A stretch of DNA of 64,000 nucleotides from Candidatus Omnitrophota bacterium. Lineage in GTDB: Bacteria > Hinthialibacterota > Hinthialibacteria > Hinthialibacterales > JAKPRU01. The notes under the pieces were generated by a model. The model did no database searches and was not told the DNA's origin. It was given only the letters and a program-made list of their open reading frames with translations. This document shows positions 1 to 64,000 of this stretch, in pieces. The DNA is taken from NCBI GenBank assembly GCA_029570205.1, contig JAKQSI010000082.1:9409-73408 (forward strand), written 5' to 3'. Every line of letters starts with the position of its first letter. Positions within the stretch are counted from its first letter, which is position 1. The position numbers were made by a program, and so were the translations under genes.

Positions 1-18
1 TCTCATATCGGGTCATCG

Positions 19-632
19 ACAGGCAGGGACGCCTGTCCCACCAGTAGGCCAGGCGTCCCTGCCTGTCCCACCAGTAGGCCAGGCGTCCCTGCCTGGCAGC
101 CACCGTAGGCCAGGCGTCCCTGCCTGGCATCTACCCAGTAGGCCAGGCGTCCCTGCCTGGCAGCCACCGTAGGCCAGGCGTCCCTGCCTGGCAGCCACCG
201 TAGGCCAGGCGTCCCTGCCTGGCATCTACCCAGTAGGCCAAGGCGTCCCTGCCTGGCAGCCACCGTAGGCCAGGCGTCCCTGCCTAGCATCTACCCAGTA
301 GGCCAGGCGTCTCTGCCTGGCAGCCACCCGTAGGCCAGGCGTCCCTGCCTGGCAGCCACCAGTAGGCCAGGCGTCCCTGCCTGGCAGCCACCGTAGGCCA
401 GGCGTCCCTGCCTGTCCCACCAGTAGGCCAGGCGTCTCTGCCTGGCAGCTACCAGTAGGCCAGGCGTCTCTGCCTGGCAGCTACCAGTAGGCCAGGCGTC
501 TCTGCCTGGCAGCCACCCAGTAGGCCAGGCGTCTCTGCCTGGCAGCCACCCAGTAGGCCAGGCGTCCCTGCCTGGCAGCCACCCAGTAGGCCAGGCGTCT
601 CTGCCTGGCATCTACGGCGTCCCTGCCTGGCA
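19..632. repeat. Tandem array of ~30-34 bp hairpin repeats (family A)
   Basis: About 18 near-identical direct units run from position 44 to 610, preceded by one inverted copy (19-38) and followed by a partial copy. Each unit reads roughly CAGTAGGCCAGGCGTCCCTG then CCTGGCAGCCAC. Its core is a hairpin with stem GCCAGGC, loop GTCCCT and stem GCCTGGC. Units vary by C/T changes in the loop (GTCCCT or GTCTCT) and by short linker variants (AGCCACC, ATCTACC, TCCCACC). The linkers are repeated rather than unique, so this is not a CRISPR. The array keeps several reading frames open and yields spurious low-complexity proteins. The same unit recurs at 34112-34195, 45390-45629 and 63863-64000. Confidence 0.95.
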
Positions 633-640
633 AAAAAGGG

Positions 641-697
641 AGGCTCGCAATGACATTGTCCTGTCATTTCGACCGAAGGCAGAAATCTCCGCGAGCG
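641..697. repeat. Dispersed repeat, family B (TCGCAATGAC / TCATTTCGACCGAAGG type)
   Basis: Directly after the hairpin array comes CTCGCAATGACATTGTCCTG followed by TCATTTCGACCGAAGGCAGA. This resembles the widespread interspersed bacterial repeats built on GTCATTGCGAGCGAAG and GTCATTTCGACCGAAGG. Related sequence is at 30795-30900, 34021-34090, 48857-49082 and 63812-63845. Its 3' half overlaps the last codons of the YfhO-type gene. Confidence 0.6.
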
Positions 698-3471
698 ATT
701 GAACCTTTCCGACCTGTGAGAGAATTTCTGACCTTTATTGTTGCAGCTGCAATCCCCCCCAGCAAGACGATCCCCGATAGACAGCACGCCAGATAGAAGA
801 TTATGGGCCGATAACGCAGGCGCAGGATTCCCGCCTCACCGTGAATGGGAATCGCCATGAATGCGTGGTCCGCCCGCAGAACGGGCACGGACCCACCGTT
901 CATTTCGGCACGCCACCAGGGACTATAGCCCTCAGTCACAATAAGAAATCCCTCGGTATTCGGCGAGATCTGGAAGAGGATTTCATCGGAGGAAGGGCGT
1001 TCGATGGTGATGGAGATTGCCTCCTCCCGGTTAGAGACCATGCAGTCTGAAGGAGGGAATTGGTCAAACAGGACTGTTTCGCGCAGGTTGATCTGACCGG
1101 AGATCATGATCTCGATTCGTTCGGTTGCGTCAGAAATCAATTCCCAATGCGTTGCGATCCAGGCGGGTGGGAATGCCGTGGGATTCTCAAAGACCTCGAC
1201 ACCGTTATTCTCAAATATGCGCGGATAAATCTCCCGCTCGGTATCGGTCAGCATCATCTCTATCGGCGACCACTCACCACGGGGCGCGTCGCAACGAAAG
1301 GCAACGGAGGTCGCCTCGATGGGCGGATCGACTGCCCATCGCGCCCAATAACTCACCGCCGGGCGATATCCCCGGATATACGGCACGGGCCACCAGTGAA
1401 AGACCTGCGCCTGTCGAAATCCGCGCGCGTCCTCCGGCAGAAAGTCGGCAAGGTCACTACCGTAGCGCACCGGAAATTCCCGGAACTCGCCGGACACATT
1501 GCGAATTTCAATCGTGCCGATAACTGTGTCATCCGGCAATCCAGACATGTCCCTGCACGTGTGCCGGATGAACAGGCGATCGGTTCGTATCGGATCGGAC
1601 AGGGATAATGCCTTCCGTTCGCCGGATTTGAGAATCACTTGGGGGAGTTTGCACAAACGATCCGCAGGATTACCGATGATCGTCTCTACACCCAGAAAAT
1701 CAATCAATCGCGGCGGGGCGGTCTCCAACTGAACATTGCGGAGAGCATTGGAGGCGCGCGATTGGCCTGCCCATGCTCGAATCAGTTCTCCATACTGTCT
1801 CGGATAGACCGGCTCGTAGCCCTGGATTTCCCGCAGACGAAAGATTTCCGGAAATCGGTGTGCCAAATGCGGAGCATTCCACGCGCAACGCACATCGCCC
1901 GAATCGGAAATGGCTTTCGAATGTCCCAGTACCCTTCCCTGCTGCACACGATAACGTTCCTGGACCCATCGAACCGCAGGCGGCGGGTCGAAAAAATTCG
2001 GCGATGTGTATTCAACAAAAAAGCGCGGAGTTACATAGAACATCTGGACCAACATCAATACGGCGATCCCCGCCAGGTGAGGCGCATATCCCCACGCCCG
2101 GTGAGCAGGCAACCATAACACCAGCGCTGTGAGAGACACACCGAAGAGCGCCAAGGCAATCATCAGTTCCATGTCCGGCACGGCGTTCGCATCGAAGGTT
2201 GCGGTAAAAGCCGGATTTCTTAGAGAAAGAAGCCAGAGCGAATGTTTGAACGCGAGATGCACAAGTAATGCAAAACAACCCACTATGCAAAGCACAAACG
2301 CCGGCAGGAACCATTTGCGTAAAACGCCGGCACGCAAAATGCGCTCTGCGCCGAAAGCGATCAGAACTGGAATCGACCAGGCCGCCATCAAAAGCGCGCG
2401 GTTGGGCAGGTTGAGGTACGCGGCCCCCGGAACGAAACGATGGAACAGCGGGTAGACCGGTGTATTCGGCCCCAATGCAAACAGGAATCCGACCGCAGTG
2501 GCTGTCAGCAAGGCCCATGTTTCACGCCGTCCTTTTCGCGCGACGACGCCGAAACCGGCAAGAATCAGGCCCGTGATGCTGAAGAACAGCGTGCCTTCCC
2601 ACGGGTCCAGACGGGTTACCTTGGGTTGGGTCAGGCCGCAGAGCAAAACGCCGGGAAAATCGCGCAATGCGAGCGCGCCCTGGTAAGCCTCTTCAGGGCC
2701 GAGCGGCGCACGATTCGAACGTGAGAGGTACTCGGCGGCGGGCATCCAGGACCATGCGGAAAGACCGGCAGCAACGACAATGATAATCAGCGCGTACTGC
2801 GCCGTTTGGCGATCAATATGGAAACGACGTATCCACGCCCAGAAAAACAAACAAAGCATGGCGGAATAAATGACGGGGTGCGGCGCACCGGCTCCCACAA
2901 TCAGCGCACCAAACACACCCGCGAGGATCACCCAGCACAGGGAGTTACGCTCCAATCCGTTGAGAAATGCAAGCAGGAGAAACGGAATCCAGGCATTGCC
3001 CTCCATGTTGCCGAGATTAACCGCCTTGCACCACCAGAACGAACCGCCCGCACACCCCAGAGCGCCCACGAATGAGGCAAGAACGCCACAATCGAGGAAA
3101 CGACAAAGAAAATAAACGCCGATCACTCCCGCTGCCAAATGCCCGATCAGCAAAACCGCGTATGCTCGCGGCGCAGGCAGGAAACTCAATAGGATGTTTG
3201 GCGGATACAACAGCTGCGATTGGGGATTGCCATCTCTGGGAAATCCGCAAAAAAGGTAGGGGTCCCATAGTCCGACGAACGGGTCCTGAGAGATTGCCCG
3301 CAAGGGATAGAAGAAAAGCAGGGTATCTTCATCGAGAGGCAGACGCCCTTCAAACGCAATCGGCGAATGAAGCCCCATCACCACACATAACAATAGAAAC
3401 ACCGCCAACAGGTCGGGTCGGCGAAGAATAGAAGGCGTGTCGCACCAATTCAATGGGGCCATCGCATGCAT
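664..3471 (-). CDS. YfhO-family polytopic membrane protein
   Basis: This is a large membrane protein of about 935 residues. The N-terminal 500 or so residues hold many hydrophobic segments, starting with DLLAVFLLLCVVMGL, and an early acidic loop of the kind seen in lipid-linked-sugar glycosyltransferases (EGRLPLDEDTLLFFYP). A soluble C-terminal region follows, then a final helix pair (FYLACCLSGIVLLGG). The overall architecture, and the late motif EGYSPWWRAEMNG next to VPVLRADHAFMAIPI, match the YfhO family, which adds sugars to cell-surface polymers. The start is uncertain: M at 3471 or 3462 is preferred because the longer reading frame begins inside a perfect palindrome. There is no clear ribosome-binding site. 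The substrate cannot be told. Confidence 0.8.
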   Translation of the reverse strand: MHAMAPLNWCDTPSILRRPDLLAVFLLLCVVMGLHSPIAFEGRLPLDEDTLLFFYPLRAISQDPFVGLWDPYLFCGFPRDGNPQSQLLYPPNILLSFLPAPRAYAVLLIGHLAAGVIGVYFLCRFLDCGVLASFVGALGCAGGSFWWCKAVNLGNMEGNAWIPFLLLAFLNGLERNSLCWVILAGVFGALIVGAGAPHPVIYSAMLCLFFWAWIRRFHIDRQTAQYALIIIVVAAGLSAWSWMPAAEYLSRSNRAPLGPEEAYQGALALRDFPGVLLCGLTQPKVTRLDPWEGTLFFSITGLILAGFGVVARKGRRETWALLTATAVGFLFALGPNTPVYPLFHRFVPGAAYLNLPNRALLMAAWSIPVLIAFGAERILRAGVLRKWFLPAFVLCIVGCFALLVHLAFKHSLWLLSLRNPAFTATFDANAVPDMELMIALALFGVSLTALVLWLPAHRAWGYAPHLAGIAVLMLVQMFYVTPRFFVEYTSPNFFDPPPAVRWVQERYRVQQGRVLGHSKAISDSGDVRCAWNAPHLAHRFPEIFRLREIQGYEPVYPRQYGELIRAWAGQSRASNALRNVQLETAPPRLIDFLGVETIIGNPADRLCKLPQVILKSGERKALSLSDPIRTDRLFIRHTCRDMSGLPDDTVIGTIEIRNVSGEFREFPVRYGSDLADFLPEDARGFRQAQVFHWWPVPYIRGYRPAVSYWARWAVDPPIEATSVAFRCDAPRGEWSPIEMMLTDTEREIYPRIFENNGVEVFENPTAFPPAWIATHWELISDATERIEIMISGQINLRETVLFDQFPPSDCMVSNREEAISITIERPSSDEILFQISPNTEGFLIVTEGYSPWWRAEMNGGSVPVLRADHAFMAIPIHGEAGILRLRYRPIIFYLACCLSGIVLLGGIAAATIKVRNSLTGRKGSIARGDFCLRSK

Positions 3472-3521
3472 GAGGGAATGAGAACAGAATGGACAGGGGA
3501 AGGGCAAGGGTTGGATAGGAA

Positions 3522-3549
3522 GCAGGGGCACGTTGCAACGTGCCCCTGC
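3522..3549. repeat. Perfect 28-bp palindrome
   Basis: The half-sites GCAGGGGCACGTTG and CAACGTGCCCCTGC form a perfect inverted repeat with no spacer, between the zinc-ribbon gene and the YfhO-type gene, both on the minus strand. There is no T-tract on either side, so it is not a convincing rho-independent terminator. It resembles dispersed GGGGCACG/CGTGCCCC palindromes in other bacterial genomes. Only one copy is in this window. Confidence 0.85.
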
Positions 3550-3578
3550 GATAAAACAAATTGGGAGAACAAGGAAAT

Positions 3579-3785
3579 CTATTCCATCCAGTCGGCGGTC
3601 GTAAGCTGGGGTTGAAGGTCATTCACGGAATCACGGACACGAAAAGGAACATACCCGCACAAGAAACACTTATCGGTCGCCTCCAATTCGCGTGTGCCAT
3701 CTTCCCCATCGACAGAGAAAGAGTGATAGGCGGTGGAAACAATCGCCCCGCATTGCGCGCATCGATAATAAGATATTTGTGACAT
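3579..3785 (-). CDS. Small zinc-ribbon protein
   Basis: This 68-residue protein carries two CxxC pairs: CAQC at residues 9-12 and CFLC at about 40-43. That is the spacing of a single treble-clef or zinc-ribbon fold. The start ATG at 3785 is preceded by TTAAGGGATC, a usable ribosome-binding site. I do not recognise a specific family. Small proteins of this kind are often nucleic-acid or protein-interaction adaptors. It is followed by the 28-bp palindrome and then the YfhO-type gene on the same strand, so the two may be cotranscribed. The Cys pattern makes a real gene likely, but the function is unknown. Confidence 0.6.
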   Translation of the reverse strand: MSQISYYRCAQCGAIVSTAYHSFSVDGEDGTRELEATDKCFLCGYVPFRVRDSVNDLQPQLTTADWME

Positions 3786-3954
3786 GATCCCTTAACCTCA
3801 ATGCACTGATTTCCATTCATTTCAAATGGCTTTCGCGAGCGAAACGACCTATCGCTTTCACTTCTTCGCTACACCATCATTATACCTATAAAAAGCCTTC
3901 AAGGGAAGCGCTTTGATGAAAATTGTTCACCGGGGCGCAATCCCTTTGTTTCAT

Positions 3955-3983
3955 TTGACTTGCAGTTTGTGGCGCGGTATATC
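3955..3983 (+). promoter_or_regulatory. Candidate sigma-70 promoter for the radical SAM gene
   Basis: TTGACT (3955-3960), 17-bp spacer, TATATC (3978-3983). Predicted transcription start is near 3990, leaving a leader of about 100 nt. The leader contains a direct repeat TGCAGATAT at 4019-4027 and 4037-4045. Apart from this promoter and that repeat, I see nothing else in the gene-free stretch 3786-4093. Confidence 0.5.
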
Positions 3984-4093
3984 TGGTTTTGACAAGAGAT
4001 TGAGAGGCCGATGACAAGTGCAGATATGACACGTTCTGCAGATATCATCCGGCAGAAAAACATTCCGCGACAATCTCATCATTGAGCGGTTCC

Positions 4094-5569
4094 ATGCACC
4101 TGACATTGATCAATGGTCCGTGGTTTTTCGGCAAGCGCCTGGAATTCCTTTCGCAGAATCTTGGCCTGGCCTGCCTGGCGGCCTGTCTGCGTGAGGCGGG
4201 TCACGAGGTAACAATTCTGGATGCGGTGGCCGAGGCGCCGACCAAAAGAATCCGCGTTCCGTTGAAATATCAAACGGTCTATCGCTGGGGACTGGATTAT
4301 CTTGAAATTGTTCAACGGATTCCGGCGCACACAAAAGCGATCGGAATCACGGTTCCGTTCACAAACAACCGTATCATCGCACGGGAATTATCCTCGGCGA
4401 TCAAGAATCGTTTCCCCGATATCCCGCTTCTTCTGGGCGGAGTGTTTCCCTCCACGCAACCGGCGGATGCCCTTTTCCCAACTGTGGATTATGTAATTCG
4501 CGGCGAAGGGGAACATGCCATTGTGGCATTCGCCGACGGAGTTTCTCCCGAAAAGATTCCAGGATTTGTTTTTCGAAGGGACGGGGAGATTGTGGAGACC
4601 GGCCCGGTCGCATTCGAACGGAATCCCGATCGGTTCCCCTTTCCGGCGCGGGATTTGTTGCCCATGGAGACTTATGTGCGGCATTCGCCTCGCGGGCTGA
4701 TCGGCAGACGTTCGGCCTCGCTGATCTCATCGCGGGGATGTCCGTTTCAATGCAATTATTGCTCGGTGCATCCGGTCGCGGGGCGATTGTGGCGGCCGCG
4801 TGCGCCGGAACGGGTGCTTCAGGAAATCGACCAACTGATCGAGCAATGGCACATCAATCATCTTGAATTTGAAGACGACAACATGACCATTGACCTGGAT
4901 CGTGTCAAAACCATCCTGAACGGGTTGATTGAACGTAAAAAGAAAGGGATCCCGCTCACGTGGGAGAATCCCAACGGGATTCGAACCGAGACGCTGGATG
5001 AGGAATTTGTGGCAATGTGCCCCCCATCCGGTAATCGAACGCTGTACCTTCCGGTGGAGCACGGCAGCCGGGAAATGCTGAAAAAGATGAACAAAATGCA
5101 AAACCTGCAGGCGGTGGAACGTGTGATCGGCTGGTGCGGGAAGCACGGTGTTCGCACGGTGATCTTTTTCATCGTCGGATATCCCGGCGAAACGGACGCC
5201 CTCTGGCGTGAGGGATGGGAATACGCGCGAAAACTTCGGCGACTTGGTGCGACGCGTTTTGAGGTGTTCATCGCAAAACCGTATCCCGGAACTCCTATGT
5301 ATGAGGAATGCAGGGCCAGGAATTACCTCATCCATCCCGATGGGGAGAACGTGGTGTATGACATGGATTTTGCGGGAGTGCGGACTCCGGAGTTTACCGA
5401 ATGGGAAGTCCTGCGCAGACGGCGGGTGATGAAATGGGATCTCAATCCGAAGTCCGCGACTCTCAAGTCAGCGATCTCCGGTATCCTTCCCGCCTGTCTG
5501 TTTCAACGGCTGAAGGCCATTCAGGAACATTGGATAGGACCGAAGGGTGAATTAAGAATTAAAGATTGA
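4094..5569 (+). CDS. B12-binding-domain radical SAM protein
   Basis: The protein has 491 residues. An N-terminal cobalamin-binding-like domain (about 1-155) has the pattern of class B radical SAM enzymes: an NGPW opening, an LxxAGHEVTILD strand, then LLLGGVFPS and VDYVIRGEGEHA. The radical SAM core follows, with the 4Fe-4S cluster motif CPFQCNYC (Cys 216, 220 and 223 from this start) after SASLISSRG. Later motifs LEFEDDNMT, LPVEHGSREML and FIVGYPGET are typical of the family. Such enzymes methylate or rearrange unactivated carbons using SAM and often a corrinoid. The substrate is not predictable here. An upstream in-frame TTG at 4082 is possible, but ATG 4094 aligns better with the family N-terminus. 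It appears monocistronic. Confidence 0.85.
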   Translation: MHLTLINGPWFFGKRLEFLSQNLGLACLAACLREAGHEVTILDAVAEAPTKRIRVPLKYQTVYRWGLDYLEIVQRIPAHTKAIGITVPFTNNRIIARELSSAIKNRFPDIPLLLGGVFPSTQPADALFPTVDYVIRGEGEHAIVAFADGVSPEKIPGFVFRRDGEIVETGPVAFERNPDRFPFPARDLLPMETYVRHSPRGLIGRRSASLISSRGCPFQCNYCSVHPVAGRLWRPRAPERVLQEIDQLIEQWHINHLEFEDDNMTIDLDRVKTILNGLIERKKKGIPLTWENPNGIRTETLDEEFVAMCPPSGNRTLYLPVEHGSREMLKKMNKMQNLQAVERVIGWCGKHGVRTVIFFIVGYPGETDALWREGWEYARKLRRLGATRFEVFIAKPYPGTPMYEECRARNYLIHPDGENVVYDMDFAGVRTPEFTEWEVLRRRRVMKWDLNPKSATLKSAISGILPACLFQRLKAIQEHWIGPKGELRIKD

Positions 5570-5663
5570 AGAATAAGGGGAGAGAACGGAAAAAAAGAGG
5601 GGTGGGTTGGAGGAAAAGAAGTGGAATACGATTTGTGTCGAAAAAGGCGTAGAATGTTTCTGC

Positions 5664-5692
5664 TTGACACGAAATCAGGGAGTAATTAGACT
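5664..5692 (+). promoter_or_regulatory. Candidate sigma-70 promoter for the phoH operon
   Basis: TTGACA (5664-5669), 17-bp spacer, TAGACT (5687-5692). It lies about 170 bp upstream of phoH, the only gene start downstream on this strand. The rest of 5570-5861 shows no gene. Confidence 0.5.
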
Positions 5693-5861
5693 TATTATGA
5701 AGGAGAAGATCATTGGAAACTGATAGTTTGCCGGAAACATCTGGAATGGACTTGTTTGCAGGCCCGGATGCCTGTTCCGTTCCAAATTCACATCCCGCAC
5801 GCCGTAAATCAATAGAAAAAAGCATTTTAACCGTTGCGAAGGCGGGCGGATCAACTGCCCG

Positions 5862-6896
5862 ATGAGTATAGAACCCACCACTGAAACTTCGTACACCTTC
5901 AAACTGCTGAACGCACAAGAGGCATTGAGCCTGTTCGGGCGCCAGGATCAGCATTTGCGGATGATCCAGGAACGTTTTGCGGCAAACATTGTGGCGCGGG
6001 GGGACGAGATCAAGATTACGGGAGTCGCCGGGGATGTCGCGCGTGTCGTGGACCTGTTCGACCAGCTGCTGGTGTTGTTACGCCGAGGAGAGAAAATTCG
6101 TCGGCAAGAGATCCAGTATGCATTGGACATGCAGAGCGAACCGGGGAAACCGGCCATTTCGGATTACATTGGGAAATCGCCGCTCGCTTTGCGCGCGAAA
6201 CGAGGAACCATCAAGGCAAAGACTATCAACCAGCATCGCTACATGGAGGCGATTGCGAATAACGACATTGTATTCTGTATCGGCCCGGCGGGAACCGGTA
6301 AAACCTATCTGGCGGTAGCGGCGGCAGTTGCCGCCCTGGAGCGGCGGGAAGTGCGGCGGATCATCTTGACGCGCCCCGCTGTCGAAGCCGGAGAGTCGCT
6401 CGGTTTCCTTCCAGGAGACTTGCAAGCCAAAGTCGATCCGTATCTCAGACCGCTCTACGATGCCTTGTATGACATGCTGGACGCCGAAACGGTCCGCCGG
6501 TATGTCGACCAGAGAATTGTTGAAATCGCTCCGTTGGCCTACATGCGCGGTCGCACCCTCAATAGTTCCTTCGTGATCCTGGATGAGGGCCAGAATACCA
6601 CATCCGAACAGATGAAGATGTTTGTGACTCGCCTGGGAATGCAATCCAAAGCGATTATTACGGGCGATATTACTCAGATCGACTTGCCTTTAAACCGGAG
6701 GAGCGGGCTGGTGGAGGTGTGTGGTATCCTGGAGGGCATTCAAGGCATTTCCTTTGTATACTTCTCCCATCAAGACGTCGTCCGGCACCCGCTGGTTCAG
6801 CAGATCGTGGCGGCATACGGGCGGTATACGGCTGCAAAGGAGAATGGCGACAGGAACGGCGGACAAGTCCGGGTGGAAGCGGAAAGGAACGATTGA
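5862..6896 (+). CDS. phoH: PhoH-family ATPase
   Basis: This 344-residue protein has the standard PhoH layout. An N-terminal domain of about 110 residues is followed by a P-loop ATPase core with Walker A GPAGTGKT at 141-148, the signature ILTRPAVEAGESLGFLPGD, and Walker B FVILDEGQN at about 237-245. The NTP-binding and RNA-associated role is family knowledge. In many bacteria this gene stands just upstream of the yqfF/pgpH gene and ybeY, exactly as here. Its stop codon shares its A with the ATG of the next gene, so translation is probably coupled. ATG 5862 has no strong ribosome-binding site, but the length fits the family. Confidence 0.93.
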   Translation: MSIEPTTETSYTFKLLNAQEALSLFGRQDQHLRMIQERFAANIVARGDEIKITGVAGDVARVVDLFDQLLVLLRRGEKIRRQEIQYALDMQSEPGKPAISDYIGKSPLALRAKRGTIKAKTINQHRYMEAIANNDIVFCIGPAGTGKTYLAVAAAVAALERREVRRIILTRPAVEAGESLGFLPGDLQAKVDPYLRPLYDALYDMLDAETVRRYVDQRIVEIAPLAYMRGRTLNSSFVILDEGQNTTSEQMKMFVTRLGMQSKAIITGDITQIDLPLNRRSGLVEVCGILEGIQGISFVYFSHQDVVRHPLVQQIVAAYGRYTAAKENGDRNGGQVRVEAERND

Positions 6897-9352
6897 TGCG
6901 CTGGCCGGGTATACCGCACCTGCGTAAATGGACCCGCAGCACAAGAAATGGAAACGGGGGCGGTATCGTTCTGCGGTTCCGGGAAATTCGCGCCTTTTTC
7001 ACAAAGCAATCGCTTCGGTTTCTGCGCGGCTGCATTGTGCTCGCGATGATGATCTGCCTGTTTCTGCTGGCTCGTCCCTCCGGGTCCAGCTATCTCCGAG
7101 GGCTGAAAGAAGGGGATATCCCCAGCCGTCCCATTAAGGCCGCGTTCGCCTTCGAATACGAAGACAAAGACGAAACGGAAAAGAGGCGCGCGGAAGCCGC
7201 CGCTCAAGTCCGACCGGTTTACCGGATTGCCGATGATGTCATCCGTGGGACCTCTGCAACGTACGTTGCCCTGGTGGCACGACTGAAGGAACTCGACGAG
7301 CAGCCGATCGACGTCGGTTCGCTTCAGAAATGGGTCGCCTCTGTTGAGCAGGACCTGCATATTCAACTTGACAACAAACTATATGGAAATCTGCCGGCCA
7401 CTGCGGGATTGTCTGCCGGTCCGTCGGGAACCTGGGCCGCGCTCCTGGAGTATCGAAAATATGAAAGTTTCTGGTCGGCGCTGGGAAGAATTATCGATAA
7501 ACAACTGACAGAGGGAATTGTCGATGACCGGGCGCCGATCGACCTGTCCCGTGCAAAAGCGGACTTGGCGACAGAGAAAAACCTCCACATGGGCATCATT
7601 CTGAGATCAGTGGACGGAGAGGAGTTCCTGCAAACCAACACAGACTCCTTATTGACTCTGCAAGAGTTCTACAGCCTCGCCGAAGAGACTCTTCGGAAAG
7701 AATTTCCCGGCGAGCAGCTGGAGATTCTGCGAAGGCTGGGACGGGATATTCTCGAAGCGATCGTAACCGCTCCGACATTGATTTATCTGCGAGAGGACAC
7801 AGAGAAACGGAAAGAGCAGGCACGGGCCGAAGTCGCGCCGGTCATGGTTCCGATCAAGGAGGGGATGCTTCTTGTCGCCGAAGGAGAGCAAATCTCGGCG
7901 AGACAGGTGATGATTCTGCAGGCTTACCAGCAACTGTTGGGCCTGTCGTGGGTTTCCGAGATCGGGTTGTTTATTCTGGCGCTGGGCACCAGCCTGATTA
8001 TTCTGGCTTACCTGCGTCGCTATCACCGTCCCCTGTCGAGAAATCCGCGGCAGATGGCCGTCATTTTGTTGATTTTTGTCCTGGCGCTGACCTTGGCGCG
8101 AATCGCGTCCTACCTGGCGCGTTTGACACCCGATCTGGAAGACGTGGGGTTTGCCGTGCCGATCGGCGCATTGGGTGTGCTGATCGCGCTATTGGCAAGC
8201 GGTCGCCTGGCGGCGTTCCTTGTTGCGATGGGATCGGTTTATGCCGGTTTGATCTACGGCGCGGATTCGATGGAATACGATCTGCGTTTCACCATGGTCG
8301 GGGCCTGGTCCGGATTTGCGGCAATTATGGCCGTCCACGGGATTCGTCAGCGCAGCGATCTGTATCGCGCAGGGTTCCTCGTGGCAATCACGTCCGTGCT
8401 GATAATCCTGGCCCTGAATGTGCTGGATATCCAGGATTTCGACCATCTGAGCCGCGAGATGGACCGGATGAAATGGACCCTGCAATGGGGACTGGTAAAC
8501 GGCGCGCTGGTGTTCATGCTCTCCATTGCCACCCTGCCGCTGTTCGAAGACATGCTGGGAGTCACGACAGACATCAAACTTCTGGAACTGGGCCAGAAAA
8601 CCCCCCTCTTGCAGAGACTGGAAAAAGAGGCTCCGGGAACATACCAGCACACGATGACGGTTTCCACATTGGCGGAATCGGCCGCCGAAGCCATCGGAGC
8701 GAACGCGCTGCTCACACGAGTGGGGGCCTACTATCATGACATTGGAAAGATAATCAAACCGACCTATTTCACCGAGAACCAGCAGACCGCTGCCGACAAG
8801 GCCCGTCATGCGAAACTCCGGCCGCAGATGAGTGTGCTGGTCATACGGAACCACGTCAAATACGGCCTGGAACTGGCCAGGGAATACAAACTGCCGAAAG
8901 TCATCCAGGACTTCATTCCGGAGCATCACGGGACTACGCTGATTGCCTATTTCTACAATCAGGTTCTGGCCGCACAACCGTCAGAAGCCGTCCGCGAAGA
9001 AGATTTTCGATATCCGGGACCGAAACCAAGAAGCAAAGAGACCGCCATTGTCATGCTGGCCGACAGCATCGAAGCAGTTTCGCGAACTCTCTCGGAGCCG
9101 AACGAAGGACAAATCCGAGCCACCGTCCAAAAAATTGTCAACGACCGATTTTTCGACGGCCAGTTCGATGAGTGCAAGCTGACGCTGGCGGACCTCCGCA
9201 AATTGGTGGATTCGTTCTCCGAAAGCCTGACACACATGTTGCACCAGCGGATCAAGTATCCTCCCCGCCCACCTAAGAAAGGAGGACCGGTAGACCCCGA
9301 TGCGGAAGAGGATACCCCGCTTTCCCGAGCGCCGAGGCTGGGGGTGGCATAA
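6896..9352 (+). CDS. pgpH: 7TMR-HD phosphohydrolase (PgpH/YqfF family)
   Basis: The protein has 818 residues. A first membrane helix (FLRGCIVLAMMICLFLLA) precedes a large extracytoplasmic domain (7TMR-HDED type). Seven or so membrane helices follow, from about residue 345 to 545. A C-terminal cytoplasmic HD domain has the first metal-binding His at about 585 (TYQHTM) and the HD pair at 614-615 (YYHDIGKI). Family members such as Listeria PgpH degrade cyclic di-AMP. Whether this organism uses c-di-AMP is not shown here. The start ATG overlaps the phoH stop by one base (TGATG), so a longer in-frame extension back to 6719 is rejected. It sits between phoH and ybeY as in many Firmicutes and other phyla. 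Confidence 0.93.
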   Translation: MRWPGIPHLRKWTRSTRNGNGGGIVLRFREIRAFFTKQSLRFLRGCIVLAMMICLFLLARPSGSSYLRGLKEGDIPSRPIKAAFAFEYEDKDETEKRRAEAAAQVRPVYRIADDVIRGTSATYVALVARLKELDEQPIDVGSLQKWVASVEQDLHIQLDNKLYGNLPATAGLSAGPSGTWAALLEYRKYESFWSALGRIIDKQLTEGIVDDRAPIDLSRAKADLATEKNLHMGIILRSVDGEEFLQTNTDSLLTLQEFYSLAEETLRKEFPGEQLEILRRLGRDILEAIVTAPTLIYLREDTEKRKEQARAEVAPVMVPIKEGMLLVAEGEQISARQVMILQAYQQLLGLSWVSEIGLFILALGTSLIILAYLRRYHRPLSRNPRQMAVILLIFVLALTLARIASYLARLTPDLEDVGFAVPIGALGVLIALLASGRLAAFLVAMGSVYAGLIYGADSMEYDLRFTMVGAWSGFAAIMAVHGIRQRSDLYRAGFLVAITSVLIILALNVLDIQDFDHLSREMDRMKWTLQWGLVNGALVFMLSIATLPLFEDMLGVTTDIKLLELGQKTPLLQRLEKEAPGTYQHTMTVSTLAESAAEAIGANALLTRVGAYYHDIGKIIKPTYFTENQQTAADKARHAKLRPQMSVLVIRNHVKYGLELAREYKLPKVIQDFIPEHHGTTLIAYFYNQVLAAQPSEAVREEDFRYPGPKPRSKETAIVMLADSIEAVSRTLSEPNEGQIRATVQKIVNDRFFDGQFDECKLTLADLRKLVDSFSESLTHMLHQRIKYPPRPPKKGGPVDPDAEEDTPLSRAPRLGVA

Positions 9353-9459
9353 AAATTAAACCGCTTTGTGTTTCCCCCAATTTCGGAAAAGAAGGTCTCG
9401 GGATCACTCGAAAGTTCTGAGACAGTTACAGAAAAATAAGCCTGAGCATCGGACAATCT

Positions 9460-9906
9460 ATGGAAATCGATATTCTGTACGACATTTCATGCCCGGAAAT
9501 TGACGCCGTTCCATTGCGTGAAGCTCTCGAAACGGCCCTGCGGTCCGGTGGAGAGACCGATGTGGAATTGTCGGTATCGCTCGTGAACGACGAGACCATT
9601 CAGGATCTGTCTCGGCGCTACTTGGACAAAGACGCGCCAACCGATGTATTATCATTTCCCCAACGCGATGAGTTCGACCGCACAAGCCGTCACTTGGGTG
9701 ACATTGTGATATCCGCCGACACGGCACGTCGACAGGCCGCCTCGGCAGGACACAGCGTTCAAGAGGAAGTTCATTACCTGGCCGAGCATGGACTTCTCCA
9801 TCTCCTGGGATTCGAGCATCATGGAGCGGGCCACGAGGAATGGAACCGAGCCGCTATCCGGTTCGGACTTTCCCATCACGTTATAGACTTGGAAAGGACG
9901 GAGTGA
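9460..9906 (+). CDS. ybeY: Endoribonuclease YbeY
   Basis: This 148-residue zinc-dependent endoribonuclease is used in 16S rRNA 3'-end maturation and ribosome quality control. The metal-binding motif HGLLHLLGFEH gives His ligands 110, 114 and 120. The upstream strand TDVLSFPQ and the block LGDIVIS are also diagnostic. Length and motif positions match the family. It lies 107 bp after pgpH. Its stop codon overlaps the likely GTG start of the next gene (GTGA), which argues for a phoH-pgpH-ybeY-corC transcription unit. The ribosome-binding site is weak. Confidence 0.95.
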   Translation: MEIDILYDISCPEIDAVPLREALETALRSGGETDVELSVSLVNDETIQDLSRRYLDKDAPTDVLSFPQRDEFDRTSRHLGDIVISADTARRQAASAGHSVQEEVHYLAEHGLLHLLGFEHHGAGHEEWNRAAIRFGLSHHVIDLERTE

Positions 9907-11285
9907 GTCCGATCGAGGAAAGGAGAGAATGTCTTCTCCGTAAACCCATCGGCAATATTGTGGACAATACTTTCTTTTTCAGTATCTCGATTCCGGGGTT
10001 CTTTATCCTGCTGGTTCTATCGGCTTTTTTTTCGGCCTCGGAGACCGCGTTGACTTCGATGACGAAGCTGCGTATCAAAGGCCTGTTCAATGAAGGGACC
10101 GGTTCGTACAAGAAACTGGAACCCTGGCTTCACGATCCCAACCAATACCTGGTCACCATTCTGGTCGGGAACAATATCGTGAACATCGCCGCTTCCGTTC
10201 TGGCGACCGGGATATTCACGCGACTTCTGGAACAATACGGCTGGGATCACACCGGTGCGGCGGGGGGTGGGCTGGCATTCGGCACAGTGACCCTGCTGCT
10301 CCTGGTCTTCGGGGAGATCACCCCCAAGACATTCGCGAAACAACATGCGGAACGTATCGCGGTCCTGGTGATTCGCCCGCTGGATCGGCTTTATTACATC
10401 TTGTATCCGTTCATCCTGATGTTTCTGGCGATCTCCAACGCATTGATTCGACTTCTGGGCGGCCAGACGGTCAAAGAAGTGCCCATTGTCACCGCCGAGG
10501 ACGTACGCACGCTCATCGAGGTGAGTGAGCGGGAGGGACTGATCGAAGAGGAAGAACGGGAGATGATTCATCACATCATCGACTTCGAGGATACCGTGGT
10601 GCGCGAGATCATGACTCCTCGCGTCGATATCCAGGCTCTCGACGTGGAGACCCCGTATGACCAGGTGCGAAAAGCGGTCATCGAGGGGGGGCACTCGCGG
10701 ATTCCCGTCCATGACGGCGACATCGACCGGGTTATCGGCGTTCTTTACGCAAAAGACCTTTTGGCCTTTCAGTATTCCGATGGGAAGGAGTGGCAACTGC
10801 GCGATATTGTTCGACCCGCGCTGTTCATCCCCGAAAGTAAGAAAGTACACGACCTTCTTCAGACCTTTCGGCAGGAACGCACTCACATTGCGATGGTGGT
10901 AGACGAGTATGGCGGGATCGCCGGGCTGGTAACCATCGAGGATGTGCTGGAGGAAATTGTCGGCGAAATCCAGGATGAACACGATAAAGAAGTGCCGGAT
11001 TACTATGTCGGGAAAAACGGCGAAATCATCGCGAACGCGAAAGTAGACATAGACGTTCTCCGGGAGGATCTGGACCTGGATCTTTCCTTGCCCGATGCGG
11101 AGTTCGAAACCCTGGGGGGATTTATTACCTGTTTCCTGGGAGATCTGCCGCGCACGGGCCAGGTGATTGTATACGGCACGATTGAAATGACGATTCTCGA
11201 CGCGGATAATCGGCGTATTAAGCGGGTAAAACTGGTCCGACGGCCCTCCGAGGAACATCCGGGGAACGAAACACAAGACGGATGA
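9903..11285 (+). CDS. CNNM/CorC-family transporter (DUF21-CBS-CorC)
   Basis: This protein of about 460 residues has three parts. The DUF21 membrane domain has about four helices and the early motif [17 protein letters not shown] pair follows (from [11 protein letters not shown] to [25 protein letters not shown]). A C-terminal CorC_HlyC domain contains FETLGGFI. The family exports magnesium or cobalt, and old annotations call it hemolysin C-like. I chose the GTG at 9903 because it overlaps the ybeY stop (GTGA) and is preceded by GGAAAGGAC. A later GTG near 9960 is possible. Coupling behind ybeY is common across bacteria. Confidence 0.9.
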
Positions 11286-11409
11286 ACAAAATCAACCCCG
11301 ATGAGGGGGGCGGTGTAGATATGGGATGAAGGCCGGTGAATCCCCCACCTCGACTCTTTCCTCGAGGGAGAGGGAACCGATGAATCAGTACTACACGAAT
11401 AGAGGATAA

Positions 11410-12123
11410 ATGTTTAAGAATTCACTTCGAGATCTTCGGAATTACTTTATCAGCGGCTTGTTTATCGTGGTTCCTATCGGGGTCACGATATACATAATCT
11501 GGGGAATATTCAATTATCTGGATGAATGGCTTCGGGAATCGAGGTTACTTGACAATACGCTCAGCTCGTTCGGTATCCCAGACAAGTTTCCCCGGTATGG
11601 TGTCGGCTTCCTGACTACCATCGTCCTGATTATCGCAGTCGGTTTTCTGGGACGGCTTTACGTCGGCAAGAAAATGCTGCTTCTTGTGGAATATGTTCTT
11701 TCGCGCATTCCTGTAGTCAATTGGTTATACAACCTGATTAAGCAGATCAGTTATGCCTTTTTCGGCAAGAATCGGCGAGTCTTTCAACAGGCCGTGCTTG
11801 TCGAATATCCGCGAAAAGGCATCTATGCGATTGCGTTTCTTGTCGCCCCAGAAGACGGCCCGATCAGTCGAAGTGTCGGCCGGGACCTCAGCTATGTTTT
11901 TCTGGCTACAACCCCCAATCCCACATCCGGCTTCCTGCTGCTGGTTCCCAATGATCAGATCATCCCGGTGAACATCACTGTGGAGCAAGCCGTGAAAATG
12001 GTAATTTCGTCGGGGATGGTATGTTCCGATACTTCCACGTGGTTACCGAAGAAGGAAGAGGATGCGGAAGCGCGTCAGGAACCCGAAAACGGTTCTTTCA
12101 TAAAGAGAACGGGAACAATCTGA
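11410..12123 (+). CDS. DUF502 family membrane protein
   Basis: This 237-residue protein has two N-terminal membrane segments (NYFISGLFIVVPIGVTIYII, then VGFLTTIVLIIAVGFLGRL). The conserved block IPVVNWLYNLIKQISYAFFG and the later GISRSVGRD-like and FLATTPNPTSGFLLLVP regions define DUF502, a family of unknown function in many bacteria and plants (COV proteins). ATG 11410 is preceded by AGAGGATA. It follows the CorC gene after 124 bp and precedes the fumarylacetoacetase-family gene by 27 bp, so it may be cotranscribed with either. The last 25 residues are charged and variable. Confidence 0.88.
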   Translation: MFKNSLRDLRNYFISGLFIVVPIGVTIYIIWGIFNYLDEWLRESRLLDNTLSSFGIPDKFPRYGVGFLTTIVLIIAVGFLGRLYVGKKMLLLVEYVLSRIPVVNWLYNLIKQISYAFFGKNRRVFQQAVLVEYPRKGIYAIAFLVAPEDGPISRSVGRDLSYVFLATTPNPTSGFLLLVPNDQIIPVNITVEQAVKMVISSGMVCSDTSTWLPKKEEDAEARQEPENGSFIKRTGTI

Positions 12124-12150
12124 ATATCAATCCATGAACGAGGTGAATCG

Positions 12151-13062
12151 ATGAAACTGGCGTATGTGGAATGTCAAGGCAGACGATTGTTGGCGACACC
12201 CCGAGATTCATATAATCCCGAAGGCGACTTATTAGATCTGTCTCGTGCGGCAGCCTCTTATGCTGCGGCACGCGGTCTGGAATTGAAATACACGGACTCG
12301 GTCGTAGATTTTCTGACCGGTGAGTACAGCGCTCCGAAAGCCCGGAAACAATTAGTCGATTTCATTGAACAACATCACCTGACCGACGAGTTAACGATAG
12401 CCGGTCCGGTCCGATTCCTTCCGCCGGTTCCCTGCCCCCAGAAGATTTTAGCCATGGGACGTAACTACGCGGCGCACGCCGCCGAAAGCAATCTCAGCGT
12501 TCCGAAAGAACCGATTATTTTCTGCAAGTCTCCCATGTCGGTGATCGGGCATGAGGACCCGGTCGTCATTCCACCGGATACCGGAAGAGTAGATCATGAG
12601 ATTGAGCTCGCCGTGATTATCGGTAAACGGGGATACCGGGTTAACCGAACACAAGCCGCGCAAATGATTGCAGGGTACACGATTCTGAACGATGTAACCG
12701 CGCGGGCCATGCAGAGTAAGGACATGGCCGAGGCCGGCCCATGGTTCCGGTCCAAATCGTTCGATACCTTCTGCCCCACAGGGCCGTGGGTCGTCACGCC
12801 GGACGACATGCCGGACCCGCTGCATGTGGATCTCGAACTGCGTGTCAATGACGATGTGCGTCAGTCCTCCAACACCCGGTATATGATCTTCGATATTCCC
12901 TTTGTGCTGGAATTCATAACTCAATGGATTACAATGGTTCCGGGAGATATTCTCTCTACCGGAACACCCGAAGGGATCAGCGAGGTCCACCCGGGCGAGG
13001 TAATGAGCGCGAAGATCCAGGGAATTGGGACACTGCGCAACCCGGTGAAATCGCTCAAATGA
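12151..13062 (+). CDS. Fumarylacetoacetate hydrolase family protein
   Basis: This 303-residue protein has the FAH fold from about residue 95 onward: ILAMGRNYAAHA, then metal-ligand strand DHEIELAVIIG with the conserved Glu pair, then ILNDVTARA, and the C-terminal GDILSTGTPEGI. The N-terminal 90 residues form the usual small cap domain. Members hydrolyse or isomerise acylpyruvates and 2-hydroxy-hepta-2,4-diene-dioates. The exact substrate is not predictable from motifs. A good ribosome-binding site GAGGTGA lies 5 bases before the ATG. Its 3' end overlaps the convergent sigma-54 activator-like gene by 8 bases. Confidence 0.88.
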   Translation: MKLAYVECQGRRLLATPRDSYNPEGDLLDLSRAAASYAAARGLELKYTDSVVDFLTGEYSAPKARKQLVDFIEQHHLTDELTIAGPVRFLPPVPCPQKILAMGRNYAAHAAESNLSVPKEPIIFCKSPMSVIGHEDPVVIPPDTGRVDHEIELAVIIGKRGYRVNRTQAAQMIAGYTILNDVTARAMQSKDMAEAGPWFRSKSFDTFCPTGPWVVTPDDMPDPLHVDLELRVNDDVRQSSNTRYMIFDIPFVLEFITQWITMVPGDILSTGTPEGISEVHPGEVMSAKIQGIGTLRNPVKSLK

Positions 13063-13807
13063 GCAGTTGTGCGATATCCTGATCGGCTACCGTTTTGCCG
13101 GGGAAAAATGTTTCGAGACGGTTGCAGAGGCTCCGCAATTCGCGGACATTTCCGGGAAATGCGTATTCGGCTAATTTCCGCAGAGCCGAATCGCTGAGTA
13201 TCGGTCTTTGTCCGCCGGATAATCGGGATAAAAAGTACTCGACCAGAATAGGAATATCTTCCGGTCGATCCCTCAGCGGCGGCATATTGATCCGAAGAAC
13301 ATCCAACCGGTCGAACAGGTCCATCATGAATTCCCGTTCGGCGGCGGCCCGTTGCAGGTCTCGATTCGTAGCGGCGATGATCCGTGTCTCGATTTTCATG
13401 TCGATCTTGCCGCCGATTCGTCGGATTTTGCCCTCCTCCAGGAATCGCAACAGTCTTCCCTGGCTTTCCAGGGAGAGCAGCCCGATTTCATCCAGGAATA
13501 GACTTGTGCCGTCGGCCTCCTCCAGGCGTCCGGTGACACGATTCACCGCACCGGTGAACGCCCCGCGCTCATGACCGAACAGGGTCGATTCCAGTAATGT
13601 GCCGGGCAACGCCGCGCAATCGATGAAAACCATCGGCCGTCCCCGGCGGTTCCCTGCGTCATGGATCGCGGCGGCGCAGAGATTCTTCCCGGTCCCGCGC
13701 TCTCCCAGAATCAGAACCGGGTGGTGGCTTCGGGCTACCGCGTCCACTCGATCCCGAACCGCGTCAATCGCGCACGAAATCCCCATCAGTTGATTCCTTT
13801 CATACAT
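13055..13807 (-). CDS. Stand-alone sigma-54 interaction AAA+ domain protein
   Basis: This 250-residue protein consists almost only of the NtrC-type AAA+ domain. Walker A is GERGTGKN (35-42), the sigma-54 contact loop is GAFTGA (82-87), Walker B is SLFLDEIG (102-109), the arginine-containing segment is FDRLDVLRINMPPLRDR, and the C-terminal lid is AFPGNVRELRSL. There is no receiver, GAF or PAS domain before it and no Fis-type helix-turn-helix after it. The start at 13807 has a strong site GGAGG nine bases upstream, so the protein is short by design rather than by mis-annotation. Like PspF it could be regulated by a partner, but it would need another DNA-binding route. It diverges from the TAT-exported oxidoreductase. 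Confidence 0.88.
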   Translation of the reverse strand: MYERNQLMGISCAIDAVRDRVDAVARSHHPVLILGERGTGKNLCAAAIHDAGNRRGRPMVFIDCAALPGTLLESTLFGHERGAFTGAVNRVTGRLEEADGTSLFLDEIGLLSLESQGRLLRFLEEGKIRRIGGKIDMKIETRIIAATNRDLQRAAAEREFMMDLFDRLDVLRINMPPLRDRPEDIPILVEYFLSRLSGGQRPILSDSALRKLAEYAFPGNVRELRSLCNRLETFFPGKTVADQDIAQLLI

Positions 13808-14052
13808 GGGTCCTGTCCTCCACAATGATTTTGTGAACAAAAATTACATGGACCGCTCCGCAAAAATCTTTCGCGCAAATTCTTGTTTTCTTCGCGAATT
13901 CGAGAAGATCCCGCGCCTTTCTTTCCGATATTCTCAAAGTCTTCGCAAAATGCGGAACGTACCCGCCAAACTCGACAAACTCTGCGTTTTGAAAGAGGAT
14001 TCCAGTCAGCCGCCGACACAACAAACGGGCGGAAATTGAAAGGAGACAGACC

Positions 14053-15330
14053 ATGGTACAACCCACAGAGCATTTATCGCGAAGAGAATTTGTGAAACGC
14101 GGAGCGATGGCGACCGTAACCGTCACCGCATTCAATATCCTCGGTTCCAAAGACACACGGGCCGCCGCTCCGCTGAAGATCGGGCTGATCGGGTGCGGTG
14201 GGCGAGGCAAGAATGATATCGATATGGCATTCAAAGGATCGACCGACATCCAGATCACCGCGCTGGCCGACCTGTTCCCGGACCGGATGGAAAAGGCACG
14301 GACATATTTCGCGGAAAAATACGGCGCGAAAATCGAAAAAGAGCAATGCTTTCTCGGCCTGGATGCCTATAAAAAAATGATGGAGACCGATGTGGATTGT
14401 GTTTACCTTGTGACTCCGCCGGTTTTCCGCCCGGCGATGCTGACCGCAGCGGTGGAGGCAAAGAAACATGTATTTATGGAGAAACCGGCGGCGGTGGATG
14501 CGCCGGGTGTGAGAGAGGTAATTGCGGCCGGGGAGAAAGCGAAATCTTCAGGACTTTCGATTGTCGCCGGGGTGCAGCGGCGCTTTGCGCCGAACCGCGT
14601 CCAGGCGGTCAAACGAGTACACGACGGGGCCATCGGGGAAATTGTCGCGGCGCGGGCATACTGGCTGGGCGGGGCCATCGGATTTCACGAACGGCAGCCC
14701 GAATGGACCGATTTGGAGTACCAGGTGCGAAACTGGTACCATTTCCTGTGGCTGTCCGGCGACCACATTGTCGAGCAACATGTACATAATCTGGACATGA
14801 TTCACTGGGGAACTCAGCAGCATCCGGTAAAGGCTATCGGCTGCGGCGGACGCGCGTGGCAGAAACTGGGAAATATCTGGGATCACCACGCGGTAGATTT
14901 TACATTTGAGAGCGGAATGCACCTGGCGAGTATGTGCCGTCAGACCCCATACTGCGCAACCAATGTTTCCGAATTTGTAGTCGGAACAAAAGGAAGTTCG
15001 GATTTAAAGACGTTCGTGGAGGCTGACGGAAAGCGACAGGAATGGGACGCGAGCGCACCGGAGCAGGAAATAGACGAAAATCGCGCTCTTTTCAAAAGCA
15101 TTCGCGAAGGCACGGGTGTGAACATGGCAAAAGATATTGCAATCAGTACCATGTATGCGATTCTGGGCCGCATGGCGGAATACAGCGGGCAAGAGGTAAC
15201 CTGGGAGGAAGCCTTCAATTCCAATGAAACTCTTGCGCCTGAAAAGATCGAATTCGGCCCGATCCCATTACCCCCGGTAGCCATTCCGGGCGGTAGAGAA
15301 TATGCGGGCGAGGGATGGGTGACCGGGTAA
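14053..15330 (+). CDS. TAT-exported Gfo/Idh/MocA-family oxidoreductase
   Basis: This 425-residue protein opens with a twin-arginine signal (SRREFVKRG, arginines at 10-11) and a hydrophobic stretch ending near ARAAAPLK. The Rossmann NAD(P)-binding motif IGLIGCGGRGKND follows, then the conserved EKP motif (HVFMEKPAAVD) and a C-terminal alpha/beta substrate domain. Exported members with a pre-bound cofactor act on sugars and inositols in the periplasm of Planctomycetes, Bacteroidetes and relatives. A strong site AAAGGAGA precedes the ATG. It ends in a hairpin that overlaps the stop codon, so it is probably a single-gene unit. The sugar is unknown. Confidence 0.9.
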   Translation: MVQPTEHLSRREFVKRGAMATVTVTAFNILGSKDTRAAAPLKIGLIGCGGRGKNDIDMAFKGSTDIQITALADLFPDRMEKARTYFAEKYGAKIEKEQCFLGLDAYKKMMETDVDCVYLVTPPVFRPAMLTAAVEAKKHVFMEKPAAVDAPGVREVIAAGEKAKSSGLSIVAGVQRRFAPNRVQAVKRVHDGAIGEIVAARAYWLGGAIGFHERQPEWTDLEYQVRNWYHFLWLSGDHIVEQHVHNLDMIHWGTQQHPVKAIGCGGRAWQKLGNIWDHHAVDFTFESGMHLASMCRQTPYCATNVSEFVVGTKGSSDLKTFVEADGKRQEWDASAPEQEIDENRALFKSIREGTGVNMAKDIAISTMYAILGRMAEYSGQEVTWEEAFNSNETLAPEKIEFGPIPLPPVAIPGGREYAGEGWVTG

Positions 15331-15344
15331 ATTACCCGGTTTTA
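15322..15344 (+). terminator. Rho-independent terminator after the TAT oxidoreductase
   Basis: Stem ACCGGGT (15322-15328) pairs with ACCCGGT (15334-15340) around AAATT, followed by TTTTA. The stop codon TAA lies inside the hairpin. Confidence 0.7.
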
Positions 15345-15454
15345 CAGGTGAAATACAGTACTTGGCAAGAGCGCACATGCGTCCGTGAGGTGTCATATTT
15401 GTTCAGGATAGGTTCACGTCAAAGCGGAGACAAGGTAACCGTTCGATAAACTAC

Positions 15455-15943
15455 GTGGTTGTGCGAGGAGCGGTTGGGTGTAAAGTAGCCATGGAGGTCA
15501 GCCATGGTGAAAAATCGAACAAAGAGAGAACGAGGCGAGGAGACGGAGCGTTCCCGGCGCTGGCGAGGGATGATGATCGCGTGGGAATGAAGCGCTCTGA
15601 CACAGGCGGAGTTCTGCCGGCCGAAAGGGTGGAGCGGTTGCGGCGGTACTTGTACGGACGGAAATCGGAGAAAGGGAGAGGGGAGCCGTTACTCTTCCAG
15701 CATGCAGGGTGGTTGGAGACGCCGGAACAGGGGAGCGGTCGAGCCGGAGGTGGTCCCGCCATCCCCGGAGCCTTCCCCAAATCGGCGGAAACCGAACTTG
15801 CATGTCCGGAGAAAAACCAAGCGCGGATGAGCTATGCCGATTTCCGCGCACGCCATCTCTTCATCGGTTCGGGAGTGGTCGAAGCCGCGTGCAATACTTT
15901 CGCCACCACAAAAAAAATTAAAAAAATTGATCCGACCACTTGA
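15455..15943 (+). pseudogene. Degraded ISKra4-type transposase C-terminus
   Basis: The recognisable part (about 15806-15905) translates to EKNQARMSYADFRARHLF followed by IGSGVVEAACN. This closely resembles the C-terminal signature of ISKra4-family transposases (MRYAxFRxxGLPIGSGVVEAACK). The residues after it decay (TFATTKKIKK) and the upstream part (about 15590-15780) only vaguely fits. No terminal inverted repeats or complete catalytic domain are seen. It is an insertion-sequence relic between the TAT oxidoreductase and the GntR operon. The stretch 15345-15454 shows nothing recognisable. Confidence 0.6.
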
Positions 15944-15968
15944 CATCCGGTGTAAATTGTCCTAATAT
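15940..15968 (+). promoter_or_regulatory. Strong sigma-70 promoter of the GntR-ABC operon
   Basis: TTGACA (15940-15945), 17-bp spacer, TAATAT (15963-15968). The predicted start (about 15975-15976) is only 3-4 nt before the ATG at 15979, so the transcript would be leaderless or nearly so. No ribosome-binding site precedes that ATG, which fits. CTAGTAC between the -10 and the ATG could be part of an autoregulatory operator. Confidence 0.7.
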
Positions 15969-15978
15969 ACCTAGTACA

Positions 15979-16371
15979 ATGATTATTACGGTCGATCTAT
16001 CCAATCCAAAGCCGACGTATCTCCAGATTGTGGAGGGGGTTCGGCGCGCTATCGCCACCGGGGCGCTGAAACCGGGGGACCGTCTGCCCACAATCCGGGA
16101 TGTTGCGGTGCAGGCGCGTGTCAATCGAAACACGGTGAGTCGCGCATACCTGGAGCTGGAACACCAAGGGCTGGTCCGCCCGCGCCAGGGGTCCGGAGTC
16201 TATGTCACCGATGACGGCCCCACGCTGGAACGGGAGGAACGAATCCGGCTTCTAAAACGCCTGACCGATGACCTCGTTGTCGAGGCGTTTCATCATCGCA
16301 TCCCGACCGAGGAAGTCGTTCAGTTACTTCAGGAGAGCGCCGCCGAGCTCGGTAAGGAGACAGAATCATGA
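15979..16371 (+). CDS. GntR-family regulator, YtrA type
   Basis: This 130-residue regulator has an N-terminal winged helix (about 10-78: YLQIVEGVRRAIATGALKPG, LPTIRDVAVQARVNRNTVSR, HQGLVRPRQGSGVYV) followed by only about 50 residues of helical tail. Lack of a ligand-binding domain is the mark of the YtrA subfamily, which usually represses an ABC transporter operon containing its own gene. That fits the context: it overlaps the ABC ATPase gene by ATGA. ATG 15979 is chosen over an upstream TTG at 15940 because that codon is itself the -35 box of a near-perfect promoter. Confidence 0.9.
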   Translation: MIITVDLSNPKPTYLQIVEGVRRAIATGALKPGDRLPTIRDVAVQARVNRNTVSRAYLELEHQGLVRPRQGSGVYVTDDGPTLEREERIRLLKRLTDDLVVEAFHHRIPTEEVVQLLQESAAELGKETES

Positions 16372-17252
16372 CGGAATGGGCAATTGAAACAGAGCGACTC
16401 AGTCGAAAGTTCGGCAAGAAATGGGCGGTCTGGGACCTGAGCCTGTGTGTGCCGAAAGGGACAGTGTACGGGTTTCTGGGACCGAACGGCGCGGGAAAAT
16501 CCACCACCATTCATGTCCTGATGGGTCTTCTTCCCGCCACCGAGGGACGCGCCAGGGTTTTGGGTATCGACTCGGCTGAGGACGACGTGGCGATCCGCCG
16601 CCGGGTGGGATATGTGGCCGAAATCCACGGATTCTACGGATGGATGAGCGTGGACGACACCATCGGCCTGGTCGCGCCGTACCACGAAAATTGGGATTGG
16701 GAGCTGTGCCGGTCGCTCAAACAGGAGTTCGGCCTGGATGGGAACAGCAAGGTGGATGCCCTGTCCAAGGGGATGCGGGCGAAATTGGCGCTGCTGTTGG
16801 CGCTGAGTTTCAAGCCGGAAATGCTGGTGCTGGACGAGCCGACCGGCGGCCTGGACCCGGCGGCGCGACGCAGCTTTATCGAGACGATCCTTGCCCGGTA
16901 CCAGGAAGAAGGAAAAACCATCTTTGTCTCGTCCCACCTGCTGAATGAGTTCTCCGGCCTGATCGATCATGTCGCGTTCATCAAGGACGGCAGGATGCAG
17001 CTGGAGTCCTCCACGGACGCGCTTCACCAGCGGATGAAACGCGCGCGGCTGGTCTTTGAGAACCAGGTCCCGCCGGGATTTTCGTTCGAGGGCGCCCTGG
17101 CTGTGCGCTCGAACGGGCGGGAATGCCTGGTCACCGTGCAGCAATTCGACTCCGAACGGACGCCCAAGGCATTGGCGCAAACGGGCGCTGCAAGCGTCCA
17201 GATTGAGGAAATGACCCTGGAAGACATCTTTGTAGATTGGGTGGGAAAATGA
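16368..17252 (+). CDS. ABC transporter ATP-binding protein
   Basis: This 294-residue ATPase has Walker A GPNGAGKST (38-46), signature-like LSKGMRAKLALLLAL in place of canonical LSGGQ, and Walker B MLVLDEPTGGLDP. A C-terminal extension of about 70 residues follows, typical of the ABC-2 CcmA class. It overlaps gntR by four bases (ATGA) at its start and the permease by four bases at its end, so the three are translationally coupled. YtrA-regulated exporters of this sort often respond to envelope stress or peptide antibiotics. The transported molecule is unknown. Confidence 0.93.
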   Translation: MTEWAIETERLSRKFGKKWAVWDLSLCVPKGTVYGFLGPNGAGKSTTIHVLMGLLPATEGRARVLGIDSAEDDVAIRRRVGYVAEIHGFYGWMSVDDTIGLVAPYHENWDWELCRSLKQEFGLDGNSKVDALSKGMRAKLALLLALSFKPEMLVLDEPTGGLDPAARRSFIETILARYQEEGKTIFVSSHLLNEFSGLIDHVAFIKDGRMQLESSTDALHQRMKRARLVFENQVPPGFSFEGALAVRSNGRECLVTVQQFDSERTPKALAQTGAASVQIEEMTLEDIFVDWVGK

Positions 17253-18802
17253 CTCTCGACGCATATCCGGTCTATCGCAAAGATCTTCGTGTGCTGGCGA
17301 AACAAGCCGTTGCGGCCCTGCTTCTGCAACTGATCTTGATGATCATCGTGCCGGTTCTGATCAGTATTCCCTCTGTCTATAACTCTCTTTTCGACATTGT
17401 TCGTCATTTCAAACCCTGGGAGATGGGCTTGCGCGACTGGTTCCCGAAAGTCCAGATCGCGATCAGCGCGGTGATTGCCCTGGCAGCGGCGGCACAGTGG
17501 TCGGTTGAGGAACGAGCGGGACAACACGACCGGTTTCTGCGACGGCTTGCGGCATCGCGAAAACGGATCTGGGGCGAGAAAGCCGCCGCCGGACTGACGA
17601 TTGTCCTGGGCGTAGTCGTTCTTCAGCACCTCTGGCAGGCCATCGCCCTGACATTCGGCTGTGAATTGTGGGACCCGCAGGAATATGTCGGCCTTTATAT
17701 CTTTATTGTAGCGACTACCGCATATCTTGTCGGCTTGCCGTTATCGTGCATATTCAATCAGGCCATGGGAGTAGTGCTGGTCGGATTGGGGATTGAATTT
17801 TCCGGTCTCTGGCTGCGTATGAGCCTAGGCAGACATTGGGCATCCATCCGATGGCCCATTGTGCTGATTGTGCTTCTTCTGATCGTTGTGCCCGCGATCT
17901 CCGTATTGCCGACTAGCCGTAACCGTGTTTCCACTCTGCTCGCCGGACTCATCAGGAGCAAGAGAGAAAACCGCTCGAAAATCCAGGCCATTGTAGATAA
18001 ACAGGTCCGTGAGAATATTCTACTTTATGGAATCGCCCTGGTTCTGGCGGTATGCGGATTTGTAATGATTCCCGACAGCCCGCTGTCGGGCGGTTATGAG
18101 ATAATCCTTGTAATGGCGATGATATTGCATTCGGCGGTCCTGGGAGTTTGTGTATACAACGCGGACGACAAGGATGCGGTACGCTGTGTACTGTATCACC
18201 ATCCGATCTCACGGAGTACATTGTTCTGGACGAAGTTCCTTACCAGCCTTGTTCCGGCGCTTCTTCTCTCGATTTCGATCTCCGCGATGATCAGGGGGCC
18301 GCGCCCCCTTGGGGCGGATATTGTAGCAGCGATAATTTCCGTCACGGCTTGTCTTCTCCCATTCTTTTGTGGGCTACTGACAACGTATGCTTTTCGAAAT
18401 CCGTTCTATGCGGCGCTTGGCGCTGCGCTTGTGACTATCGGTGCGGGGTTATTCGTCACACAGTTGATTTTTCCGGCACAATTCAGCTTCGATGGACCCA
18501 CCAAACTCATTTCCGAGTACATATCTTCACGGCCCGTCGCACGAGTACACATGGGACCGAGAAGTCCCGATTTCTCCTTATTTCGCTTTGCCTATCCGTT
18601 GTTTCTTTTGGTATTTGGCCTGGTTCTGGCGGCATGGGTTGCCGTGCGGGACCGGACTGTGTTTGCAGAAGGGACGTTTTATAGACTCGTGTACATGACG
18701 CGGCTTCTGCTGTTTGTCATAGCGGTAACGCTGATTCTCACACGGGTTGGCTGGCTCGACTTGTTCTATCTCATCACCTCCATCGACCTCGGTATCGGAT
18801 AA
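17249..18802 (+). CDS. ABC-2 type permease
   Basis: The permease has about 517 residues and roughly twelve hydrophobic segments (for example ALLLQLILMIIVPVLI, VIALAAAAQW, LLFVIAVTLILTRVGWL). This is long for a single ABC-2 subunit and looks like two six-helix halves fused. The block WSVEERAGQHDRFLRRLAAS after the second helix is characteristic of this class of exporters. Start ATG 17249 overlaps the ATPase stop (ATGA). It is followed after 13 bases by a gene for an unknown membrane-anchored protein, probably in the same operon. Specificity cannot be read from the sequence. Confidence 0.85.
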   Translation: MTLDAYPVYRKDLRVLAKQAVAALLLQLILMIIVPVLISIPSVYNSLFDIVRHFKPWEMGLRDWFPKVQIAISAVIALAAAAQWSVEERAGQHDRFLRRLAASRKRIWGEKAAAGLTIVLGVVVLQHLWQAIALTFGCELWDPQEYVGLYIFIVATTAYLVGLPLSCIFNQAMGVVLVGLGIEFSGLWLRMSLGRHWASIRWPIVLIVLLLIVVPAISVLPTSRNRVSTLLAGLIRSKRENRSKIQAIVDKQVRENILLYGIALVLAVCGFVMIPDSPLSGGYEIILVMAMILHSAVLGVCVYNADDKDAVRCVLYHHPISRSTLFWTKFLTSLVPALLLSISISAMIRGPRPLGADIVAAIISVTACLLPFFCGLLTTYAFRNPFYAALGAALVTIGAGLFVTQLIFPAQFSFDGPTKLISEYISSRPVARVHMGPRSPDFSLFRFAYPLFLLVFGLVLAAWVAVRDRTVFAEGTFYRLVYMTRLLLFVIAVTLILTRVGWLDLFYLITSIDLGIG

Positions 18803-18815
18803 GGGGATCACAATC

Positions 18816-21071
18816 ATGAGTAATTACACAAAACGATTCATGGAATGTTTCATCCTTCTGACCCTCGTTGTGACGGCCATTGTTCATCACCTGGATTCAA
18901 GACGCTACGAGGAATTGCGCGCCAGTGCCAAAGGACTGCCCGCTGTCTTGAACCAGGATATCTATAATCGGATCGGTCCAGGGGAGACAACGGCATACCG
19001 GGATTTTTTCGCCAAGTATGAACAACGGATTCCTTCCTCCATCCAATTGACCGAACTGCTTGCAGATCGCGAAGGACTACTGCAGGGCTTCCCGGCTGTG
19101 GACGAAGCCCCGGAACCTGTAAAAGACATATTTCGAAACTTGAATGCGCTTCAGGACGATTTGGCGAATCTGCTGAAAAAAGGACCGTTCATCCTATCGA
19201 AAAACGAGAGTGGATTCGATTCGGCTGAATATGGCCACTATCCCTCGATCCAAGCAGATGTACGCTCTGTCATGCTGTGGATTCGAATGGTTGCTATGCA
19301 GAAGTGGTTGCAGGGATCGCGCGATGAAGCCATACGTCTTCTTGCAAACATATTTTACCTGGGAAACTCTTTCCGTAGATCACCAGATTCGCAAGAATGG
19401 ATCTTCGAGGAGATGTGCACGAATGGTTTTGCCGGAATGAATCTCATTACCTGGAATGATCCATCACCCGGAAATAATCGGCTCATCGCGCAATGCCTCG
19501 AGGAAATTCACGAAGACGACTGGACACCCAAGGGTCAGAGGATCCCGCAATTACGATATTATCTTGAGCATATATCGCGTACGGAATTCAGATATAATGA
19601 TGAATTGGTAGCCGTGCTGAATATCCTTTCCTCCGTGTATGACAAGTCGCGGACGGAGATGACGGATATGTTCCTTAAGGCGGGCATGATCCCCTCGGGG
19701 AATGTATCTTATGGCCGCATGGGAAGTCTCGCAAGGAAATGGACAACCGAACCCGCGATGCGGAAACGCGCGGAAAGAATTCCCGATTCTTTTTTTGAAA
19801 CCGACCCCCTGCTTTCCGCAGAGACGATCAAGAAATTTCCACGATTGATCTATCTTTCTTATCGTTATGACGATGAGAGATTCTATATTCAACGTGACTT
19901 CTCGGATGCGGCCCGTCGCAATCGGGCCAAGGCGCTCAAGGCCGCCTACGCAGCCCGTATCTGGCGCGACGAACACGGAGCCTGGCCCACTCCCGAGCAG
20001 TTTGCCGCGCTCACGCCGCAAAGCGCCTCGTTGGTATTGTATGTCACTTCGGAACCCAGACTGCTGATTAGACAATTCATGAGGATACATGGAATTGACG
20101 AATATTTTCTACCTGACGAATGGAATCGGTCCTATTGTATCGGTTACATAGACGTGCCGAAGTTGGATTATTTGCAGGGCTTAGCGACCGGGTATGGTTA
20201 CAGCTACGGGGTCTCAGGGGATCTGCAATTCAGTCGATATGATTGGATCGACACGGATGAATCGAAGTATCAGGCCTTATCGGAACGGAGTCGCGATCTC
20301 CTTGCAGCGAGAGAACAGGAAATCCATCAGAAGATTGAGGGGGCGAGTGTTACAGCCTCCGTACTGCTGCCGAATCCGCCGAAGAAGTTGCCGGCTGTGC
20401 TGTCCGCGCGTCATCGTTGGCGCAGCACTCCTGACATCAAGGAAGTTCGAACACTCCCGGAGTGCGATGCAGTAGTGGTTTGTCCTATACCCCGACCGGA
20501 GATTAAGAACAAACCGTGGTGGGCAGCTGCTCACCAAATCGCCCCACGGGAGGAGATATCTCCAACGCCGACATCAATACCCACGACCCTTGAAGCAGTG
20601 CCTCCGATGATGTTCACCCCCACGCCGACACCGAACCCGGACATCAGCAGCGACGTGATCTATTCCACCACTGCACCGCACCAGGCCCTGATGAACTGGG
20701 CTTCGGGAATTTTCAAAGCGTTCACGCCATTAGTGGTATCGGTTACGGAAGTCTGTCCGCCACCACAAATGCCAGACTATGAGAGCCTTAACAATGGCGC
20801 ATTTGCTTTGACGATGTACAACAGAGTCGCTGTGAAAGGCGCAATCACGGCTCACGATTGGCACAAAACGATGGAAAATATTCAACACTGGCCCGATCCC
20901 GCGCAGGGTCAACCGGCGGTAGTCGTCGGACTAAAATTCCCCAGACGGTCCTTCTGGGTCACACATCCCGGACCGGATGGTGTCTCAGATGGCCCCGGCC
21001 TTGTCTATGACCCGAGCAACGGGATCAAAAGCGCGGGCGATATTGTGCAGCTGGCGGGAATGGAGTACTGA
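18816..21071 (+). CDS. Unknown 751-aa membrane-anchored extracytoplasmic protein
   Basis: I do not recognise the family. One N-terminal hydrophobic segment (FMECFILLTLVVTAIVHHL) anchors or exports a large soluble, helix-rich region (about 30-590). A low-complexity linker with TPTPTP follows (about 600-630), then a C-terminal domain of about 130 residues. The repeated composition (KALKAAYAARIWRDEHGAWP) recalls proteins annotated only as hypothetical in Planctomycetes-like genomes. ATG 18816 is preceded by AAGGGG at about 10 bases. It lies 13 bases after the ABC permease, so it may be a partner or substrate-side subunit of the exporter. No catalytic motif is visible. Confidence 0.75.
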   Translation: MSNYTKRFMECFILLTLVVTAIVHHLDSRRYEELRASAKGLPAVLNQDIYNRIGPGETTAYRDFFAKYEQRIPSSIQLTELLADREGLLQGFPAVDEAPEPVKDIFRNLNALQDDLANLLKKGPFILSKNESGFDSAEYGHYPSIQADVRSVMLWIRMVAMQKWLQGSRDEAIRLLANIFYLGNSFRRSPDSQEWIFEEMCTNGFAGMNLITWNDPSPGNNRLIAQCLEEIHEDDWTPKGQRIPQLRYYLEHISRTEFRYNDELVAVLNILSSVYDKSRTEMTDMFLKAGMIPSGNVSYGRMGSLARKWTTEPAMRKRAERIPDSFFETDPLLSAETIKKFPRLIYLSYRYDDERFYIQRDFSDAARRNRAKALKAAYAARIWRDEHGAWPTPEQFAALTPQSASLVLYVTSEPRLLIRQFMRIHGIDEYFLPDEWNRSYCIGYIDVPKLDYLQGLATGYGYSYGVSGDLQFSRYDWIDTDESKYQALSERSRDLLAAREQEIHQKIEGASVTASVLLPNPPKKLPAVLSARHRWRSTPDIKEVRTLPECDAVVVCPIPRPEIKNKPWWAAAHQIAPREEISPTPTSIPTTLEAVPPMMFTPTPTPNPDISSDVIYSTTAPHQALMNWASGIFKAFTPLVVSVTEVCPPPQMPDYESLNNGAFALTMYNRVAVKGAITAHDWHKTMENIQHWPDPAQGQPAVVVGLKFPRRSFWVTHPGPDGVSDGPGLVYDPSNGIKSAGDIVQLAGMEY

Positions 21072-21204
21072 TTAAGAATTACGAATCCGAACAATAAATA
21101 GCAGGCAGATGGTTTGACTATTGAATTGATTAAGCTGGACTGCATGACCATGACAAAACCGGATGCACGTTCACTGAATCAGGAAACTTTCGAACCGGAT
21201 TCGC

Positions 21205-21400
21205 CCAAGTACAGTCCCGAGTTGAATCCCGACGAGTTCCTGAATCACGATATAAAACAGAATGCACTGGGTCGTCGGCGTGCGGCCGACCGAGAGGACA
21301 CGGCTGTCAATGTGCGCGGCTGCCTGTGGAGCGCCCAGAAACAAGCCCTATCGCGCACAAGTTGTTTCACTCACATTCGGTCCGTTACGCGATGGAGTAG
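21205..21400 (+). pseudogene. IS630-family transposase C-terminal fragment, frameshifted
   Basis: The translation KYSPELNPDEFLNHDIKQN, then NVRGCLWSAQKQ, matches the end of IS630-type transposases (YSPELNPxExxNxDLKQ..., including the final catalytic acidic residue of the DDE triad). Near 21365 the frame must shift by one base to read HSHSVRYAME and the natural stop TAG at 21398-21400. The N-terminal two-thirds is missing. The rest of 21072-21418 shows nothing else. Confidence 0.75.
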
Positions 21401-21418
21401 ACAACGTTTTCCTGTCTG

Positions 21419-22144
21419 CTATTTAGTGTTTGGAGTGATAATTCCGTCTCCGCTTGTCCCGTTGTTTTCTTCCTTTGTGACCTCTGCAAAAATCTCCTCT
21501 TTTGATTTCCCCTCTTCCACTTTGCCGTGGAAAAATCCCTGTGCGAACAGTATCACCATCACTCCCCAAAACAGCCAGTGCGGCAGCGGAAAGCCGGTGG
21601 CCTCCAGGCACAGCTTCAGTCCGATCCATCCCACCAGGCAATAGGCAGCGGCTACCAGGCCCGGATACAGGTCCAGAAGTCGGAGGAATCCCCCTGCTAC
21701 AAAACGCATTGCGATAATCCCCAACACTCCGCCGGTGTAAATAACCCATATCTTGTTGGACAATCCCACAGCCGCCAGGATGGAATCAACCGAGAAAGCC
21801 ACGTCGGTCAGTTCTACCACAATCACGGTTCCCCAGAATCCTCGACCAAAACTGCGTTTCGTGGTCCCCCCCGTGGAGGAATGACGGAAAAAATGACCGA
21901 TGGAGATATACAGCAGGTACAGCCCGCCGGCCAGCTGGAAATACCAGAAACGAATCAGATGCTGGGCGATCAGAATGGCGATCAACCGAAAAACAAATGC
22001 CCCGATAATCCCGTATTTGAGCGCCTTTTTTCTCTGTTTGCCCGGGAGGTGCCGGACCAGAATCGCCAAAACCAGCGCATTGTCTGCAGACAGCAACCCT
22101 TCCAACAAAACCAGCGTAACAACCACAACAAAATCATGAAGCAT
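21419..22144 (-). CDS. TerC-family integral membrane protein
   Basis: This protein of about 241 residues has seven or so helices and the TerC hallmarks: LLEGLLSADNALVLAILVRHLP near the N-terminus and LTDVAFSVDSILAAVGLS mid-protein. The conserved acidic residues within membrane segments are implicated in metal, often manganese, export. The last 30 residues are charged and soluble. ATG 22144 is preferred. An AAAAAGGA stretch lies somewhat far upstream (about 13 bases), and the longer frame adds a non-homologous cysteine-rich extension. It converges on the IS630 relic. Confidence 0.9.
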   Translation of the reverse strand: MLHDFVVVVTLVLLEGLLSADNALVLAILVRHLPGKQRKKALKYGIIGAFVFRLIAILIAQHLIRFWYFQLAGGLYLLYISIGHFFRHSSTGGTTKRSFGRGFWGTVIVVELTDVAFSVDSILAAVGLSNKIWVIYTGGVLGIIAMRFVAGGFLRLLDLYPGLVAAAYCLVGWIGLKLCLEATGFPLPHWLFWGVMVILFAQGFFHGKVEEGKSKEEIFAEVTKEENNGTSGDGIITPNTK

Positions 22145-22537
22145 TTCCAGACAACATCCTTTTTCATCGGGCCTGTAACAGCACAGAATAGATATTTTAC
22201 CGCTCCCCACGAAGGAATCCCCGTGTTCCCCTGTTTGTTCAATCCCCAATTCGCAATTTCTCTCCCCCGTCTTCCGAAAATCGCCGATAATTGTCTCAAA
22301 AGATACGAATCGGGGCAGTTGAGTACAAAAGCGGATGGGATGGGTGTGACAAACGCGACTTTCTCTGGATCTCCCGGCGTCCAGGGAGAGAAGGGTGCAG
22401 GCATATTCCCGGATCGTGAGGCGTTTTCAGAAGATTGGCGTTCCATGGATTTCCTCTCTCCGGCGACCGGTTTTGCCTTTGGGGGCCGCCGGCGCTCTCA
22501 ACATGACAATTATTCCCTGTGCCGGCGCGGAATTCCT
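22145..22537. other. Gene-free divergent region between terC and fliG
   Basis: About 390 bases hold no convincing gene on either strand. It must contain the terC promoter. I looked for the manganese yybP-ykoY riboswitch that often precedes terC genes and did not find its conserved core. Confidence 0.5.
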
Positions 22538-22566
22538 TTGACCCGCGGGCGGATTCCTGACAAAAT
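22538..22566 (+). promoter_or_regulatory. Possible sigma-70 promoter for fliG
   Basis: TTGACC (22538-22543), 17-bp spacer, CAAAAT (22561-22566). The -10 match is modest (4 of 6). Confidence 0.35.
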
Positions 22567-22676
22567 AGAGTTACATTGGGTGTAAGATCATTTCAGGTTG
22601 AGGGCCGTGCAGATGCAATCCCGGGTTATTCCCGGTTGTCTTTCTGCCGGTGGAATCAGGCGCACAGCTGACTGTC

Positions 22677-23699
22677 ATGGTTCAGGACAAGAAACCTTCC
22701 GGAGAGATGAAAGGCCGTCGGAAAGCGGCCATCCTGCTAACTCTTCTTGGCGCCGATGTGGCCGCCGATGTCTACCGCAACATGAGCGAAGAGGACATCG
22801 GGCAGATCACCATGGAAATCGCAAATCTGGGATCGATATCGCCGGAAATCACCGGCAAGGTGATAGAAGAGTTTTATCACACCTGTATGGCCGGGCAGTA
22901 TATCCACCATGGCGGAGTGACCACGGCGCGAGAGATTCTGGAGAAAGCGCTGGGACCGGCGAAAGCCATCGAAATTATCCAGAAGTTACAGGGACCATTG
23001 CGGGGTGCGCCGTTCGATTTTTTGAGCAAGGCCCATCCGGCACAATTGATGAACTTCCTTCAGAACGAACACCCGCAAACCATTGCCCTGGTTCTGGCAC
23101 ACCTGGAGTTCGATCAGTCCGCGCAGATTTTGTCCGCCCTTCCGGCGGAACTGCGCAAAGAGGTCGCTGTGCGGATTGCCACAATGGACCAGACCGCGCC
23201 GGAGGTGATCTCGGAAGTGGAGCGGGTTCTCGAAGGAAAAATCGCAACGGTTCTCTCCCAGGAAACCACAACCGCCAGCGGGATTGAGTCTCTCGCCGAA
23301 ATTCTCAACCGCATGGAGGGGTCGTCGGAAAAGACCATCATGGAAAGTCTGGAACGGGAGGATCGCGAGCTGGCCATGGAGGTGAAGAGGCGCATGTTCA
23401 CCTTTGAGGATGTGCTGCTTCTGGACGACCGGGCCATCCAGTACATCCTCCGAGAAGTGGATAAGAAGGATCTGGCCATTGCGCTGCGGGGAGCGAATGC
23501 AAATGTCCGAAATAAGATCTTCAGTAATTTTTCCGAGCGAGCCGCCGGGGATCTCAACGAGGAAATCGAGTTTATGGGGCCGGTCCGTATCAAAAAAGTG
23601 GAGGAAGCCCAGCAGAGAATTGTGGAAGTGATCCGCCGCCTGGAGGAATCAGGGGAGATCCTGGTTCCCCGGCCGGGCGATGAAGAGGAGATGATTTGA
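22677..23699 (+). CDS. fliG: Flagellar motor switch protein FliG
   Basis: The protein has about 340 residues and full-length FliG architecture. The N-terminal domain (KGRRKAAILLTLLGADVAADVYRNMSEE, split here by line only) binds FliF. The middle domain has the EHPQTIALVLAHL motif, which binds FliM. The C-terminal torque domain holds the charged helix (FSNFSERAAGDLNEEIEFMGPVRIKKVEEAQ, shown for position only, about 285-320). The conserved motor charges are in place. It is not flanked by any other flagellar gene: terC lies on one side and a convergent symporter on the other. ATG 22677 or GTG 22650 could be the start. A bidirectional terminator follows. Confidence 0.93.
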   Translation: MVQDKKPSGEMKGRRKAAILLTLLGADVAADVYRNMSEEDIGQITMEIANLGSISPEITGKVIEEFYHTCMAGQYIHHGGVTTAREILEKALGPAKAIEIIQKLQGPLRGAPFDFLSKAHPAQLMNFLQNEHPQTIALVLAHLEFDQSAQILSALPAELRKEVAVRIATMDQTAPEVISEVERVLEGKIATVLSQETTTASGIESLAEILNRMEGSSEKTIMESLEREDRELAMEVKRRMFTFEDVLLLDDRAIQYILREVDKKDLAIALRGANANVRNKIFSNFSERAAGDLNEEIEFMGPVRIKKVEEAQQRIVEVIRRLEESGEILVPRPGDEEEMI

Positions 23700-23788
23700 G
23701 CCGTTCGTAAACCTGCCCCCCCTGTATCTTTTCCAGTCTTGGGCAAGACGGTTTTGCGGTCAATCGCGGCTTTCAAAGTAGCATCAAA

Positions 23789-23826
23789 AGGCCGGTTTCG
23801 CGAGCAGGATCGGAAAACCGGCCTTC
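23789..23826. terminator. Bidirectional terminator between fliG and the symporter
   Basis: Perfect 11-bp stem AAGGCCGGTTT (23789-23799) with AAACCGGCCTT (23816-23826) around a 16-nt loop, between convergent genes. A T-rich run follows on the plus side. Confidence 0.7.
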
Positions 23827-23862
23827 TGTTCAAGTTTTGTTCCTGGGACCGCCCCGCGTGAA

Positions 23863-25332
23863 TCAGGGGTTCGTTTCTTCAAGTCTGCGGAAGAACCGCG
23901 CGATTTTCTCTTTCTCCGCCTCGGTCGGCCCGAAGAAATATCCTTCCCCAAAGAAGACAAGGAAAGACACGAAGAGCTCGCAGCCGGTGTAAATGGCGAA
24001 CTGGTCGGTCAGCGGTCGCAGAATAGCAAATGTGGCAAGACCCGCAATCACCGAGGCCAGCGCCCCCCGCCAGGAGGATCGCTTCGACAGCATCCCAAAC
24101 AGCAGGGGGATAGTCACCGGCCCCAGCAACGCGCCAAACCACTGGATTGTGACGTTGAATGCCCTCTCCATGGATGGATTCGACAAGACCAGCATGGCGC
24201 TGGCAATCATCAGGAATCCCAGGACAGTGGTGGCGACCAAACCCACTCGAAGAAGATGCAGATTAGGAGCATTCGGATTGAAGTTCCGCTGGTAGATATC
24301 CTTGGTGATTACCGCAGCCAGGGAGTTCAGATCACTGGAGATCATGGACATGGTCGCGGAGAACATGGAAATGACAAGCAGCCCGATGAGACCCGGCGCA
24401 AGACCTTGGAGCACTTTTGCCGCGACAAGGATGTAAGCATGTTCCGGGCTGGCAATCTCCTTCACATCCAGCAGGATCGGCGCGGCCCATGCGGGGATGA
24501 ACAGGACAATGGGATAGACCAGGAAAAGCAGAGCAGACAACAGCGCCGCTTTTTGAGCATCCCGTGGTTTCCCAATGGAATAAAATCGCTGCGCTAATCC
24601 CCAGGTTCCACCGTTGTAACTCAAGGTGGCCACAATCAGATACACAAACACCATCTCCGCCGGAATTGCGCTGCTGAAAAGTCGCCCGTTTTCCGGCGGA
24701 AGTTGTTCCCACATTGCATCCCAGCCGCCGACTGCATTCAGCACCAGGGGGACCAGAAATACCGTAAAGCCCACCTGAACGATGAACTGCGCCATATCGG
24801 TCAGCATGGTGGCCCACAGGCCGCCGATCAGAACATAAATAATCGTGACCAGGCCAACACTGATAATCACCGGTCCGATGGGCCAGCCGGTGCAGACATT
24901 CACCACAACAGAAAGGGCATACAGTTTCACCCCTTCATCGATGAACTTGACGCCGATTCCGCCCCACGCAATGACCTGCCGAATCAGGTTATTGTATCGT
25001 TCTTCCAGATATTCCACCGCCGAGAAGACTTTCAGTTTGGCCCACCGTGGCGCCCACACAAACGCCCCGATCAGCATTGCGCAAAAAGTCGGAATCGCAA
25101 ACAGGGACCAGATACTGAACCCGACATTGTATGCCTGGCTGGCAAATCCGACAAACACCACGGCGCTGTATCCGGCAACATGGTGCGAGATCGCCGCAAT
25201 CCACCAGGGCACACCGTGCCCACCGGCGAAATAATCCTCCACTGTTTTTACTTTTGTTTTCGCAATAAATCCCAGGACAAGCATGGCAATTCCATAGATG
25301 ACAACAACAGCATAATCAGTAAAAGTCAGCAT
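23863..25332 (-). CDS. Sodium:solute symporter (SSS family)
   Basis: This 489-residue transporter has about 13 membrane helices. It opens with DYAVVVIYGIAMLVLGFIAK, then the typical TVEDYFAGG segment and a long loop with VFSAVEYLEERYNNLIRQ. The sodium site region matches the family motif GLxALLVxSMFSATMS, here GLIGLLVISMFSATMSMISS with STLNS-like serines (SDLNSLAAVI). Members import sugars, inositol, amino acids or sialic acid with sodium. It is the last gene of the minus-strand operon, seven bases after the DegT gene, so uptake of the product of the secreted protein in the same operon is the likely role. Confidence 0.92.
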   Translation of the reverse strand: MLTFTDYAVVVIYGIAMLVLGFIAKTKVKTVEDYFAGGHGVPWWIAAISHHVAGYSAVVFVGFASQAYNVGFSIWSLFAIPTFCAMLIGAFVWAPRWAKLKVFSAVEYLEERYNNLIRQVIAWGGIGVKFIDEGVKLYALSVVVNVCTGWPIGPVIISVGLVTIIYVLIGGLWATMLTDMAQFIVQVGFTVFLVPLVLNAVGGWDAMWEQLPPENGRLFSSAIPAEMVFVYLIVATLSYNGGTWGLAQRFYSIGKPRDAQKAALLSALLFLVYPIVLFIPAWAAPILLDVKEIASPEHAYILVAAKVLQGLAPGLIGLLVISMFSATMSMISSDLNSLAAVITKDIYQRNFNPNAPNLHLLRVGLVATTVLGFLMIASAMLVLSNPSMERAFNVTIQWFGALLGPVTIPLLFGMLSKRSSWRGALASVIAGLATFAILRPLTDQFAIYTGCELFVSFLVFFGEGYFFGPTEAEKEKIARFFRRLEETNP

Positions 25333-25339
25333 ATCGCAT

Positions 25340-26572
25340 TTACCTGTCGGAGGCGCATCGCCTGATTTTCTCGATCGATTCGATAATCGCGTTAATGGAC
25401 TCGTTCTTGGCCAGTAATGCGCGCTGATGGATCATCACCACACAGCGGCTTGCCTCTTCCGCATTCGGGCAGTCCTGAACGCGGAATGTTCGTCCCGGCG
25501 CTCCCGCCACGCTTTTCCTGTCCGGGTTGAACATGGATGTCCGGTAAAGCGTTCGCGGATAGAGCTCGCCTGCAAGGTCTTTTGTGTTGAGCTCCGCGTT
25601 GAGAGTCGCGACAAAATCGGTTCGTGACATGCCCCCGAATTGCTCCGCATCGTAAGCAAACACAAACAAGTGGTAACCGTGCCGACCCGTTCCGGGCGCC
25701 CAGGGGAAGGTTCGAATGCCCGGAATTTGCGCAAGACTTTCGAGCAACCGCTTGCCGGCTTTGGCCCGCCGCTCGGTTTGTTCTTCCAGCCGGTCAAATT
25801 GAGCGAGCAGGATTGCCGCCTGAATCTCGGTCAGAGTGGCGTTTGTCGCCAAGCGATGGTGGTCATACCACTCGCCGCCCCGGATTCGGCCGAACTTGGA
25901 GAGTCCGAAATCCAGCAACTCCGCCAGCTCGGAATTATTCGTAACCACCATGCCGCCTTCGCCGGACGTCATGTTCTTGAACTGCTGGAAACTGTACGAA
26001 CCGCAGTCACCGAAAGAGCCGACTTTTTTGCCGTTCAGAATTGCGCCGTGACTCTGGGCGCAATCCTCGATCACTTTCAGGCCGTGTTTTTGCGCAATTT
26101 CCAGAATGCGCGGCATATCCGCCGGTTGGCCTGCCGTATGGACAACGATGATCGCTTTTGTTTGCGGGGTGACTGCCTGGGCGACGGCATCCGGGTCCAG
26201 GCAGAGGGTTTCACTATGGATATCGGCAAACACCGGCGTTGCGCCGACATTCAGCACAGACATGGGGACCGCTACAAACGTATATGGCGGGATAATTACC
26301 TCTTCTCCCTCGCCGATCTCGAACGCCCGCAGCGAGAGTTCCAGGGTGACTGTTCCGTTCGCCATTGGGACGCCGTACTTGCAGTCACAATACGCCGCAA
26401 ATTGTTCGGCGATCTGCTGAAGCATCGGTCCCCGTGTGGTTCCGCCCCAATAGGGGCTGTCCAGCACGGCGCGGATATTATCGAGTTCCTCCTCGCCCCA
26501 GATGGGCCATTTGGGCCAAGTTCCTTGAAACGTGGGTGTACCGCCATGAATTGCAAGTTGATTCATTTTCAT
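25340..26572 (-). CDS. DegT/DnrJ/EryC1/StrS-family aminotransferase-like protein
   Basis: This 410-residue member of the PLP-dependent DegT family has the characteristic opening LAIHGGTP, the central IIPPYTFVA, the VIEDCAQSHG aspartate strand, and the active-site lysine in SFQQFKNMTSGEGG. Family members transaminate or dehydrate nucleotide-activated or free keto sugars. The LAIxGG subclass is common next to Gfo/Idh/MocA dehydrogenases, as here. Its ATG overlaps the stop of the secreted-protein gene (ATGA), and it is followed closely by the symporter. A paralogue lies at 30948-32174. Confidence 0.92.
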   Translation of the reverse strand: MKMNQLAIHGGTPTFQGTWPKWPIWGEEELDNIRAVLDSPYWGGTTRGPMLQQIAEQFAAYCDCKYGVPMANGTVTLELSLRAFEIGEGEEVIIPPYTFVAVPMSVLNVGATPVFADIHSETLCLDPDAVAQAVTPQTKAIIVVHTAGQPADMPRILEIAQKHGLKVIEDCAQSHGAILNGKKVGSFGDCGSYSFQQFKNMTSGEGGMVVTNNSELAELLDFGLSKFGRIRGGEWYDHHRLATNATLTEIQAAILLAQFDRLEEQTERRAKAGKRLLESLAQIPGIRTFPWAPGTGRHGYHLFVFAYDAEQFGGMSRTDFVATLNAELNTKDLAGELYPRTLYRTSMFNPDRKSVAGAPGRTFRVQDCPNAEEASRCVVMIHQRALLAKNESINAIIESIEKIRRCASDR

Positions 26573-29500
26573 TTGACTATTTCCACCTGAACCGGAGTGT
26601 CAATTTCACGCCGTAAGTCTTTTAAGAAAGCGTACCAATCGTCGCCGTTCTTGAACCGCCCGTCACGGGTCCATCCCCCGACAATGATCAGATCCAGCGT
26701 GGCTTCACCCGGACTCTGATACCACAGCAATTTCTCTCCGCTCCCATCCTCTTGCTGAACAAGACCCTCCGACGGATAGAGAATCGCCAGTCCGACTTCA
26801 CCGGCCCCCATATCCTTCTGTTCCCCCCAGCACCAGAGGATGCGATTCTCCGGGTCCGAGTGTGCCTGTTCGCCCACGATAGTCAGCCCGGGGCCGAATT
26901 CAAAGGGATTTCCATCGAGACTGCGGACTTTCGTGCTGAGCCGGCATTCGCGTCGCCCGGCCCATGCCACCACTCGCGTGGACGCTTGAAACTGCCGGTT
27001 GCCGAGCTTCCAATGCGGCATGACAATATCCACCAGGGTCCGCACCGGCCCATCCGCGAGGATTCGGAAGTGGGGTTCCGAACGAATATCCCGGTTCCCG
27101 CTTTCGCCGTAAGAATCCACCTGATACGGTTTCCCCTCCTGCCGGATATTCAGCCCGCCCAGTCCCGAAGTCGGGCCGACACTGAGAATATCCATGCCGT
27201 TCTTCTGCATGACATGAGTATTGACCCAGGGGGATTCCATTTCCTGCATGAACAGACAGGGTCTCTTCTTGCCGAACACGTCGATTTTGCCGAAATAGGA
27301 ACGGAATGCGCACAGATCGCTTTCCCAGCTGACGTAGAATTTCTGACCAACCTGCGCATGGGCGCGAGGAGTGTAGGCCTGCTGCGCGTCCATATCCCCG
27401 TATCGAATGGAGACCGCTCGTGTCTCTTTCGGGCCGAGAGAAACCTGGAAGAATATCTCATCTTTCACACTGTCTCCGTCCGGATCGTCCATCTGGCTGG
27501 GCAGGATTTTTCCGTCGGAATCCACAACGCGAAACGGACTCGTTTTAAAATCTTCAGGAAGATCGGCCAATCGAATCGTGACCGGAACGGAGGTGCGCGC
27601 ACGGTCCAGCGGATTGGCGATCCGAACCCCGATTTTCTTCGGTTCGGAGTGTTTCGGTTTCGGCAGTTCCTGTACCTGCTCCAGAAGGGCAATAACTCCT
27701 TCCATGTATCCCCGGTTGAAAGCGTTATCCAGGGCCTCTCCCAGGGTGGACAAGTCGGCACGACGTTCCGGGATAGAGGTTGCCGCCGCCATTTCCTCCA
27801 AACGCACAAGAACCGCGTGCATGTAATATTCTTTCAGCAGGTCGGTCACATAACGCAGACGCTCCTGACTCTTGATTTCGCCCAGATGCGCCTCCATTTC
27901 TTCGACCGCTGTCGGAAAGATGGTATCCGCCGCCGAGATTCCCTTTTGCCGAATGGATGCTATCACACTCTGATTGGCGGAGATGACTTTCGGAAGCAGG
28001 TCCAGGTAAAAACTTTGAATCGTCGCGTAGTCCCAGGGAAGCATTTGTACCTGCTGGACATGTTCAGCAACCCGCTCTGGGCTGCCCCGGTTGTCCAGGT
28101 TGACCTCCCATCGGTCAAAGAATCCGTCGCCGTTGGAATCAAAACATTTTGTTTCCGCGAATTTCTGTTCGGACCATAGGTAACCGTGTTCGATCCAGCC
28201 CCACTCTGCTCCAAAACAGTGGATTCGCTGGTCGATCGGGGAGTAATAAACCTGCCGTTGGTTGGAAGGGCGGCAATCGAATTCACGACGCATGTTCCAG
28301 CGCCAGGGCGGGCCGCCGGCATTCGCCAGCGTAATGCGTATCCAATCCTCTTCGCTCCAGAATATCCCTTCCCAGCGGCGATTGCAGTCGAACTCATCCC
28401 AGGAGAATCCTGTCAGGTCCGCCGTGTAATTGTCCGCCAGGGCAAGGATTTCGTTGTGGGAAATCCGCTGCACGGTCTGGGGCGGACGGCGTTTCGGATT
28501 GAAATAATCGAATCCCTGGTAGGGCAACGACCCCACCAGCGTGAACCCGAAGTCGTAATCCAGCTGATTCTTCTCGTTGCTGTCGTTGTCGATATCGAAA
28601 CTGTATCGGACATTGCTTACTTGAACCGGTTTGATCGGATTCGGCCCCCAAATCTCGTCATAGCTGTTTGCGTTGTTTTCCGGTTCCGGAACCGCGCTGA
28701 CCCGCACGACGCCTTCGGACCAGCCATCCCCGTCCAGGTCATGGAACGAAAAGGGGCATTCCGAATAGGGCAGCCAAGTGTCGGTCAGCGGATCGTACTT
28801 CTGAAGAAAGAAAATATCGTCGCCGTACATATCTGAGGCAAACGCTTCCCGGTATTCGTAATTCGCCACAGACCACATCCGGTTGTCGTCGTCAACGTCT
28901 TCCCAGAACCATCCCCACACCAACTCGCCATTGCGGTAATAGCGCAGGTCCATTTCATCCGCATCGCCATCCCCATCGTTGTCGATCCGGTCCAGCATCC
29001 GGTCGATTTCCCCGTTCGCGTCGTAGTCGGCAAGATAGCAATCGCTGTCTTCATCGCCGGTGATAGCCTCGGCGGTCATATCGTCATCGTCGTCAATCAC
29101 CCGCACCGCAATCGGGAAGAGCGGGCATTCGGCGGCCTGTTTGGGATTGGCAAACTCGCCGCCCCGACCGGGAGCGCGCCGAGCGGTTTCGTCAAGGATC
29201 AGTTCATCCGAGTCGCCGTCTCCGTCCACATCAACCCTCTCTTTGAGCCGTTTGAGATTGAGCAACAGGATATAGGCATCACCGCTCACATCTTGAATTT
29301 GTGAGTTTGCGCTTGCCAGACCGTTCGGGCTGACTTGAAGCGCTTTTCCGTTTAAGGTTACGGTGATGTTCTCGTCCGCATCCAACTGCGCGACAAGCCA
29401 GATTCCGTCGTCTTCTTTGGCCGTGTGCGATTTCCAGGAAACCTTTTTATTGTTCGACTCAAGTAATTGGTCCCGGTGAGGCTCCTCGGAATCGAATCGG

Positions 29501-29682
29501 TTTTCCCAGTGGTAGCCCTCCCATTTCAGGAAATCTCCCTCGGTCAACTCCGCTGTGCCTTGCCACTCCGTATCGTCGCCTTGCCAATACACCAGCATAT
29601 CCAGAGTGACTTTATCCCCATAAGCCGCAGGCAGACCGCAGAAAGCGAGAATAAGAATCAAGACCGTGTGGAGACGCATCAT
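26569..29682 (-). CDS. Large secreted Asp-rich protein with C-terminal DUF4861-like region
   Basis: This 1037-residue protein opens with a signal peptide (MMRLHTVLILILAFCGLPAA). Residues about 145-560 hold many calcium-loop-like motifs: DVDGDGDSDE, DNDGDGDADEMD, DLDGDGWSE, DIDNDSNEKN and DSNGDGFFDRWE. A helical section spans about 560-680. From about 685 a beta-rich region (IRLADLPEDF, ILPSQMDDPDGDSVKDEIFF, SEPHFRILADGPVRTLVDIV) resembles DUF4861, which occurs with polysaccharide-degrading enzymes. No catalytic residue set is certain. A strong site AAGGAG lies five bases before the ATG. ATGA overlaps on both sides couple it to the oxidoreductase upstream and the DegT gene downstream. A shorter paralogue lies at 32399-34048. 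Confidence 0.82.
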   Translation of the reverse strand: MMRLHTVLILILAFCGLPAAYGDKVTLDMLVYWQGDDTEWQGTAELTEGDFLKWEGYHWENRFDSEEPHRDQLLESNNKKVSWKSHTAKEDDGIWLVAQLDADENITVTLNGKALQVSPNGLASANSQIQDVSGDAYILLLNLKRLKERVDVDGDGDSDELILDETARRAPGRGGEFANPKQAAECPLFPIAVRVIDDDDDMTAEAITGDEDSDCYLADYDANGEIDRMLDRIDNDGDGDADEMDLRYYRNGELVWGWFWEDVDDDNRMWSVANYEYREAFASDMYGDDIFFLQKYDPLTDTWLPYSECPFSFHDLDGDGWSEGVVRVSAVPEPENNANSYDEIWGPNPIKPVQVSNVRYSFDIDNDSNEKNQLDYDFGFTLVGSLPYQGFDYFNPKRRPPQTVQRISHNEILALADNYTADLTGFSWDEFDCNRRWEGIFWSEEDWIRITLANAGGPPWRWNMRREFDCRPSNQRQVYYSPIDQRIHCFGAEWGWIEHGYLWSEQKFAETKCFDSNGDGFFDRWEVNLDNRGSPERVAEHVQQVQMLPWDYATIQSFYLDLLPKVISANQSVIASIRQKGISAADTIFPTAVEEMEAHLGEIKSQERLRYVTDLLKEYYMHAVLVRLEEMAAATSIPERRADLSTLGEALDNAFNRGYMEGVIALLEQVQELPKPKHSEPKKIGVRIANPLDRARTSVPVTIRLADLPEDFKTSPFRVVDSDGKILPSQMDDPDGDSVKDEIFFQVSLGPKETRAVSIRYGDMDAQQAYTPRAHAQVGQKFYVSWESDLCAFRSYFGKIDVFGKKRPCLFMQEMESPWVNTHVMQKNGMDILSVGPTSGLGGLNIRQEGKPYQVDSYGESGNRDIRSEPHFRILADGPVRTLVDIVMPHWKLGNRQFQASTRVVAWAGRRECRLSTKVRSLDGNPFEFGPGLTIVGEQAHSDPENRILWCWGEQKDMGAGEVGLAILYPSEGLVQQEDGSGEKLLWYQSPGEATLDLIIVGGWTRDGRFKNGDDWYAFLKDLRREIDTPVQVEIVK

Positions 29683-30719
29683 CTTGCTCCTTCCAGATCC
29701 TTGAGTGAAATCGCTTTTCGTTCACGGGAGGACTCTTCGGCGGCGAAAGCGACGTATGCCGCTACGAGACCGCATCGAAGGTTGGCATCCGGTTGTTTCC
29801 CTTCGTTGATCGCATCCACAAACGCCTGATCCTGACGCCCGAAAGACTCCATGCGGACCGGCGCGAGGTAGTCGCCACGAAAGTCGAGCGGCGGCTGCTC
29901 GTATAGCGTTTCCCATTTCTCATCCGCACACAGTTGCATTTTTCCGTAAGCATCCACATCCAGCAGTCCACGTTCTCCTACAATGCGGGCACGGAACGCC
30001 GAGTTCGGAAATCCCGGTTTCGGCGATTCCCAGCAGCACCAGAAATTCGCCACGATATCGCCGCTGAGAACCATCATTACCATCGACATGGTTTCCACTT
30101 CGACTCCGGTCAGCGAGTTTCGGCAGTGCGCAAATACCGTTTCGATCTCTTCGCCCGTGAACCATCGGATCCGGTCGATGGAGTGGCAGCCATGTCCGAA
30201 CAGTGTGCCGAGGTTGTGCTGATCGCTCTGCCATTTCGGCAAACCTGCCAGCCCGTGCCGGTCATGTTGCATTTCCAGGATTTGAAGGACCTTGCCGATC
30301 CGCCCGGAGGCGATGATCTCTTTGGCGATTTCATTGGCACGGCGGTAGCGTTGTGTGAATGCCACTTGGCAAATCACCCCGGATTCCTCCAGTGATTTCT
30401 CCAGTTGATGACATTCGCCAAGAGTGGCGCCAACCGGCTTTTCGATCAACACATGCTTTCCGGCTTCCATGGCCAGGATGGCATGACTTGCATGAAGGTA
30501 ATGCGGTGTGGCGACAACCACCGCATCGACATCCTTGCGGGCCACCAGTTCCTCAGCGGATGCCACGCAATCGATTCCGTATTCCTTCGCCAGCGCCGGG
30601 GCACGACTTCCACACGCCACCGCGCGCAATGACGCCCCGTTTACGTATTTGGAGAATGCCTCCGAATGGGTCCGTCCCATAAATCCGCTGCCGATTACTC
30701 CAATTCCGATGTTGTCCAC
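29679..30719 (-). CDS. Gfo/Idh/MocA-family oxidoreductase
   Basis: This 346-residue cytoplasmic NAD(P)-dependent sugar dehydrogenase-like protein has Rossmann motif IGVIGSGFMGRTHSEAF, the conserved EKP motif in HVLIEKPVG, and a C-terminal substrate domain containing the HGCHSIDRIRWF block with its catalytic-type histidine. It has no signal peptide, unlike the member at 14053. The start is a GTG at 30719 with GGAGAAG eight bases upstream. It is the first gene of the four-gene minus-strand operon and overlaps the secreted-protein gene by ATGA. Pairing with a DegT enzyme suggests oxidation then transamination of a sugar. Confidence 0.92.
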   Translation of the reverse strand: MDNIGIGVIGSGFMGRTHSEAFSKYVNGASLRAVACGSRAPALAKEYGIDCVASAEELVARKDVDAVVVATPHYLHASHAILAMEAGKHVLIEKPVGATLGECHQLEKSLEESGVICQVAFTQRYRRANEIAKEIIASGRIGKVLQILEMQHDRHGLAGLPKWQSDQHNLGTLFGHGCHSIDRIRWFTGEEIETVFAHCRNSLTGVEVETMSMVMMVLSGDIVANFWCCWESPKPGFPNSAFRARIVGERGLLDVDAYGKMQLCADEKWETLYEQPPLDFRGDYLAPVRMESFGRQDQAFVDAINEGKQPDANLRCGLVAAYVAFAAEESSRERKAISLKDLEGAR

Positions 30720-30794
30720 AATGCTTCTCCGTTTATTGTTCGTGAATTGTCAAGATTGTCTTACCTTGTTCCGACAGAAATCGATCGCGCATCC

Positions 30795-30900
30795 GTCATT
30801 GCGAGCGAAGCGTGGCAATCTCGTCGCCGTGCTGCGCAAACAAGAGATCGCCACGTTCCGGCTCCTTCGCAGACTCAGGAGCCGAAACTCGCGATGACGG
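30795..30900. repeat. Dispersed repeat, family B
   Basis: Contains TCATTGCGAGCGAAGCGTGG then CAATCTC, and ends in inverted form with AACTCGCGATGACGG. Located upstream of the oxidoreductase operon, in the stretch 30720-30947, where no gene is seen. The same repeat type lies within the glycosyltransferase gene at 48857-49082. Confidence 0.75.
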
Positions 30901-30947
30901 CAAAGGATTTCTTTCACCTCTGGGAGTTCCCATCGGTCTCATACGTC

Positions 30948-32174
30948 CTATCTATCCCATTCCAGATTCTCCGCAACCTTAGCCACTCCACCGGCGATAT
31001 CCCGGATATCGTCGTCCGAATAGCTTTCATGAAACCAGATGGTGATGAATTCCTTCATGGCCTTTTCAGCTACCGGGCAGAGACCCTCGGCATAGATTCG
31101 ATCCTGAATGGGGAATCCCGATGTCCCGAAGGTCCTTTTTTCGGTGAGCGCCTTGGAACAGAGGTACATCGGCACTCCCGTGTATCCGGGTATGTTGGGG
31201 ATTCCTTCCTCTTTGAGTGTCTCGCCAAACTTCACAGAGGACCAGTGGGTTATGCGAAGCGGGTACAGCCAGAAACTATGCTCCGATTCGGGAAGAGAGG
31301 CTGCCGGAAGAACCCCGTCAATCGGCTGCAGAAGAGACGAGAGCAGCCGACCGATGTGTTTGCGACGCTGCACAACGCCGTCTACCTTGTCCAACTGGCA
31401 CAACCCCACCGCTGCGGTCAGTTCCGACATGCGGTAATTCGGCCCCAGGAACTGGTAACAGCGTGGTCCCCAGCCCGAACGGGCAAATCCCTTGTCCACA
31501 AACAGACGCATTCGCTCCCAGTAATCGTCCCGGTTGCTCACCACCATGCCGCCATCGCCTGTGCTCAGATGCTTGGATTCCTGAAAGCTGAAACAGCCGA
31601 GGTCCCCGATAGTTCCAAGCCAGCGTCCTTTGTATTTTGTTCGGTGTGCCTGAGCGCAATCCTCAATGACCGGAATCCCTTTCGGTCTTGCAATTTCCAG
31701 GACGGCGTCCACATCGGCGGCCGTGCCGAACAGGTGGACAAGAATGATAGCCCGTGTGCGACAGGTGATTTTCTTTTCGATATCCGCCGGGTCCATGGTG
31801 AGTGTATCGGGACGGACATCGGCAAAAACCGGGATCGCATTTTGCTGAAGGATCGGGCCGATGGACCCGAAATCGGTGATGGGAGCCGTAATGATTTCGT
31901 CCCCCGGATTGGGATCGACGGTTCCGACGGCGGTGTGGATTGCCGCCGTGCCGGAGGTCGCCGCTCGTGCGTATTTCATGCCGTACGCCTCGGCAAATTT
32001 CCGCTCAAACTCCGCGACCAGCTTGCCGTTGAATTGAAACAGTGTCTGTGACCGAAGCGCCTCGGTGACACGGGCAATCTCCGGCTCACCATACATCACT
32101 CTTCGGGGAAACGGCTCCCGGCGACACGGTTCGCCGCCGTGTATCGCAAGCTTTTCTGATGGATTGGCGTTCAT
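30948..32174 (-). CDS. DegT/DnrJ/EryC1/StrS-family aminotransferase-like protein (paralogue)
   Basis: This 408-residue paralogue of the protein at 25340 opens with KLAIHGGEP. It has VIEDCAQAH and an active-site lysine in SFQESKHLSTGDGG. It differs in the N-terminal catalytic loop and is only moderately similar to the other copy, so it probably handles a different substrate or step. The start at 32174 is chosen because AAAAAGGAGC lies eight bases upstream; the longer reading frame has none. It stands alone, separated from the oxidoreductase operon by a family B repeat, but faces the same way. Confidence 0.92.
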   Translation of the reverse strand: MNANPSEKLAIHGGEPCRREPFPRRVMYGEPEIARVTEALRSQTLFQFNGKLVAEFERKFAEAYGMKYARAATSGTAAIHTAVGTVDPNPGDEIITAPITDFGSIGPILQQNAIPVFADVRPDTLTMDPADIEKKITCRTRAIILVHLFGTAADVDAVLEIARPKGIPVIEDCAQAHRTKYKGRWLGTIGDLGCFSFQESKHLSTGDGGMVVSNRDDYWERMRLFVDKGFARSGWGPRCYQFLGPNYRMSELTAAVGLCQLDKVDGVVQRRKHIGRLLSSLLQPIDGVLPAASLPESEHSFWLYPLRITHWSSVKFGETLKEEGIPNIPGYTGVPMYLCSKALTEKRTFGTSGFPIQDRIYAEGLCPVAEKAMKEFITIWFHESYSDDDIRDIAGGVAKVAENLEWDR

Positions 32175-32256
32175 AAATCGTGCTCCTTTTTTACGCACCT
32201 TACCAATCGGTTTGCATTGTGGTGTTTACAGAGATTCTTATCCTTCTATTTCAGGA

Positions 32257-32281
32257 CCACAGACTGGAAGCCTGTGCCACC
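32257..32281. repeat. Dispersed repeat, family C
   Basis: CCACAGACTGGAAGCCTGTG then CCACC. A near-copy is at 56702-56727. Nothing else is seen in 32175-32398. Confidence 0.6.
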
Positions 32282-32398
32282 CGAGGAATCCCTCATCCGA
32301 AGAATCCCTCTTCCACCTTTCTCCCAGAGGGAGAGAAAAGAAAGTAACAGCCACATCTTGCCCTTGTTTTTTTTATCCTTGCAAGTTGTCGAGGCTGT

Positions 32399-34048
32399 TC
32401 ACTTGAGTTTTCCCGACAGCTCGGCAAACGCTTCGTATTCTCCACGACCGTACACGGCGATCTCTTCGGGACTCAAGGGTCTCCCTTGATCTGCCAGAAA
32501 TCTCCGAAGTTCCGCAAAGAGGACCTCCCGCGTCATGTCCTGATAATATCGTTTCGCCTCCAGGCTGGAGGCCAGTGTTTTGGCAGCATGATATTCTTTC
32601 GGCATGGTTCGGGTGAACCATTCCTCAATGCGGGTCGGTTCGCGACGTCCCATGACCGTTTTCATCGCTTCGATAACTTCCCGGTTGGCTTTCAATGTCT
32701 TTTTCAATTGGTTCACGTAAAACGAATGCAGGTTCTCATAATTTTCAATCGACACATTCACAACCGGCAACCGCTCGTCCTGGAATTCCCGGTCGATGGA
32801 ACCATCTGCGTCAAGATCGACTTGAAAAACATCGAAATACCCATCTTCATTGGTGTCTTTATAGAAAAACACCATATCTTCTTTCCCGTCGAAGTTGTAA
32901 TCCACGTACAGCTCGCCGTGTTCCGCCCCAAACTGGTGCAGGCGCCCGTCGATAGGCCACCAATACAACATATACTTCCCGCTGAAGTCGGCATCGTATT
33001 CCCGGCGGAAATTGCATTTCGGAAGACGATACCCGCCTACACCCTCCCAGCGCTCGTGGTGTTTTTCCACCTCATCGGCCGGATTGGCCGTATTGTCCGC
33101 CTCATCCCAGATAAACATGTTTTTCTTCCAGGTCATTGCGTTCGCCGTTTCTCGGCCTTTTTCCCAGGCGATATGGCCGTTCCGCGCTTTTCCGTGGCGA
33201 AACCTGGGCATGGTAATAACGTCCGGGGGAATGAGCGCAGCCCCCTCGCAATTGAATGAGAAATCGTAATCGTGTGGATTCCCTTTCTTCGCATCGTTGT
33301 CCACATCGAAACTGTACCGGAGGAAATTGGTTTCCCTGTCCTCGCCTGAAAACCGGATTGCAATCTCTGAACACTGATCGCCGTCGATATCATAGAAACA
33401 GAACGGATTCTCAAACTTGGGGAACAGTTCGCCGGTCTGCACATCGAAATCGTACATACAGAACAGTTCGTCGCCGTTGAAATCGGAAAGCCACTGGCAG
33501 CCCGGCTGGTCGTAGGCGTAATTCCGGGTGTACCAGAGGCGGTTGTCATCGCCATGGTCTTCGCAGACAATGGCAATGGTGCGACCGTAGAAATCCTTGT
33601 CGTACAGGACCAGGAGATCCACATCGTTGTCGCCGTCCTTGTCCTCGTAATCCACAACACAATCAATCACTCCATCACCATACCAATCCGCAACCCAGCA
33701 GTCGCTGTCCGTATCGCCCTCAGCATCGGATTTCATATCGTCATCCTCGTCGATCACTTTCACAAGAATCGGCTGGATGGTGTGTTTGGGGTCATTGTCG
33801 TTGAAGATCAGGATATCCGGGTCGCCGTCGCCGTTCTCATCAATCGTGAATTTCTCGCCCGGCTTCAGTTCCTTCGCCTTCGCGAGGACTTCATCGCCGA
33901 AAAAAATCGCAGCGCCGGCCATTTCGCGCATTCGAGCGTTGGTATCCTGGAAATCAGCCCCGGATGACGGGATCGGATTCAGAAACAGGGCAAACCCTGC
34001 GACCGTAAGGATGAGCATGGCCCTGCGGGGCCGTACCCGTCCCGTCAT
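32399..34048 (-). CDS. Secreted Asp-rich protein, short paralogue
   Basis: This protein of about 549 residues aligns with the Asp-rich middle of the 1037-residue protein at 26569. Both share a VIDEDDDM/VIDDDDDM block, then DSDCWVADWYGDGVIDCVVD against DSDCYLADYDANGEIDRMLD, and RYSFDVDND against RYSFDIDND. This copy lacks the DUF4861-like C-terminus. The start at 34048 gives a good signal peptide (RVRPRRAMLILTVAGFALF); 34018 is an alternative. Codons before that are made of family A and B repeats, so the 5' region has been rebuilt by repeats. It diverges from the isomerase gene at 34472. Function unknown. Confidence 0.75.
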   Translation of the reverse strand: MTGRVRPRRAMLILTVAGFALFLNPIPSSGADFQDTNARMREMAGAAIFFGDEVLAKAKELKPGEKFTIDENGDGDPDILIFNDNDPKHTIQPILVKVIDEDDDMKSDAEGDTDSDCWVADWYGDGVIDCVVDYEDKDGDNDVDLLVLYDKDFYGRTIAIVCEDHGDDNRLWYTRNYAYDQPGCQWLSDFNGDELFCMYDFDVQTGELFPKFENPFCFYDIDGDQCSEIAIRFSGEDRETNFLRYSFDVDNDAKKGNPHDYDFSFNCEGAALIPPDVITMPRFRHGKARNGHIAWEKGRETANAMTWKKNMFIWDEADNTANPADEVEKHHERWEGVGGYRLPKCNFRREYDADFSGKYMLYWWPIDGRLHQFGAEHGELYVDYNFDGKEDMVFFYKDTNEDGYFDVFQVDLDADGSIDREFQDERLPVVNVSIENYENLHSFYVNQLKKTLKANREVIEAMKTVMGRREPTRIEEWFTRTMPKEYHAAKTLASSLEAKRYYQDMTREVLFAELRRFLADQGRPLSPEEIAVYGRGEYEAFAELSGKLK

Positions 34049-34090
34049 CGCGAGCCTCGCTCCGGCGGGGCCGGTGATTGAAGAAAGAAA
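34021..34090. repeat. Dispersed repeat, family B, at the gene 5' end
   Basis: The segment GTCCCGTCATCGC ... GGCGGGGCCGGTGATT ... AAGAAAGTG is shared almost base for base with 48895-48955. It overlaps the proposed start codon of the secreted protein. Confidence 0.7.
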
Positions 34091-34111
34091 GTGTGTTTCC
34101 CGCCCTTCTTT

Positions 34112-34195
34112 GCCGGGCAGGGACGCCTGGCCTACTGGGGAGCTGCCGGGCAGGGACGCCTGGCCCACTGGTGGGACAGGCGTCCCTGCCTGTCG
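34112..34195. repeat. Hairpin repeats, family A (2 inverted + 1 direct unit)
   Basis: Two units in reverse orientation (GGCAGGGACGCCTGGCC) and one in direct orientation (GACAGGCGTCCCTGCCTGTC), immediately upstream of the secreted-protein gene. The rest of 34196-34471 holds no recognisable gene or strong promoter. Confidence 0.9.
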
Positions 34196-34471
34196 ATTCT
34201 CACGGGAGAGAACTGTCTTAAAAGTCATGTTTTTCACTTTCTGATCTTGATGATGATCCAAAATAACGGACAATGGGAACATGAGATTCCTTTTCAGTCA
34301 ACCGCAACCGGAAAAAGAATGGGTGGTCCAGGGTAGACAGAACGCGAAAGGTGGGCGAAAGTGAACAGGGAACCGCTGCCGGTTCGCAAGGCATCTCCCT
34401 GCCGAGCGCACGGCGCAATACCTGGGAAAAAACGTCAGACCAGGACGATTCGTAGAAAGGAGAATGAAACA

Positions 34472-35506
34472 ATGCCAAGGTTATTCCATGTCAGTCTCGA
34501 GGGTGGTCAACACGGAGGAAAAGGATTCGAGGGATTTCTGGACTTCGCTCAGAAAGCCGGAGCGGAAGGCGCGCAGCCGTCCAACTATATGTTTGATAAA
34601 GGCAATGGATTCCGGCCCGTTGCCGAGGTGAAAGAGGCATTTGCTAAGCGAGGGCTGAAATTGGACGGTATTTCCACCCACTGTGTTTTCTGGGTGCATA
34701 CCACCGCCTGGACCGGTTCGGTCACCATGCGTCCGTTTCTCTCGCCGGAAGTGGCCAAAATGAGTCCTGAGAAAATCGAACAATGGGCCGAGGATTACCT
34801 CCTCCGGTTTATGGATTACGCCGCCGAGCTCGGAGTAAAAATCCTTCCGATGTTCTGGGGTGTCGTATACGGATGGGAAATCGCTACGGGATACCCGTGG
34901 GGTTTCTTCGCCGGACCGGGATATGACTTAATCAAGGAAGGTCTGGAGCGGTTCGTCAAGAAAACTGCCAAACTGCGCCAGAAAGCCAATTCCCTGGGAA
35001 TCTATCTCTGCCATGAGATTCATCCGGGAACGGGGGCAATGTGCGCCGATGATTTTCGGATGCTGGTGGATGCCTGCGACGGCGACAAATGCCTCGCCGT
35101 CAACGTTGATCCCTCCCACTGCTGGGAAGGCGAGGGTTGGGAGACCCGGTTCCTGAAAGTGGCGGACCGCTGCTATGGCTGCCATGTCAAGAACCATGTT
35201 GTCCGACCGAACATTCCCAGGCGCGCCATCCAGGGCGATTGGCAGAAGCGAGGGATGCAATTCACGGATTTGAATACGGGCGATATCAACCTGATGCGCT
35301 TCACAGAACTGATGATCCAGATCGGGTACAAAGACCGCTACTGCAAGGTCATGGGCACACAGACTGCGCCGCTGGTGGTTGAGGCGGAAAGCGCCTATCG
35401 TGATCTGGATGCCACCAGCGCAGGCGGTGTGCAGTATGTCAGGGAAAACCTGTGCTTCCCGATCGCTACAGCCTCGTTCGAGGACGGCCTCGGGGGTTCG
35501 GCCTGA
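34472..35506 (+). CDS. Sugar phosphate isomerase/epimerase family protein (xylose isomerase-like TIM barrel)
   Basis: This 344-residue protein has the TIM-barrel xylose isomerase-like pattern. Metal-ligand candidates lie in order in ICHEIHPGTGA-type segment LCHEIHPGT (Glu), NVDPSHCWEGEG (Asp/His), GCHVKNHV (His) and near the C-terminus. Members interconvert keto and aldo sugars or epimerise them. ATG 34472 is chosen for AAAGGAG upstream. It neighbours the Gfo/Idh and DegT genes, consistent with a sugar-metabolism island. A good terminator follows at 35536. It diverges from the short secreted paralogue. Confidence 0.85.
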   Translation: MPRLFHVSLEGGQHGGKGFEGFLDFAQKAGAEGAQPSNYMFDKGNGFRPVAEVKEAFAKRGLKLDGISTHCVFWVHTTAWTGSVTMRPFLSPEVAKMSPEKIEQWAEDYLLRFMDYAAELGVKILPMFWGVVYGWEIATGYPWGFFAGPGYDLIKEGLERFVKKTAKLRQKANSLGIYLCHEIHPGTGAMCADDFRMLVDACDGDKCLAVNVDPSHCWEGEGWETRFLKVADRCYGCHVKNHVVRPNIPRRAIQGDWQKRGMQFTDLNTGDINLMRFTELMIQIGYKDRYCKVMGTQTAPLVVEAESAYRDLDATSAGGVQYVRENLCFPIATASFEDGLGGSA

Positions 35507-35535
35507 TCCTCTGGAAAGCGGGGAATTGCATCTCA

Positions 35536-35566
35536 ACGGGCGCACTCCGGTGCGCCCGTTTGTGTT
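35536..35566 (+). terminator. Rho-independent terminator after the isomerase gene
   Basis: Perfect 10-bp stem ACGGGCGCAC/GTGCGCCCGT with loop TCCG, followed by a T-rich tail TTGTGTT. Confidence 0.8.
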
Positions 35567-35678
35567 GGTGTAAGGCATTCTCAAAACGGAGATCGGGGCG
35601 GGTAGCTGGTGAATTCATTCTCCACCCGACGTCCCGTGAGCGCGATGCGCTTCCCGGCGGGCAAAAAATCCGACGGGA

Positions 35679-36104
35679 TCATTCCCTGTGCAATTCCTCA
35701 TCGGCGAAAAACAGGGGTATCTCACGCGCGGCGCTTTCCGGGGAATCGCTGCCGTGAACAATGTTCTGGGTAAAATCATTGGCATAGTCTCCCCGGATGG
35801 TACCGGGCTGAGCATTCACCGGATTTGTTGCCCCCATCATCATGCGAAGAATCGGAATCACTTCGTTTCCTTCCCAGACCATCGCAACAATCGGCCCGCC
35901 GGTAACATATTCGATCAACCCCTCGAAGAACGGCTTGCCTTTATGCTCGGCATAGTGCCTCTCCGCGTGTTCCCGTGTGACCTGCATCATTTTCATGCCG
36001 ACCAGCCTCCAGCCTTTTCGCTCGCAACGGCTGATGATTTCACCGACCAGTTTCCGCCGGACCCCGTCCGGTTTCACAAAAAGAAGGGTTCTCTCCATGT
36101 TCAT
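35679..36104 (-). CDS. ndk: Nucleoside diphosphate kinase
   Basis: This 141-residue enzyme transfers the terminal phosphate between nucleoside tri- and diphosphates through a phosphohistidine. The active-site His is 117 in NIVHGSDS, and the nucleotide-binding segments [14 protein letters not shown] and RGDYAND are present. The start at 36104 has AAGAGGAAAG seven bases upstream and gives the usual family length. A longer reading frame is rejected. It converges on the isomerase gene. Confidence 0.96.
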
Positions 36105-36150
36105 ACTTACTTTCCTCTTGCGTATTCCCGAGTGTGATGTAACAGAATAT

Positions 36151-36181
36151 CCTGTCGGTTCAAAAAAGAACCACCGACAGG
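36151..36181. repeat. Hairpin and dispersed-repeat-like segment upstream of ndk
   Basis: Stem CCTGTCGGTTC with GAACCACCGACAGG (one bulge) around AAAAAA, then a downstream stretch that translates to RQDAGAT, a sequence seen in dispersed repeats of some bacteria. Single copy in this window. Confidence 0.45.
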
Positions 36182-36198
36182 ATGCCGGCGCCACCCTG

Positions 36199-36534
36199 TA
36201 TACCTCCGCATTCCATCATTCCGGCGCAGGTTGCAATCCAGGGTCCACAACCGAATTGGCACAGATTGTCAGTGTGTGGCTTGGCGGCGCGGCAGGCAAG
36301 CACACCCTATAGGTCATTTGCGTGATCGTAACCCGGAAAGCCCTGGATCGCCTTGCCGACAATTCTCAAGCCGCCTCTCCGTGCATGGCCTGCTGCCCTC
36401 CATCGGGAAATCCCTTGAACGGACGCTGTCAACTCACGTATTCTCAACACGGATCAACGAGAAGTCTATCTCGGTTCTCCAATTCCGAGGAGAGCGTCCT
36501 CCGCCCCCCTCCCTTTCTGAACGGACCCAAGAAC
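36199..36534. other. Gene-free region upstream of nadB
   Basis: No coding potential, known riboswitch or clear promoter is seen in about 340 bases. Reading-frame extensions of nadB into this region lack homology to NadB N-termini. Confidence 0.4.
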
Positions 36535-38154
36535 ATGGCAGTGTTTCATTCCAATTTTCTGGTTATCGGCAGTGGTGTCGCCGGGCTCACCTGCGCACTC
36601 AAAGCGGCGGACTACGGAACAGTCAACCTGGTAACAAAGAAAGAAGAATTCGAGTCCAATACGAACTACGCCCAGGGGGGGATCGCCGCTGTTCTAGATC
36701 CTTTGGACTGTTTCGAGTCGCATATCGAAGACACATTGAAGGCGGGAGCCGGACTGTGCCATGAAGATGCCGTGAGAGTAACGGTCGAACACGGCCCGAA
36801 AGTCATCGAAGAACTGCGCCAATGGGGGGCGGTTTTCACGCAAGACCACGGCCGCGACTCCCTGGAACTGGGACGGGAAGGGGGCCATTCCCGCCGCCGG
36901 ATTGTTCACGCAAAAGACCTGACCGGCAAAGAGGTGGAACGCGCGCTGCTGGAACAGGTCCACCGTCACGAAAAAACCCGAATCTTCCGTCACGCAATGG
37001 CGGTTGACCTGCTTGTCCTGGATTCACCGGAACCCCGGTGCTGGGGCTGCATCATCTGGGATGACACCTGGGATGAACTGCACTTTTTCACGGCCGGGGT
37101 AACCATCCTTGCCACGGGTGGCCTGGGCCAGATTTACCTTCACACGACAAATCCCTCAATTGCAACAGGTGATGGGGTGGCGATGGCCTATCGCCAGGGC
37201 GTCCCGATCGCCAATATGGAGTTCATTCAATTCCATCCGACGGCCTTTTTCTGCCCGGGCGAACGTACGTTTCTGATCTCGGAGGCGGTTCGAGGCGAGG
37301 GGGGAATCCTGCGAACAGGAGACGGGGAAGCTTTCATGGAGCGGTACCATGAATTGAAAGACCTTGCTCCTCGGGATATTGTCGCCCGAGCGGTCGATGC
37401 AGAAATGAAGAAGCGTGGCGATTCCAATGTCTTTTTGGATGTACGCCATATTCCTCAACAGGAGTTTGCCAAGCGTTTCCCCAACATCACCCAGCATTGT
37501 CGGGATCACCACCTGGATCTTTCCAGGGATATGATTCCGGTGGTTCCGGCTGCCCACTATTCCTGTGGCGGCATTCTAACCGGACTCTGGGGGGAAACGG
37601 CTATCAAGGGGCTGTTCGCAGCAGGCGAAGTTGCCTGTACCGGCCTTCACGGAGCCAACCGACTCGCCAGCAACTCCATCCTGGAGGCTGTCGTGTTCGG
37701 CAAACGATCCGTGGAGTTCGCCCGTCGGGAAGGATTGCATGAGCAGTCTTATCCCGATAACATAATTCGTTCCGTGCGCGTTCAACCCAAAAGAGATCTG
37801 GAGAGGGTGCGCATTTCCCACTGTCAGGACGAACTGCGACGCCTGATGTGGGATTATGTGGGAATCGTCCGATCCGAGGATCGACTCAACCGCGCTCGAG
37901 AACGTCTCACAACCCTGAGACAGGAAGTCACCGATTATATTGAGGCAGGATACACGCGGGGCGATCTGTTCGACTTGAGAAACATGGTTGAAGTCGCCGA
38001 ACTGGTTGTCGCGTGCGCCCTGAGTCGAAAAGAAAGCCGGGGACTTCACTACATTCTGGAGTATCCAAACACCGACGATGAGCATTGGAAAAAAGACACC
38101 ATCGTCAAGCGGGATCAAAGGGAAACACCGCTTCTGCCCGGGACAGATCAATAG
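36535..38154 (+). CDS. nadB: L-aspartate oxidase
   Basis: This 539-residue flavoenzyme oxidises L-aspartate to iminoaspartate, the first step of de novo NAD synthesis. The FAD-binding motif VIGSGVAGLTCALKA is near the N-terminus, followed by NYAQGGIAAVL. Substrate-binding regions HGANRLASNSILEA and GGILTGLWG are present, as is the C-terminal helical domain (MWDYVGIVR). Length matches NadB rather than succinate dehydrogenase A. ATG 36535 is the family N-terminus. No nadA or nadC is adjacent. It is followed after 44 bases by rplI, unrelated in function, so cotranscription is possible but not obvious. Confidence 0.93.
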   Translation: MAVFHSNFLVIGSGVAGLTCALKAADYGTVNLVTKKEEFESNTNYAQGGIAAVLDPLDCFESHIEDTLKAGAGLCHEDAVRVTVEHGPKVIEELRQWGAVFTQDHGRDSLELGREGGHSRRRIVHAKDLTGKEVERALLEQVHRHEKTRIFRHAMAVDLLVLDSPEPRCWGCIIWDDTWDELHFFTAGVTILATGGLGQIYLHTTNPSIATGDGVAMAYRQGVPIANMEFIQFHPTAFFCPGERTFLISEAVRGEGGILRTGDGEAFMERYHELKDLAPRDIVARAVDAEMKKRGDSNVFLDVRHIPQQEFAKRFPNITQHCRDHHLDLSRDMIPVVPAAHYSCGGILTGLWGETAIKGLFAAGEVACTGLHGANRLASNSILEAVVFGKRSVEFARREGLHEQSYPDNIIRSVRVQPKRDLERVRISHCQDELRRLMWDYVGIVRSEDRLNRARERLTTLRQEVTDYIEAGYTRGDLFDLRNMVEVAELVVACALSRKESRGLHYILEYPNTDDEHWKKDTIVKRDQRETPLLPGTDQ

Positions 38155-38198
38155 ACCTTCCCGGCGAACATTCCCGGAGACCGTCGGAGGAATGAACC

Positions 38199-38651
38199 AT
38201 GGAAGTTATTTTGCGTGAGGCTGTGGACGGATTGGGCCAGGAAGGAGACATTGTCCTTGTCAAACCCGGCTATGCGCGGAATTATCTCATTCCCAAAGGG
38301 ATTGCCTCATTGACCTCAAGCGCCGACGCCAGGAAAGTGGATCATCAGCGTCGCCTTCTGGCCGATAAGCAGAAAAGGGAACTGAAAACCATCACCGATC
38401 TGGCCAAACGAATCGAGTCGCAGGAAATCCGAATCCCGGTCCGCACCGGCCAGGAAGATCGCGTATTCGGAAGCGTGACCAATGCCGATATCTCCGATGC
38501 TCTGGCAAAGGTCGGCATTGAGGTGGATCGACGAAAAATCGTGATCGAGGAACCTATTCGCGCCCTCGGCATTTATACTATACCGATTCGGCTGACCGGC
38601 GAAATCACCGCTAATATGAAACTCTGGGTGACCAAACAGGAACGTGAGTAA
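38199..38651 (+). CDS. rplI: 50S ribosomal protein L9
   Basis: This 150-residue L9 has the N-terminal rRNA-binding domain (MEVILREAVDGLGQEGDIVL, then VKPGYARNYLIPKG), a long connecting helix with alternating charges, and the C-terminal domain ending in MKLWVTKQE. A strong site GGAGGAATGAACC precedes the ATG. In most bacteria it sits with rpsF and rpsR; here it stands alone after nadB. A terminator follows at 38699. Confidence 0.97.
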   Translation: MEVILREAVDGLGQEGDIVLVKPGYARNYLIPKGIASLTSSADARKVDHQRRLLADKQKRELKTITDLAKRIESQEIRIPVRTGQEDRVFGSVTNADISDALAKVGIEVDRRKIVIEEPIRALGIYTIPIRLTGEITANMKLWVTKQERE

Positions 38652-38698
38652 TCCGTTCGCTGGTACACCCATCGCTCCCGCGAACAAATAGCATCTTG

Positions 38699-38730
38699 GA
38701 ATCGGGGCGCGCCTGCCGCCCCGATTCTTA
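38699..38730 (+). terminator. Terminator after rplI
   Basis: Perfect 11-bp stem GAATCGGGGCG/CGCCCCGATTC around a 7-nt loop, followed by TTATC. The T-tract is weak. Confidence 0.6.
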
Positions 38731-38862
38731 TCACAAAACTCCATCCTTCTTCAAAATGCTGTTCCGCTAATGAATGGGAGTTCCTTTGTCGAAAGACCGA
38801 TTCCTCAGCCTGTGGAAGGGCCGGCCTCTCTCAGGCTCTCTCTGCCGATGCACTTCTTCCAT

Positions 38863-40488
38863 TCATTCCTCGACTTTGAAACCAAGCCATTCTGTCAGGG
38901 TTCCTTTTGATAACTCCAGATCCGCGATGGACAGAATGTGGTCGATAACGGATTGGGTGTAGCTCCCTCGCGCGATGGTGAGATCCTCCTGGTAATCCAG
39001 GACATCATGGCTGGTGGAAAGTCCGACATCCAGGGCTTCTTCTTCCGCTCGAAGTCTTTCTTTGGCCAGGTCGACAGCGACGGTTGTGGCATCAACCCGT
39101 TGCTGATTGGTTTCAATCTGGCGCACGGCGGCCCGCACTTGAAGATCAACTTCGCGCAACTGGTCTTCCAGGTTGGCTCGCGCCGCTTGGGCCCGTAATT
39201 CGGAACGCTGCATCCGCGCACGCGCTCCACGATTTCCGAGGGGATAGGTCAAGGTCAATCCCACGGTGTAGGACGTAAAATCCCCATCCTTCATCAAGTC
39301 GAGGCTCTCATCCGCATGATCCTCCAGTCCGCTCGTCCAGGCCCCCACGGAAAGATCCAATTGCGGACGTAACTGATTCCTCGCCGCTTTCACCGTCAAA
39401 TCGGCATTTTCTATTGAGAGGGCAAGTGTCTTCAGTACCGGAAGATTCTCATGCGCGGTGTCCAGGCTGGAATCCAGATCCACGGAAGTGGGCAGGTACA
39501 GCGGACGTTCTGCCGGAACAACGTGGATATTCCACAACTCCGTGCCGTCTCGCAGTTCCAGAACCCGCTTGAGATTATCTTCGGCGTCCTCCAGGGCGTT
39601 CCTTGCCACAATCACTCCCTCCTGCCGCGAGGCAACCCCCGATGAGGCCGACAGAATCTCAATTGGAGCCATCACTCCCGCCTCCACTCGTGCCGTGTTG
39701 TTTTTCAGTAAATCAACCGCCAGCTGGAGAGATTCCTTCTGGATATCCAGCTGCTCCTGGCGAAAAATCATCATCCAATAGGCCTCCACCACGCTGCCCA
39801 TGATTTGGAGAATCCGGGCGCGGAGATCGGTTTTGGATATCTCGCGATTGTTCTCCGCCAACCGAACGGAAACCAGGTTCGCATCCGGGCCGAAGTTCTT
39901 GAGAAGCGGCTGGGTAATCAGAAGACGCAGGGACGTATCGGCCGCCGGATTGAGTCCCTCAAGCGCACTGCTCGTTTCATGCCGATCCACATCCAGTTCA
40001 AGCTGGTATTGAGTGCCCCATGAGAATCGCTTCGAAATTCCCGTCTGGGCCAAATTGTGTTCCTCACTGTATTCGGTGATTTTCACATCGCCGCTCGAAC
40101 TCAATCTGTCGAAAAAATCGAAATAATTCATGAACTCGCTCAATGTCATCCTGCTGTCCGTGAGCAAGTCAATCAGCACAGGATCATTGCCCGGTGTTCC
40201 CTGTTGGCCGAAAGAACCGCCGGTCAACGGATTCGTATTCGGCGCTTCCATATCCTGACGCTCCACCCCGGCAAAGAAAACATGATCGAACACCGATCGC
40301 TCCTCTTCGATCAATGTCGAAGCGATATCCACATTAAACCGCTCGATTTTCAAGGAAAGATTGCGGCCCAGGGCCACTTCGGCGCACTCGTGCAAGGTCA
40401 GTTTCAGGGTCGGCGGTTCGTCCTGCGCCCCCGCAAACAGCGCCGTACTACAGACAATCAGCGCAATAGAGATGAATTTCTTGGCCAT
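38863..40488 (-). CDS. TolC-type outer-membrane efflux protein
   Basis: This 541-residue protein has a signal peptide (MAKKFISIALIVCSTALFAG) and the two-repeat coiled-coil architecture of the OEP/TolC family. The opening LTLHECAEVALGRNLSLK, the mid LRLLITQPLLKNFGP, and the second-repeat block LSVGAWTSGL to YTVGLTLTYPLGNR are typical. The ATG at 40488 has GGGAG upstream and gives a cleaner signal peptide than the longer frame. It forms the outer-membrane channel of RND or ABC exporters. No inner-membrane partner is adjacent. Its presence is the best evidence for a Gram-negative envelope. Confidence 0.88.
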   Translation of the reverse strand: MAKKFISIALIVCSTALFAGAQDEPPTLKLTLHECAEVALGRNLSLKIERFNVDIASTLIEEERSVFDHVFFAGVERQDMEAPNTNPLTGGSFGQQGTPGNDPVLIDLLTDSRMTLSEFMNYFDFFDRLSSSGDVKITEYSEEHNLAQTGISKRFSWGTQYQLELDVDRHETSSALEGLNPAADTSLRLLITQPLLKNFGPDANLVSVRLAENNREISKTDLRARILQIMGSVVEAYWMMIFRQEQLDIQKESLQLAVDLLKNNTARVEAGVMAPIEILSASSGVASRQEGVIVARNALEDAEDNLKRVLELRDGTELWNIHVVPAERPLYLPTSVDLDSSLDTAHENLPVLKTLALSIENADLTVKAARNQLRPQLDLSVGAWTSGLEDHADESLDLMKDGDFTSYTVGLTLTYPLGNRGARARMQRSELRAQAARANLEDQLREVDLQVRAAVRQIETNQQRVDATTVAVDLAKERLRAEEEALDVGLSTSHDVLDYQEDLTIARGSYTQSVIDHILSIADLELSKGTLTEWLGFKVEE

Positions 40489-40611
40489 GCTCAGGTCTCC
40501 CATGTCAAGAATGTCCTCAGTCTCAAATCGAATTGAGGGATGTGTGTACTTGTAACATGACGCACCGCGCGAAACAATGAAGGTTGAATATCCTCATCCG
40601 GGAGAAAAACC

Positions 40612-41193
40612 ATGGGCGAAATCCGTCCGGCACAATCGGTCAAATTGATCTGCGGCATCCTGTTCCACGATCCGCAGATCCGTGAACAGGTCGATTTCCG
40701 GCTTCAGGAACGTTTCGGCCCGGCGGATTATCGGAGCGCGGTCTTCCCCTTCAAGGAAACCGATTACTACAACGAGGAAATGGGAATGGGCCTGAAACGC
40801 CAGTACCTCTCATTCCAAAACCTGGTTCTCCCGGACTTGCTGGCCGAGACGAAACATTTCACGAACCGCCTCGAAGCCGAGTTTGCCTCGCCGGACGGCA
40901 GGCGCCGGGTAAACCTGGACCCCGGCCTTCTCTCCTCCGCCAACATCATCCTCGCAAGCACCAAACATTTCTATCACCGTGTCTACCTGAGAGACGGCAT
41001 TTATGCGGAGGTCACCATGTTTTATCGCCACGGAAGGTTCGAGGCTCTTCCCTGGACCTATCCGGACTACCGGAATCATCAACAGGTCTTCCTGGAAATT
41101 CGAACCCTCTACCGACGGCAGACATGTGGAGAAGAGCGGCATGGAGAAGCGGGCAGAACGGACAGGAGTTGCGGGCGGGACAATCCGGTATAA
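40612..41193 (+). CDS. DUF4416 family protein
   Basis: This 193-residue protein has the DUF4416 pattern: KLICGILFHD, then KETDYYNEEMG, ETKHFTNRLE, VNLDPGLLSSANIILASTKH, and HRVYLRDGIYAEVTMFY to WTYPDY. The family is often called GTP-binding protein in databases but has no established function. GGGAG precedes the ATG. Its last 380 bases run antisense under the 3' end of the convergent membrane glycosyltransferase gene. The final 25 residues (after TLYRRQTC) are not family-like and probably reflect loss of the original stop. Confidence 0.88.
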   Translation: MGEIRPAQSVKLICGILFHDPQIREQVDFRLQERFGPADYRSAVFPFKETDYYNEEMGMGLKRQYLSFQNLVLPDLLAETKHFTNRLEAEFASPDGRRRVNLDPGLLSSANIILASTKHFYHRVYLRDGIYAEVTMFYRHGRFEALPWTYPDYRNHQQVFLEIRTLYRRQTCGEERHGEAGRTDRSCGRDNPV

Positions 41194-43293
41194 CACCGTC
41201 TCCCCGGAACGGACCATTTCCTGAAAATAAGCAGGATTGTTCAGATAGTCCCGGTGGCCCAAACACGCCAATATCGGGTGGTTCTTCTCATTCCGAATCC
41301 TCAAATAATAGCCGACTCCCCGCTCGTTCAACCGGCGGTGAATTTCATCGAAAGGCCGCCCATACAAACGCGATATCTCCCAATCGTCCAGGTGAACAAA
41401 GTGCAAATCACGGCGAAAGAGATGATACCGGTTCTCGTGCGTCAGGATTTTGGAATCGGGCGCTAATTCACGATTGATGAAGCTCCATACCGGATATTCA
41501 TCGCGAAACTTGATCCGGTAATAACTCGGCGGATCCATGGGACCGTACCGCAAAGCGGGCAAACTGGGAACGGCGAATTTCGGACCCATAAGAACATCGG
41601 CTATACCGGGACAAAGCGCCGCAGCGAACGTCCCCGCGACCAGAACACCTCGGACCCGTCCGCCCGAATGATGAACAAGCAACGCGCCACAACAGGCAAA
41701 AACAGACAGTATCCCCAATGTATGATAGAAGTACAGACCCGAAATAAAATAAAGATAAATAAACAGAAGCAGGCTAAACAGGATCATGAGCAGAAAAACG
41801 GGGCGACGGTTCGCGTTACGGAGCGAAAGAAGGAATCCCGGCAGGAATAGTCCGCTGAACAAAGGTCCGAATTTCCAACTGTAATTATCGTGCAGAAAAT
41901 AGTATGGCGTATTGATTAACCGCTGAATTATATTGTCACCAAAAAGAATGGGGCCGTCACCGTTGGCCGCCCATTCCCGGTTACAGGAGGCCATCACGTC
42001 CGGGTCGATATATTTCCCATCGAGAATCTGATGAAAAAACGCATACACCGGATTGCCGGTGACAAGGACATTTCGGATATACCAGGGTACGGCTAATAGA
42101 AAGGATACCAGAAACAGCGGGGCGAAACGTCGAATGACCGGAATGGGGTTTGAAAGCTCCGAACAGCGGAGAAACGGTGCGAGCGCGAGAAGCACAAAGT
42201 AAATCCAGCCAAGGTAGTTGATTGTGGGCATGGCAGCGCACAGTACGGCGGTCACTTCGTACCAGCGGCGATCGCGCGTCGATAGAAATCGCTCCAGGCA
42301 ATAGAATACTCCGGCTGTCGCCGCAAGAACAAGGCTGTAATCGGAAACCCAAATCTGATAGGAAAATCCGTACGGAACAGCGCGAAAGAACAGTACTCCC
42401 AGGGCCGTAACCGTTGCGTTTCCGAAAAGATTCCTCAGCAGGCCGGCGAGCAGACCCACGGTAAGTACACCGAAAACAGGTGGGAGCAATTGCCCGTAGA
42501 GATCGGACCATCGGCCGGACAGATGGGCCGCAACAACCTCTAATACATGAAACAAATGAGGATAATTCGCGCCCAAGCCGATCCCGACCTGCCCGCAGAC
42601 AATCGTGGGAAATCCGCCTTCCTCCCACGTTCGCTGCGCGTAGTCGACATAATAGATTAACGCATCCCAGTAATCCACCGGGAAACCGAGAGAATGGTAA
42701 AACATGAACACAGTAATGATCCAGGTCAATCCCCAGGAAATGTAATAAACGATGCCCCGGTCAGTCGGCGCAGAACATTCGTTGGGGGGATCGGGTACAG
42801 GGTCTCGCCGGGGCAGCCGCAGAAGCACGAGAATGATGACTGCAGAGGTCACAAGCGTGGGCCATCTTCCAAGAACATGCAGGGAGCCGAGAACATGCAG
42901 CGGAATGCCGATGATCGCTATTCCCAACAGGATCGCCAGGCTGATCGACGGGAAATCCATCTTAGGCCGAAGGCGTCGAAATAGATAAATCCAGCCGGTC
43001 ACGCCGAACAGCAGTAAAAAAGGAGAGTGAATGAGCGCTGTATAGAGGACTGTAAGAAGGCCGGACAAAAAAGGCCCGGGCGCTGACGCGACATCTAAGA
43101 GTGACCGGGGTACATATAGCCAGAGCGGAACACTGAAAGTCGGATTCAGGAATAAGAAATGGATTACAACAAAACAGAACCAGGCTGTACCGAGAAGAAC
43201 GATCCAGAAAGTAAAGGAATCGGGAATCTTGGGCGACAGTGACCGGGAGTCGGTCGGCTCTGGAGAGGAATCGGTTGTCCGGCTTTGGGCCAT
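40810..43293 (-). CDS. Polytopic membrane glycosyltransferase-like protein with antisense-overlapping tail
   Basis: The reading frame has 827 codons. Residues about 25-560 hold a dozen or more membrane helices and the loop VDYWDALIYYVDYAQRTWEEGG, typical of GT-C lipid-sugar-dependent transferases. A soluble region follows to about residue 690 (ending near GETVLYRIVPP). The last 127 codons are antisense to DUF4416 and are unlikely to be ancestral. It begins two bases after the purC stop, so it is the third gene of a galT-purC operon. The substrate is unknown, and the functional C-terminus may end earlier in relatives. Confidence 0.78.
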   Translation of the reverse strand: MAQSRTTDSSPEPTDSRSLSPKIPDSFTFWIVLLGTAWFCFVVIHFLFLNPTFSVPLWLYVPRSLLDVASAPGPFLSGLLTVLYTALIHSPFLLLFGVTGWIYLFRRLRPKMDFPSISLAILLGIAIIGIPLHVLGSLHVLGRWPTLVTSAVIILVLLRLPRRDPVPDPPNECSAPTDRGIVYYISWGLTWIITVFMFYHSLGFPVDYWDALIYYVDYAQRTWEEGGFPTIVCGQVGIGLGANYPHLFHVLEVVAAHLSGRWSDLYGQLLPPVFGVLTVGLLAGLLRNLFGNATVTALGVLFFRAVPYGFSYQIWVSDYSLVLAATAGVFYCLERFLSTRDRRWYEVTAVLCAAMPTINYLGWIYFVLLALAPFLRCSELSNPIPVIRRFAPLFLVSFLLAVPWYIRNVLVTGNPVYAFFHQILDGKYIDPDVMASCNREWAANGDGPILFGDNIIQRLINTPYYFLHDNYSWKFGPLFSGLFLPGFLLSLRNANRRPVFLLMILFSLLLFIYLYFISGLYFYHTLGILSVFACCGALLVHHSGGRVRGVLVAGTFAAALCPGIADVLMGPKFAVPSLPALRYGPMDPPSYYRIKFRDEYPVWSFINRELAPDSKILTHENRYHLFRRDLHFVHLDDWEISRLYGRPFDEIHRRLNERGVGYYLRIRNEKNHPILACLGHRDYLNNPAYFQEMVRSGETVLYRIVPPATPVRSARFSMPLFSTCLPSVEGSNFQEDLLMIPVVRIGPGKSLEPSVAIKHGDLRINAVSQVDTVIEMFGACEDDVGGGEKAGVQVYPAPAVRRGKLGFEAVREMFRLGQQVRENQVLE

Positions 43294-43295
43294 GG

Positions 43296-44195
43296 TCAGT
43301 CCATCGGGAGATTCTCACCGGTAAGCCGCCGATATGCCTCCAGGTAACGTTCCCGTGTTTTGGCGATGATGTCGTCGGGAAGCGGAGGCGGCGGCGGATT
43401 ACGGTCGTAGTGGATGGAAATGAGATAATCCCGCAGGAATTGCTTGTCGAAAGCGTGCTGCGACCGCCCCGGTTCGTACTCATCCGCAGGCCAGAAGCGG
43501 GAGGAATCCGGTGTCAGCGCTTCGTCGATCAACAGAAGGCCCTCGGAAGAACGACCGAACTCGAACTTGGTGTCGGCGATAATGATGCCTTTCTGTTCGG
43601 CAATAGCGGAGGCTTTCTTGTAAATGGCAAGGGATCGGGACCGGACCTCTTCGGCTGGTGGACCACCGATCATCTTTACCATTTGATCGAAGGTGATATT
43701 GATATCATGTCCCTCGGTACTCTTGGTCGCCGGGGAAAAAATCGGTTCCGGCAGACGTTCGGATTCCCGGAGTCCTTTCGGAAGAAGGTTCCCCCCGACA
43801 GGGATGCCGTTCTGGTACTCGATCCATGCGGACCCGGCAAGATAGCCCCGAACGACACATTCCACGGGCAACGGGTCGGTTCGACGAACCCACATGGATC
43901 GTCCTTTCAACCGATCCGGGTAACGGCAGAACGGTTCGGGGTAATCATTGACATCCGTGGAGAGAACATGATGCGGCGAGGCTTCCGGAATTTGCTCGAA
44001 CCAGAAAGCGGACATCCCGGTCAGAACGCGGCCTTTATCGGGGATGCCTTCATTCATTACTACATCGAACGCGCTGATCCGATCCGTGGCGACCAGAATG
44101 AGCGAATCATCTACACAAAAGATATCGCGAACCTTTCCGCGTTTGAAATGGCGAACGCCGGGAATTTCAATCTGGGTCAGTGCAACACGTGCCAT
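43296..44195 (-). CDS. purC: SAICAR synthetase
   Basis: This 299-residue enzyme joins CAIR and aspartate in purine synthesis. Diagnostic segments are KRGKVRDIFCVDDSLILVAT, DRISAFDVVMNEGIPDKG, VRGYLAGSAW and DTKFEFGRS. The longer SAICAR synthetase type (about 300 residues) is seen in many Gram-negative phyla. The start at 44195 has GAGGAA five bases upstream. It lies eight bases after galT and two bases before the glycosyltransferase gene. This arrangement with galT is unusual, so I infer one operon rather than a functional set. Confidence 0.95.
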   Translation of the reverse strand: MARVALTQIEIPGVRHFKRGKVRDIFCVDDSLILVATDRISAFDVVMNEGIPDKGRVLTGMSAFWFEQIPEASPHHVLSTDVNDYPEPFCRYPDRLKGRSMWVRRTDPLPVECVVRGYLAGSAWIEYQNGIPVGGNLLPKGLRESERLPEPIFSPATKSTEGHDINITFDQMVKMIGGPPAEEVRSRSLAIYKKASAIAEQKGIIIADTKFEFGRSSEGLLLIDEALTPDSSRFWPADEYEPGRSQHAFDKQFLRDYLISIHYDRNPPPPPLPDDIIAKTRERYLEAYRRLTGENLPMD

Positions 44196-44203
44196 TCGGT
44201 TCC

Positions 44204-45256
44204 TCAAGCAGTCAGGGAGACGATATTGGAGTGGGAAGGCTCCCCCGTCTCTGACGCCTCCGTGGTTTCTTCCCGCAGGTAATACGCGGCCTGTTCCGGC
44301 GGAGTTGGGTTGACGTAGAACCCTGTCCCCCACTCGAATCCGGCTGCGTGGGTCAACTTCGGGATCATTTCGATATGCCAGTGATAGTGCGCCAGCGGTC
44401 CTTCCGTCGTCGGCGCCGTGTGGATCATGAAATTGTACGGCGGGTCGTCGAGAACTCGACGGACCTTTCCAAGGATGGTGCGCATCATTTGCGCGAGCAG
44501 AACAACCTGGTGTTTTTCAATTCTGTCGAAATGAGTCTCATGACGTCTGGGCAGGACCCAGGTTTCAAATGGGAATCGGGACGCGAACGGGGCAATGGCA
44601 ATAAACTCTTCGTTCTCTTCGATGATCCGGTCCATGGAGAGGTATTCCTGCCGGAGGATGTCGCAAAACACGCAGCGTTCTTTGAATCCGAAATACCGTT
44701 CCGCGCCGTCGAGCTCTTCTCTGACCCGTTTGGGAACAATGGGCATGGCGAGCAGCTGGCTGTGAGGATGATCGAGTGACGCCCCGGCTTCCGGTCCGTG
44801 GTTTTTGAAGAGCACGATGTATCGAAAGCGGGGGTCTTTTTTCAGTTCCAGGACGCGGTCGCGATAGGCCCAGAGGACTTCTTCGGCCTGGCGCTGGTCA
44901 TACGTGCCGAACGAGGCGTTGTGATCCGGACTCTCGATGATGACCTCATGCGCGCCGGTCCCCTGCATAATGTCGTACATGCCGTCCCCAGACCGGGATA
45001 GTTCATACTCCACACGCAGCGCAGGGTATTTATTCGGAACAACACGGAGCCACCAGCCTTTCGAGTTAGGTGGCTTGCCGGGTTCCCGGTAGGCAAGCAC
45101 CTCCTTGGGCGTCTTGTCCTCATTGTCGGGACAGAACGGACACATCCCCGCTCGTTGTGGTCGGGGTTGCCGAACGAAATCCGTGGGGCGTTTCGCTCGT
45201 TCTTTTGCAATAATCACCCATCGTCCGATGACGGGGTCTTTACGGAATTCAGGCAT
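44204..45256 (-). CDS. galT: Galactose-1-phosphate uridylyltransferase
   Basis: This 350-residue enzyme exchanges UMP between UDP-glucose and galactose-1-phosphate in the Leloir pathway. Zinc-site cysteines are in CPFCPDN (39, 42) and further metal-binding residues lie in CVFC. The nucleotidylated catalytic His is in HPHSQLL (163-165), as in the HIT superfamily. A strong site AAGGAGAG precedes the ATG. It is the first gene of the galT-purC-glycosyltransferase operon. No galK or galE is nearby. Some relatives in this branch act as ADP-glucose phosphorylases, which cannot be excluded. Confidence 0.9.
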   Translation of the reverse strand: MPEFRKDPVIGRWVIIAKERAKRPTDFVRQPRPQRAGMCPFCPDNEDKTPKEVLAYREPGKPPNSKGWWLRVVPNKYPALRVEYELSRSGDGMYDIMQGTGAHEVIIESPDHNASFGTYDQRQAEEVLWAYRDRVLELKKDPRFRYIVLFKNHGPEAGASLDHPHSQLLAMPIVPKRVREELDGAERYFGFKERCVFCDILRQEYLSMDRIIEENEEFIAIAPFASRFPFETWVLPRRHETHFDRIEKHQVVLLAQMMRTILGKVRRVLDDPPYNFMIHTAPTTEGPLAHYHWHIEMIPKLTHAAGFEWGTGFYVNPTPPEQAAYYLREETTEASETGEPSHSNIVSLTA

Positions 45257-45389
45257 CGCCTTCTCTCCTTACCACTTGCTGTGCGATAGTACCAATCAAA
45301 ACGGGGAAAGGTCCAGAGCGGAGAGGGTTTAAGAGGAAAGGGGGAGAAGAAACCATGTGCAAACGACAGGCACGGAGACAATGACTTAC

Positions 45390-45629
45390 CCAGTAGGCCA
45401 GGCGTCCCTGCCTGTCACCCCAGTAGGACAGGCGTCCCTGCCTGTCACCCCAGTAGGACAGGCGTCCCTGCCTGTCATCCCGGGCGGTCAGGCGTCCCTG
45501 CCTGTCATCCCAGTAGGACAGGCGTCCCTGCCTGTCACCCCAGTAGGTCAGGCGTCCCTGCCTGTCATCCCGGGCGGACAGGCGTCTCTGCCTGTCACCC
45601 CAGTAGGACAGGCGTCTCTGCCTGTCACC
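45390..45629. repeat. Eight-unit, 30-bp hairpin array (family A)
   Basis: Eight units of exactly 30 bp, each reading CAGTAGGACAGGCGTCCCTG then CCTGTCACCC, with variants CGGGCGG at 45480 and 45570. The core hairpin is GACAGGC/GCCTGTC. Because 30 is a multiple of 3 the array encodes a repeating VGQASLP peptide in one frame and stays open. It abuts a truncated membrane-protein gene at 45693. Downstream TTCTTTGTGCCTTTGTGGC is itself repeat-like. Confidence 0.95.
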
Positions 45630-45692
45630 CATCTTGTTTATTCTTTGTGCCTTTGTGGCTTTGTGGTGATCTCCTTCTCCGCGTTCCGATTC

Positions 45693-46238
45693 ATGTTCCT
45701 CTCCACCATCGCGCTCCTGCCTCTGCTTGGAGGAACTGCGCCCGCCAGGATCACCCCCCCCTGTGTCTCCCCCAATCTGGGCGGAGCGCTTTGTGCGCGC
45801 ATTCAATCCGCCTTCTCTTTCCTTCTCCTCATTGGCTACTTTCTCCTGCTGACTCTAAACAAGCCCGTTTACAGCCGCGACTGGTTCGATCTGAAAAAGG
45901 CAACGGCGTTTCTCAATGAAACCCACGCAGAAGGGAATGTCTTCAATGATTTCTCATTCGGTGGAAGGATTATTTACGACTGCTATCCACGCCTGAAAGT
46001 ATTCGCGGATGGGCGCATCGGTCCTTTTGAGAAAGACATTTTTCCCCTGTACGAAGAAGTATTTCGAGGTACACGGGACCGGGCCATGGAGATTCTCGAC
46101 CGCTACCGAATCGACTGGATTCTCATACAGGAGTCGCGCGCCCCCGAATGGATGCAGTCCGAGAAGAGACTTCATGAGTTATACCGGCACAGTGGAATTG
46201 TTATTTTTCGGCTGGATAGAGACGGAACGGAGACATAA
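45693..46238 (+). pseudogene. C-terminal remnant of a membrane protein (GT-C-like), N-terminus missing
   Basis: About 181 codons remain. Two hydrophobic segments are followed by the soluble tail FNDFSFGGRIIYDCYPRLKV FADGRIGPF (about residues 85-112), which matches the C-termini of larger multi-helix membrane proteins with NxFxFGGYLIxxxPxxKVFxDGR. The helices expected upstream are absent, and the hairpin array sits where they should be. ATG 45693 is a possible start. It lies 5 bases before the next glycosyltransferase gene. It may still be translated, but I think it is broken. Confidence 0.6.
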
Positions 46239-46243
46239 TCTCA

Positions 46244-47824
46244 ATGGAACAGGTATCCCGCGTTTCCAGGTGCGGAACCGTTGTGTTCACAGTAACTCTG
46301 TCGCTTGCGGCGGTGATTCTCCTGATCCGTATCCCTGAATTTCTCTACAGGTTATTCGATCCCGATGAATTCGAACATCTCCACGCCGCATTCTGCATAA
46401 ATAACGGAATGGTTCCGTACCGAGACTTTTTCGAGCATCACACACCGCTCTTCTGGATGGGCCTGCAACCCCTTTACTTGTTTTTCGAGAACCCGATCCG
46501 AATGTTGCTCGCAGGGCGGCTTCTAATGTTCTTTGTCACGGTCGGGATCGTTCTTGTAACCTGTCAATTATCCTCCCTGCTGTATGGCCGATGTGTCGGA
46601 GTGATTTCGGTTCTGTTGTTGATCTGCATTCAGATGTTCGTAGAGAAATCCATGGAAATCCGCCCCGATGGTCTGGAAACACTTTTCTGGCTCTTGTTCC
46701 TCCAACTGGGCATTCGGGCGATTCATTCCGAACGGGGATTTGTCTATTTCTTATTTGGGATTTGCGCCGGGATTTCCATACTGTTTTCGCAGAAGGTGAT
46801 TCCGGGTATTGCCGGCGTCTTTCTCGCGTGGCGGCTATTGAACATCAAGCCGCAAAAAGAACGCCCTCCTCTAACCTTGAGCCGGTTTGCCCTGTTTTCG
46901 GCGGGCGTTCTGCTCCCCGTTGTTCTCACCGGATTGTTGTTTCTTTTTTTCGGAGCATTCGGGGCATTTGTTCATCGTTGTTTTCTATTCAACGCGCTGT
47001 GGGAAATTCGGACCGGTCCGTTTCCGGTCTGCCTTGAATTCGTGCGGGAGAACCCCATGGTATTCGCCCTTGGAGTCGTGGGGATTCTCTATTTACTACG
47101 GAACTGCCGCGAGGCTCCGGAGAATGCCCTTCTGCTCGGTTCGCTTGCGGGTACAGGTGTGGGTATTATATGGATTCCCATCATGCAGCGGCAATATCTT
47201 ATGCTCCTGTACCCCCTGTGGGCGATTTGTGCAGCGAAATGGATGGCCGATCGAGTTCTCTATGAGAAGCAAAAGTCATCACGCATTTATGATTTTCTTT
47301 TCGCGGTCCTTCTCGGCGTATCTCTGGCCATTTCGTCTACGGAAGACGGAAGGCCATTTGGAAACCATCTGTTTATCTTGCTGATTTTTGTTGGGACCTG
47401 TGTCTTTTCGGTTCTCTTTCTTCGGGTACGGGAGGCTCTGACTGTATTTATTGTAATGGTAATCTCTCTTGGCCCGATTCTGAAACCGCTACAGCCGAAC
47501 TATGTCCGAAATACAGCGCAAAAGGAATATATTCGGCTGATCGATGAGGAAACGGACCCGGACGATTGTGTTCTGGACGGCTGGAGCGGCTATGCCTTTT
47601 TCCGGCCCCATGCCTATTATTATTTTTTCCTGCACCCGGAAATCCGGGCCATGCTTACAGGGGATGAATTAGACAAAAACGTGATCGAGGCGATTCAGCG
47701 CAACAAGCCGAAAATCATTATCTATGACTCGAATCTCCGTTCTCTACCTTCATCCGTAAATGAGCATATTCGGTCGCATTACCGCGCGATGGGGTTGGAC
47801 GATCTGTATCGTCGGGCGGATTGA
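46244..47824 (+). CDS. GT-C family membrane glycosyltransferase
   Basis: This 526-residue protein has about ten membrane helices. The first periplasmic loop carries the acidic motif FDPDEFEHLHAAFCINNGMV and then PYRDFFEHHTPLFW, the hallmark of ArnT/PMT-like transferases that use polyprenyl-phosphate sugars. A short soluble C-terminal part contains the block DDCVLDGWSGYAFFRPHAYY. It follows the truncated gene by 5 bases. Its last 107 bases overlap the 3' end of the convergent transferase gene. Acceptor and donor are unknown. Confidence 0.85.
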   Translation: MEQVSRVSRCGTVVFTVTLSLAAVILLIRIPEFLYRLFDPDEFEHLHAAFCINNGMVPYRDFFEHHTPLFWMGLQPLYLFFENPIRMLLAGRLLMFFVTVGIVLVTCQLSSLLYGRCVGVISVLLLICIQMFVEKSMEIRPDGLETLFWLLFLQLGIRAIHSERGFVYFLFGICAGISILFSQKVIPGIAGVFLAWRLLNIKPQKERPPLTLSRFALFSAGVLLPVVLTGLLFLFFGAFGAFVHRCFLFNALWEIRTGPFPVCLEFVRENPMVFALGVVGILYLLRNCREAPENALLLGSLAGTGVGIIWIPIMQRQYLMLLYPLWAICAAKWMADRVLYEKQKSSRIYDFLFAVLLGVSLAISSTEDGRPFGNHLFILLIFVGTCVFSVLFLRVREALTVFIVMVISLGPILKPLQPNYVRNTAQKEYIRLIDEETDPDDCVLDGWSGYAFFRPHAYYYFFLHPEIRAMLTGDELDKNVIEAIQRNKPKIIIYDSNLRSLPSSVNEHIRSHYRAMGLDDLYRRAD

Positions 47825-49568
47825 ATTGTCCCTTGAGTATATATGCATCGAATAATTCCCTGGATTCCATCCGCAAGTAGTTCTCTTCGAGAAACAGGCG
47901 CATCTCGGTCCATTGCTCCACAAATTTATCGCTGTCTATCGGATGCTGCGGTGTCCGGTCTTTTTTCATCACAACAATGAATTTCGGCGAAGTGTTTTGC
48001 AGCGTTTCCAGTACCTCGTTTCGTGCCGGTTCCCGAATCGGCGAATGTTCGGCCGTGTAAGGAAGATGAAAGAAATAGCGACTTGCAGAGCGTCGTTCCG
48101 ACAGCACATACAGGTCCGGGCAATAGCCGATCACGAAAAGGGTGTCCCTGGGGGTTGTATCGTGTCGAATCTCCGCAGCAAGTCGGAGAATATCCTCATT
48201 CGTAAAAAAACCGATTGCAGGCGGCTTCCAGTCGCCGGCCTCCGTCCAGTACCATTTCACCGATCGTAGCGATTGAAACAAGACAAACGGAAGAAGAATC
48301 CATATCCACAGGGACCGTGTTCGGGGACAGCCCACGGGAAGTACGGTCGTTGTTGTAACGGCATGGGAACCGGCAAGCGCCATCGGGGGAACGAGCAAAA
48401 GAAAATAGTGCGGATAAAAGCGCCATCCGATACACACCGACAGGACGCCGCCGATCAACCAGGTCGGCAGCCACAACCGATTCGGCATATCGCTCTTCTT
48501 TTGTTGCAGGAATCCGACTACAGCCAAAAGCGCAAAGGGCAATAGAAAAAAAAGTCTGGGCGGCACAACACCGGACAGATACTCCCAATGGGGGGCCCCT
48601 CTCGAATACGAAGGATTGTACACAGCCATCACGAAGAACCAGTCGGACAGAATCCCCTCTGAGAGACACCAGGTGAAGATCATGCCGAACGCGGCTGCCA
48701 TGCCGACGGCTATTCCGACCGGCCGTCTCACAAAACCGCTCATGGAAAGAACCAGCAGGGCCGGAAGACAGGCGAGGGCAGCTGTCGGCTTGAGAAGTAC
48801 GGCGAACCCGGAAAGAACACCCGCCAGGACGGATAGAAATATGGGCGAGATTCTCCGCACAAGGGAGGAATCACCGGGAACAGATGCAAACAGCGAAGCG
48901 GCGGGGCCGGTGATTCGCGAAAGAAAGTGCCGTGCCCGTCCCGTCATCGCCAGGAACCGCCCGGAGTCTGCCAAGGGCGGCCACGTGGCGATCTCCGGTT
49001 CGCACGCTCGATCGCTGAGATTGCCACGCTTCGCTCGCAATGACGCATTGTCGCTTTGTTCCTGGGAATGACGGTTGTGGGGATTCTCTCCTGCAAAAAG
49101 GCGCATGGCAATCACAAACAGCAACAGCGCGGGAATCTCCATTGCCGAGGTATTGCCCTGAATCGGTTCCGCAATCAGCAGTGCGGTCGCCAATCCGCCG
49201 GTAAGCCAGGCGTTTTTCCCGACACGCGCCTGTTGCCCCAGCCCGCACAGGTGGTAAACCAGCGCGGCTCTCAGCCCATTTATTCCCAGCCGCAAACCTG
49301 AAAGACTGTCTCCAAACAACAGCATCAGCCCCGCGCAGAGCAGCCATTCCGTGGGATCTTTATGGTCCCAGAAATCCCGATAAGGCGTCCGGTCCTGCAA
49401 CAACTCCCGCGCGCAATACACCCGAAGACCTTCATCCGGTTCGAACGATCGGTTCTCCAGCGCGGGGATTTGAATCAGCAGACAGACCATCGCCCACAGC
49501 GCCGCCGGAAATCTCCAGGTCTCGACGATGGGAGGGCTTTCTGTCTCGGTCTTTTGAGAAATCGCCAT
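47718..49568 (-). CDS. GT-C family membrane glycosyltransferase with in-frame repeat insertion
   Basis: The frame has 616 codons. It begins with a helix and the acidic loop FEPDEGLRVYCARELLQDRT, then PYRDFWDHKDPTEW, paralogous to the convergent neighbour. Residues about 163-240 (SQEQSDNASLRAKRGN onward to FASVPG) have no membrane character and are coded by a family B dispersed repeat. Helices resume at SPIFLSVLAGVLSGFAVLLK. The insertion keeps the frame, so the protein may still be made, with an extra cytoplasmic or periplasmic loop. The C-terminal soluble part ends in a charged tail overlapping the neighbour. Confidence 0.82.
   Translation of the reverse strand: MAISQKTETESPPIVETWRFPAALWAMVCLLIQIPALENRSFEPDEGLRVYCARELLQDRTPYRDFWDHKDPTEWLLCAGLMLLFGDSLSGLRLGINGLRAALVYHLCGLGQQARVGKNAWLTGGLATALLIAEPIQGNTSAMEIPALLLFVIAMRLFAGENPHNRHSQEQSDNASLRAKRGNLSDRACEPEIATWPPLADSGRFLAMTGRARHFLSRITGPAASLFASVPGDSSLVRRISPIFLSVLAGVLSGFAVLLKPTAALACLPALLVLSMSGFVRRPVGIAVGMAAAFGMIFTWCLSEGILSDWFFVMAVYNPSYSRGAPHWEYLSGVVPPRLFFLLPFALLAVVGFLQQKKSDMPNRLWLPTWLIGGVLSVCIGWRFYPHYFLLLVPPMALAGSHAVTTTTVLPVGCPRTRSLWIWILLPFVLFQSLRSVKWYWTEAGDWKPPAIGFFTNEDILRLAAEIRHDTTPRDTLFVIGYCPDLYVLSERRSASRYFFHLPYTAEHSPIREPARNEVLETLQNTSPKFIVVMKKDRTPQHPIDSDKFVEQWTEMRLFLEENYLRMESRELFDAYILKGQFNPPDDTDRPTPSRGNATEYAHLRMKVENGDSSHR
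48857..49082. repeat. Family B repeat inserted in frame in a glycosyltransferase gene
   Basis: Contains TTGCCACGCTTCGCTCGCAA then TGACG, the inverse of the copy at 30795, and the segment GGCGGGGCCGGTGATT shared with 34070. About 226 bases interrupt the transferase without a stop codon. Confidence 0.8.
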
Positions 49569-49717
49569 CTTGTCGGATCGTCTGTCGGAATGGATCGTTA
49601 GTCGATCATATCATGTCGGAAACAGAAAAACGCCCAATCTTTGCCCCCGCCCATTGCCCCGGACACGTTTTCGCGAGACTCAAAGTGGGGTACAATAATG
49701 CAAATGGGGGTTATCGA

Positions 49718-51442
49718 ATGAGCGAATCTTTTGCGGATGTTCTCGCTGTGTTGAAAACCGGGGTGTCGGATGCGATCCTGGACTTGCAAAAATACCAGGA
49801 ATCCGAACCATCCCCGACGCTGGCTGCCGCGATCCTGGAACTCAAGAGTAACGCACAATTCCTCGACCAGGTGGACAGCTGGCTTGCCACCATGCCTGAA
49901 GAACGTCTTCGGGAGATTTTCCATGCCTCGATTAAAACCCTCTGCAACAGTTTCTCGAGCCTGCTGAAATCCGGCGAGGTCCAAACGGTGGGCGATTCCG
50001 AGGATACGATCCCGCCGTTCCTGGTGCAGGCCATGGAGAAGCTTGGGCCGCAATTATTCGTCCGCGAGGACAAAATGCAGGTTTCCATGCTGATCGATCC
50101 CCGATTCGGTGGCGCCTGGACTCCGGAGAAAATCGAGGCCTACCTGGAGCATGAGGGAATCATCCATGGCATCGATGCCAAAGGGATTCAGGCAATTTGC
50201 AGCGGAAAGCCTATGGAACGGGCCATAGTCGTTGCCAGGGGAACGCAACCTGTTCCACCGAAGAACGGTTATGTGAATTACGCTTTCGACCTGGAGGTCA
50301 TCAGCGGAAAACCGAAGGTCCTGGAGAGTGGACGTACGGATTACAAGGAGCTCAACCTTTTTTATTATGTCTCTCCAGGCCAAGTGCTTGCGGAACTGGT
50401 TCCTCCCAAACCCGGCGTGGCCGGGTCCAATGTCTTCGGCGAGGAAATCCCGGCAGAAGAGGGCGCTCCCGCGGAATTGATCCCCGGCGAAAATACCGCC
50501 ATCTCCGAAGACGGCACGCAACTGACCGCCCAGGTACAGGGCTACCTGGCGTTGGACGGCAAGGTTCTTTCCGTCAAGCCATGCGTGCTTATTCCAGGCG
50601 ACGTTTGCTACAAAACAGGCAATGTTAATTCCCCCGTCGGAGTCACGGTTCAAGGCAGCGTTCGATCCGGATTCCGGGTGTATTCCACGGAAACGGTGAA
50701 TGTCGGCGGACTTGTCGAGGCATCCACCATCACTTCCGAGGCTGATCTCATGGTGAACGGCGGCGTGGAGGGAGGCGGCAAAGGCCACCTGGAAGCCAAG
50801 GGGGTTGTGCGTGTGCTGTTTCTGAACGAGGTAAAGGTCCGGGCCGGCGGGAATGTGCTGGTAGCAGGAAATATCTATCATAGCGCAATCTGGAGCGGCG
50901 GATCGGTGCTTGCCGAGGGGGCTCGTGGAACCATCGCACAAGGCCTGATCCGCGCGGAAGATACGGTCGAGGCCGAAGAAATCGGCTCGGAAATGGGTGT
51001 TCGAACCCGGATTGAGTTGGGCGTGGCGACCCTCGCCATTCCCGCTGACCTCGAGGAAATGCGTGCCCGACTCGCGGAATTGGACGAAAAACGAAAACAT
51101 TTCAAAAAAGCGGCCGAAAAACTTGCACGCCTGAAAAAAAATAAAGGCACACTGGATGCCGAAAAGGAAAAAAACCTGAAAAAGACGCTCGTGGCCATGA
51201 GAAAATACAAGCAACTGGTGGCCGCCAAAAAAGAGGAAATCGCGCGTCTTGAACAAGCCTACGAAACCGGAATGCGGAAAATGCGTTTTGTTAAAGCCCG
51301 CAAACAAATCTGGCCCGGAACGGAGATCCGCATCCTCGATTCGGAGTATACAGTCAAGCGTCCCACCGGCCCCGCCACTATTGTGTTGCTCAACGATGCA
51401 ATTCAGGTCCTGCCTTACAGCGAAACTCCCCGCACCGAGTAA
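49718..51442 (+). CDS. FapA family protein (DUF342, polymer-forming-like beta helix)
   Basis: This 574-residue protein has an N-terminal variable region (1-110), then the FapA core: GTQPVPPKNGYVNYAF, YYVSPGQVLAELVPPKPGVAG, GYLALDGKVLSVKP, and the repeated right-handed beta-helix residues (VEASTITSEADLMVNGGVEG and onwards) typical of the family. A C-terminal coiled coil spans about 475-545 (LAELDEKRKHFKKAAEKL). FapA proteins have been linked to flagellar assembly and to polymer-forming scaffold folds, but their role is not settled. ATG 49718 has GGGGG upstream. It is isolated from any flagellar operon and converges on the TPR protein gene. Confidence 0.87.
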   Translation: MSESFADVLAVLKTGVSDAILDLQKYQESEPSPTLAAAILELKSNAQFLDQVDSWLATMPEERLREIFHASIKTLCNSFSSLLKSGEVQTVGDSEDTIPPFLVQAMEKLGPQLFVREDKMQVSMLIDPRFGGAWTPEKIEAYLEHEGIIHGIDAKGIQAICSGKPMERAIVVARGTQPVPPKNGYVNYAFDLEVISGKPKVLESGRTDYKELNLFYYVSPGQVLAELVPPKPGVAGSNVFGEEIPAEEGAPAELIPGENTAISEDGTQLTAQVQGYLALDGKVLSVKPCVLIPGDVCYKTGNVNSPVGVTVQGSVRSGFRVYSTETVNVGGLVEASTITSEADLMVNGGVEGGGKGHLEAKGVVRVLFLNEVKVRAGGNVLVAGNIYHSAIWSGGSVLAEGARGTIAQGLIRAEDTVEAEEIGSEMGVRTRIELGVATLAIPADLEEMRARLAELDEKRKHFKKAAEKLARLKKNKGTLDAEKEKNLKKTLVAMRKYKQLVAAKKEEIARLEQAYETGMRKMRFVKARKQIWPGTEIRILDSEYTVKRPTGPATIVLLNDAIQVLPYSETPRTE

Positions 51443-51451
51443 CCATTCCGC

Positions 51452-52510
51452 TCAGGATTTCGGCAACCGTTGCAAGTACCAGTTCACGCGCTTGTTGAAT
51501 TCGGCATTTTTTGAAAGTTCCATCGCTTTCAAAAAACACTCACGCGCGCTTGACCTCGCCGTATCTTCCTCCGCATGGAAAAACCCCACCCCCTGGTTGT
51601 AATGGAATTCCGGACTGTCGGGTTTGCGCTCAATCCCTTCCTCTGCGGCCTCTACCAATCCCGGCCAATCCTGGCGCAGGTACTGCAATTCACACAGGTG
51701 ACGCAGGCTTTCCGGCGTCTTCTCTTTCAGCCTTTCTTTATAGAAATCGGCTCCCAGATCCAACCACCCACGGGTTCGGTAGGCATTCATCAGCTTCCGA
51801 TGCGCTTCGGGATCGTTTTGATTCTCCTGGACCGCTTTCTGTAATTGATCGATTCCACTTTCTTTTTCGAGAAAGGCTAACGCGGCGCTGTGTTCCGGCC
51901 CCTGGGGGAAATAAGCGCGAAGACGATAGTATGTGTCCTCGGCGTCCGCGTATTTCTTAAGCCGGTATTGCGCCTCCAGCCGTAATGCGAGCGCGCGGGA
52001 CAGATTTTCCTCTTTCGGGTCCGTGGCCAGCACAAATGTCGTTTCCGACAGGGCGTCTCCGTATTTGCCCGATTTCAGGCGCTCCGTGACATAATCGAGA
52101 CGCTTCTCGGCAGGAATCTTGTGGAACAGGTCTTCCTCTTCGCGCAGAGGAGCGTTTGTCGAAGACTGTTGTGGAGTTCCGCCCGGCCATTTGCCCACCT
52201 CCTTGAGTTTCCGAATCGCGGCCTCCTGGTCTCCCTCCGTTCCAAGATAGCGCGAAAGGTCTATCGGCTCTTTCGAATCGCCGGATTTTTTGTCCAATTC
52301 CGGTTTGGGCCGCCCTTTCTCGACATCCCAGTTTTTGGGAGAGGTTCCCAGGCCGGCCTTCGATTCCAGCATTGCCTTTCGTTCCAGGAGCTGAATGAGT
52401 GAATCCAGACCGTGTTCGTCGCCGGGAATCGCAAGCGTCTCATCCTGCCCTACTGCCGCGATCGAAAGCATCAGAATCACCGCTATTGACAAGAAGACTC
52501 GACCGCACAT
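51452..52510 (-). CDS. Secreted tetratricopeptide-repeat protein
   Basis: This 352-residue protein has a signal peptide (RVFLSIAVILMLSIAAVG), a charged low-complexity segment (60-110), and then helical TPR-like repeats from about 130 to the end (for example GKYGDALSETTFVLATDP and RKPDSPEFHYNQGVGFFHAE). TPR arrays mediate protein interactions, here on the outer side of the cytoplasmic membrane. AAAGAGGCGGAG lies just before the ATG. It follows the glycolate oxidase-like gene by 11 bases, so they share an operon. No specific partner is known. Confidence 0.8.
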   Translation of the reverse strand: MCGRVFLSIAVILMLSIAAVGQDETLAIPGDEHGLDSLIQLLERKAMLESKAGLGTSPKNWDVEKGRPKPELDKKSGDSKEPIDLSRYLGTEGDQEAAIRKLKEVGKWPGGTPQQSSTNAPLREEEDLFHKIPAEKRLDYVTERLKSGKYGDALSETTFVLATDPKEENLSRALALRLEAQYRLKKYADAEDTYYRLRAYFPQGPEHSAALAFLEKESGIDQLQKAVQENQNDPEAHRKLMNAYRTRGWLDLGADFYKERLKEKTPESLRHLCELQYLRQDWPGLVEAAEEGIERKPDSPEFHYNQGVGFFHAEEDTARSSARECFLKAMELSKNAEFNKRVNWYLQRLPKS

Positions 52511-52521
52511 CTCCGCCTCTT

Positions 52522-53934
52522 TCAGGTCGTTCCCTGTTTCTTTTCAGGGAAAATCTTTCCTGGATTAAGGATGTTTTGGGGATCGAAGAGCCGCTTGACA
52601 TTGCGCATCAGTTCGATCTCCCGTTCTCCCCATTCCAACGGAAGAAATTCGGACTTGGTTATGCCGATACCATGTTCCCCGGAAAGCGTTCCCCCATGCG
52701 CTATGGCCAGACCGAATGTCTCCTCGATTCCCCGATGCGCCGCCGGATCGTTTTCCGTGTGACACATGAAATTGACATGGATATTGCCATCGCCTGCGTG
52801 TCCGAAACAGATGACAGGGACACCGTGTTTTGCCCCGATCTGATAAACCTCCTGAAGCACGGCAGGGAACTCGGCAACCGGGACCGAAATGTCTTCATTG
52901 AACTTGAACGGCGCTTTCTGATACATCGACGGACTGAGATTGCGACGGATCTCCCAGAGGCTTTCCCGGTCCTCCGGTTCCGTCGCCCGCTGAACTGTCT
53001 CCGCGCCGGACCGGCGACAGATTTCCTCCATGGTCTGTGCGTCACGGAGCACGGTATCCGGGTCAAATCCATCCGCTTCCACCAACAGCACGGCCTCGCA
53101 GGGAGCAATCTGTTCCCGGCCCATGTACGCGTCGACGCATTCCAGGCTCATGCGGTCCATGAACTCCAAAGCCGACGGGACCACAGGGCCATTCAGAATG
53201 TCAAGAACCGCTTTGCCGGCGTCTTTGATGGAGCCGAACCGCGACAGAAATGTGCAGCGATGTTCCGGAAAGGGTACCAACCGAAGCGTGGCCTCGGTAA
53301 TCACCGCAAGGGTTCCTTCCGACCCGATCAACAGCTGAAGCAGGTTATATCCCGACACGCTTTTTCGGGATTTCGAGCCGAGTCGGATAATCTCCCCATC
53401 CGGCAGCACAGCCTCGACGGCCAGCACATAATCTTTTGTGGTCCCATATTTCACGCAGTTGAGACCGCCGGAACTCTCGGCAAGTGTGCCGCCAAGAGAG
53501 GCCACCTTCGCGCTCGATGGATCCGGGGGGTAAAAAAGACCTTTTTCCTGCACCGCCTTTTTGAGATCACCCAGGAAAATCCCGGGCTGCGCGGTCACCG
53601 TTCGATTGGCCGTATCGATCTCCAGGATGCGGATCATCCGTTCCAGGGCCAGTACAATCCCGCCCGACACCGGCAGGGCGCCGCCTGTCATCCCAGACCC
53701 GGACCCGCGCGGATAGACCGGAATGCCCTCACGAGAGGCTATACGAAAAATCCGGGCTACCTGGGCAGTCTCAACCGGCCAGACCACGGCGCACGGTGAG
53801 TAACTCTTACGAGTGGCGTCATAGCCGTAAGTCACCAGGTCCATCTTATCCGTCGAGATTCCCTCCGGTCCCAGAAAGGAACGAAACTCCTCTTCGAGGC
53901 CTCTGTTGATAACGAGAGAAGCGCCGTATGCCAT
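52522..53934 (-). CDS. FAD-linked oxidase, GlcD/D-lactate dehydrogenase type
   Basis: This 470-residue protein has the PCMH-type FAD-binding fold. The pyrophosphate-contact loop is PRGSGSGMTGGALP, followed by LAESSGGLNCVKYGTTKDYV and LLIGSEGTLAVITEATLRL. The FAD-oxidase C-terminal domain has HAGDGNIHVN and GTLSGEHGIGITKSEFLP, with the conserved His residues. It oxidises alpha-hydroxy acids such as glycolate or D-lactate. No glcE or glcF subunits lie next to it, so it may be a single-subunit D-2-hydroxyacid dehydrogenase. It is the first gene of a two-gene operon with the TPR protein. Confidence 0.92.
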   Translation of the reverse strand: MAYGASLVINRGLEEEFRSFLGPEGISTDKMDLVTYGYDATRKSYSPCAVVWPVETAQVARIFRIASREGIPVYPRGSGSGMTGGALPVSGGIVLALERMIRILEIDTANRTVTAQPGIFLGDLKKAVQEKGLFYPPDPSSAKVASLGGTLAESSGGLNCVKYGTTKDYVLAVEAVLPDGEIIRLGSKSRKSVSGYNLLQLLIGSEGTLAVITEATLRLVPFPEHRCTFLSRFGSIKDAGKAVLDILNGPVVPSALEFMDRMSLECVDAYMGREQIAPCEAVLLVEADGFDPDTVLRDAQTMEEICRRSGAETVQRATEPEDRESLWEIRRNLSPSMYQKAPFKFNEDISVPVAEFPAVLQEVYQIGAKHGVPVICFGHAGDGNIHVNFMCHTENDPAAHRGIEETFGLAIAHGGTLSGEHGIGITKSEFLPLEWGEREIELMRNVKRLFDPQNILNPGKIFPEKKQGTT

Positions 53935-54162
53935 CGGGAATGGAAAACCCTTCCTGGAAATCTATCTAAACCGCTGTCTTTCAGGGTCTCCTGCTCTGAA
54001 AGAATAGCACAATCCGCTCTCACATGGACAGAAAGAATGAATCGGGAGAGACGTTCTGCTGTTGCCATTCGTTCCTGTAATAAGCCGCAGGCCCGTTTCT
54101 GGACGGGATGAAGCGGAGAATCTATCTTAATGCAGGTCCGTGAACATAACCCCAGGGGGTGA

Positions 54163-55545
54163 ATGATGGAACAGCGCTGGATCTCGTTTTTCACAATCGT
54201 GATTTTCTGTGCAACCGTACCGGGATTTCTGTATGCGTCGAATTTTGCCCCGCATGATTGGGAGGGAAGCGATCTGACGTTGCAAAACGGCGATGTGATT
54301 TGGGGGCTTCATAAAAATGTGGGGACTCTGAAAATCCCCAAGGAGGCTGTAGTGGGGGTCCTTGAGTATGCAACAACGGTTCCGGGGTCGGGGTATCTGG
54401 ATATTCAAGCCAGGGCGATCATTCTGGACGGAAAAATTGATGCAAAAGGAAAAGGGTTCCCGGGCGGTGGCGGCGGTGGGGGAGGCGGTGGAGCGGTCGT
54501 AGCACGGGAGGACTATGTACGCGGGCAAGGCGGTATTGGGGGACGGGGCAAGACGGATGTGCAGATCGGAATGGATGGCGGCCAGGGGAAACATGGTGAG
54601 GACGAACCGGGTGGTACCGGCGGCTCAGGCGGACAGGGTTTGGGGAATTTCGGAGGGATTGGTGGGGCAGGCGGATTGGGAAAAGGAGACAAGGCTGGGG
54701 GTGACGGAGCAAAAGGAAACGATGGGGGGTATGACAGCCCCGGAGCCAATACCGACACAAGTACCGATACCTCTATCCGAATGGGTTGCGGCGGGGGAGG
54801 AGGGGGAGGAGGAGCGGGTGGCGGAACCGAGAAATTCGACTGGTATGATTGGGAAACCCCGCAATGGATGGGAGCAGGCGGGGGTGGCGGCGGGGGCGCT
54901 TCCGGTGGAACCGGTGGCGGGTATGTGCGCCTTATAGTCTCCAGTCTGCTTCTGTTCCGCGGCGAAATCGACACGTCAGGAACTCTTGGGCTGACCGGCG
55001 CGAACGGTACAAACGGGTCGGTGTCCGGCAATAACTCATACGGGGGGAATGGCGGAAACGGCGCGAATGTCGGCCCGGAAGGCGAGGGGAAAGGCGGAAC
55101 CGGCGGGGAATCGGCCGAGGATGCTCGTCGCGGCGGAACCGGCGGGGACAGTGGCGCAGGCTCCGGCGGCGGCGTCGTTCTGGCCTGTGATGACCGTACC
55201 GGAATGATCCTGCTGGGAACCATCCATGCAACCGGTGGCGGAGACCTGCTCACAAACGGCGGCACGGTGAAAATCCTTTATCCAACCGGCGAGATTGTCA
55301 ACACTGCCGAAATCAACGCCGGTCGGGTATTTGAGGGGTCTATCTGGCCGGAGCCGACTGTCACTCCTACTCCAACTTATACACCAACCCCTTCACCGAC
55401 ACTCTCTCCGACAGACACCCCGACTCCAATCGGAACTCCGACACCTGCCCCGATTCGGGCGGACCTGAATCGAGACGGTCGTGTGGATTTCAAAGATCTC
55501 CTTCTGTTCCAACAGGATTGGTGGAGATTCAAGGAAGGGAAATAG
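54163..55545 (+). CDS. Secreted glycine-rich surface protein with C-terminal dockerin-like loop
   Basis: This 460-residue protein has a signal peptide (RWISFFTIVIFCATVPGFLY). A short unique region (25-95) is followed by a long glycine-rich part (about 100-340, with runs such as GGGGGGGGGG) and a small domain (340-395). A TP-rich linker (about 396-430, PTPTYTPTPSPTLSPTDTPT) leads to one calcium-binding dockerin-like loop at the end, DLNRDGRVDFKDLLLFQQDW. Such tails are anchoring or sorting modules in surface proteins of several uncultured phyla. GGGGGTGA precedes the double ATG. A terminator lies at 55729. No enzymatic motif. Confidence 0.85.
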   Translation: MMEQRWISFFTIVIFCATVPGFLYASNFAPHDWEGSDLTLQNGDVIWGLHKNVGTLKIPKEAVVGVLEYATTVPGSGYLDIQARAIILDGKIDAKGKGFPGGGGGGGGGGAVVAREDYVRGQGGIGGRGKTDVQIGMDGGQGKHGEDEPGGTGGSGGQGLGNFGGIGGAGGLGKGDKAGGDGAKGNDGGYDSPGANTDTSTDTSIRMGCGGGGGGGGAGGGTEKFDWYDWETPQWMGAGGGGGGGASGGTGGGYVRLIVSSLLLFRGEIDTSGTLGLTGANGTNGSVSGNNSYGGNGGNGANVGPEGEGKGGTGGESAEDARRGGTGGDSGAGSGGGVVLACDDRTGMILLGTIHATGGGDLLTNGGTVKILYPTGEIVNTAEINAGRVFEGSIWPEPTVTPTPTYTPTPSPTLSPTDTPTPIGTPTPAPIRADLNRDGRVDFKDLLLFQQDWWRFKEGK

Positions 55546-55728
55546 GCCGCGCCACAAGATTCGCGGGTAGGCTTGTCAACCCCCGAAGATCGGCGGTGGC
55601 TGGGTGGGGGGTGACCGGCTCTCGCGGTTATGACCAAGATTTCTTCAAAAAACAAGGCGTGACGCTTGATTCTATCCGCGAAAATGGATAAAAGTCTATT
55701 CAGCATTAAAAAACCGGAAATTCAATGA

Positions 55729-55765
55729 ACGGTTCCCGAAAAGTGAGACTCGGGGGCCGTTTTTC
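55729..55765 (+). terminator. Rho-independent terminator after the Gly-rich protein
   Basis: Eleven-pair stem ACGGTTCCCGA (55729-55739) with TCGGGGGCCGT (55750-55760, two U-G pairs), loop AAAGTGAGAC, then TTTT. Confidence 0.75.
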
Positions 55766-55797
55766 TGTGGGGACCATGGTCCCAGGAGCGTAAGTTC

Positions 55798-56139
55798 GTG
55801 AATCGTTTTGTCCCCGTTTTTCTGCTGATTGGGTCCAACATGTTTATGATGTATGCCTGGTACGGGCATCTCAAGGACCTCCGTCACAAACCGCTATTGA
55901 TCGCCATCCTTGTCAGTTGGTCCGTCGCATTCCTGGAATACTGCCTCCAGGTCCCCGCCAACCGGATCGGGAATCAGTGGTTCACCCTCTCGCAACTGAA
56001 AGTCTTGCAGGAAATCATCACCATGGTGGTCTTTGCGGGATTCTCCCTGCTGTACATGAGAGAAAAAATTACCCTCGATTTTCTCTGGGCCGGACTCTGC
56101 CTTGTCGGAGCCGCCTTCTTCATGTTTCGTCATATTTGA
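55798..56139 (+). CDS. DUF486 family small membrane protein
   Basis: This 113-residue protein has four membrane helices and the DUF486 signature: GSNMFMMYAWYGHLKDL at the N-terminus and VSWSVAFLEYCLQVPANRIG with LKVLQEIITMVVFAGFSLLY. The family is related to small DMT-superfamily transporters; its substrate is unknown. A GTG start at 55798 with AGGAG nine bases upstream gives the family N-terminus. It lies between a terminator and an orphan nucleotidyltransferase gene. Confidence 0.9.
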   Translation: MNRFVPVFLLIGSNMFMMYAWYGHLKDLRHKPLLIAILVSWSVAFLEYCLQVPANRIGNQWFTLSQLKVLQEIITMVVFAGFSLLYMREKITLDFLWAGLCLVGAAFFMFRHI

Positions 56140-56346
56140 CAAACCCATTCTTCCATCGGTCTGCCCTTTCACTCTCCGTCAAACACGATTCCAGGAAACC
56201 GGCCATCGATAATTGCGATCCCTGCAGGATTCCGCATAATATAAATGCCGGACCGTCCGCGTCGGCGAAAAATACCTGTCGAGATTTATGCTCCTCCTTG
56301 CTGAAACACATAAGGAAATTAACGAATTGAAAGGACCGGAGAGACA

Positions 56347-56667
56347 ATGCCCCGCAAAAACAGTCACTCCCCGGATGTCCTCGGAACTATACGTAGCATA
56401 CGCCGCGACCTTGCCGAGCGCTTTACCGTGCGTCGTATCGGTGTGTTCGGTTCATTCGCTACGGGAAATGCCGCGCCGGAAAGCGATGTGGATATCCCGG
56501 TCGACTTGGATGAACCGACATTCGATCATTACATGGACCTGAAATTCCACCCTGAAGATATTCTGAAACGCCCGGTCGACCCGGTCCTGACAGAAACAAT
56601 CAGGCCCCGCCTGAAACCGATCATCGACCGCGAGATGATTTATGCCTGGGGTTGTGTAACTGAATGA
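56347..56667 (+). CDS. MNT-type nucleotidyltransferase (orphan MntA-like)
   Basis: This 106-residue minimal nucleotidyltransferase has the GS-x10-DxD motif in GSFATGNAAPESDVD (Gly35-Ser36, Asp47 and Asp49). The following FDHYMDLKF and RPRLKPIIDREMIYAW are typical of the DUF86/HEPN-partnered subfamily. Usually a HEPN toxin gene (about 110 aa) follows immediately, but no such gene is seen in 56668-56798 on either strand. In this family the nucleotidyltransferase AMPylates and neutralises its HEPN partner. GGAGAGAC precedes the ATG. The segment between the catalytic motif and the C-terminus is slightly shortened, so activity is uncertain. Confidence 0.85.
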   Translation: MPRKNSHSPDVLGTIRSIRRDLAERFTVRRIGVFGSFATGNAAPESDVDIPVDLDEPTFDHYMDLKFHPEDILKRPVDPVLTETIRPRLKPIIDREMIYAWGCVTE

Positions 56668-56701
56668 GTTTTACAATGATTCTTGTGGATCATATTGCCC
56701 G

Positions 56702-56727
56702 CCATAGACCGGAAGCCTGTGCCAACC
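56702..56727. repeat. Dispersed repeat, family C
   Basis: CCATAGACCGGAAGCCTGTG then CCAACC, a near-copy of 32257-32281, in the gap after the nucleotidyltransferase gene. Nothing else is seen in 56668-56798. Confidence 0.55.
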
Positions 56728-56798
56728 TCTTACCATGCTCCCTTCCGGGTGGCGCCGCCATCTTGCCGCGACTCTTCCACGGTCGCAATTGTTAAAAC

Positions 56799-57692
56799 CT
56801 ATTCAATTGCAGAACACTGGGGATTATCGGCAACAGCCCCGGCATCCCCCACAAACTCCGGCCTTACTCGTTCCGGGATCACACCTTCCCGAAATCCGCG
56901 ATCCAGTAATTCCACAACCGCCCGACGTCCCGTTTCACCGTAATCCAACGTGTAGTCGTTCACATACATCCCGACAAATCGATCCGCCAGGTCCTCATCC
57001 AGGTCACGCGCATAAGGCATACTGTGTAGAACAGCCTCCCGGCGATGGTCTAGCCCGTATTGAATACTGTCCTTCAAAAGACGGTTCACCCGATCGATAC
57101 ATTCCGGTCCCAATGCGCGCCGGATGGCGTTCCCCCCCAACGGCAGTGGCAATCCCGTCTCGGTTTTCCACCACTGCCCCAGATCCAGAACCTTCACCAG
57201 GCCCTTGCTGTCGTAAGTCAACTGGCCTTCGTGGATAATCAGCCCCGCATCGCATTCTCCTCGCGCAACCGCATCCAGGATGGCATCGAACGGCATTACC
57301 TCGTAGGCAAACAGGCCCAGGCAGAGCCGCAACCCCAGAAACGCCGTCGTCCATTCCCCCGGAACGGCAATACGCTTTCCGCTCAACTCGGACGGAAAAA
57401 CCCTCTCGCGTGCCACAACCATCGGACCATACCCGTCGCCCATACTGGCGCCGCATGGAAGAAGGGCATACTTGTTATGGATATAGGCATAAGCGTGAAT
57501 GGACACCGCGGTAATATCCAGTTCCTCCTTCATCGCCCGTCGGTTCAGCGTTTCGATATCCTGGAGGATGTGTCGAAAACGAAACTCTCCCGTATCCAGT
57601 TTGCCCTCGGCCAGTGCATAGAACATGAAAGCATCGTCCGGGTCCGGGCTGTGTCCCAAAGTCAATTCGCGTACCGTCATCGTGTCACACAT
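56799..57692 (-). CDS. mqnD: MqnD-family 1,4-dihydroxy-6-naphthoate synthase
   Basis: This 297-residue protein has the MqnD pattern HSPDPDDAFMFYALAEGK near the N-terminus, then ITAVSIHAYAYI, and the later DAGLIIHEGQLTYDSKG. MqnD acts after MqnC in the futalosine route to menaquinone. It is a periplasmic-binding-protein-like fold used as an enzyme. No other mqn gene is near. The start is uncertain: M at 57692 has AAGGGAGA almost adjacent, and M at 57680 is the alternative. The family also contains relatives of unknown role, so the pathway assignment needs mqnA/B/C elsewhere. Confidence 0.85.
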   Translation of the reverse strand: MCDTMTVRELTLGHSPDPDDAFMFYALAEGKLDTGEFRFRHILQDIETLNRRAMKEELDITAVSIHAYAYIHNKYALLPCGASMGDGYGPMVVARERVFPSELSGKRIAVPGEWTTAFLGLRLCLGLFAYEVMPFDAILDAVARGECDAGLIIHEGQLTYDSKGLVKVLDLGQWWKTETGLPLPLGGNAIRRALGPECIDRVNRLLKDSIQYGLDHRREAVLHSMPYARDLDEDLADRFVGMYVNDYTLDYGETGRRAVVELLDRGFREGVIPERVRPEFVGDAGAVADNPQCSAIE

Positions 57693-57750
57693 TCTCCCTT
57701 CGTTCGTGAATCAGGTTACGGATTGGAAAGGGTATCAGGAAAAATCAATC

Positions 57751-58965
57751 TCACGTCTTGCGGTGAAGAACCAGCAAAGTAACATCATCTTTATACGGAC
57801 GTTGCGCACAAAACTCCTCCAACTCCCGGATAATCGCGTCCACCAGGTCTTGGGCCGATCCCTGCGAGTTCCGACAAATCACATCGATCAGCCGATCATA
57901 TCCGAACAACTCCCCATCCGCATTCCGCATCTCCACAATGCCATCGGTAAACAGGATGATCCGGTCGCCCGGTTCGATTTGGACAGTCTGCTCGTCATAC
58001 TCGTCCGATTCCACCAACTTCAGCGGAAATCCACGGTCCGTCTTCAACTCCTCTACCTTGCCGGTCCTCGCCCGGTAAAGAAGCATGATGTCATGACCGG
58101 CGGAGGAATAAATCAATCGCATCTCGTCCAGGTCCAGCACACCATAGAACATGGTGACATAAAACGTGGGCGCCAGATGGACATTCAGTTTCTCATTGAT
58201 AACTTTCAGGGCCGTGCTGGGGTGACGGAACGTATTCACAACCGAATTCATCAGCAAATGCGTGATCGCCATAACCACCGCCGCGGGGGCGCCGTGCCCC
58301 GTCACATCCGCCACGAGAAGTCCCCAACGGGACTTGCTGATCTCGATCACATCATAGTAATCCCCTCCCGCCTGTTCACTCGGCTCATAAAAAGATGCAA
58401 ACTCCAGATCGGGATGCCGAGGGAATATCTGCGGGAGAAACGAACGCTGAATATCCCCCACAACTTTCAAATCCTCCTTGATCCTCCTGTTCGCCGTGCC
58501 GAGATCCCTGTTCACTTTCTGCAGCTCAAGATTCGTCTTGTACAGGCTGGTCGCCAGATCGTGAATCCGAAGCGCAGACCGGATTCGCGCCAGCACTTCC
58601 TCGTTTTTGTATGGTTTGGTGAGATAATCGTCCGCCCCGCTGTCCAGCCCCTGGACTTTGCTCTCCGTACTCGACAGCCCGGTCAAAAGGATTACCTGAA
58701 TCAGCTTCTCCCGAAATTCGCTTTTGATGATCCGGCACACTTCCAGGCCGCTCATCTCCGGCATACACACATCCATGATGAGCATATCCGGTGTCTTCTC
58801 CTTGATGCGTTCAATGGCCTCTTTGCCGTTCTCCGCCAACATAACCTGATATCCCTGCGCATCCAGCAGGGTTTTCAGCACCTGCAAATTCGTCTGTTCA
58901 TCATCGACCAGAAGAATCGTGCGCTCTTGATTGGGAATCTGTGTATGAAGAATCCGGTCCGGCAT
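57751..58965 (-). CDS. Response regulator receiver fused to PP2C-type phosphatase (RsbU-like)
   Basis: This 404-residue protein begins with a CheY-type receiver: acidic pair at 21-22, phospho-acceptor Asp65 in MLIMDVCMPEMSG, and the conserved Lys in DDYLTKPY. A coiled-coil linker (about 140-170) leads to a SpoIIE/RsbU PP2C domain with metal-binding GGDYYDV, DVTGHG and the final DDVTLLVL. Such fusions dephosphorylate anti-anti-sigma factors when the receiver is phosphorylated. AAGGTGAA precedes the ATG. The sensor kinase and sigma-regulatory partners are not in this window. The gene is 43 bases after the CgeB-type glycosyltransferase on the same strand. Confidence 0.9.
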   Translation of the reverse strand: MPDRILHTQIPNQERTILLVDDEQTNLQVLKTLLDAQGYQVMLAENGKEAIERIKEKTPDMLIMDVCMPEMSGLEVCRIIKSEFREKLIQVILLTGLSSTESKVQGLDSGADDYLTKPYKNEEVLARIRSALRIHDLATSLYKTNLELQKVNRDLGTANRRIKEDLKVVGDIQRSFLPQIFPRHPDLEFASFYEPSEQAGGDYYDVIEISKSRWGLLVADVTGHGAPAAVVMAITHLLMNSVVNTFRHPSTALKVINEKLNVHLAPTFYVTMFYGVLDLDEMRLIYSSAGHDIMLLYRARTGKVEELKTDRGFPLKLVESDEYDEQTVQIEPGDRIILFTDGIVEMRNADGELFGYDRLIDVICRNSQGSAQDLVDAIIRELEEFCAQRPYKDDVTLLVLHRKT

Positions 58966-59008
58966 GGTCGGTTCACCTTCTTAATCATGCCTGAAGGAAT
59001 GTCGGATA

Positions 59009-60787
59009 TCAACTCTGCAAAAAGGCTTTCAACCGCTCCGCCCGATGCCGGTACAGATGATGGCGCAGAACTTCATCGCAACCCGCCTGCGCCAGCCTCT
59101 CCCGCTCGCCCGGCGACCGCAGAAGCCATTCCACCTTCTGTTGAAGATCCGTAACATCCCCAAACACGGCCAGATGTTCGCCAGGATTGAGGATTCCACG
59201 TTCCATGTCGGCCACACCATCCGTCAGCAGGCATCCCCCCGCCATCGGGATATTGAAATCCCGCACATTCAGGCCGCGCGGCAACTGCGGACTGTGACAG
59301 TTGATATTGACTTCCGCCGAGGCGTAAATATCCGCCACATCGTTGCGATGCGCCTCCCCGCCGAAACACTCGCCGCTCTTCTCTCCCAAAACGGACAACC
59401 ATGCCTCGTTCCCATAAACCCGTATCCCGTACGGAATCAACGCCCGAACAGCCTCGGCACGTTTCCGGGAACTCGCCGTCACCGAGGCCACAAACAGCAG
59501 CATGGTTTCGTCATCTCCAAACAATTTCCCCAGGCGACGGCAGAACTCCTCGAAAACCGGGCGGCTCCGTTCCACATCCTCCGACGGGGCATTTTCCAAA
59601 AATCCGCGCTTCGCCAGCGGATCGCTGCCGGATAACATCTGCTCCACAAGATCTTCCACCAAATCCCTCGTCCATGGCGCAAAAGCATCCAGAAAACTCT
59701 GCGTGACATGGTAAATCCCGACAAAAGCAACCGGACACCGCAATTCTTCCCGAACCCGTCCCGGACCATCAAGATCGCCGGCCGGTGGCGCTGTAAAAAT
59801 CTTCTCCGCTCCCTTGGATCGCACCACCTCAGAATAAGAATCGTCGGATATCCACACCACATCCCGACCGTCAAACTTCCCATACATCGTAAACCGGGGA
59901 TGATCCACCAGCCAAACCAGCCGTGTCTGCGGCAGTCCGGCCGCCTCCTCGAAATTCAGAAAACGACCGTAGGATTCCCCAATCGGCCCATTCAGACACA
60001 GAAACACCGTGGCGCTATAACGAGTCAGGCTATCCAACAGCCGACAGAAAATCGCCGGGTCTCGCGACTCAACCAAACATATCTCCGCCTCCATGCCCGC
60101 CTCTCTCAGGCCCCTGCCGAGCGCCGCCAACATGGGTCCATGAATGTATGCCCCCGGACCGCTCAACGCATATCCCCACACTCGAACGGTTCCTTTCATC
60201 GGATCCCGCATCGCCGCAAACCGCCGGTTGTGGGCTTCCCGTTGCTCCACAAACCACGAACTGAATATCTCACTTTCTCTGTCCAGGCGCCCCCATGCCG
60301 ATGGGTCCGCCTCAACCGAAATATAGTGCCTCACCCATTCCGGCCGATAAAGAATCAGCGAATTCCTGAGAAAGATTTCCCGAAGATGCAACCCCAGAAA
60401 CTCCCCATCCGCCCAATAGATTCCAGGCTTATCCAGCCATCCTCTTTCCCATGCCGACCGGATCACACGCAGCAATCGGCCGCGATCTCGAAGGATAAAC
60501 ACCACCATCCGGTCCCTGCACCGCATCACCTCTTCGCATACCCAGGCAATCAGGCTTCCCGGCGGGTCGAAAAGAAGCAACAAACCGCATCCCTCCTGCC
60601 ACAAACCTTCAATTTCCATAGAGTCCGATGGATCAAATGGAAACGATTCAAGATCGACCGTTTCCGTATCCGCAACTTCCTTCGGATCCATGGGAAGCAG
60701 GTGCGGATGCCGCACACGGCAAATCCGCTCCACCTCAGCCCACTCATTCTCCTGATCGACTCTCGATAAATCCATACCCTGTGGCAT
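59009..60787 (-). CDS. CgeB/DUF3880-type glycosyltransferase
   Basis: This 592-residue protein has an N-terminal unique region (1-195), then a GT-B-like fold. The DUF3880-like part includes VWLVDHPRFTMYGKF. The C-terminal CgeB-type part has SAEVNINCHSPQLPRGLNVR, then MAGGCLLTDGVADME and NPGEHLAVFGDV, the nucleotide-sugar-binding side. Related CgeB proteins decorate spore surfaces or flagellin; here the target is unknown. The start may be M at 60787 or 60775. It lies upstream of the receiver-phosphatase gene on the same strand and diverges from the unknown coiled-coil gene. Confidence 0.82.
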   Translation of the reverse strand: MPQGMDLSRVDQENEWAEVERICRVRHPHLLPMDPKEVADTETVDLESFPFDPSDSMEIEGLWQEGCGLLLLFDPPGSLIAWVCEEVMRCRDRMVVFILRDRGRLLRVIRSAWERGWLDKPGIYWADGEFLGLHLREIFLRNSLILYRPEWVRHYISVEADPSAWGRLDRESEIFSSWFVEQREAHNRRFAAMRDPMKGTVRVWGYALSGPGAYIHGPMLAALGRGLREAGMEAEICLVESRDPAIFCRLLDSLTRYSATVFLCLNGPIGESYGRFLNFEEAAGLPQTRLVWLVDHPRFTMYGKFDGRDVVWISDDSYSEVVRSKGAEKIFTAPPAGDLDGPGRVREELRCPVAFVGIYHVTQSFLDAFAPWTRDLVEDLVEQMLSGSDPLAKRGFLENAPSEDVERSRPVFEEFCRRLGKLFGDDETMLLFVASVTASSRKRAEAVRALIPYGIRVYGNEAWLSVLGEKSGECFGGEAHRNDVADIYASAEVNINCHSPQLPRGLNVRDFNIPMAGGCLLTDGVADMERGILNPGEHLAVFGDVTDLQQKVEWLLRSPGERERLAQAGCDEVLRHHLYRHRAERLKAFLQS

Positions 60788-60866
60788 CCTTTTCTGTTCC
60801 GTCTCGCGATCCGATCACACTCTCCGGCAACCGCAAAAAAAACCTCTTTCGCACCCTCCAACAGTT

Positions 60867-60895
60867 TTGAAAACACCCTTTTAGAAGGCTATACT
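60867..60895 (+). promoter_or_regulatory. Sigma-70 promoter for the unknown coiled-coil gene
   Basis: TTGAAA (60867-60872), 17-bp spacer, TATACT (60890-60895), giving a leader of about 65 nt before the ATG at 60967. Confidence 0.7.
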
Positions 60896-60966
60896 AATCC
60901 CACAATAAGATCTGACATCACTACCGGGCGCTCTCCACTTCAAAGCGCCGGAAGGAAAATTGTCCT

Positions 60967-61878
60967 ATGGTAGCGGATCTTCTCACCAGTGTATTGGGCC
61001 TTTCCGAGGCCAAAACCCCGTTCGAACATAAATTATTGCAGGGCGACGGCGAAGACCTTTTCGAGGATTATGTCGGGTCCATCGATCTGGCGCAAAACCT
61101 GGGAACCGAACTGCTTGCCCGGCCCGAAGCCAATCCCTCCACCATCCGCAGTATGTTGGCCCCCTTGCGCATCGGAAAATCCCAGATGCGGGCATTGAAA
61201 GACAATCTCCTTTCCGCCGACCAGCGCATCCGTAAAGTCATGAGCGATAATATCAACCTGGCACGGGTCCTCGTCGCCGTCGATCAACTTCAAAAAGCAC
61301 AATTGGAACACAATCAGGATGCCATTGAAGAAGCCCGTGCCGAACTCATGCAGGCCAGGCAGCAGGCCAACCTGGACCTCACAAAACTCCACCCCGACCT
61401 CAAGGCCTCCTTGCGCTATCGGCTGCAATTCGTCCGGAAATGGAAGGAAGTCGTCGGACTGCAAGTCAATTTGTGCGACATGATTATCGCCTGCCTGACC
61501 GAGTCACTCCGTGGAAAATCGGGATTGAACGGAACCCTGGACCGACAAATCCAAAAACTTCTCGAACGGGGCGGGAAAATGACCGGGCCGGACGGACGAA
61601 CAATTACATTGCGGGACCTCCTGCCGGAATCCGCCGAGGATTTCCGCCAGATGATCGGCGTCGAATCCGAAGAAATGGAGGAACTGGTTCAGCAGCGGAA
61701 TGAACTGAAAAACACCGCCGATGAAATGGAGGCAACCGAGAGAGCCTTGGAAGATGAAATCCAGGAACGCGGAGTCATGCGAATGCGGCTCCCCTTTCAT
61801 GATGAACGCCTTGAAGAAAGAATATCCGGTCATCGCATGGTGTTTCGTGAACGCCAGGATGATCGCGAAAAACGATAA
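60967..61878 (+). CDS. Unknown coiled-coil protein
   Basis: I do not recognise this 303-residue soluble protein. It is strongly helical and charged, with long heptad-like stretches at about 110-145 (QLEHNQDAIEEARAELMQAR) and 235-275 (NELKNTADEMEATERALEDE). A central more hydrophobic segment spans about 160-180 (VVGLQVNLCDMIIACLTESL). There is no signal peptide or enzymatic motif. AAGGA lies about ten bases before the ATG, and a near-consensus promoter lies upstream, so it is an expressed gene. It converges on trpF. It may be a structural or scaffold protein; a family search is needed. Confidence 0.7.
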   Translation: MVADLLTSVLGLSEAKTPFEHKLLQGDGEDLFEDYVGSIDLAQNLGTELLARPEANPSTIRSMLAPLRIGKSQMRALKDNLLSADQRIRKVMSDNINLARVLVAVDQLQKAQLEHNQDAIEEARAELMQARQQANLDLTKLHPDLKASLRYRLQFVRKWKEVVGLQVNLCDMIIACLTESLRGKSGLNGTLDRQIQKLLERGGKMTGPDGRTITLRDLLPESAEDFRQMIGVESEEMEELVQQRNELKNTADEMEATERALEDEIQERGVMRMRLPFHDERLEERISGHRMVFRERQDDREKR

Positions 61879-61886
61879 TCCCCCAT

Positions 61887-62519
61887 TCACACCCCGGACC
61901 CCTCCATCTCGTGATCCGCCGTCCGTACCGCCTCTACAAATCGGGACACTCGCTCATGGTCCTTCCGCCCGGGGGAGTACTCCACCCCGCTCGCCACATC
62001 CACCGCATACGGTCGAACCAGACAAATCGCCTCCCCGACATTCTCCGGGGTCAACCCCCCCGCCAGAATAATCCGCCTCTTTTGCGCAACCTTGCGTACC
62101 AGCGCCCAGTCAAATGTCTCCCCCGTGCCCCCATGCAAATCCTTCCGATATGTGTCTACCAGAACAACGGGGTCCGCCATCGGCTCCAGTGCCCGAACAT
62201 CCTCGGCGGACCGAATCCGTCTCACTCGAAGAATCGGGACAATCGGAATCTCCGAAATCTCCGCTCCATAAACCTGCGCCAGATGCAAACCTGCACGCTC
62301 CATGATCCGCCGAATCTCATCCCCGCTTTGCTCGACAAAAACCCCCACCAGGCTGACAAACGAGGGAACACACGCAACAATCTCCATCGCCCGATCCATC
62401 GTGATAAAACGCGGGCTGGACGGACAAAAATTAAGTCCCAGCGCATCCGCTCCGGCATCCACACAAAACCGCGCGTCTTCCGGCGATGTAATCCCGCATA
62501 TCTTAATCCGTGTTCTCAT
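61887..62519 (-). CDS. trpF: Phosphoribosylanthranilate isomerase
   Basis: This 210-residue TIM-barrel enzyme of tryptophan synthesis has the catalytic cysteine Cys8 in IKICGIT and the catalytic aspartate Asp122 in VVLVDTYRKD, then GGTGETFDW and LAGGLTPENV. The usual QLHG motif reads QVYG here, a substitution at a non-catalytic site, and the following helix is short. It overlaps the upstream surface-protein gene by ATGA. That is an unusual partner, since no other trp gene is in view. The fold motifs are clear. Confidence 0.92.
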   Translation of the reverse strand: MRTRIKICGITSPEDARFCVDAGADALGLNFCPSSPRFITMDRAMEIVACVPSFVSLVGVFVEQSGDEIRRIMERAGLHLAQVYGAEISEIPIVPILRVRRIRSAEDVRALEPMADPVVLVDTYRKDLHGGTGETFDWALVRKVAQKRRIILAGGLTPENVGEAICLVRPYAVDVASGVEYSPGRKDHERVSRFVEAVRTADHEMEGSGV

Positions 62520-63763
62520 GGCCGATTCGACAACCCTCCGATCGTTCGACTCCGTATCCCGATCAAATCAAGCAAGTCGGTTTTCGTCACCGTTCCATCC
62601 CCATCCAGGTCGGCGCGATAAAACAACGGAGCCGAACCGCTATCCGCCCATGTCGAAGAGAACAGGTAGGCATCCATGGCTCCCACCGTTCCGGTTAAAT
62701 CCAGATCCCCCGGTGCGCCGTGACGCACACGGATTCTCCGCGCGGGTGCATAAACCCCCGTCGCCCCGGTGATATTCACGGATGCCACTGACCAGAACAA
62801 ATCTCGCTCCGCCAACAGATCAAGAACAACTCGGGCCGACAACTCCGAAGTCTCCCGACAGTATTCCACGCGGGCGCCGCTTTGGATCTGAAGCGCATAC
62901 CGAATCGCCCCCGTGACCTCCGTCCAGCGAAACCCGACACCGTTTGTCCACTCGCCGCTTCGAATCCACACCCCGTCTTCCGGCGACAGGAGCTGCGGCG
63001 CATCCGGCAGCGCAGGCGTCGGAGTAGCCGTTGCCGTACCCACGATCACCTGAATCAGGCGACTCCCGCTGCTCATCCCGGGTTCTCCGGATACCCCCAG
63101 TGTCTGCACCGCCCACCGCAGGGTTCCTGCCTTATTCAAATCCAGTATGAGTCGATACGGCGGGTTTACCGCGTACTGCGGCGCAATCGGGACACCATCC
63201 AGCGTCAGATTGATTCGGTACCCTGATGCCCCCCATATCCCCGTCCAATTCAATTCAATTCCCTCGCGCAGCTGATCCGTGGTAAACGTTGCCCCGTCTT
63301 GCGGTCCAAGCAATTCCGGAACCCCCGTTGGCGTCGGTGTCCCCGCCGGAGTCGGGGTCGGCGTAATCGCGCTGCCGATCAGGAAAAACCGTACCGCGCT
63401 GTGCGCTCCTGCAATGCCCGATGGGTCCACCGCCCACACAGTCCATCCAACCGAGGTCCCGGAACGATAATTCAGAGACAGAAACTGAGAGGTCCCGGTC
63501 GTGTGGTATTCTTGCAGGTTTCCCGGAATATCCAGCTGAAGAACGTACGATCCCGCTCCTTCCACCGCCGTCCAGGAAAACATCACCCCGCTCAATGCCT
63601 CCACGCGGGTAAACACTTTTCCATCCGATGGGGCAAGTGGAAAGGGGGCGGGTAATTGCCCGCTTTGTCCCCATGATTCCGCCTGTACGAAAGTGAATAA
63701 AGTCCAGACGGCAATCCCACCAAGAAGAAGCGCAATTCCTGATCCGGTTTGTTTCGCTCGCAT
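62516..63763 (-). CDS. Secreted FN3-like protein with C-terminal dockerin-like pair
   Basis: This 415-residue protein has a signal peptide (GIALLLGGIAVWTLFTFVQA). Three beta-sandwich, fibronectin-III-like modules (about 38-130, 150-240 and 255-350) each start near LAPSDG, LGPQDG or LSPEDG and contain a W-T/S-V-x-G-A core. TP-rich linkers join them (PTPTPAGTPTPTG). The end carries two calcium-binding dockerin-like loops: GDLDLTGTVGAMDAYLFSST and DLDGDGTVTKTDLLDLIGI. It is likely a surface or extracellular adhesin-like protein. The coding region overlaps trpF by ATGA. Confidence 0.85.
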   Translation of the reverse strand: MRAKQTGSGIALLLGGIAVWTLFTFVQAESWGQSGQLPAPFPLAPSDGKVFTRVEALSGVMFSWTAVEGAGSYVLQLDIPGNLQEYHTTGTSQFLSLNYRSGTSVGWTVWAVDPSGIAGAHSAVRFFLIGSAITPTPTPAGTPTPTGVPELLGPQDGATFTTDQLREGIELNWTGIWGASGYRINLTLDGVPIAPQYAVNPPYRLILDLNKAGTLRWAVQTLGVSGEPGMSSGSRLIQVIVGTATATPTPALPDAPQLLSPEDGVWIRSGEWTNGVGFRWTEVTGAIRYALQIQSGARVEYCRETSELSARVVLDLLAERDLFWSVASVNITGATGVYAPARRIRVRHGAPGDLDLTGTVGAMDAYLFSSTWADSGSAPLFYRADLDGDGTVTKTDLLDLIGIRSRTIGGLSNRP

Positions 63764-63811
63764 ACTCGTTAGTCTTTCTGATGTCCTGTCACTGAATTGC
63801 CTTTACAGAGC

Positions 63812-63845
63812 CGCGTCATCGCAAGTGCGACTCCGGCGCGCTCCT
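63812..63845. repeat. Dispersed repeat, family B fragment
   Basis: GCGTCATCGCAAGTGCGACT then CCGGCGCG, close to the family B ends, just before the second hairpin array. Confidence 0.45.
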
Positions 63846-63862
63846 GAGAAAGTTCGCCCATT

Positions 63863-64000
63863 GACAGGCACAGAGGCCTGTCCCACCAGTAGGCCAGGCG
63901 TCTCTGCCTGGCCAGTAGGCCAGGCGTCTCTGCCTGGCAAGTAGGCCAGGCGTCTCTGCCTGGCAAGTAGGCCAGGCGTCTCTGCCTGGCAAGTAGGCCA
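63863..64000. repeat. Hairpin array, family A (continues past the window edge)
   Basis: An initial hairpin (GACAGGC with GCCTGTC) is followed by at least four direct units CCAGGCGTCTCTGCCTGGCA spaced by AGTAGG, running to the last base of the window. Confidence 0.95.

Follow-up and report, generated by a model that had tools for sequence, protein, structure and literature searches.

A gene cluster encoding secreted Asp-rich and DUF4861 domains as a candidate uptake and processing system for acidic glycans in Candidatus Omnitrophota

Introduction

The closest described counterparts of the gene cluster analyzed here are certain polysaccharide utilization loci (PULs), aminocyclitol pathways and a non-hydrolytic pathway for glycosides. 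PULs with heparinase II/III lyases, GH88 enzymes and glucuronoyl esterases resemble it in that an exported glycan-type protein, an importer and sugar enzymes are encoded together. In addition, such enzymes recur in other genomes beside genes for DUF4861, either on its own or fused to an Asp-rich domain that lies outside the Pfam families and is termed NDOM here. The cluster differs from these PULs in having an aminotransferase and a Gfo/Idh/MocA oxidoreductase (Gfo) at its core and in lacking a SusC/SusD pair, none of which is found among its seven genes, as well as a recognizable lyase or glycoside hydrolase. Aminocyclitol pathways, which combine an inositol dehydrogenase with a scyllo-inosose aminotransferase, provide the nearest solved relatives of Gfo and of DegT1, one of the two DegT-type aminotransferases of the cluster. 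However, the active-site motif and the score of the Gfo depart from those of the inositol enzymes, and the pair belongs to a coupled gene run that also encodes an importer and a secreted protein. The non-hydrolytic 3-keto-glycoside pathway (PMC13273386) shares with the cluster a Gfo-type dehydrogenase and a TIM barrel, the latter only distantly like the hydratase of that pathway, whereas a lyase or 3-keto hydrolase is missing from the cluster and aminotransferases are present. Here, we describe the cluster in a stretch of 64,000 nucleotides from a Candidatus Omnitrophota bacterium, referred to as the window, and compare it with related regions in other genomes.

Results

Organization of the gene cluster

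Six genes are clustered on the minus strand of the window, encoding a sodium:solute symporter (SSS), DegT1, the secreted protein LONG, Gfo, DegT2 and the protein SHORT (Table 1). An earlier note on this DNA had described four minus-strand genes, joined by ATGA overlaps or a 7-base gap, as a coupled operon. Their coordinates were confirmed and the junctions were read from the sequence: Gfo/LONG (AGATGATG) and LONG/DegT1 (AAATGAAA) are 4-bp ATGA overlaps, and DegT1 and SSS are separated by 7 bp. When contig pieces from two genomes of the same genus are combined, the order TIM barrel (divergent)-SHORT-DegT2-Gfo-LONG-DegT1-SSS proves to be kept, with the TIM barrel gene in the same place in stretch L044. 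Overlaps, short gap and gene order within the genus thus support an operon. Pfam matches and alignment to LONG also confirm the genes that had been reported to flank it, namely a further DegT gene, the short paralogue of the secreted protein and a xylose isomerase-like gene. All seven genes are under purifying selection, with between-species dN/dS values of 0.05-0.16. A promoter and terminator scan yielded sites no more frequently than in shuffled sequences.

Table 1 Features of the gene cluster in the window.
Feature	Position	Strand	Length	Basis
SSS, sodium:solute symporter (SSS/SSF)	23863..25332	-	489 aa	Pfam SSF 1.2e-34
DegT1, PLP aminotransferase	25340..26572	-	410 aa	Pfam DegT 1.8e-94
LONG, signal peptide + NDOM + DUF4861	26569..29682	-	1037 aa	Pfam DUF4861 2.7e-57
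Gfo/Idh/MocA oxidoreductase	29679..30719	-	346 aa	Pfam GFO_IDH_MocA 2.1e-26
DegT2-Gfo gap with inserted interspersed repeat	30720..30947	.		same-genus comparison
DegT2, PLP aminotransferase	30948..32198	-	416 aa	Pfam DegT 3.7e-88
SHORT, NDOM-only paralogue of LONG	32399..34282	-	627-aa ORF	alignment to LONG
Xylose isomerase-like TIM barrel, divergent	about 34472..35506	+		Pfam AP_endonuc_2 4.3e-18

The gap between DegT2 and Gfo measures 228 bp in the window, compared with about 60 bp in the same-genus stretch L046, where the repeat is missing. This interspersed repeat reads CGTCATYGCGAG..., a pattern with five matches in the window versus 0.6 in shuffles. A further sequence, GGGACGCCTGGCC, occurs eleven times on the minus strand in window positions 59-568, mostly at steps of 30-65 bp.

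The secreted proteins LONG and SHORT

LONG carries a signal peptide (MMRLHTVLILILAFCGLPAAYG), read from the sequence, followed by NDOM at about residues 111-671 (about 560 residues) and by DUF4861 at residues 688-1033. The DUF4861 (PF16153) match spans the whole profile (1-380) with 194.9 bits against a curated cut-off of 22.3. The C-terminal match proposed in the earlier note therefore stands, but "DUF4861-like end" understates what is a full-length domain. LONG resembles the DUF4861/BT3233 family in that its C-terminal 350 residues match the entire Pfam profile. It differs in the fusion of DUF4861 to NDOM. In addition, it remains far under the cut-off (81.5 vs 320 bits) of the only named equivalog for DUF4861 in NCBIfam, NF058564 ("BT3233 family polysaccharide utilization protein"). 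NDOM has no significant match in Pfam or the PDB, and PDB profile searches with NDOM and DUF4861 returned chance-level matches only. Altogether, a full match of the secreted protein to a characterized enzyme family was not found in Pfam, PDB and NCBIfam. AlphaFold2 models of the DUF4861 domain alone (pLDDT 35.3) and of NDOM with four alignment rows (pLDDT 30.2) were unusable. A literature search restricted to open papers returned no mention of DUF4861 and nothing relevant on the gene combination.

SHORT aligns with the NDOM part of LONG only (35% identity, E 5.8e-41), in line with its description as a short paralogue. It is also of the exported type, as judged by its signal peptide, and its true start probably lies near residue 88, before MLILTVAGFALFL. 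At the 5' end of its ORF (34020-34282), a repeat separates the conserved MT(F/L)K start from the signal peptide; a different repeat occupies the same position in L044, constituting a between-species difference.

An alignment of 16 NDOM sequences contains 48 invariant columns, many of them Asp. The calcium-loop-like motif D-x-[DN]-x-[DN]-x3-[DES] occurs six times in the first 680 residues of LONG (0.45 in shuffles) and seven times in SHORT (0.32 in shuffles), and these counts were reached in none of 2000 composition-preserving shuffles. The signal peptide and calcium-loop-like repeats originally ascribed to the secreted protein are thus both present, the motifs far above chance. Assignment of the Asp-rich repeats to EF-hand or FG-GAP was rejected, the best E-values among the 16 NDOM sequences being 0.23 and 4.1, respectively. 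Elsewhere in the window, a 293-aa ORF on the plus strand (45357-46238) without Pfam match showed weak similarity to SHORT (5e-7), which did not recur at 1e-6 and probably reflects Asp composition.

Distribution of NDOM and its association with DUF4861

Profile searches detected NDOM in 10 of the 14 genomes of the window's phylum, in 27 of 68 genomes of a second phylum and in 3 of 64 genomes of a third, the latter two phyla having been chosen since an NDOM-bearing relative had turned up there. The domain therefore spans at least three phyla, mostly as a fusion with DUF4861, which is seen for 28 of the 39 sequences in the phylogenetic tree. Relatives were absent from the viral contigs searched. 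In the tree, the NDOM of LONG groups with stand-alone NDOM proteins of other families, and that of SHORT falls on the opposite side, among DUF4861-bearing proteins (support 100/100 in both cases). It follows that DUF4861 has changed its NDOM partner, being attached to the opposite paralogue in the window's genus. Both kinds of NDOM are encoded within a few kilobases in each of L034 and L035, and the two NDOM proteins and DUF4861 may function as one set. In the third phylum, a separate DUF4861 gene adjoins an NDOM-DUF4861 gene (L079:6717-11190 and L119:6764-10873).

Genes in the neighbourhood of NDOM and DUF4861

The surroundings of NDOM or DUF4861 genes were analyzed in 38 stretches, and 37 stretches at arbitrary, not strictly random, positions in the same genome set served as controls. 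The window's genus contributes four contigs to the 38, and related genomes are not independent. An aminotransferase was encoded in 11 of the 38 loci and in none of the 37 controls (p 0.0003). Without the window's genus, this amounted to 7 of 34 loci versus no control (p 0.004). Glucuronyl-esterase-like hydrolases (nine loci, p 0.001), heparinase II/III-like lyases (seven loci) and amidohydrolases (four loci) were likewise confined to the 38 stretches with none in the 37 controls, while sulfatases were found in three loci versus four controls.

L043 (9024-11399) encodes a fusion of DUF4861 with an unsaturated glucuronyl hydrolase of family GH88 (2.4e-54 to 1vd5), a part that does not appear in the Pfam scan list at 0.01. 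L121 and L169, which are overlapping stretches of one contig, encode a heparinase-like lyase, NDOM-DUF4861, an aldose epimerase, a sulfatase, an esterase and a trio of SSS, Gfo and class-III aminotransferase. The same trio is adjoined by a sulfatase and an aldose epimerase in genome G436. A TonB receptor gene lies near the NDOM homologue in L079, and in L107 the NDOM-DUF4861 gene is adjoined by a different DegT gene. The lyases and esterase-like hydrolases near NDOM, the sulfatase and epimerase in G436 and the DUF4861-GH88 fusion point to uronate-containing glycans. Relatives of the lyases, sulfatases and esterases were not found in the window, and the substrate class is thus carried over from its relatives. 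When co-conservation was checked, most of the gene set was found to recur in other genomes and phyla.

The oxidoreductase and the importer

By family alone, Gfo (11 loci vs 4 controls, p 0.05) and SSS (7 loci vs 2 controls, p 0.08) were weakly enriched. As both families are large, with about 37-116 Gfo and about 9-37 SSS candidates per genome, close relatives were sought instead. At most one Gfo candidate per genome reaches E 1e-60. Within the 14-genome phylum of the window, a close Gfo relative occurs in all eight genomes bearing the fusion and in one of the six without it (Fisher p 0.003, kinship ignored); for G009, which belongs to the same genus, only the first residues are available at a contig end (L044). 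The Gfo relative resides within about 10 kb of an NDOM gene in G003, G005, G419, G420, G434 and G436, and a close SSS relative follows the same presence pattern. Outside the window's phylum, a close Gfo relative is absent from the fusion-bearing genomes G157, G458, G290, G388 and G406.

All 15 aligned Gfo sequences have the motif NxGxLxGHxxH in common, the window's sequence reading GHGCH and the 14 relatives GH[GA]xH. The nearest solved structure is inositol dehydrogenase 4mkx, and the best NCBIfam match is inositol 2-dehydrogenase IolG (TIGR04380), the equivalog cut-off of which is not reached (150.2 vs 355 bits). Inositol dehydrogenases usually read DxGxH at the catalytic motif. A motif of this type is not read in the Gfo of the window. 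The nearest solved structures for the SSS protein are vSGLT (2xq2) and the bacterial sodium:solute symporter 5nv9.

Two families of aminotransferases

The best solved relatives of DegT1 are the 2-deoxy-scyllo-inosose aminotransferases 5w71 and 2c7t, aligned over most of its length, and the PDB relatives of DegT2 are sugar aminotransferases. Both proteins show full-length family matches, and their PLP-lysine motifs read SFQQFK (DegT1) and SFQESK (DegT2). The expectation that DegT would be a conserved partner mostly failed, as outside the genus the aminotransferase encoded next to this importer and dehydrogenase is usually of class III. Genes for SSS, Gfo and class-III aminotransferase are adjacent in L035, L039, L162, L165 and L169, the order of this trio is conserved in two phyla, and in several more genomes SSS adjoins a class-III aminotransferase gene. 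A close relative of the class-III enzyme was not found in the three genomes of the window's genus, where DegT1 is in place beside SSS. Because of this pattern, the class-III aminotransferase has likely been exchanged for a DegT type beside the same importer and dehydrogenase.

Discussion

We consider it reasonably probable that the cluster encodes an uncharacterized system for uptake and processing of an acidic glycan of the uronate type. Both NDOM proteins, SHORT and LONG, would be exported, and their calcium-loop-rich domain would serve to bind or process the glycan; the DUF4861 domain would act on the glycan or its fragments. The SSS transporter would then bring the released sugar into the cell together with sodium. 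Inside, Gfo and the PLP aminotransferase would interconvert hydroxyl, keto and amino forms, and the sugar would finally enter central metabolism. The acidic-glycan substrate, the binding of calcium, the inward direction of flow and the order of reactions are what we infer for the system as a whole. A gene for an outer-membrane receptor is absent from the cluster. In the earlier note, a sugar or polysaccharide system had been claimed; its role in processing and uptake is supported, and it may serve either breakdown or modification.

Given that the nearest solved relatives of Gfo (4mkx) and DegT1 (5w71, 2c7t) are inositol dehydrogenase and inosose aminotransferases and that inositol 2-dehydrogenase is the top NCBIfam match of Gfo, the cluster could instead serve cyclitol metabolism. 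The secreted protein would free a cyclitol from a conjugate, and the imported inositol or aminocyclitol would be shuttled between inosamine and inosose by an inositol-type Gfo and a DegT inosose aminotransferase. The large distance of Gfo to the cut-off (150 vs 355 bits) and the clade motif NxGxLxGHxxH, which is unlike the usual DxGxH, make this unlikely. In addition, the window's genome has no iolD match over the cut-off, the only level at which iolD was read, a loose threshold having matched 14 of 14 controls. Five genomes of the phylum do have such a match, but they do not coincide with the system (present in G002, absent from G000 and G011). We also regard as rather improbable a non-hydrolytic 3-keto-glycoside pathway, in which Gfo would oxidize position 3, a lyase would eliminate the aglycone, the TIM barrel would act as hydratase and the aminotransferases would tap the keto sugar. 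It is true that the flanking TIM barrel matches a single PDB entry, the 2-hydroxy-3-keto-glucal hydratase 8ro4 (E 4.8e-6), and that L103 has a 3-keto-disaccharide hydrolase-type gene beside NDOM-DUF4861 (6.9e-37). However, the TIM-barrel match is weak and the gene diverges from the operon, the hydrolase or lyase of the pathway is absent from the cluster, and Gfo matches BT_2159/BT_2158-type 3-dehydrogenases weakly (52 and 44 bits).

Pairs of DegT and Gfo are classic in nucleotide-sugar pathways. Together with the sugar aminotransferases as solved relatives of DegT2, the pairing would fit biosynthesis of a surface amino sugar. Similar to O-antigen pathways, Gfo and DegT would form first a keto and then an amino sugar; the secreted proteins would reside in the envelope. 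We give this little credence, as a sodium-driven importer is part of the same coupled gene run, neither a glycosyltransferase nor a nucleotidyltransferase is found by Pfam among the seven genes, and the neighbours in other genomes are degradative. That expanded gene families without a common task came to lie side by side by chance, for which the large numbers of Gfo and SSS candidates per genome could speak, appears very unlikely after testing. It is opposed by the specific Gfo and SSS relatives, the trio order conserved in two phyla, the phyletic linkage, the comparison with arbitrary regions, the ATGA coupling and purifying selection.

Beyond the acidic-glycan system that we favour for the cluster itself, we tentatively suggest that NDOM-DUF4861 might represent a new secreted, calcium-dependent glycan-processing class at the centre of a dedicated uronate-type sugar system in several little-studied phyla. 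With the same reserve, such a dedicated system might comprise two NDOM proteins, SSS, a Gfo of a separate clade and an aminotransferase whose family can vary, and might take up an unusual sugar and deaminate or aminate it. Both DUF4861 and a so far undescribed Asp-rich domain of wide distribution are tied to a specific combination of genes for transport and sugar conversion that occurs repeatedly, which makes their functions testable. The apparent exchange between class-III and DegT enzymes hints at one common chemical step. This also offers a concrete metabolic hypothesis for lineages of which little beyond metagenomes is known.
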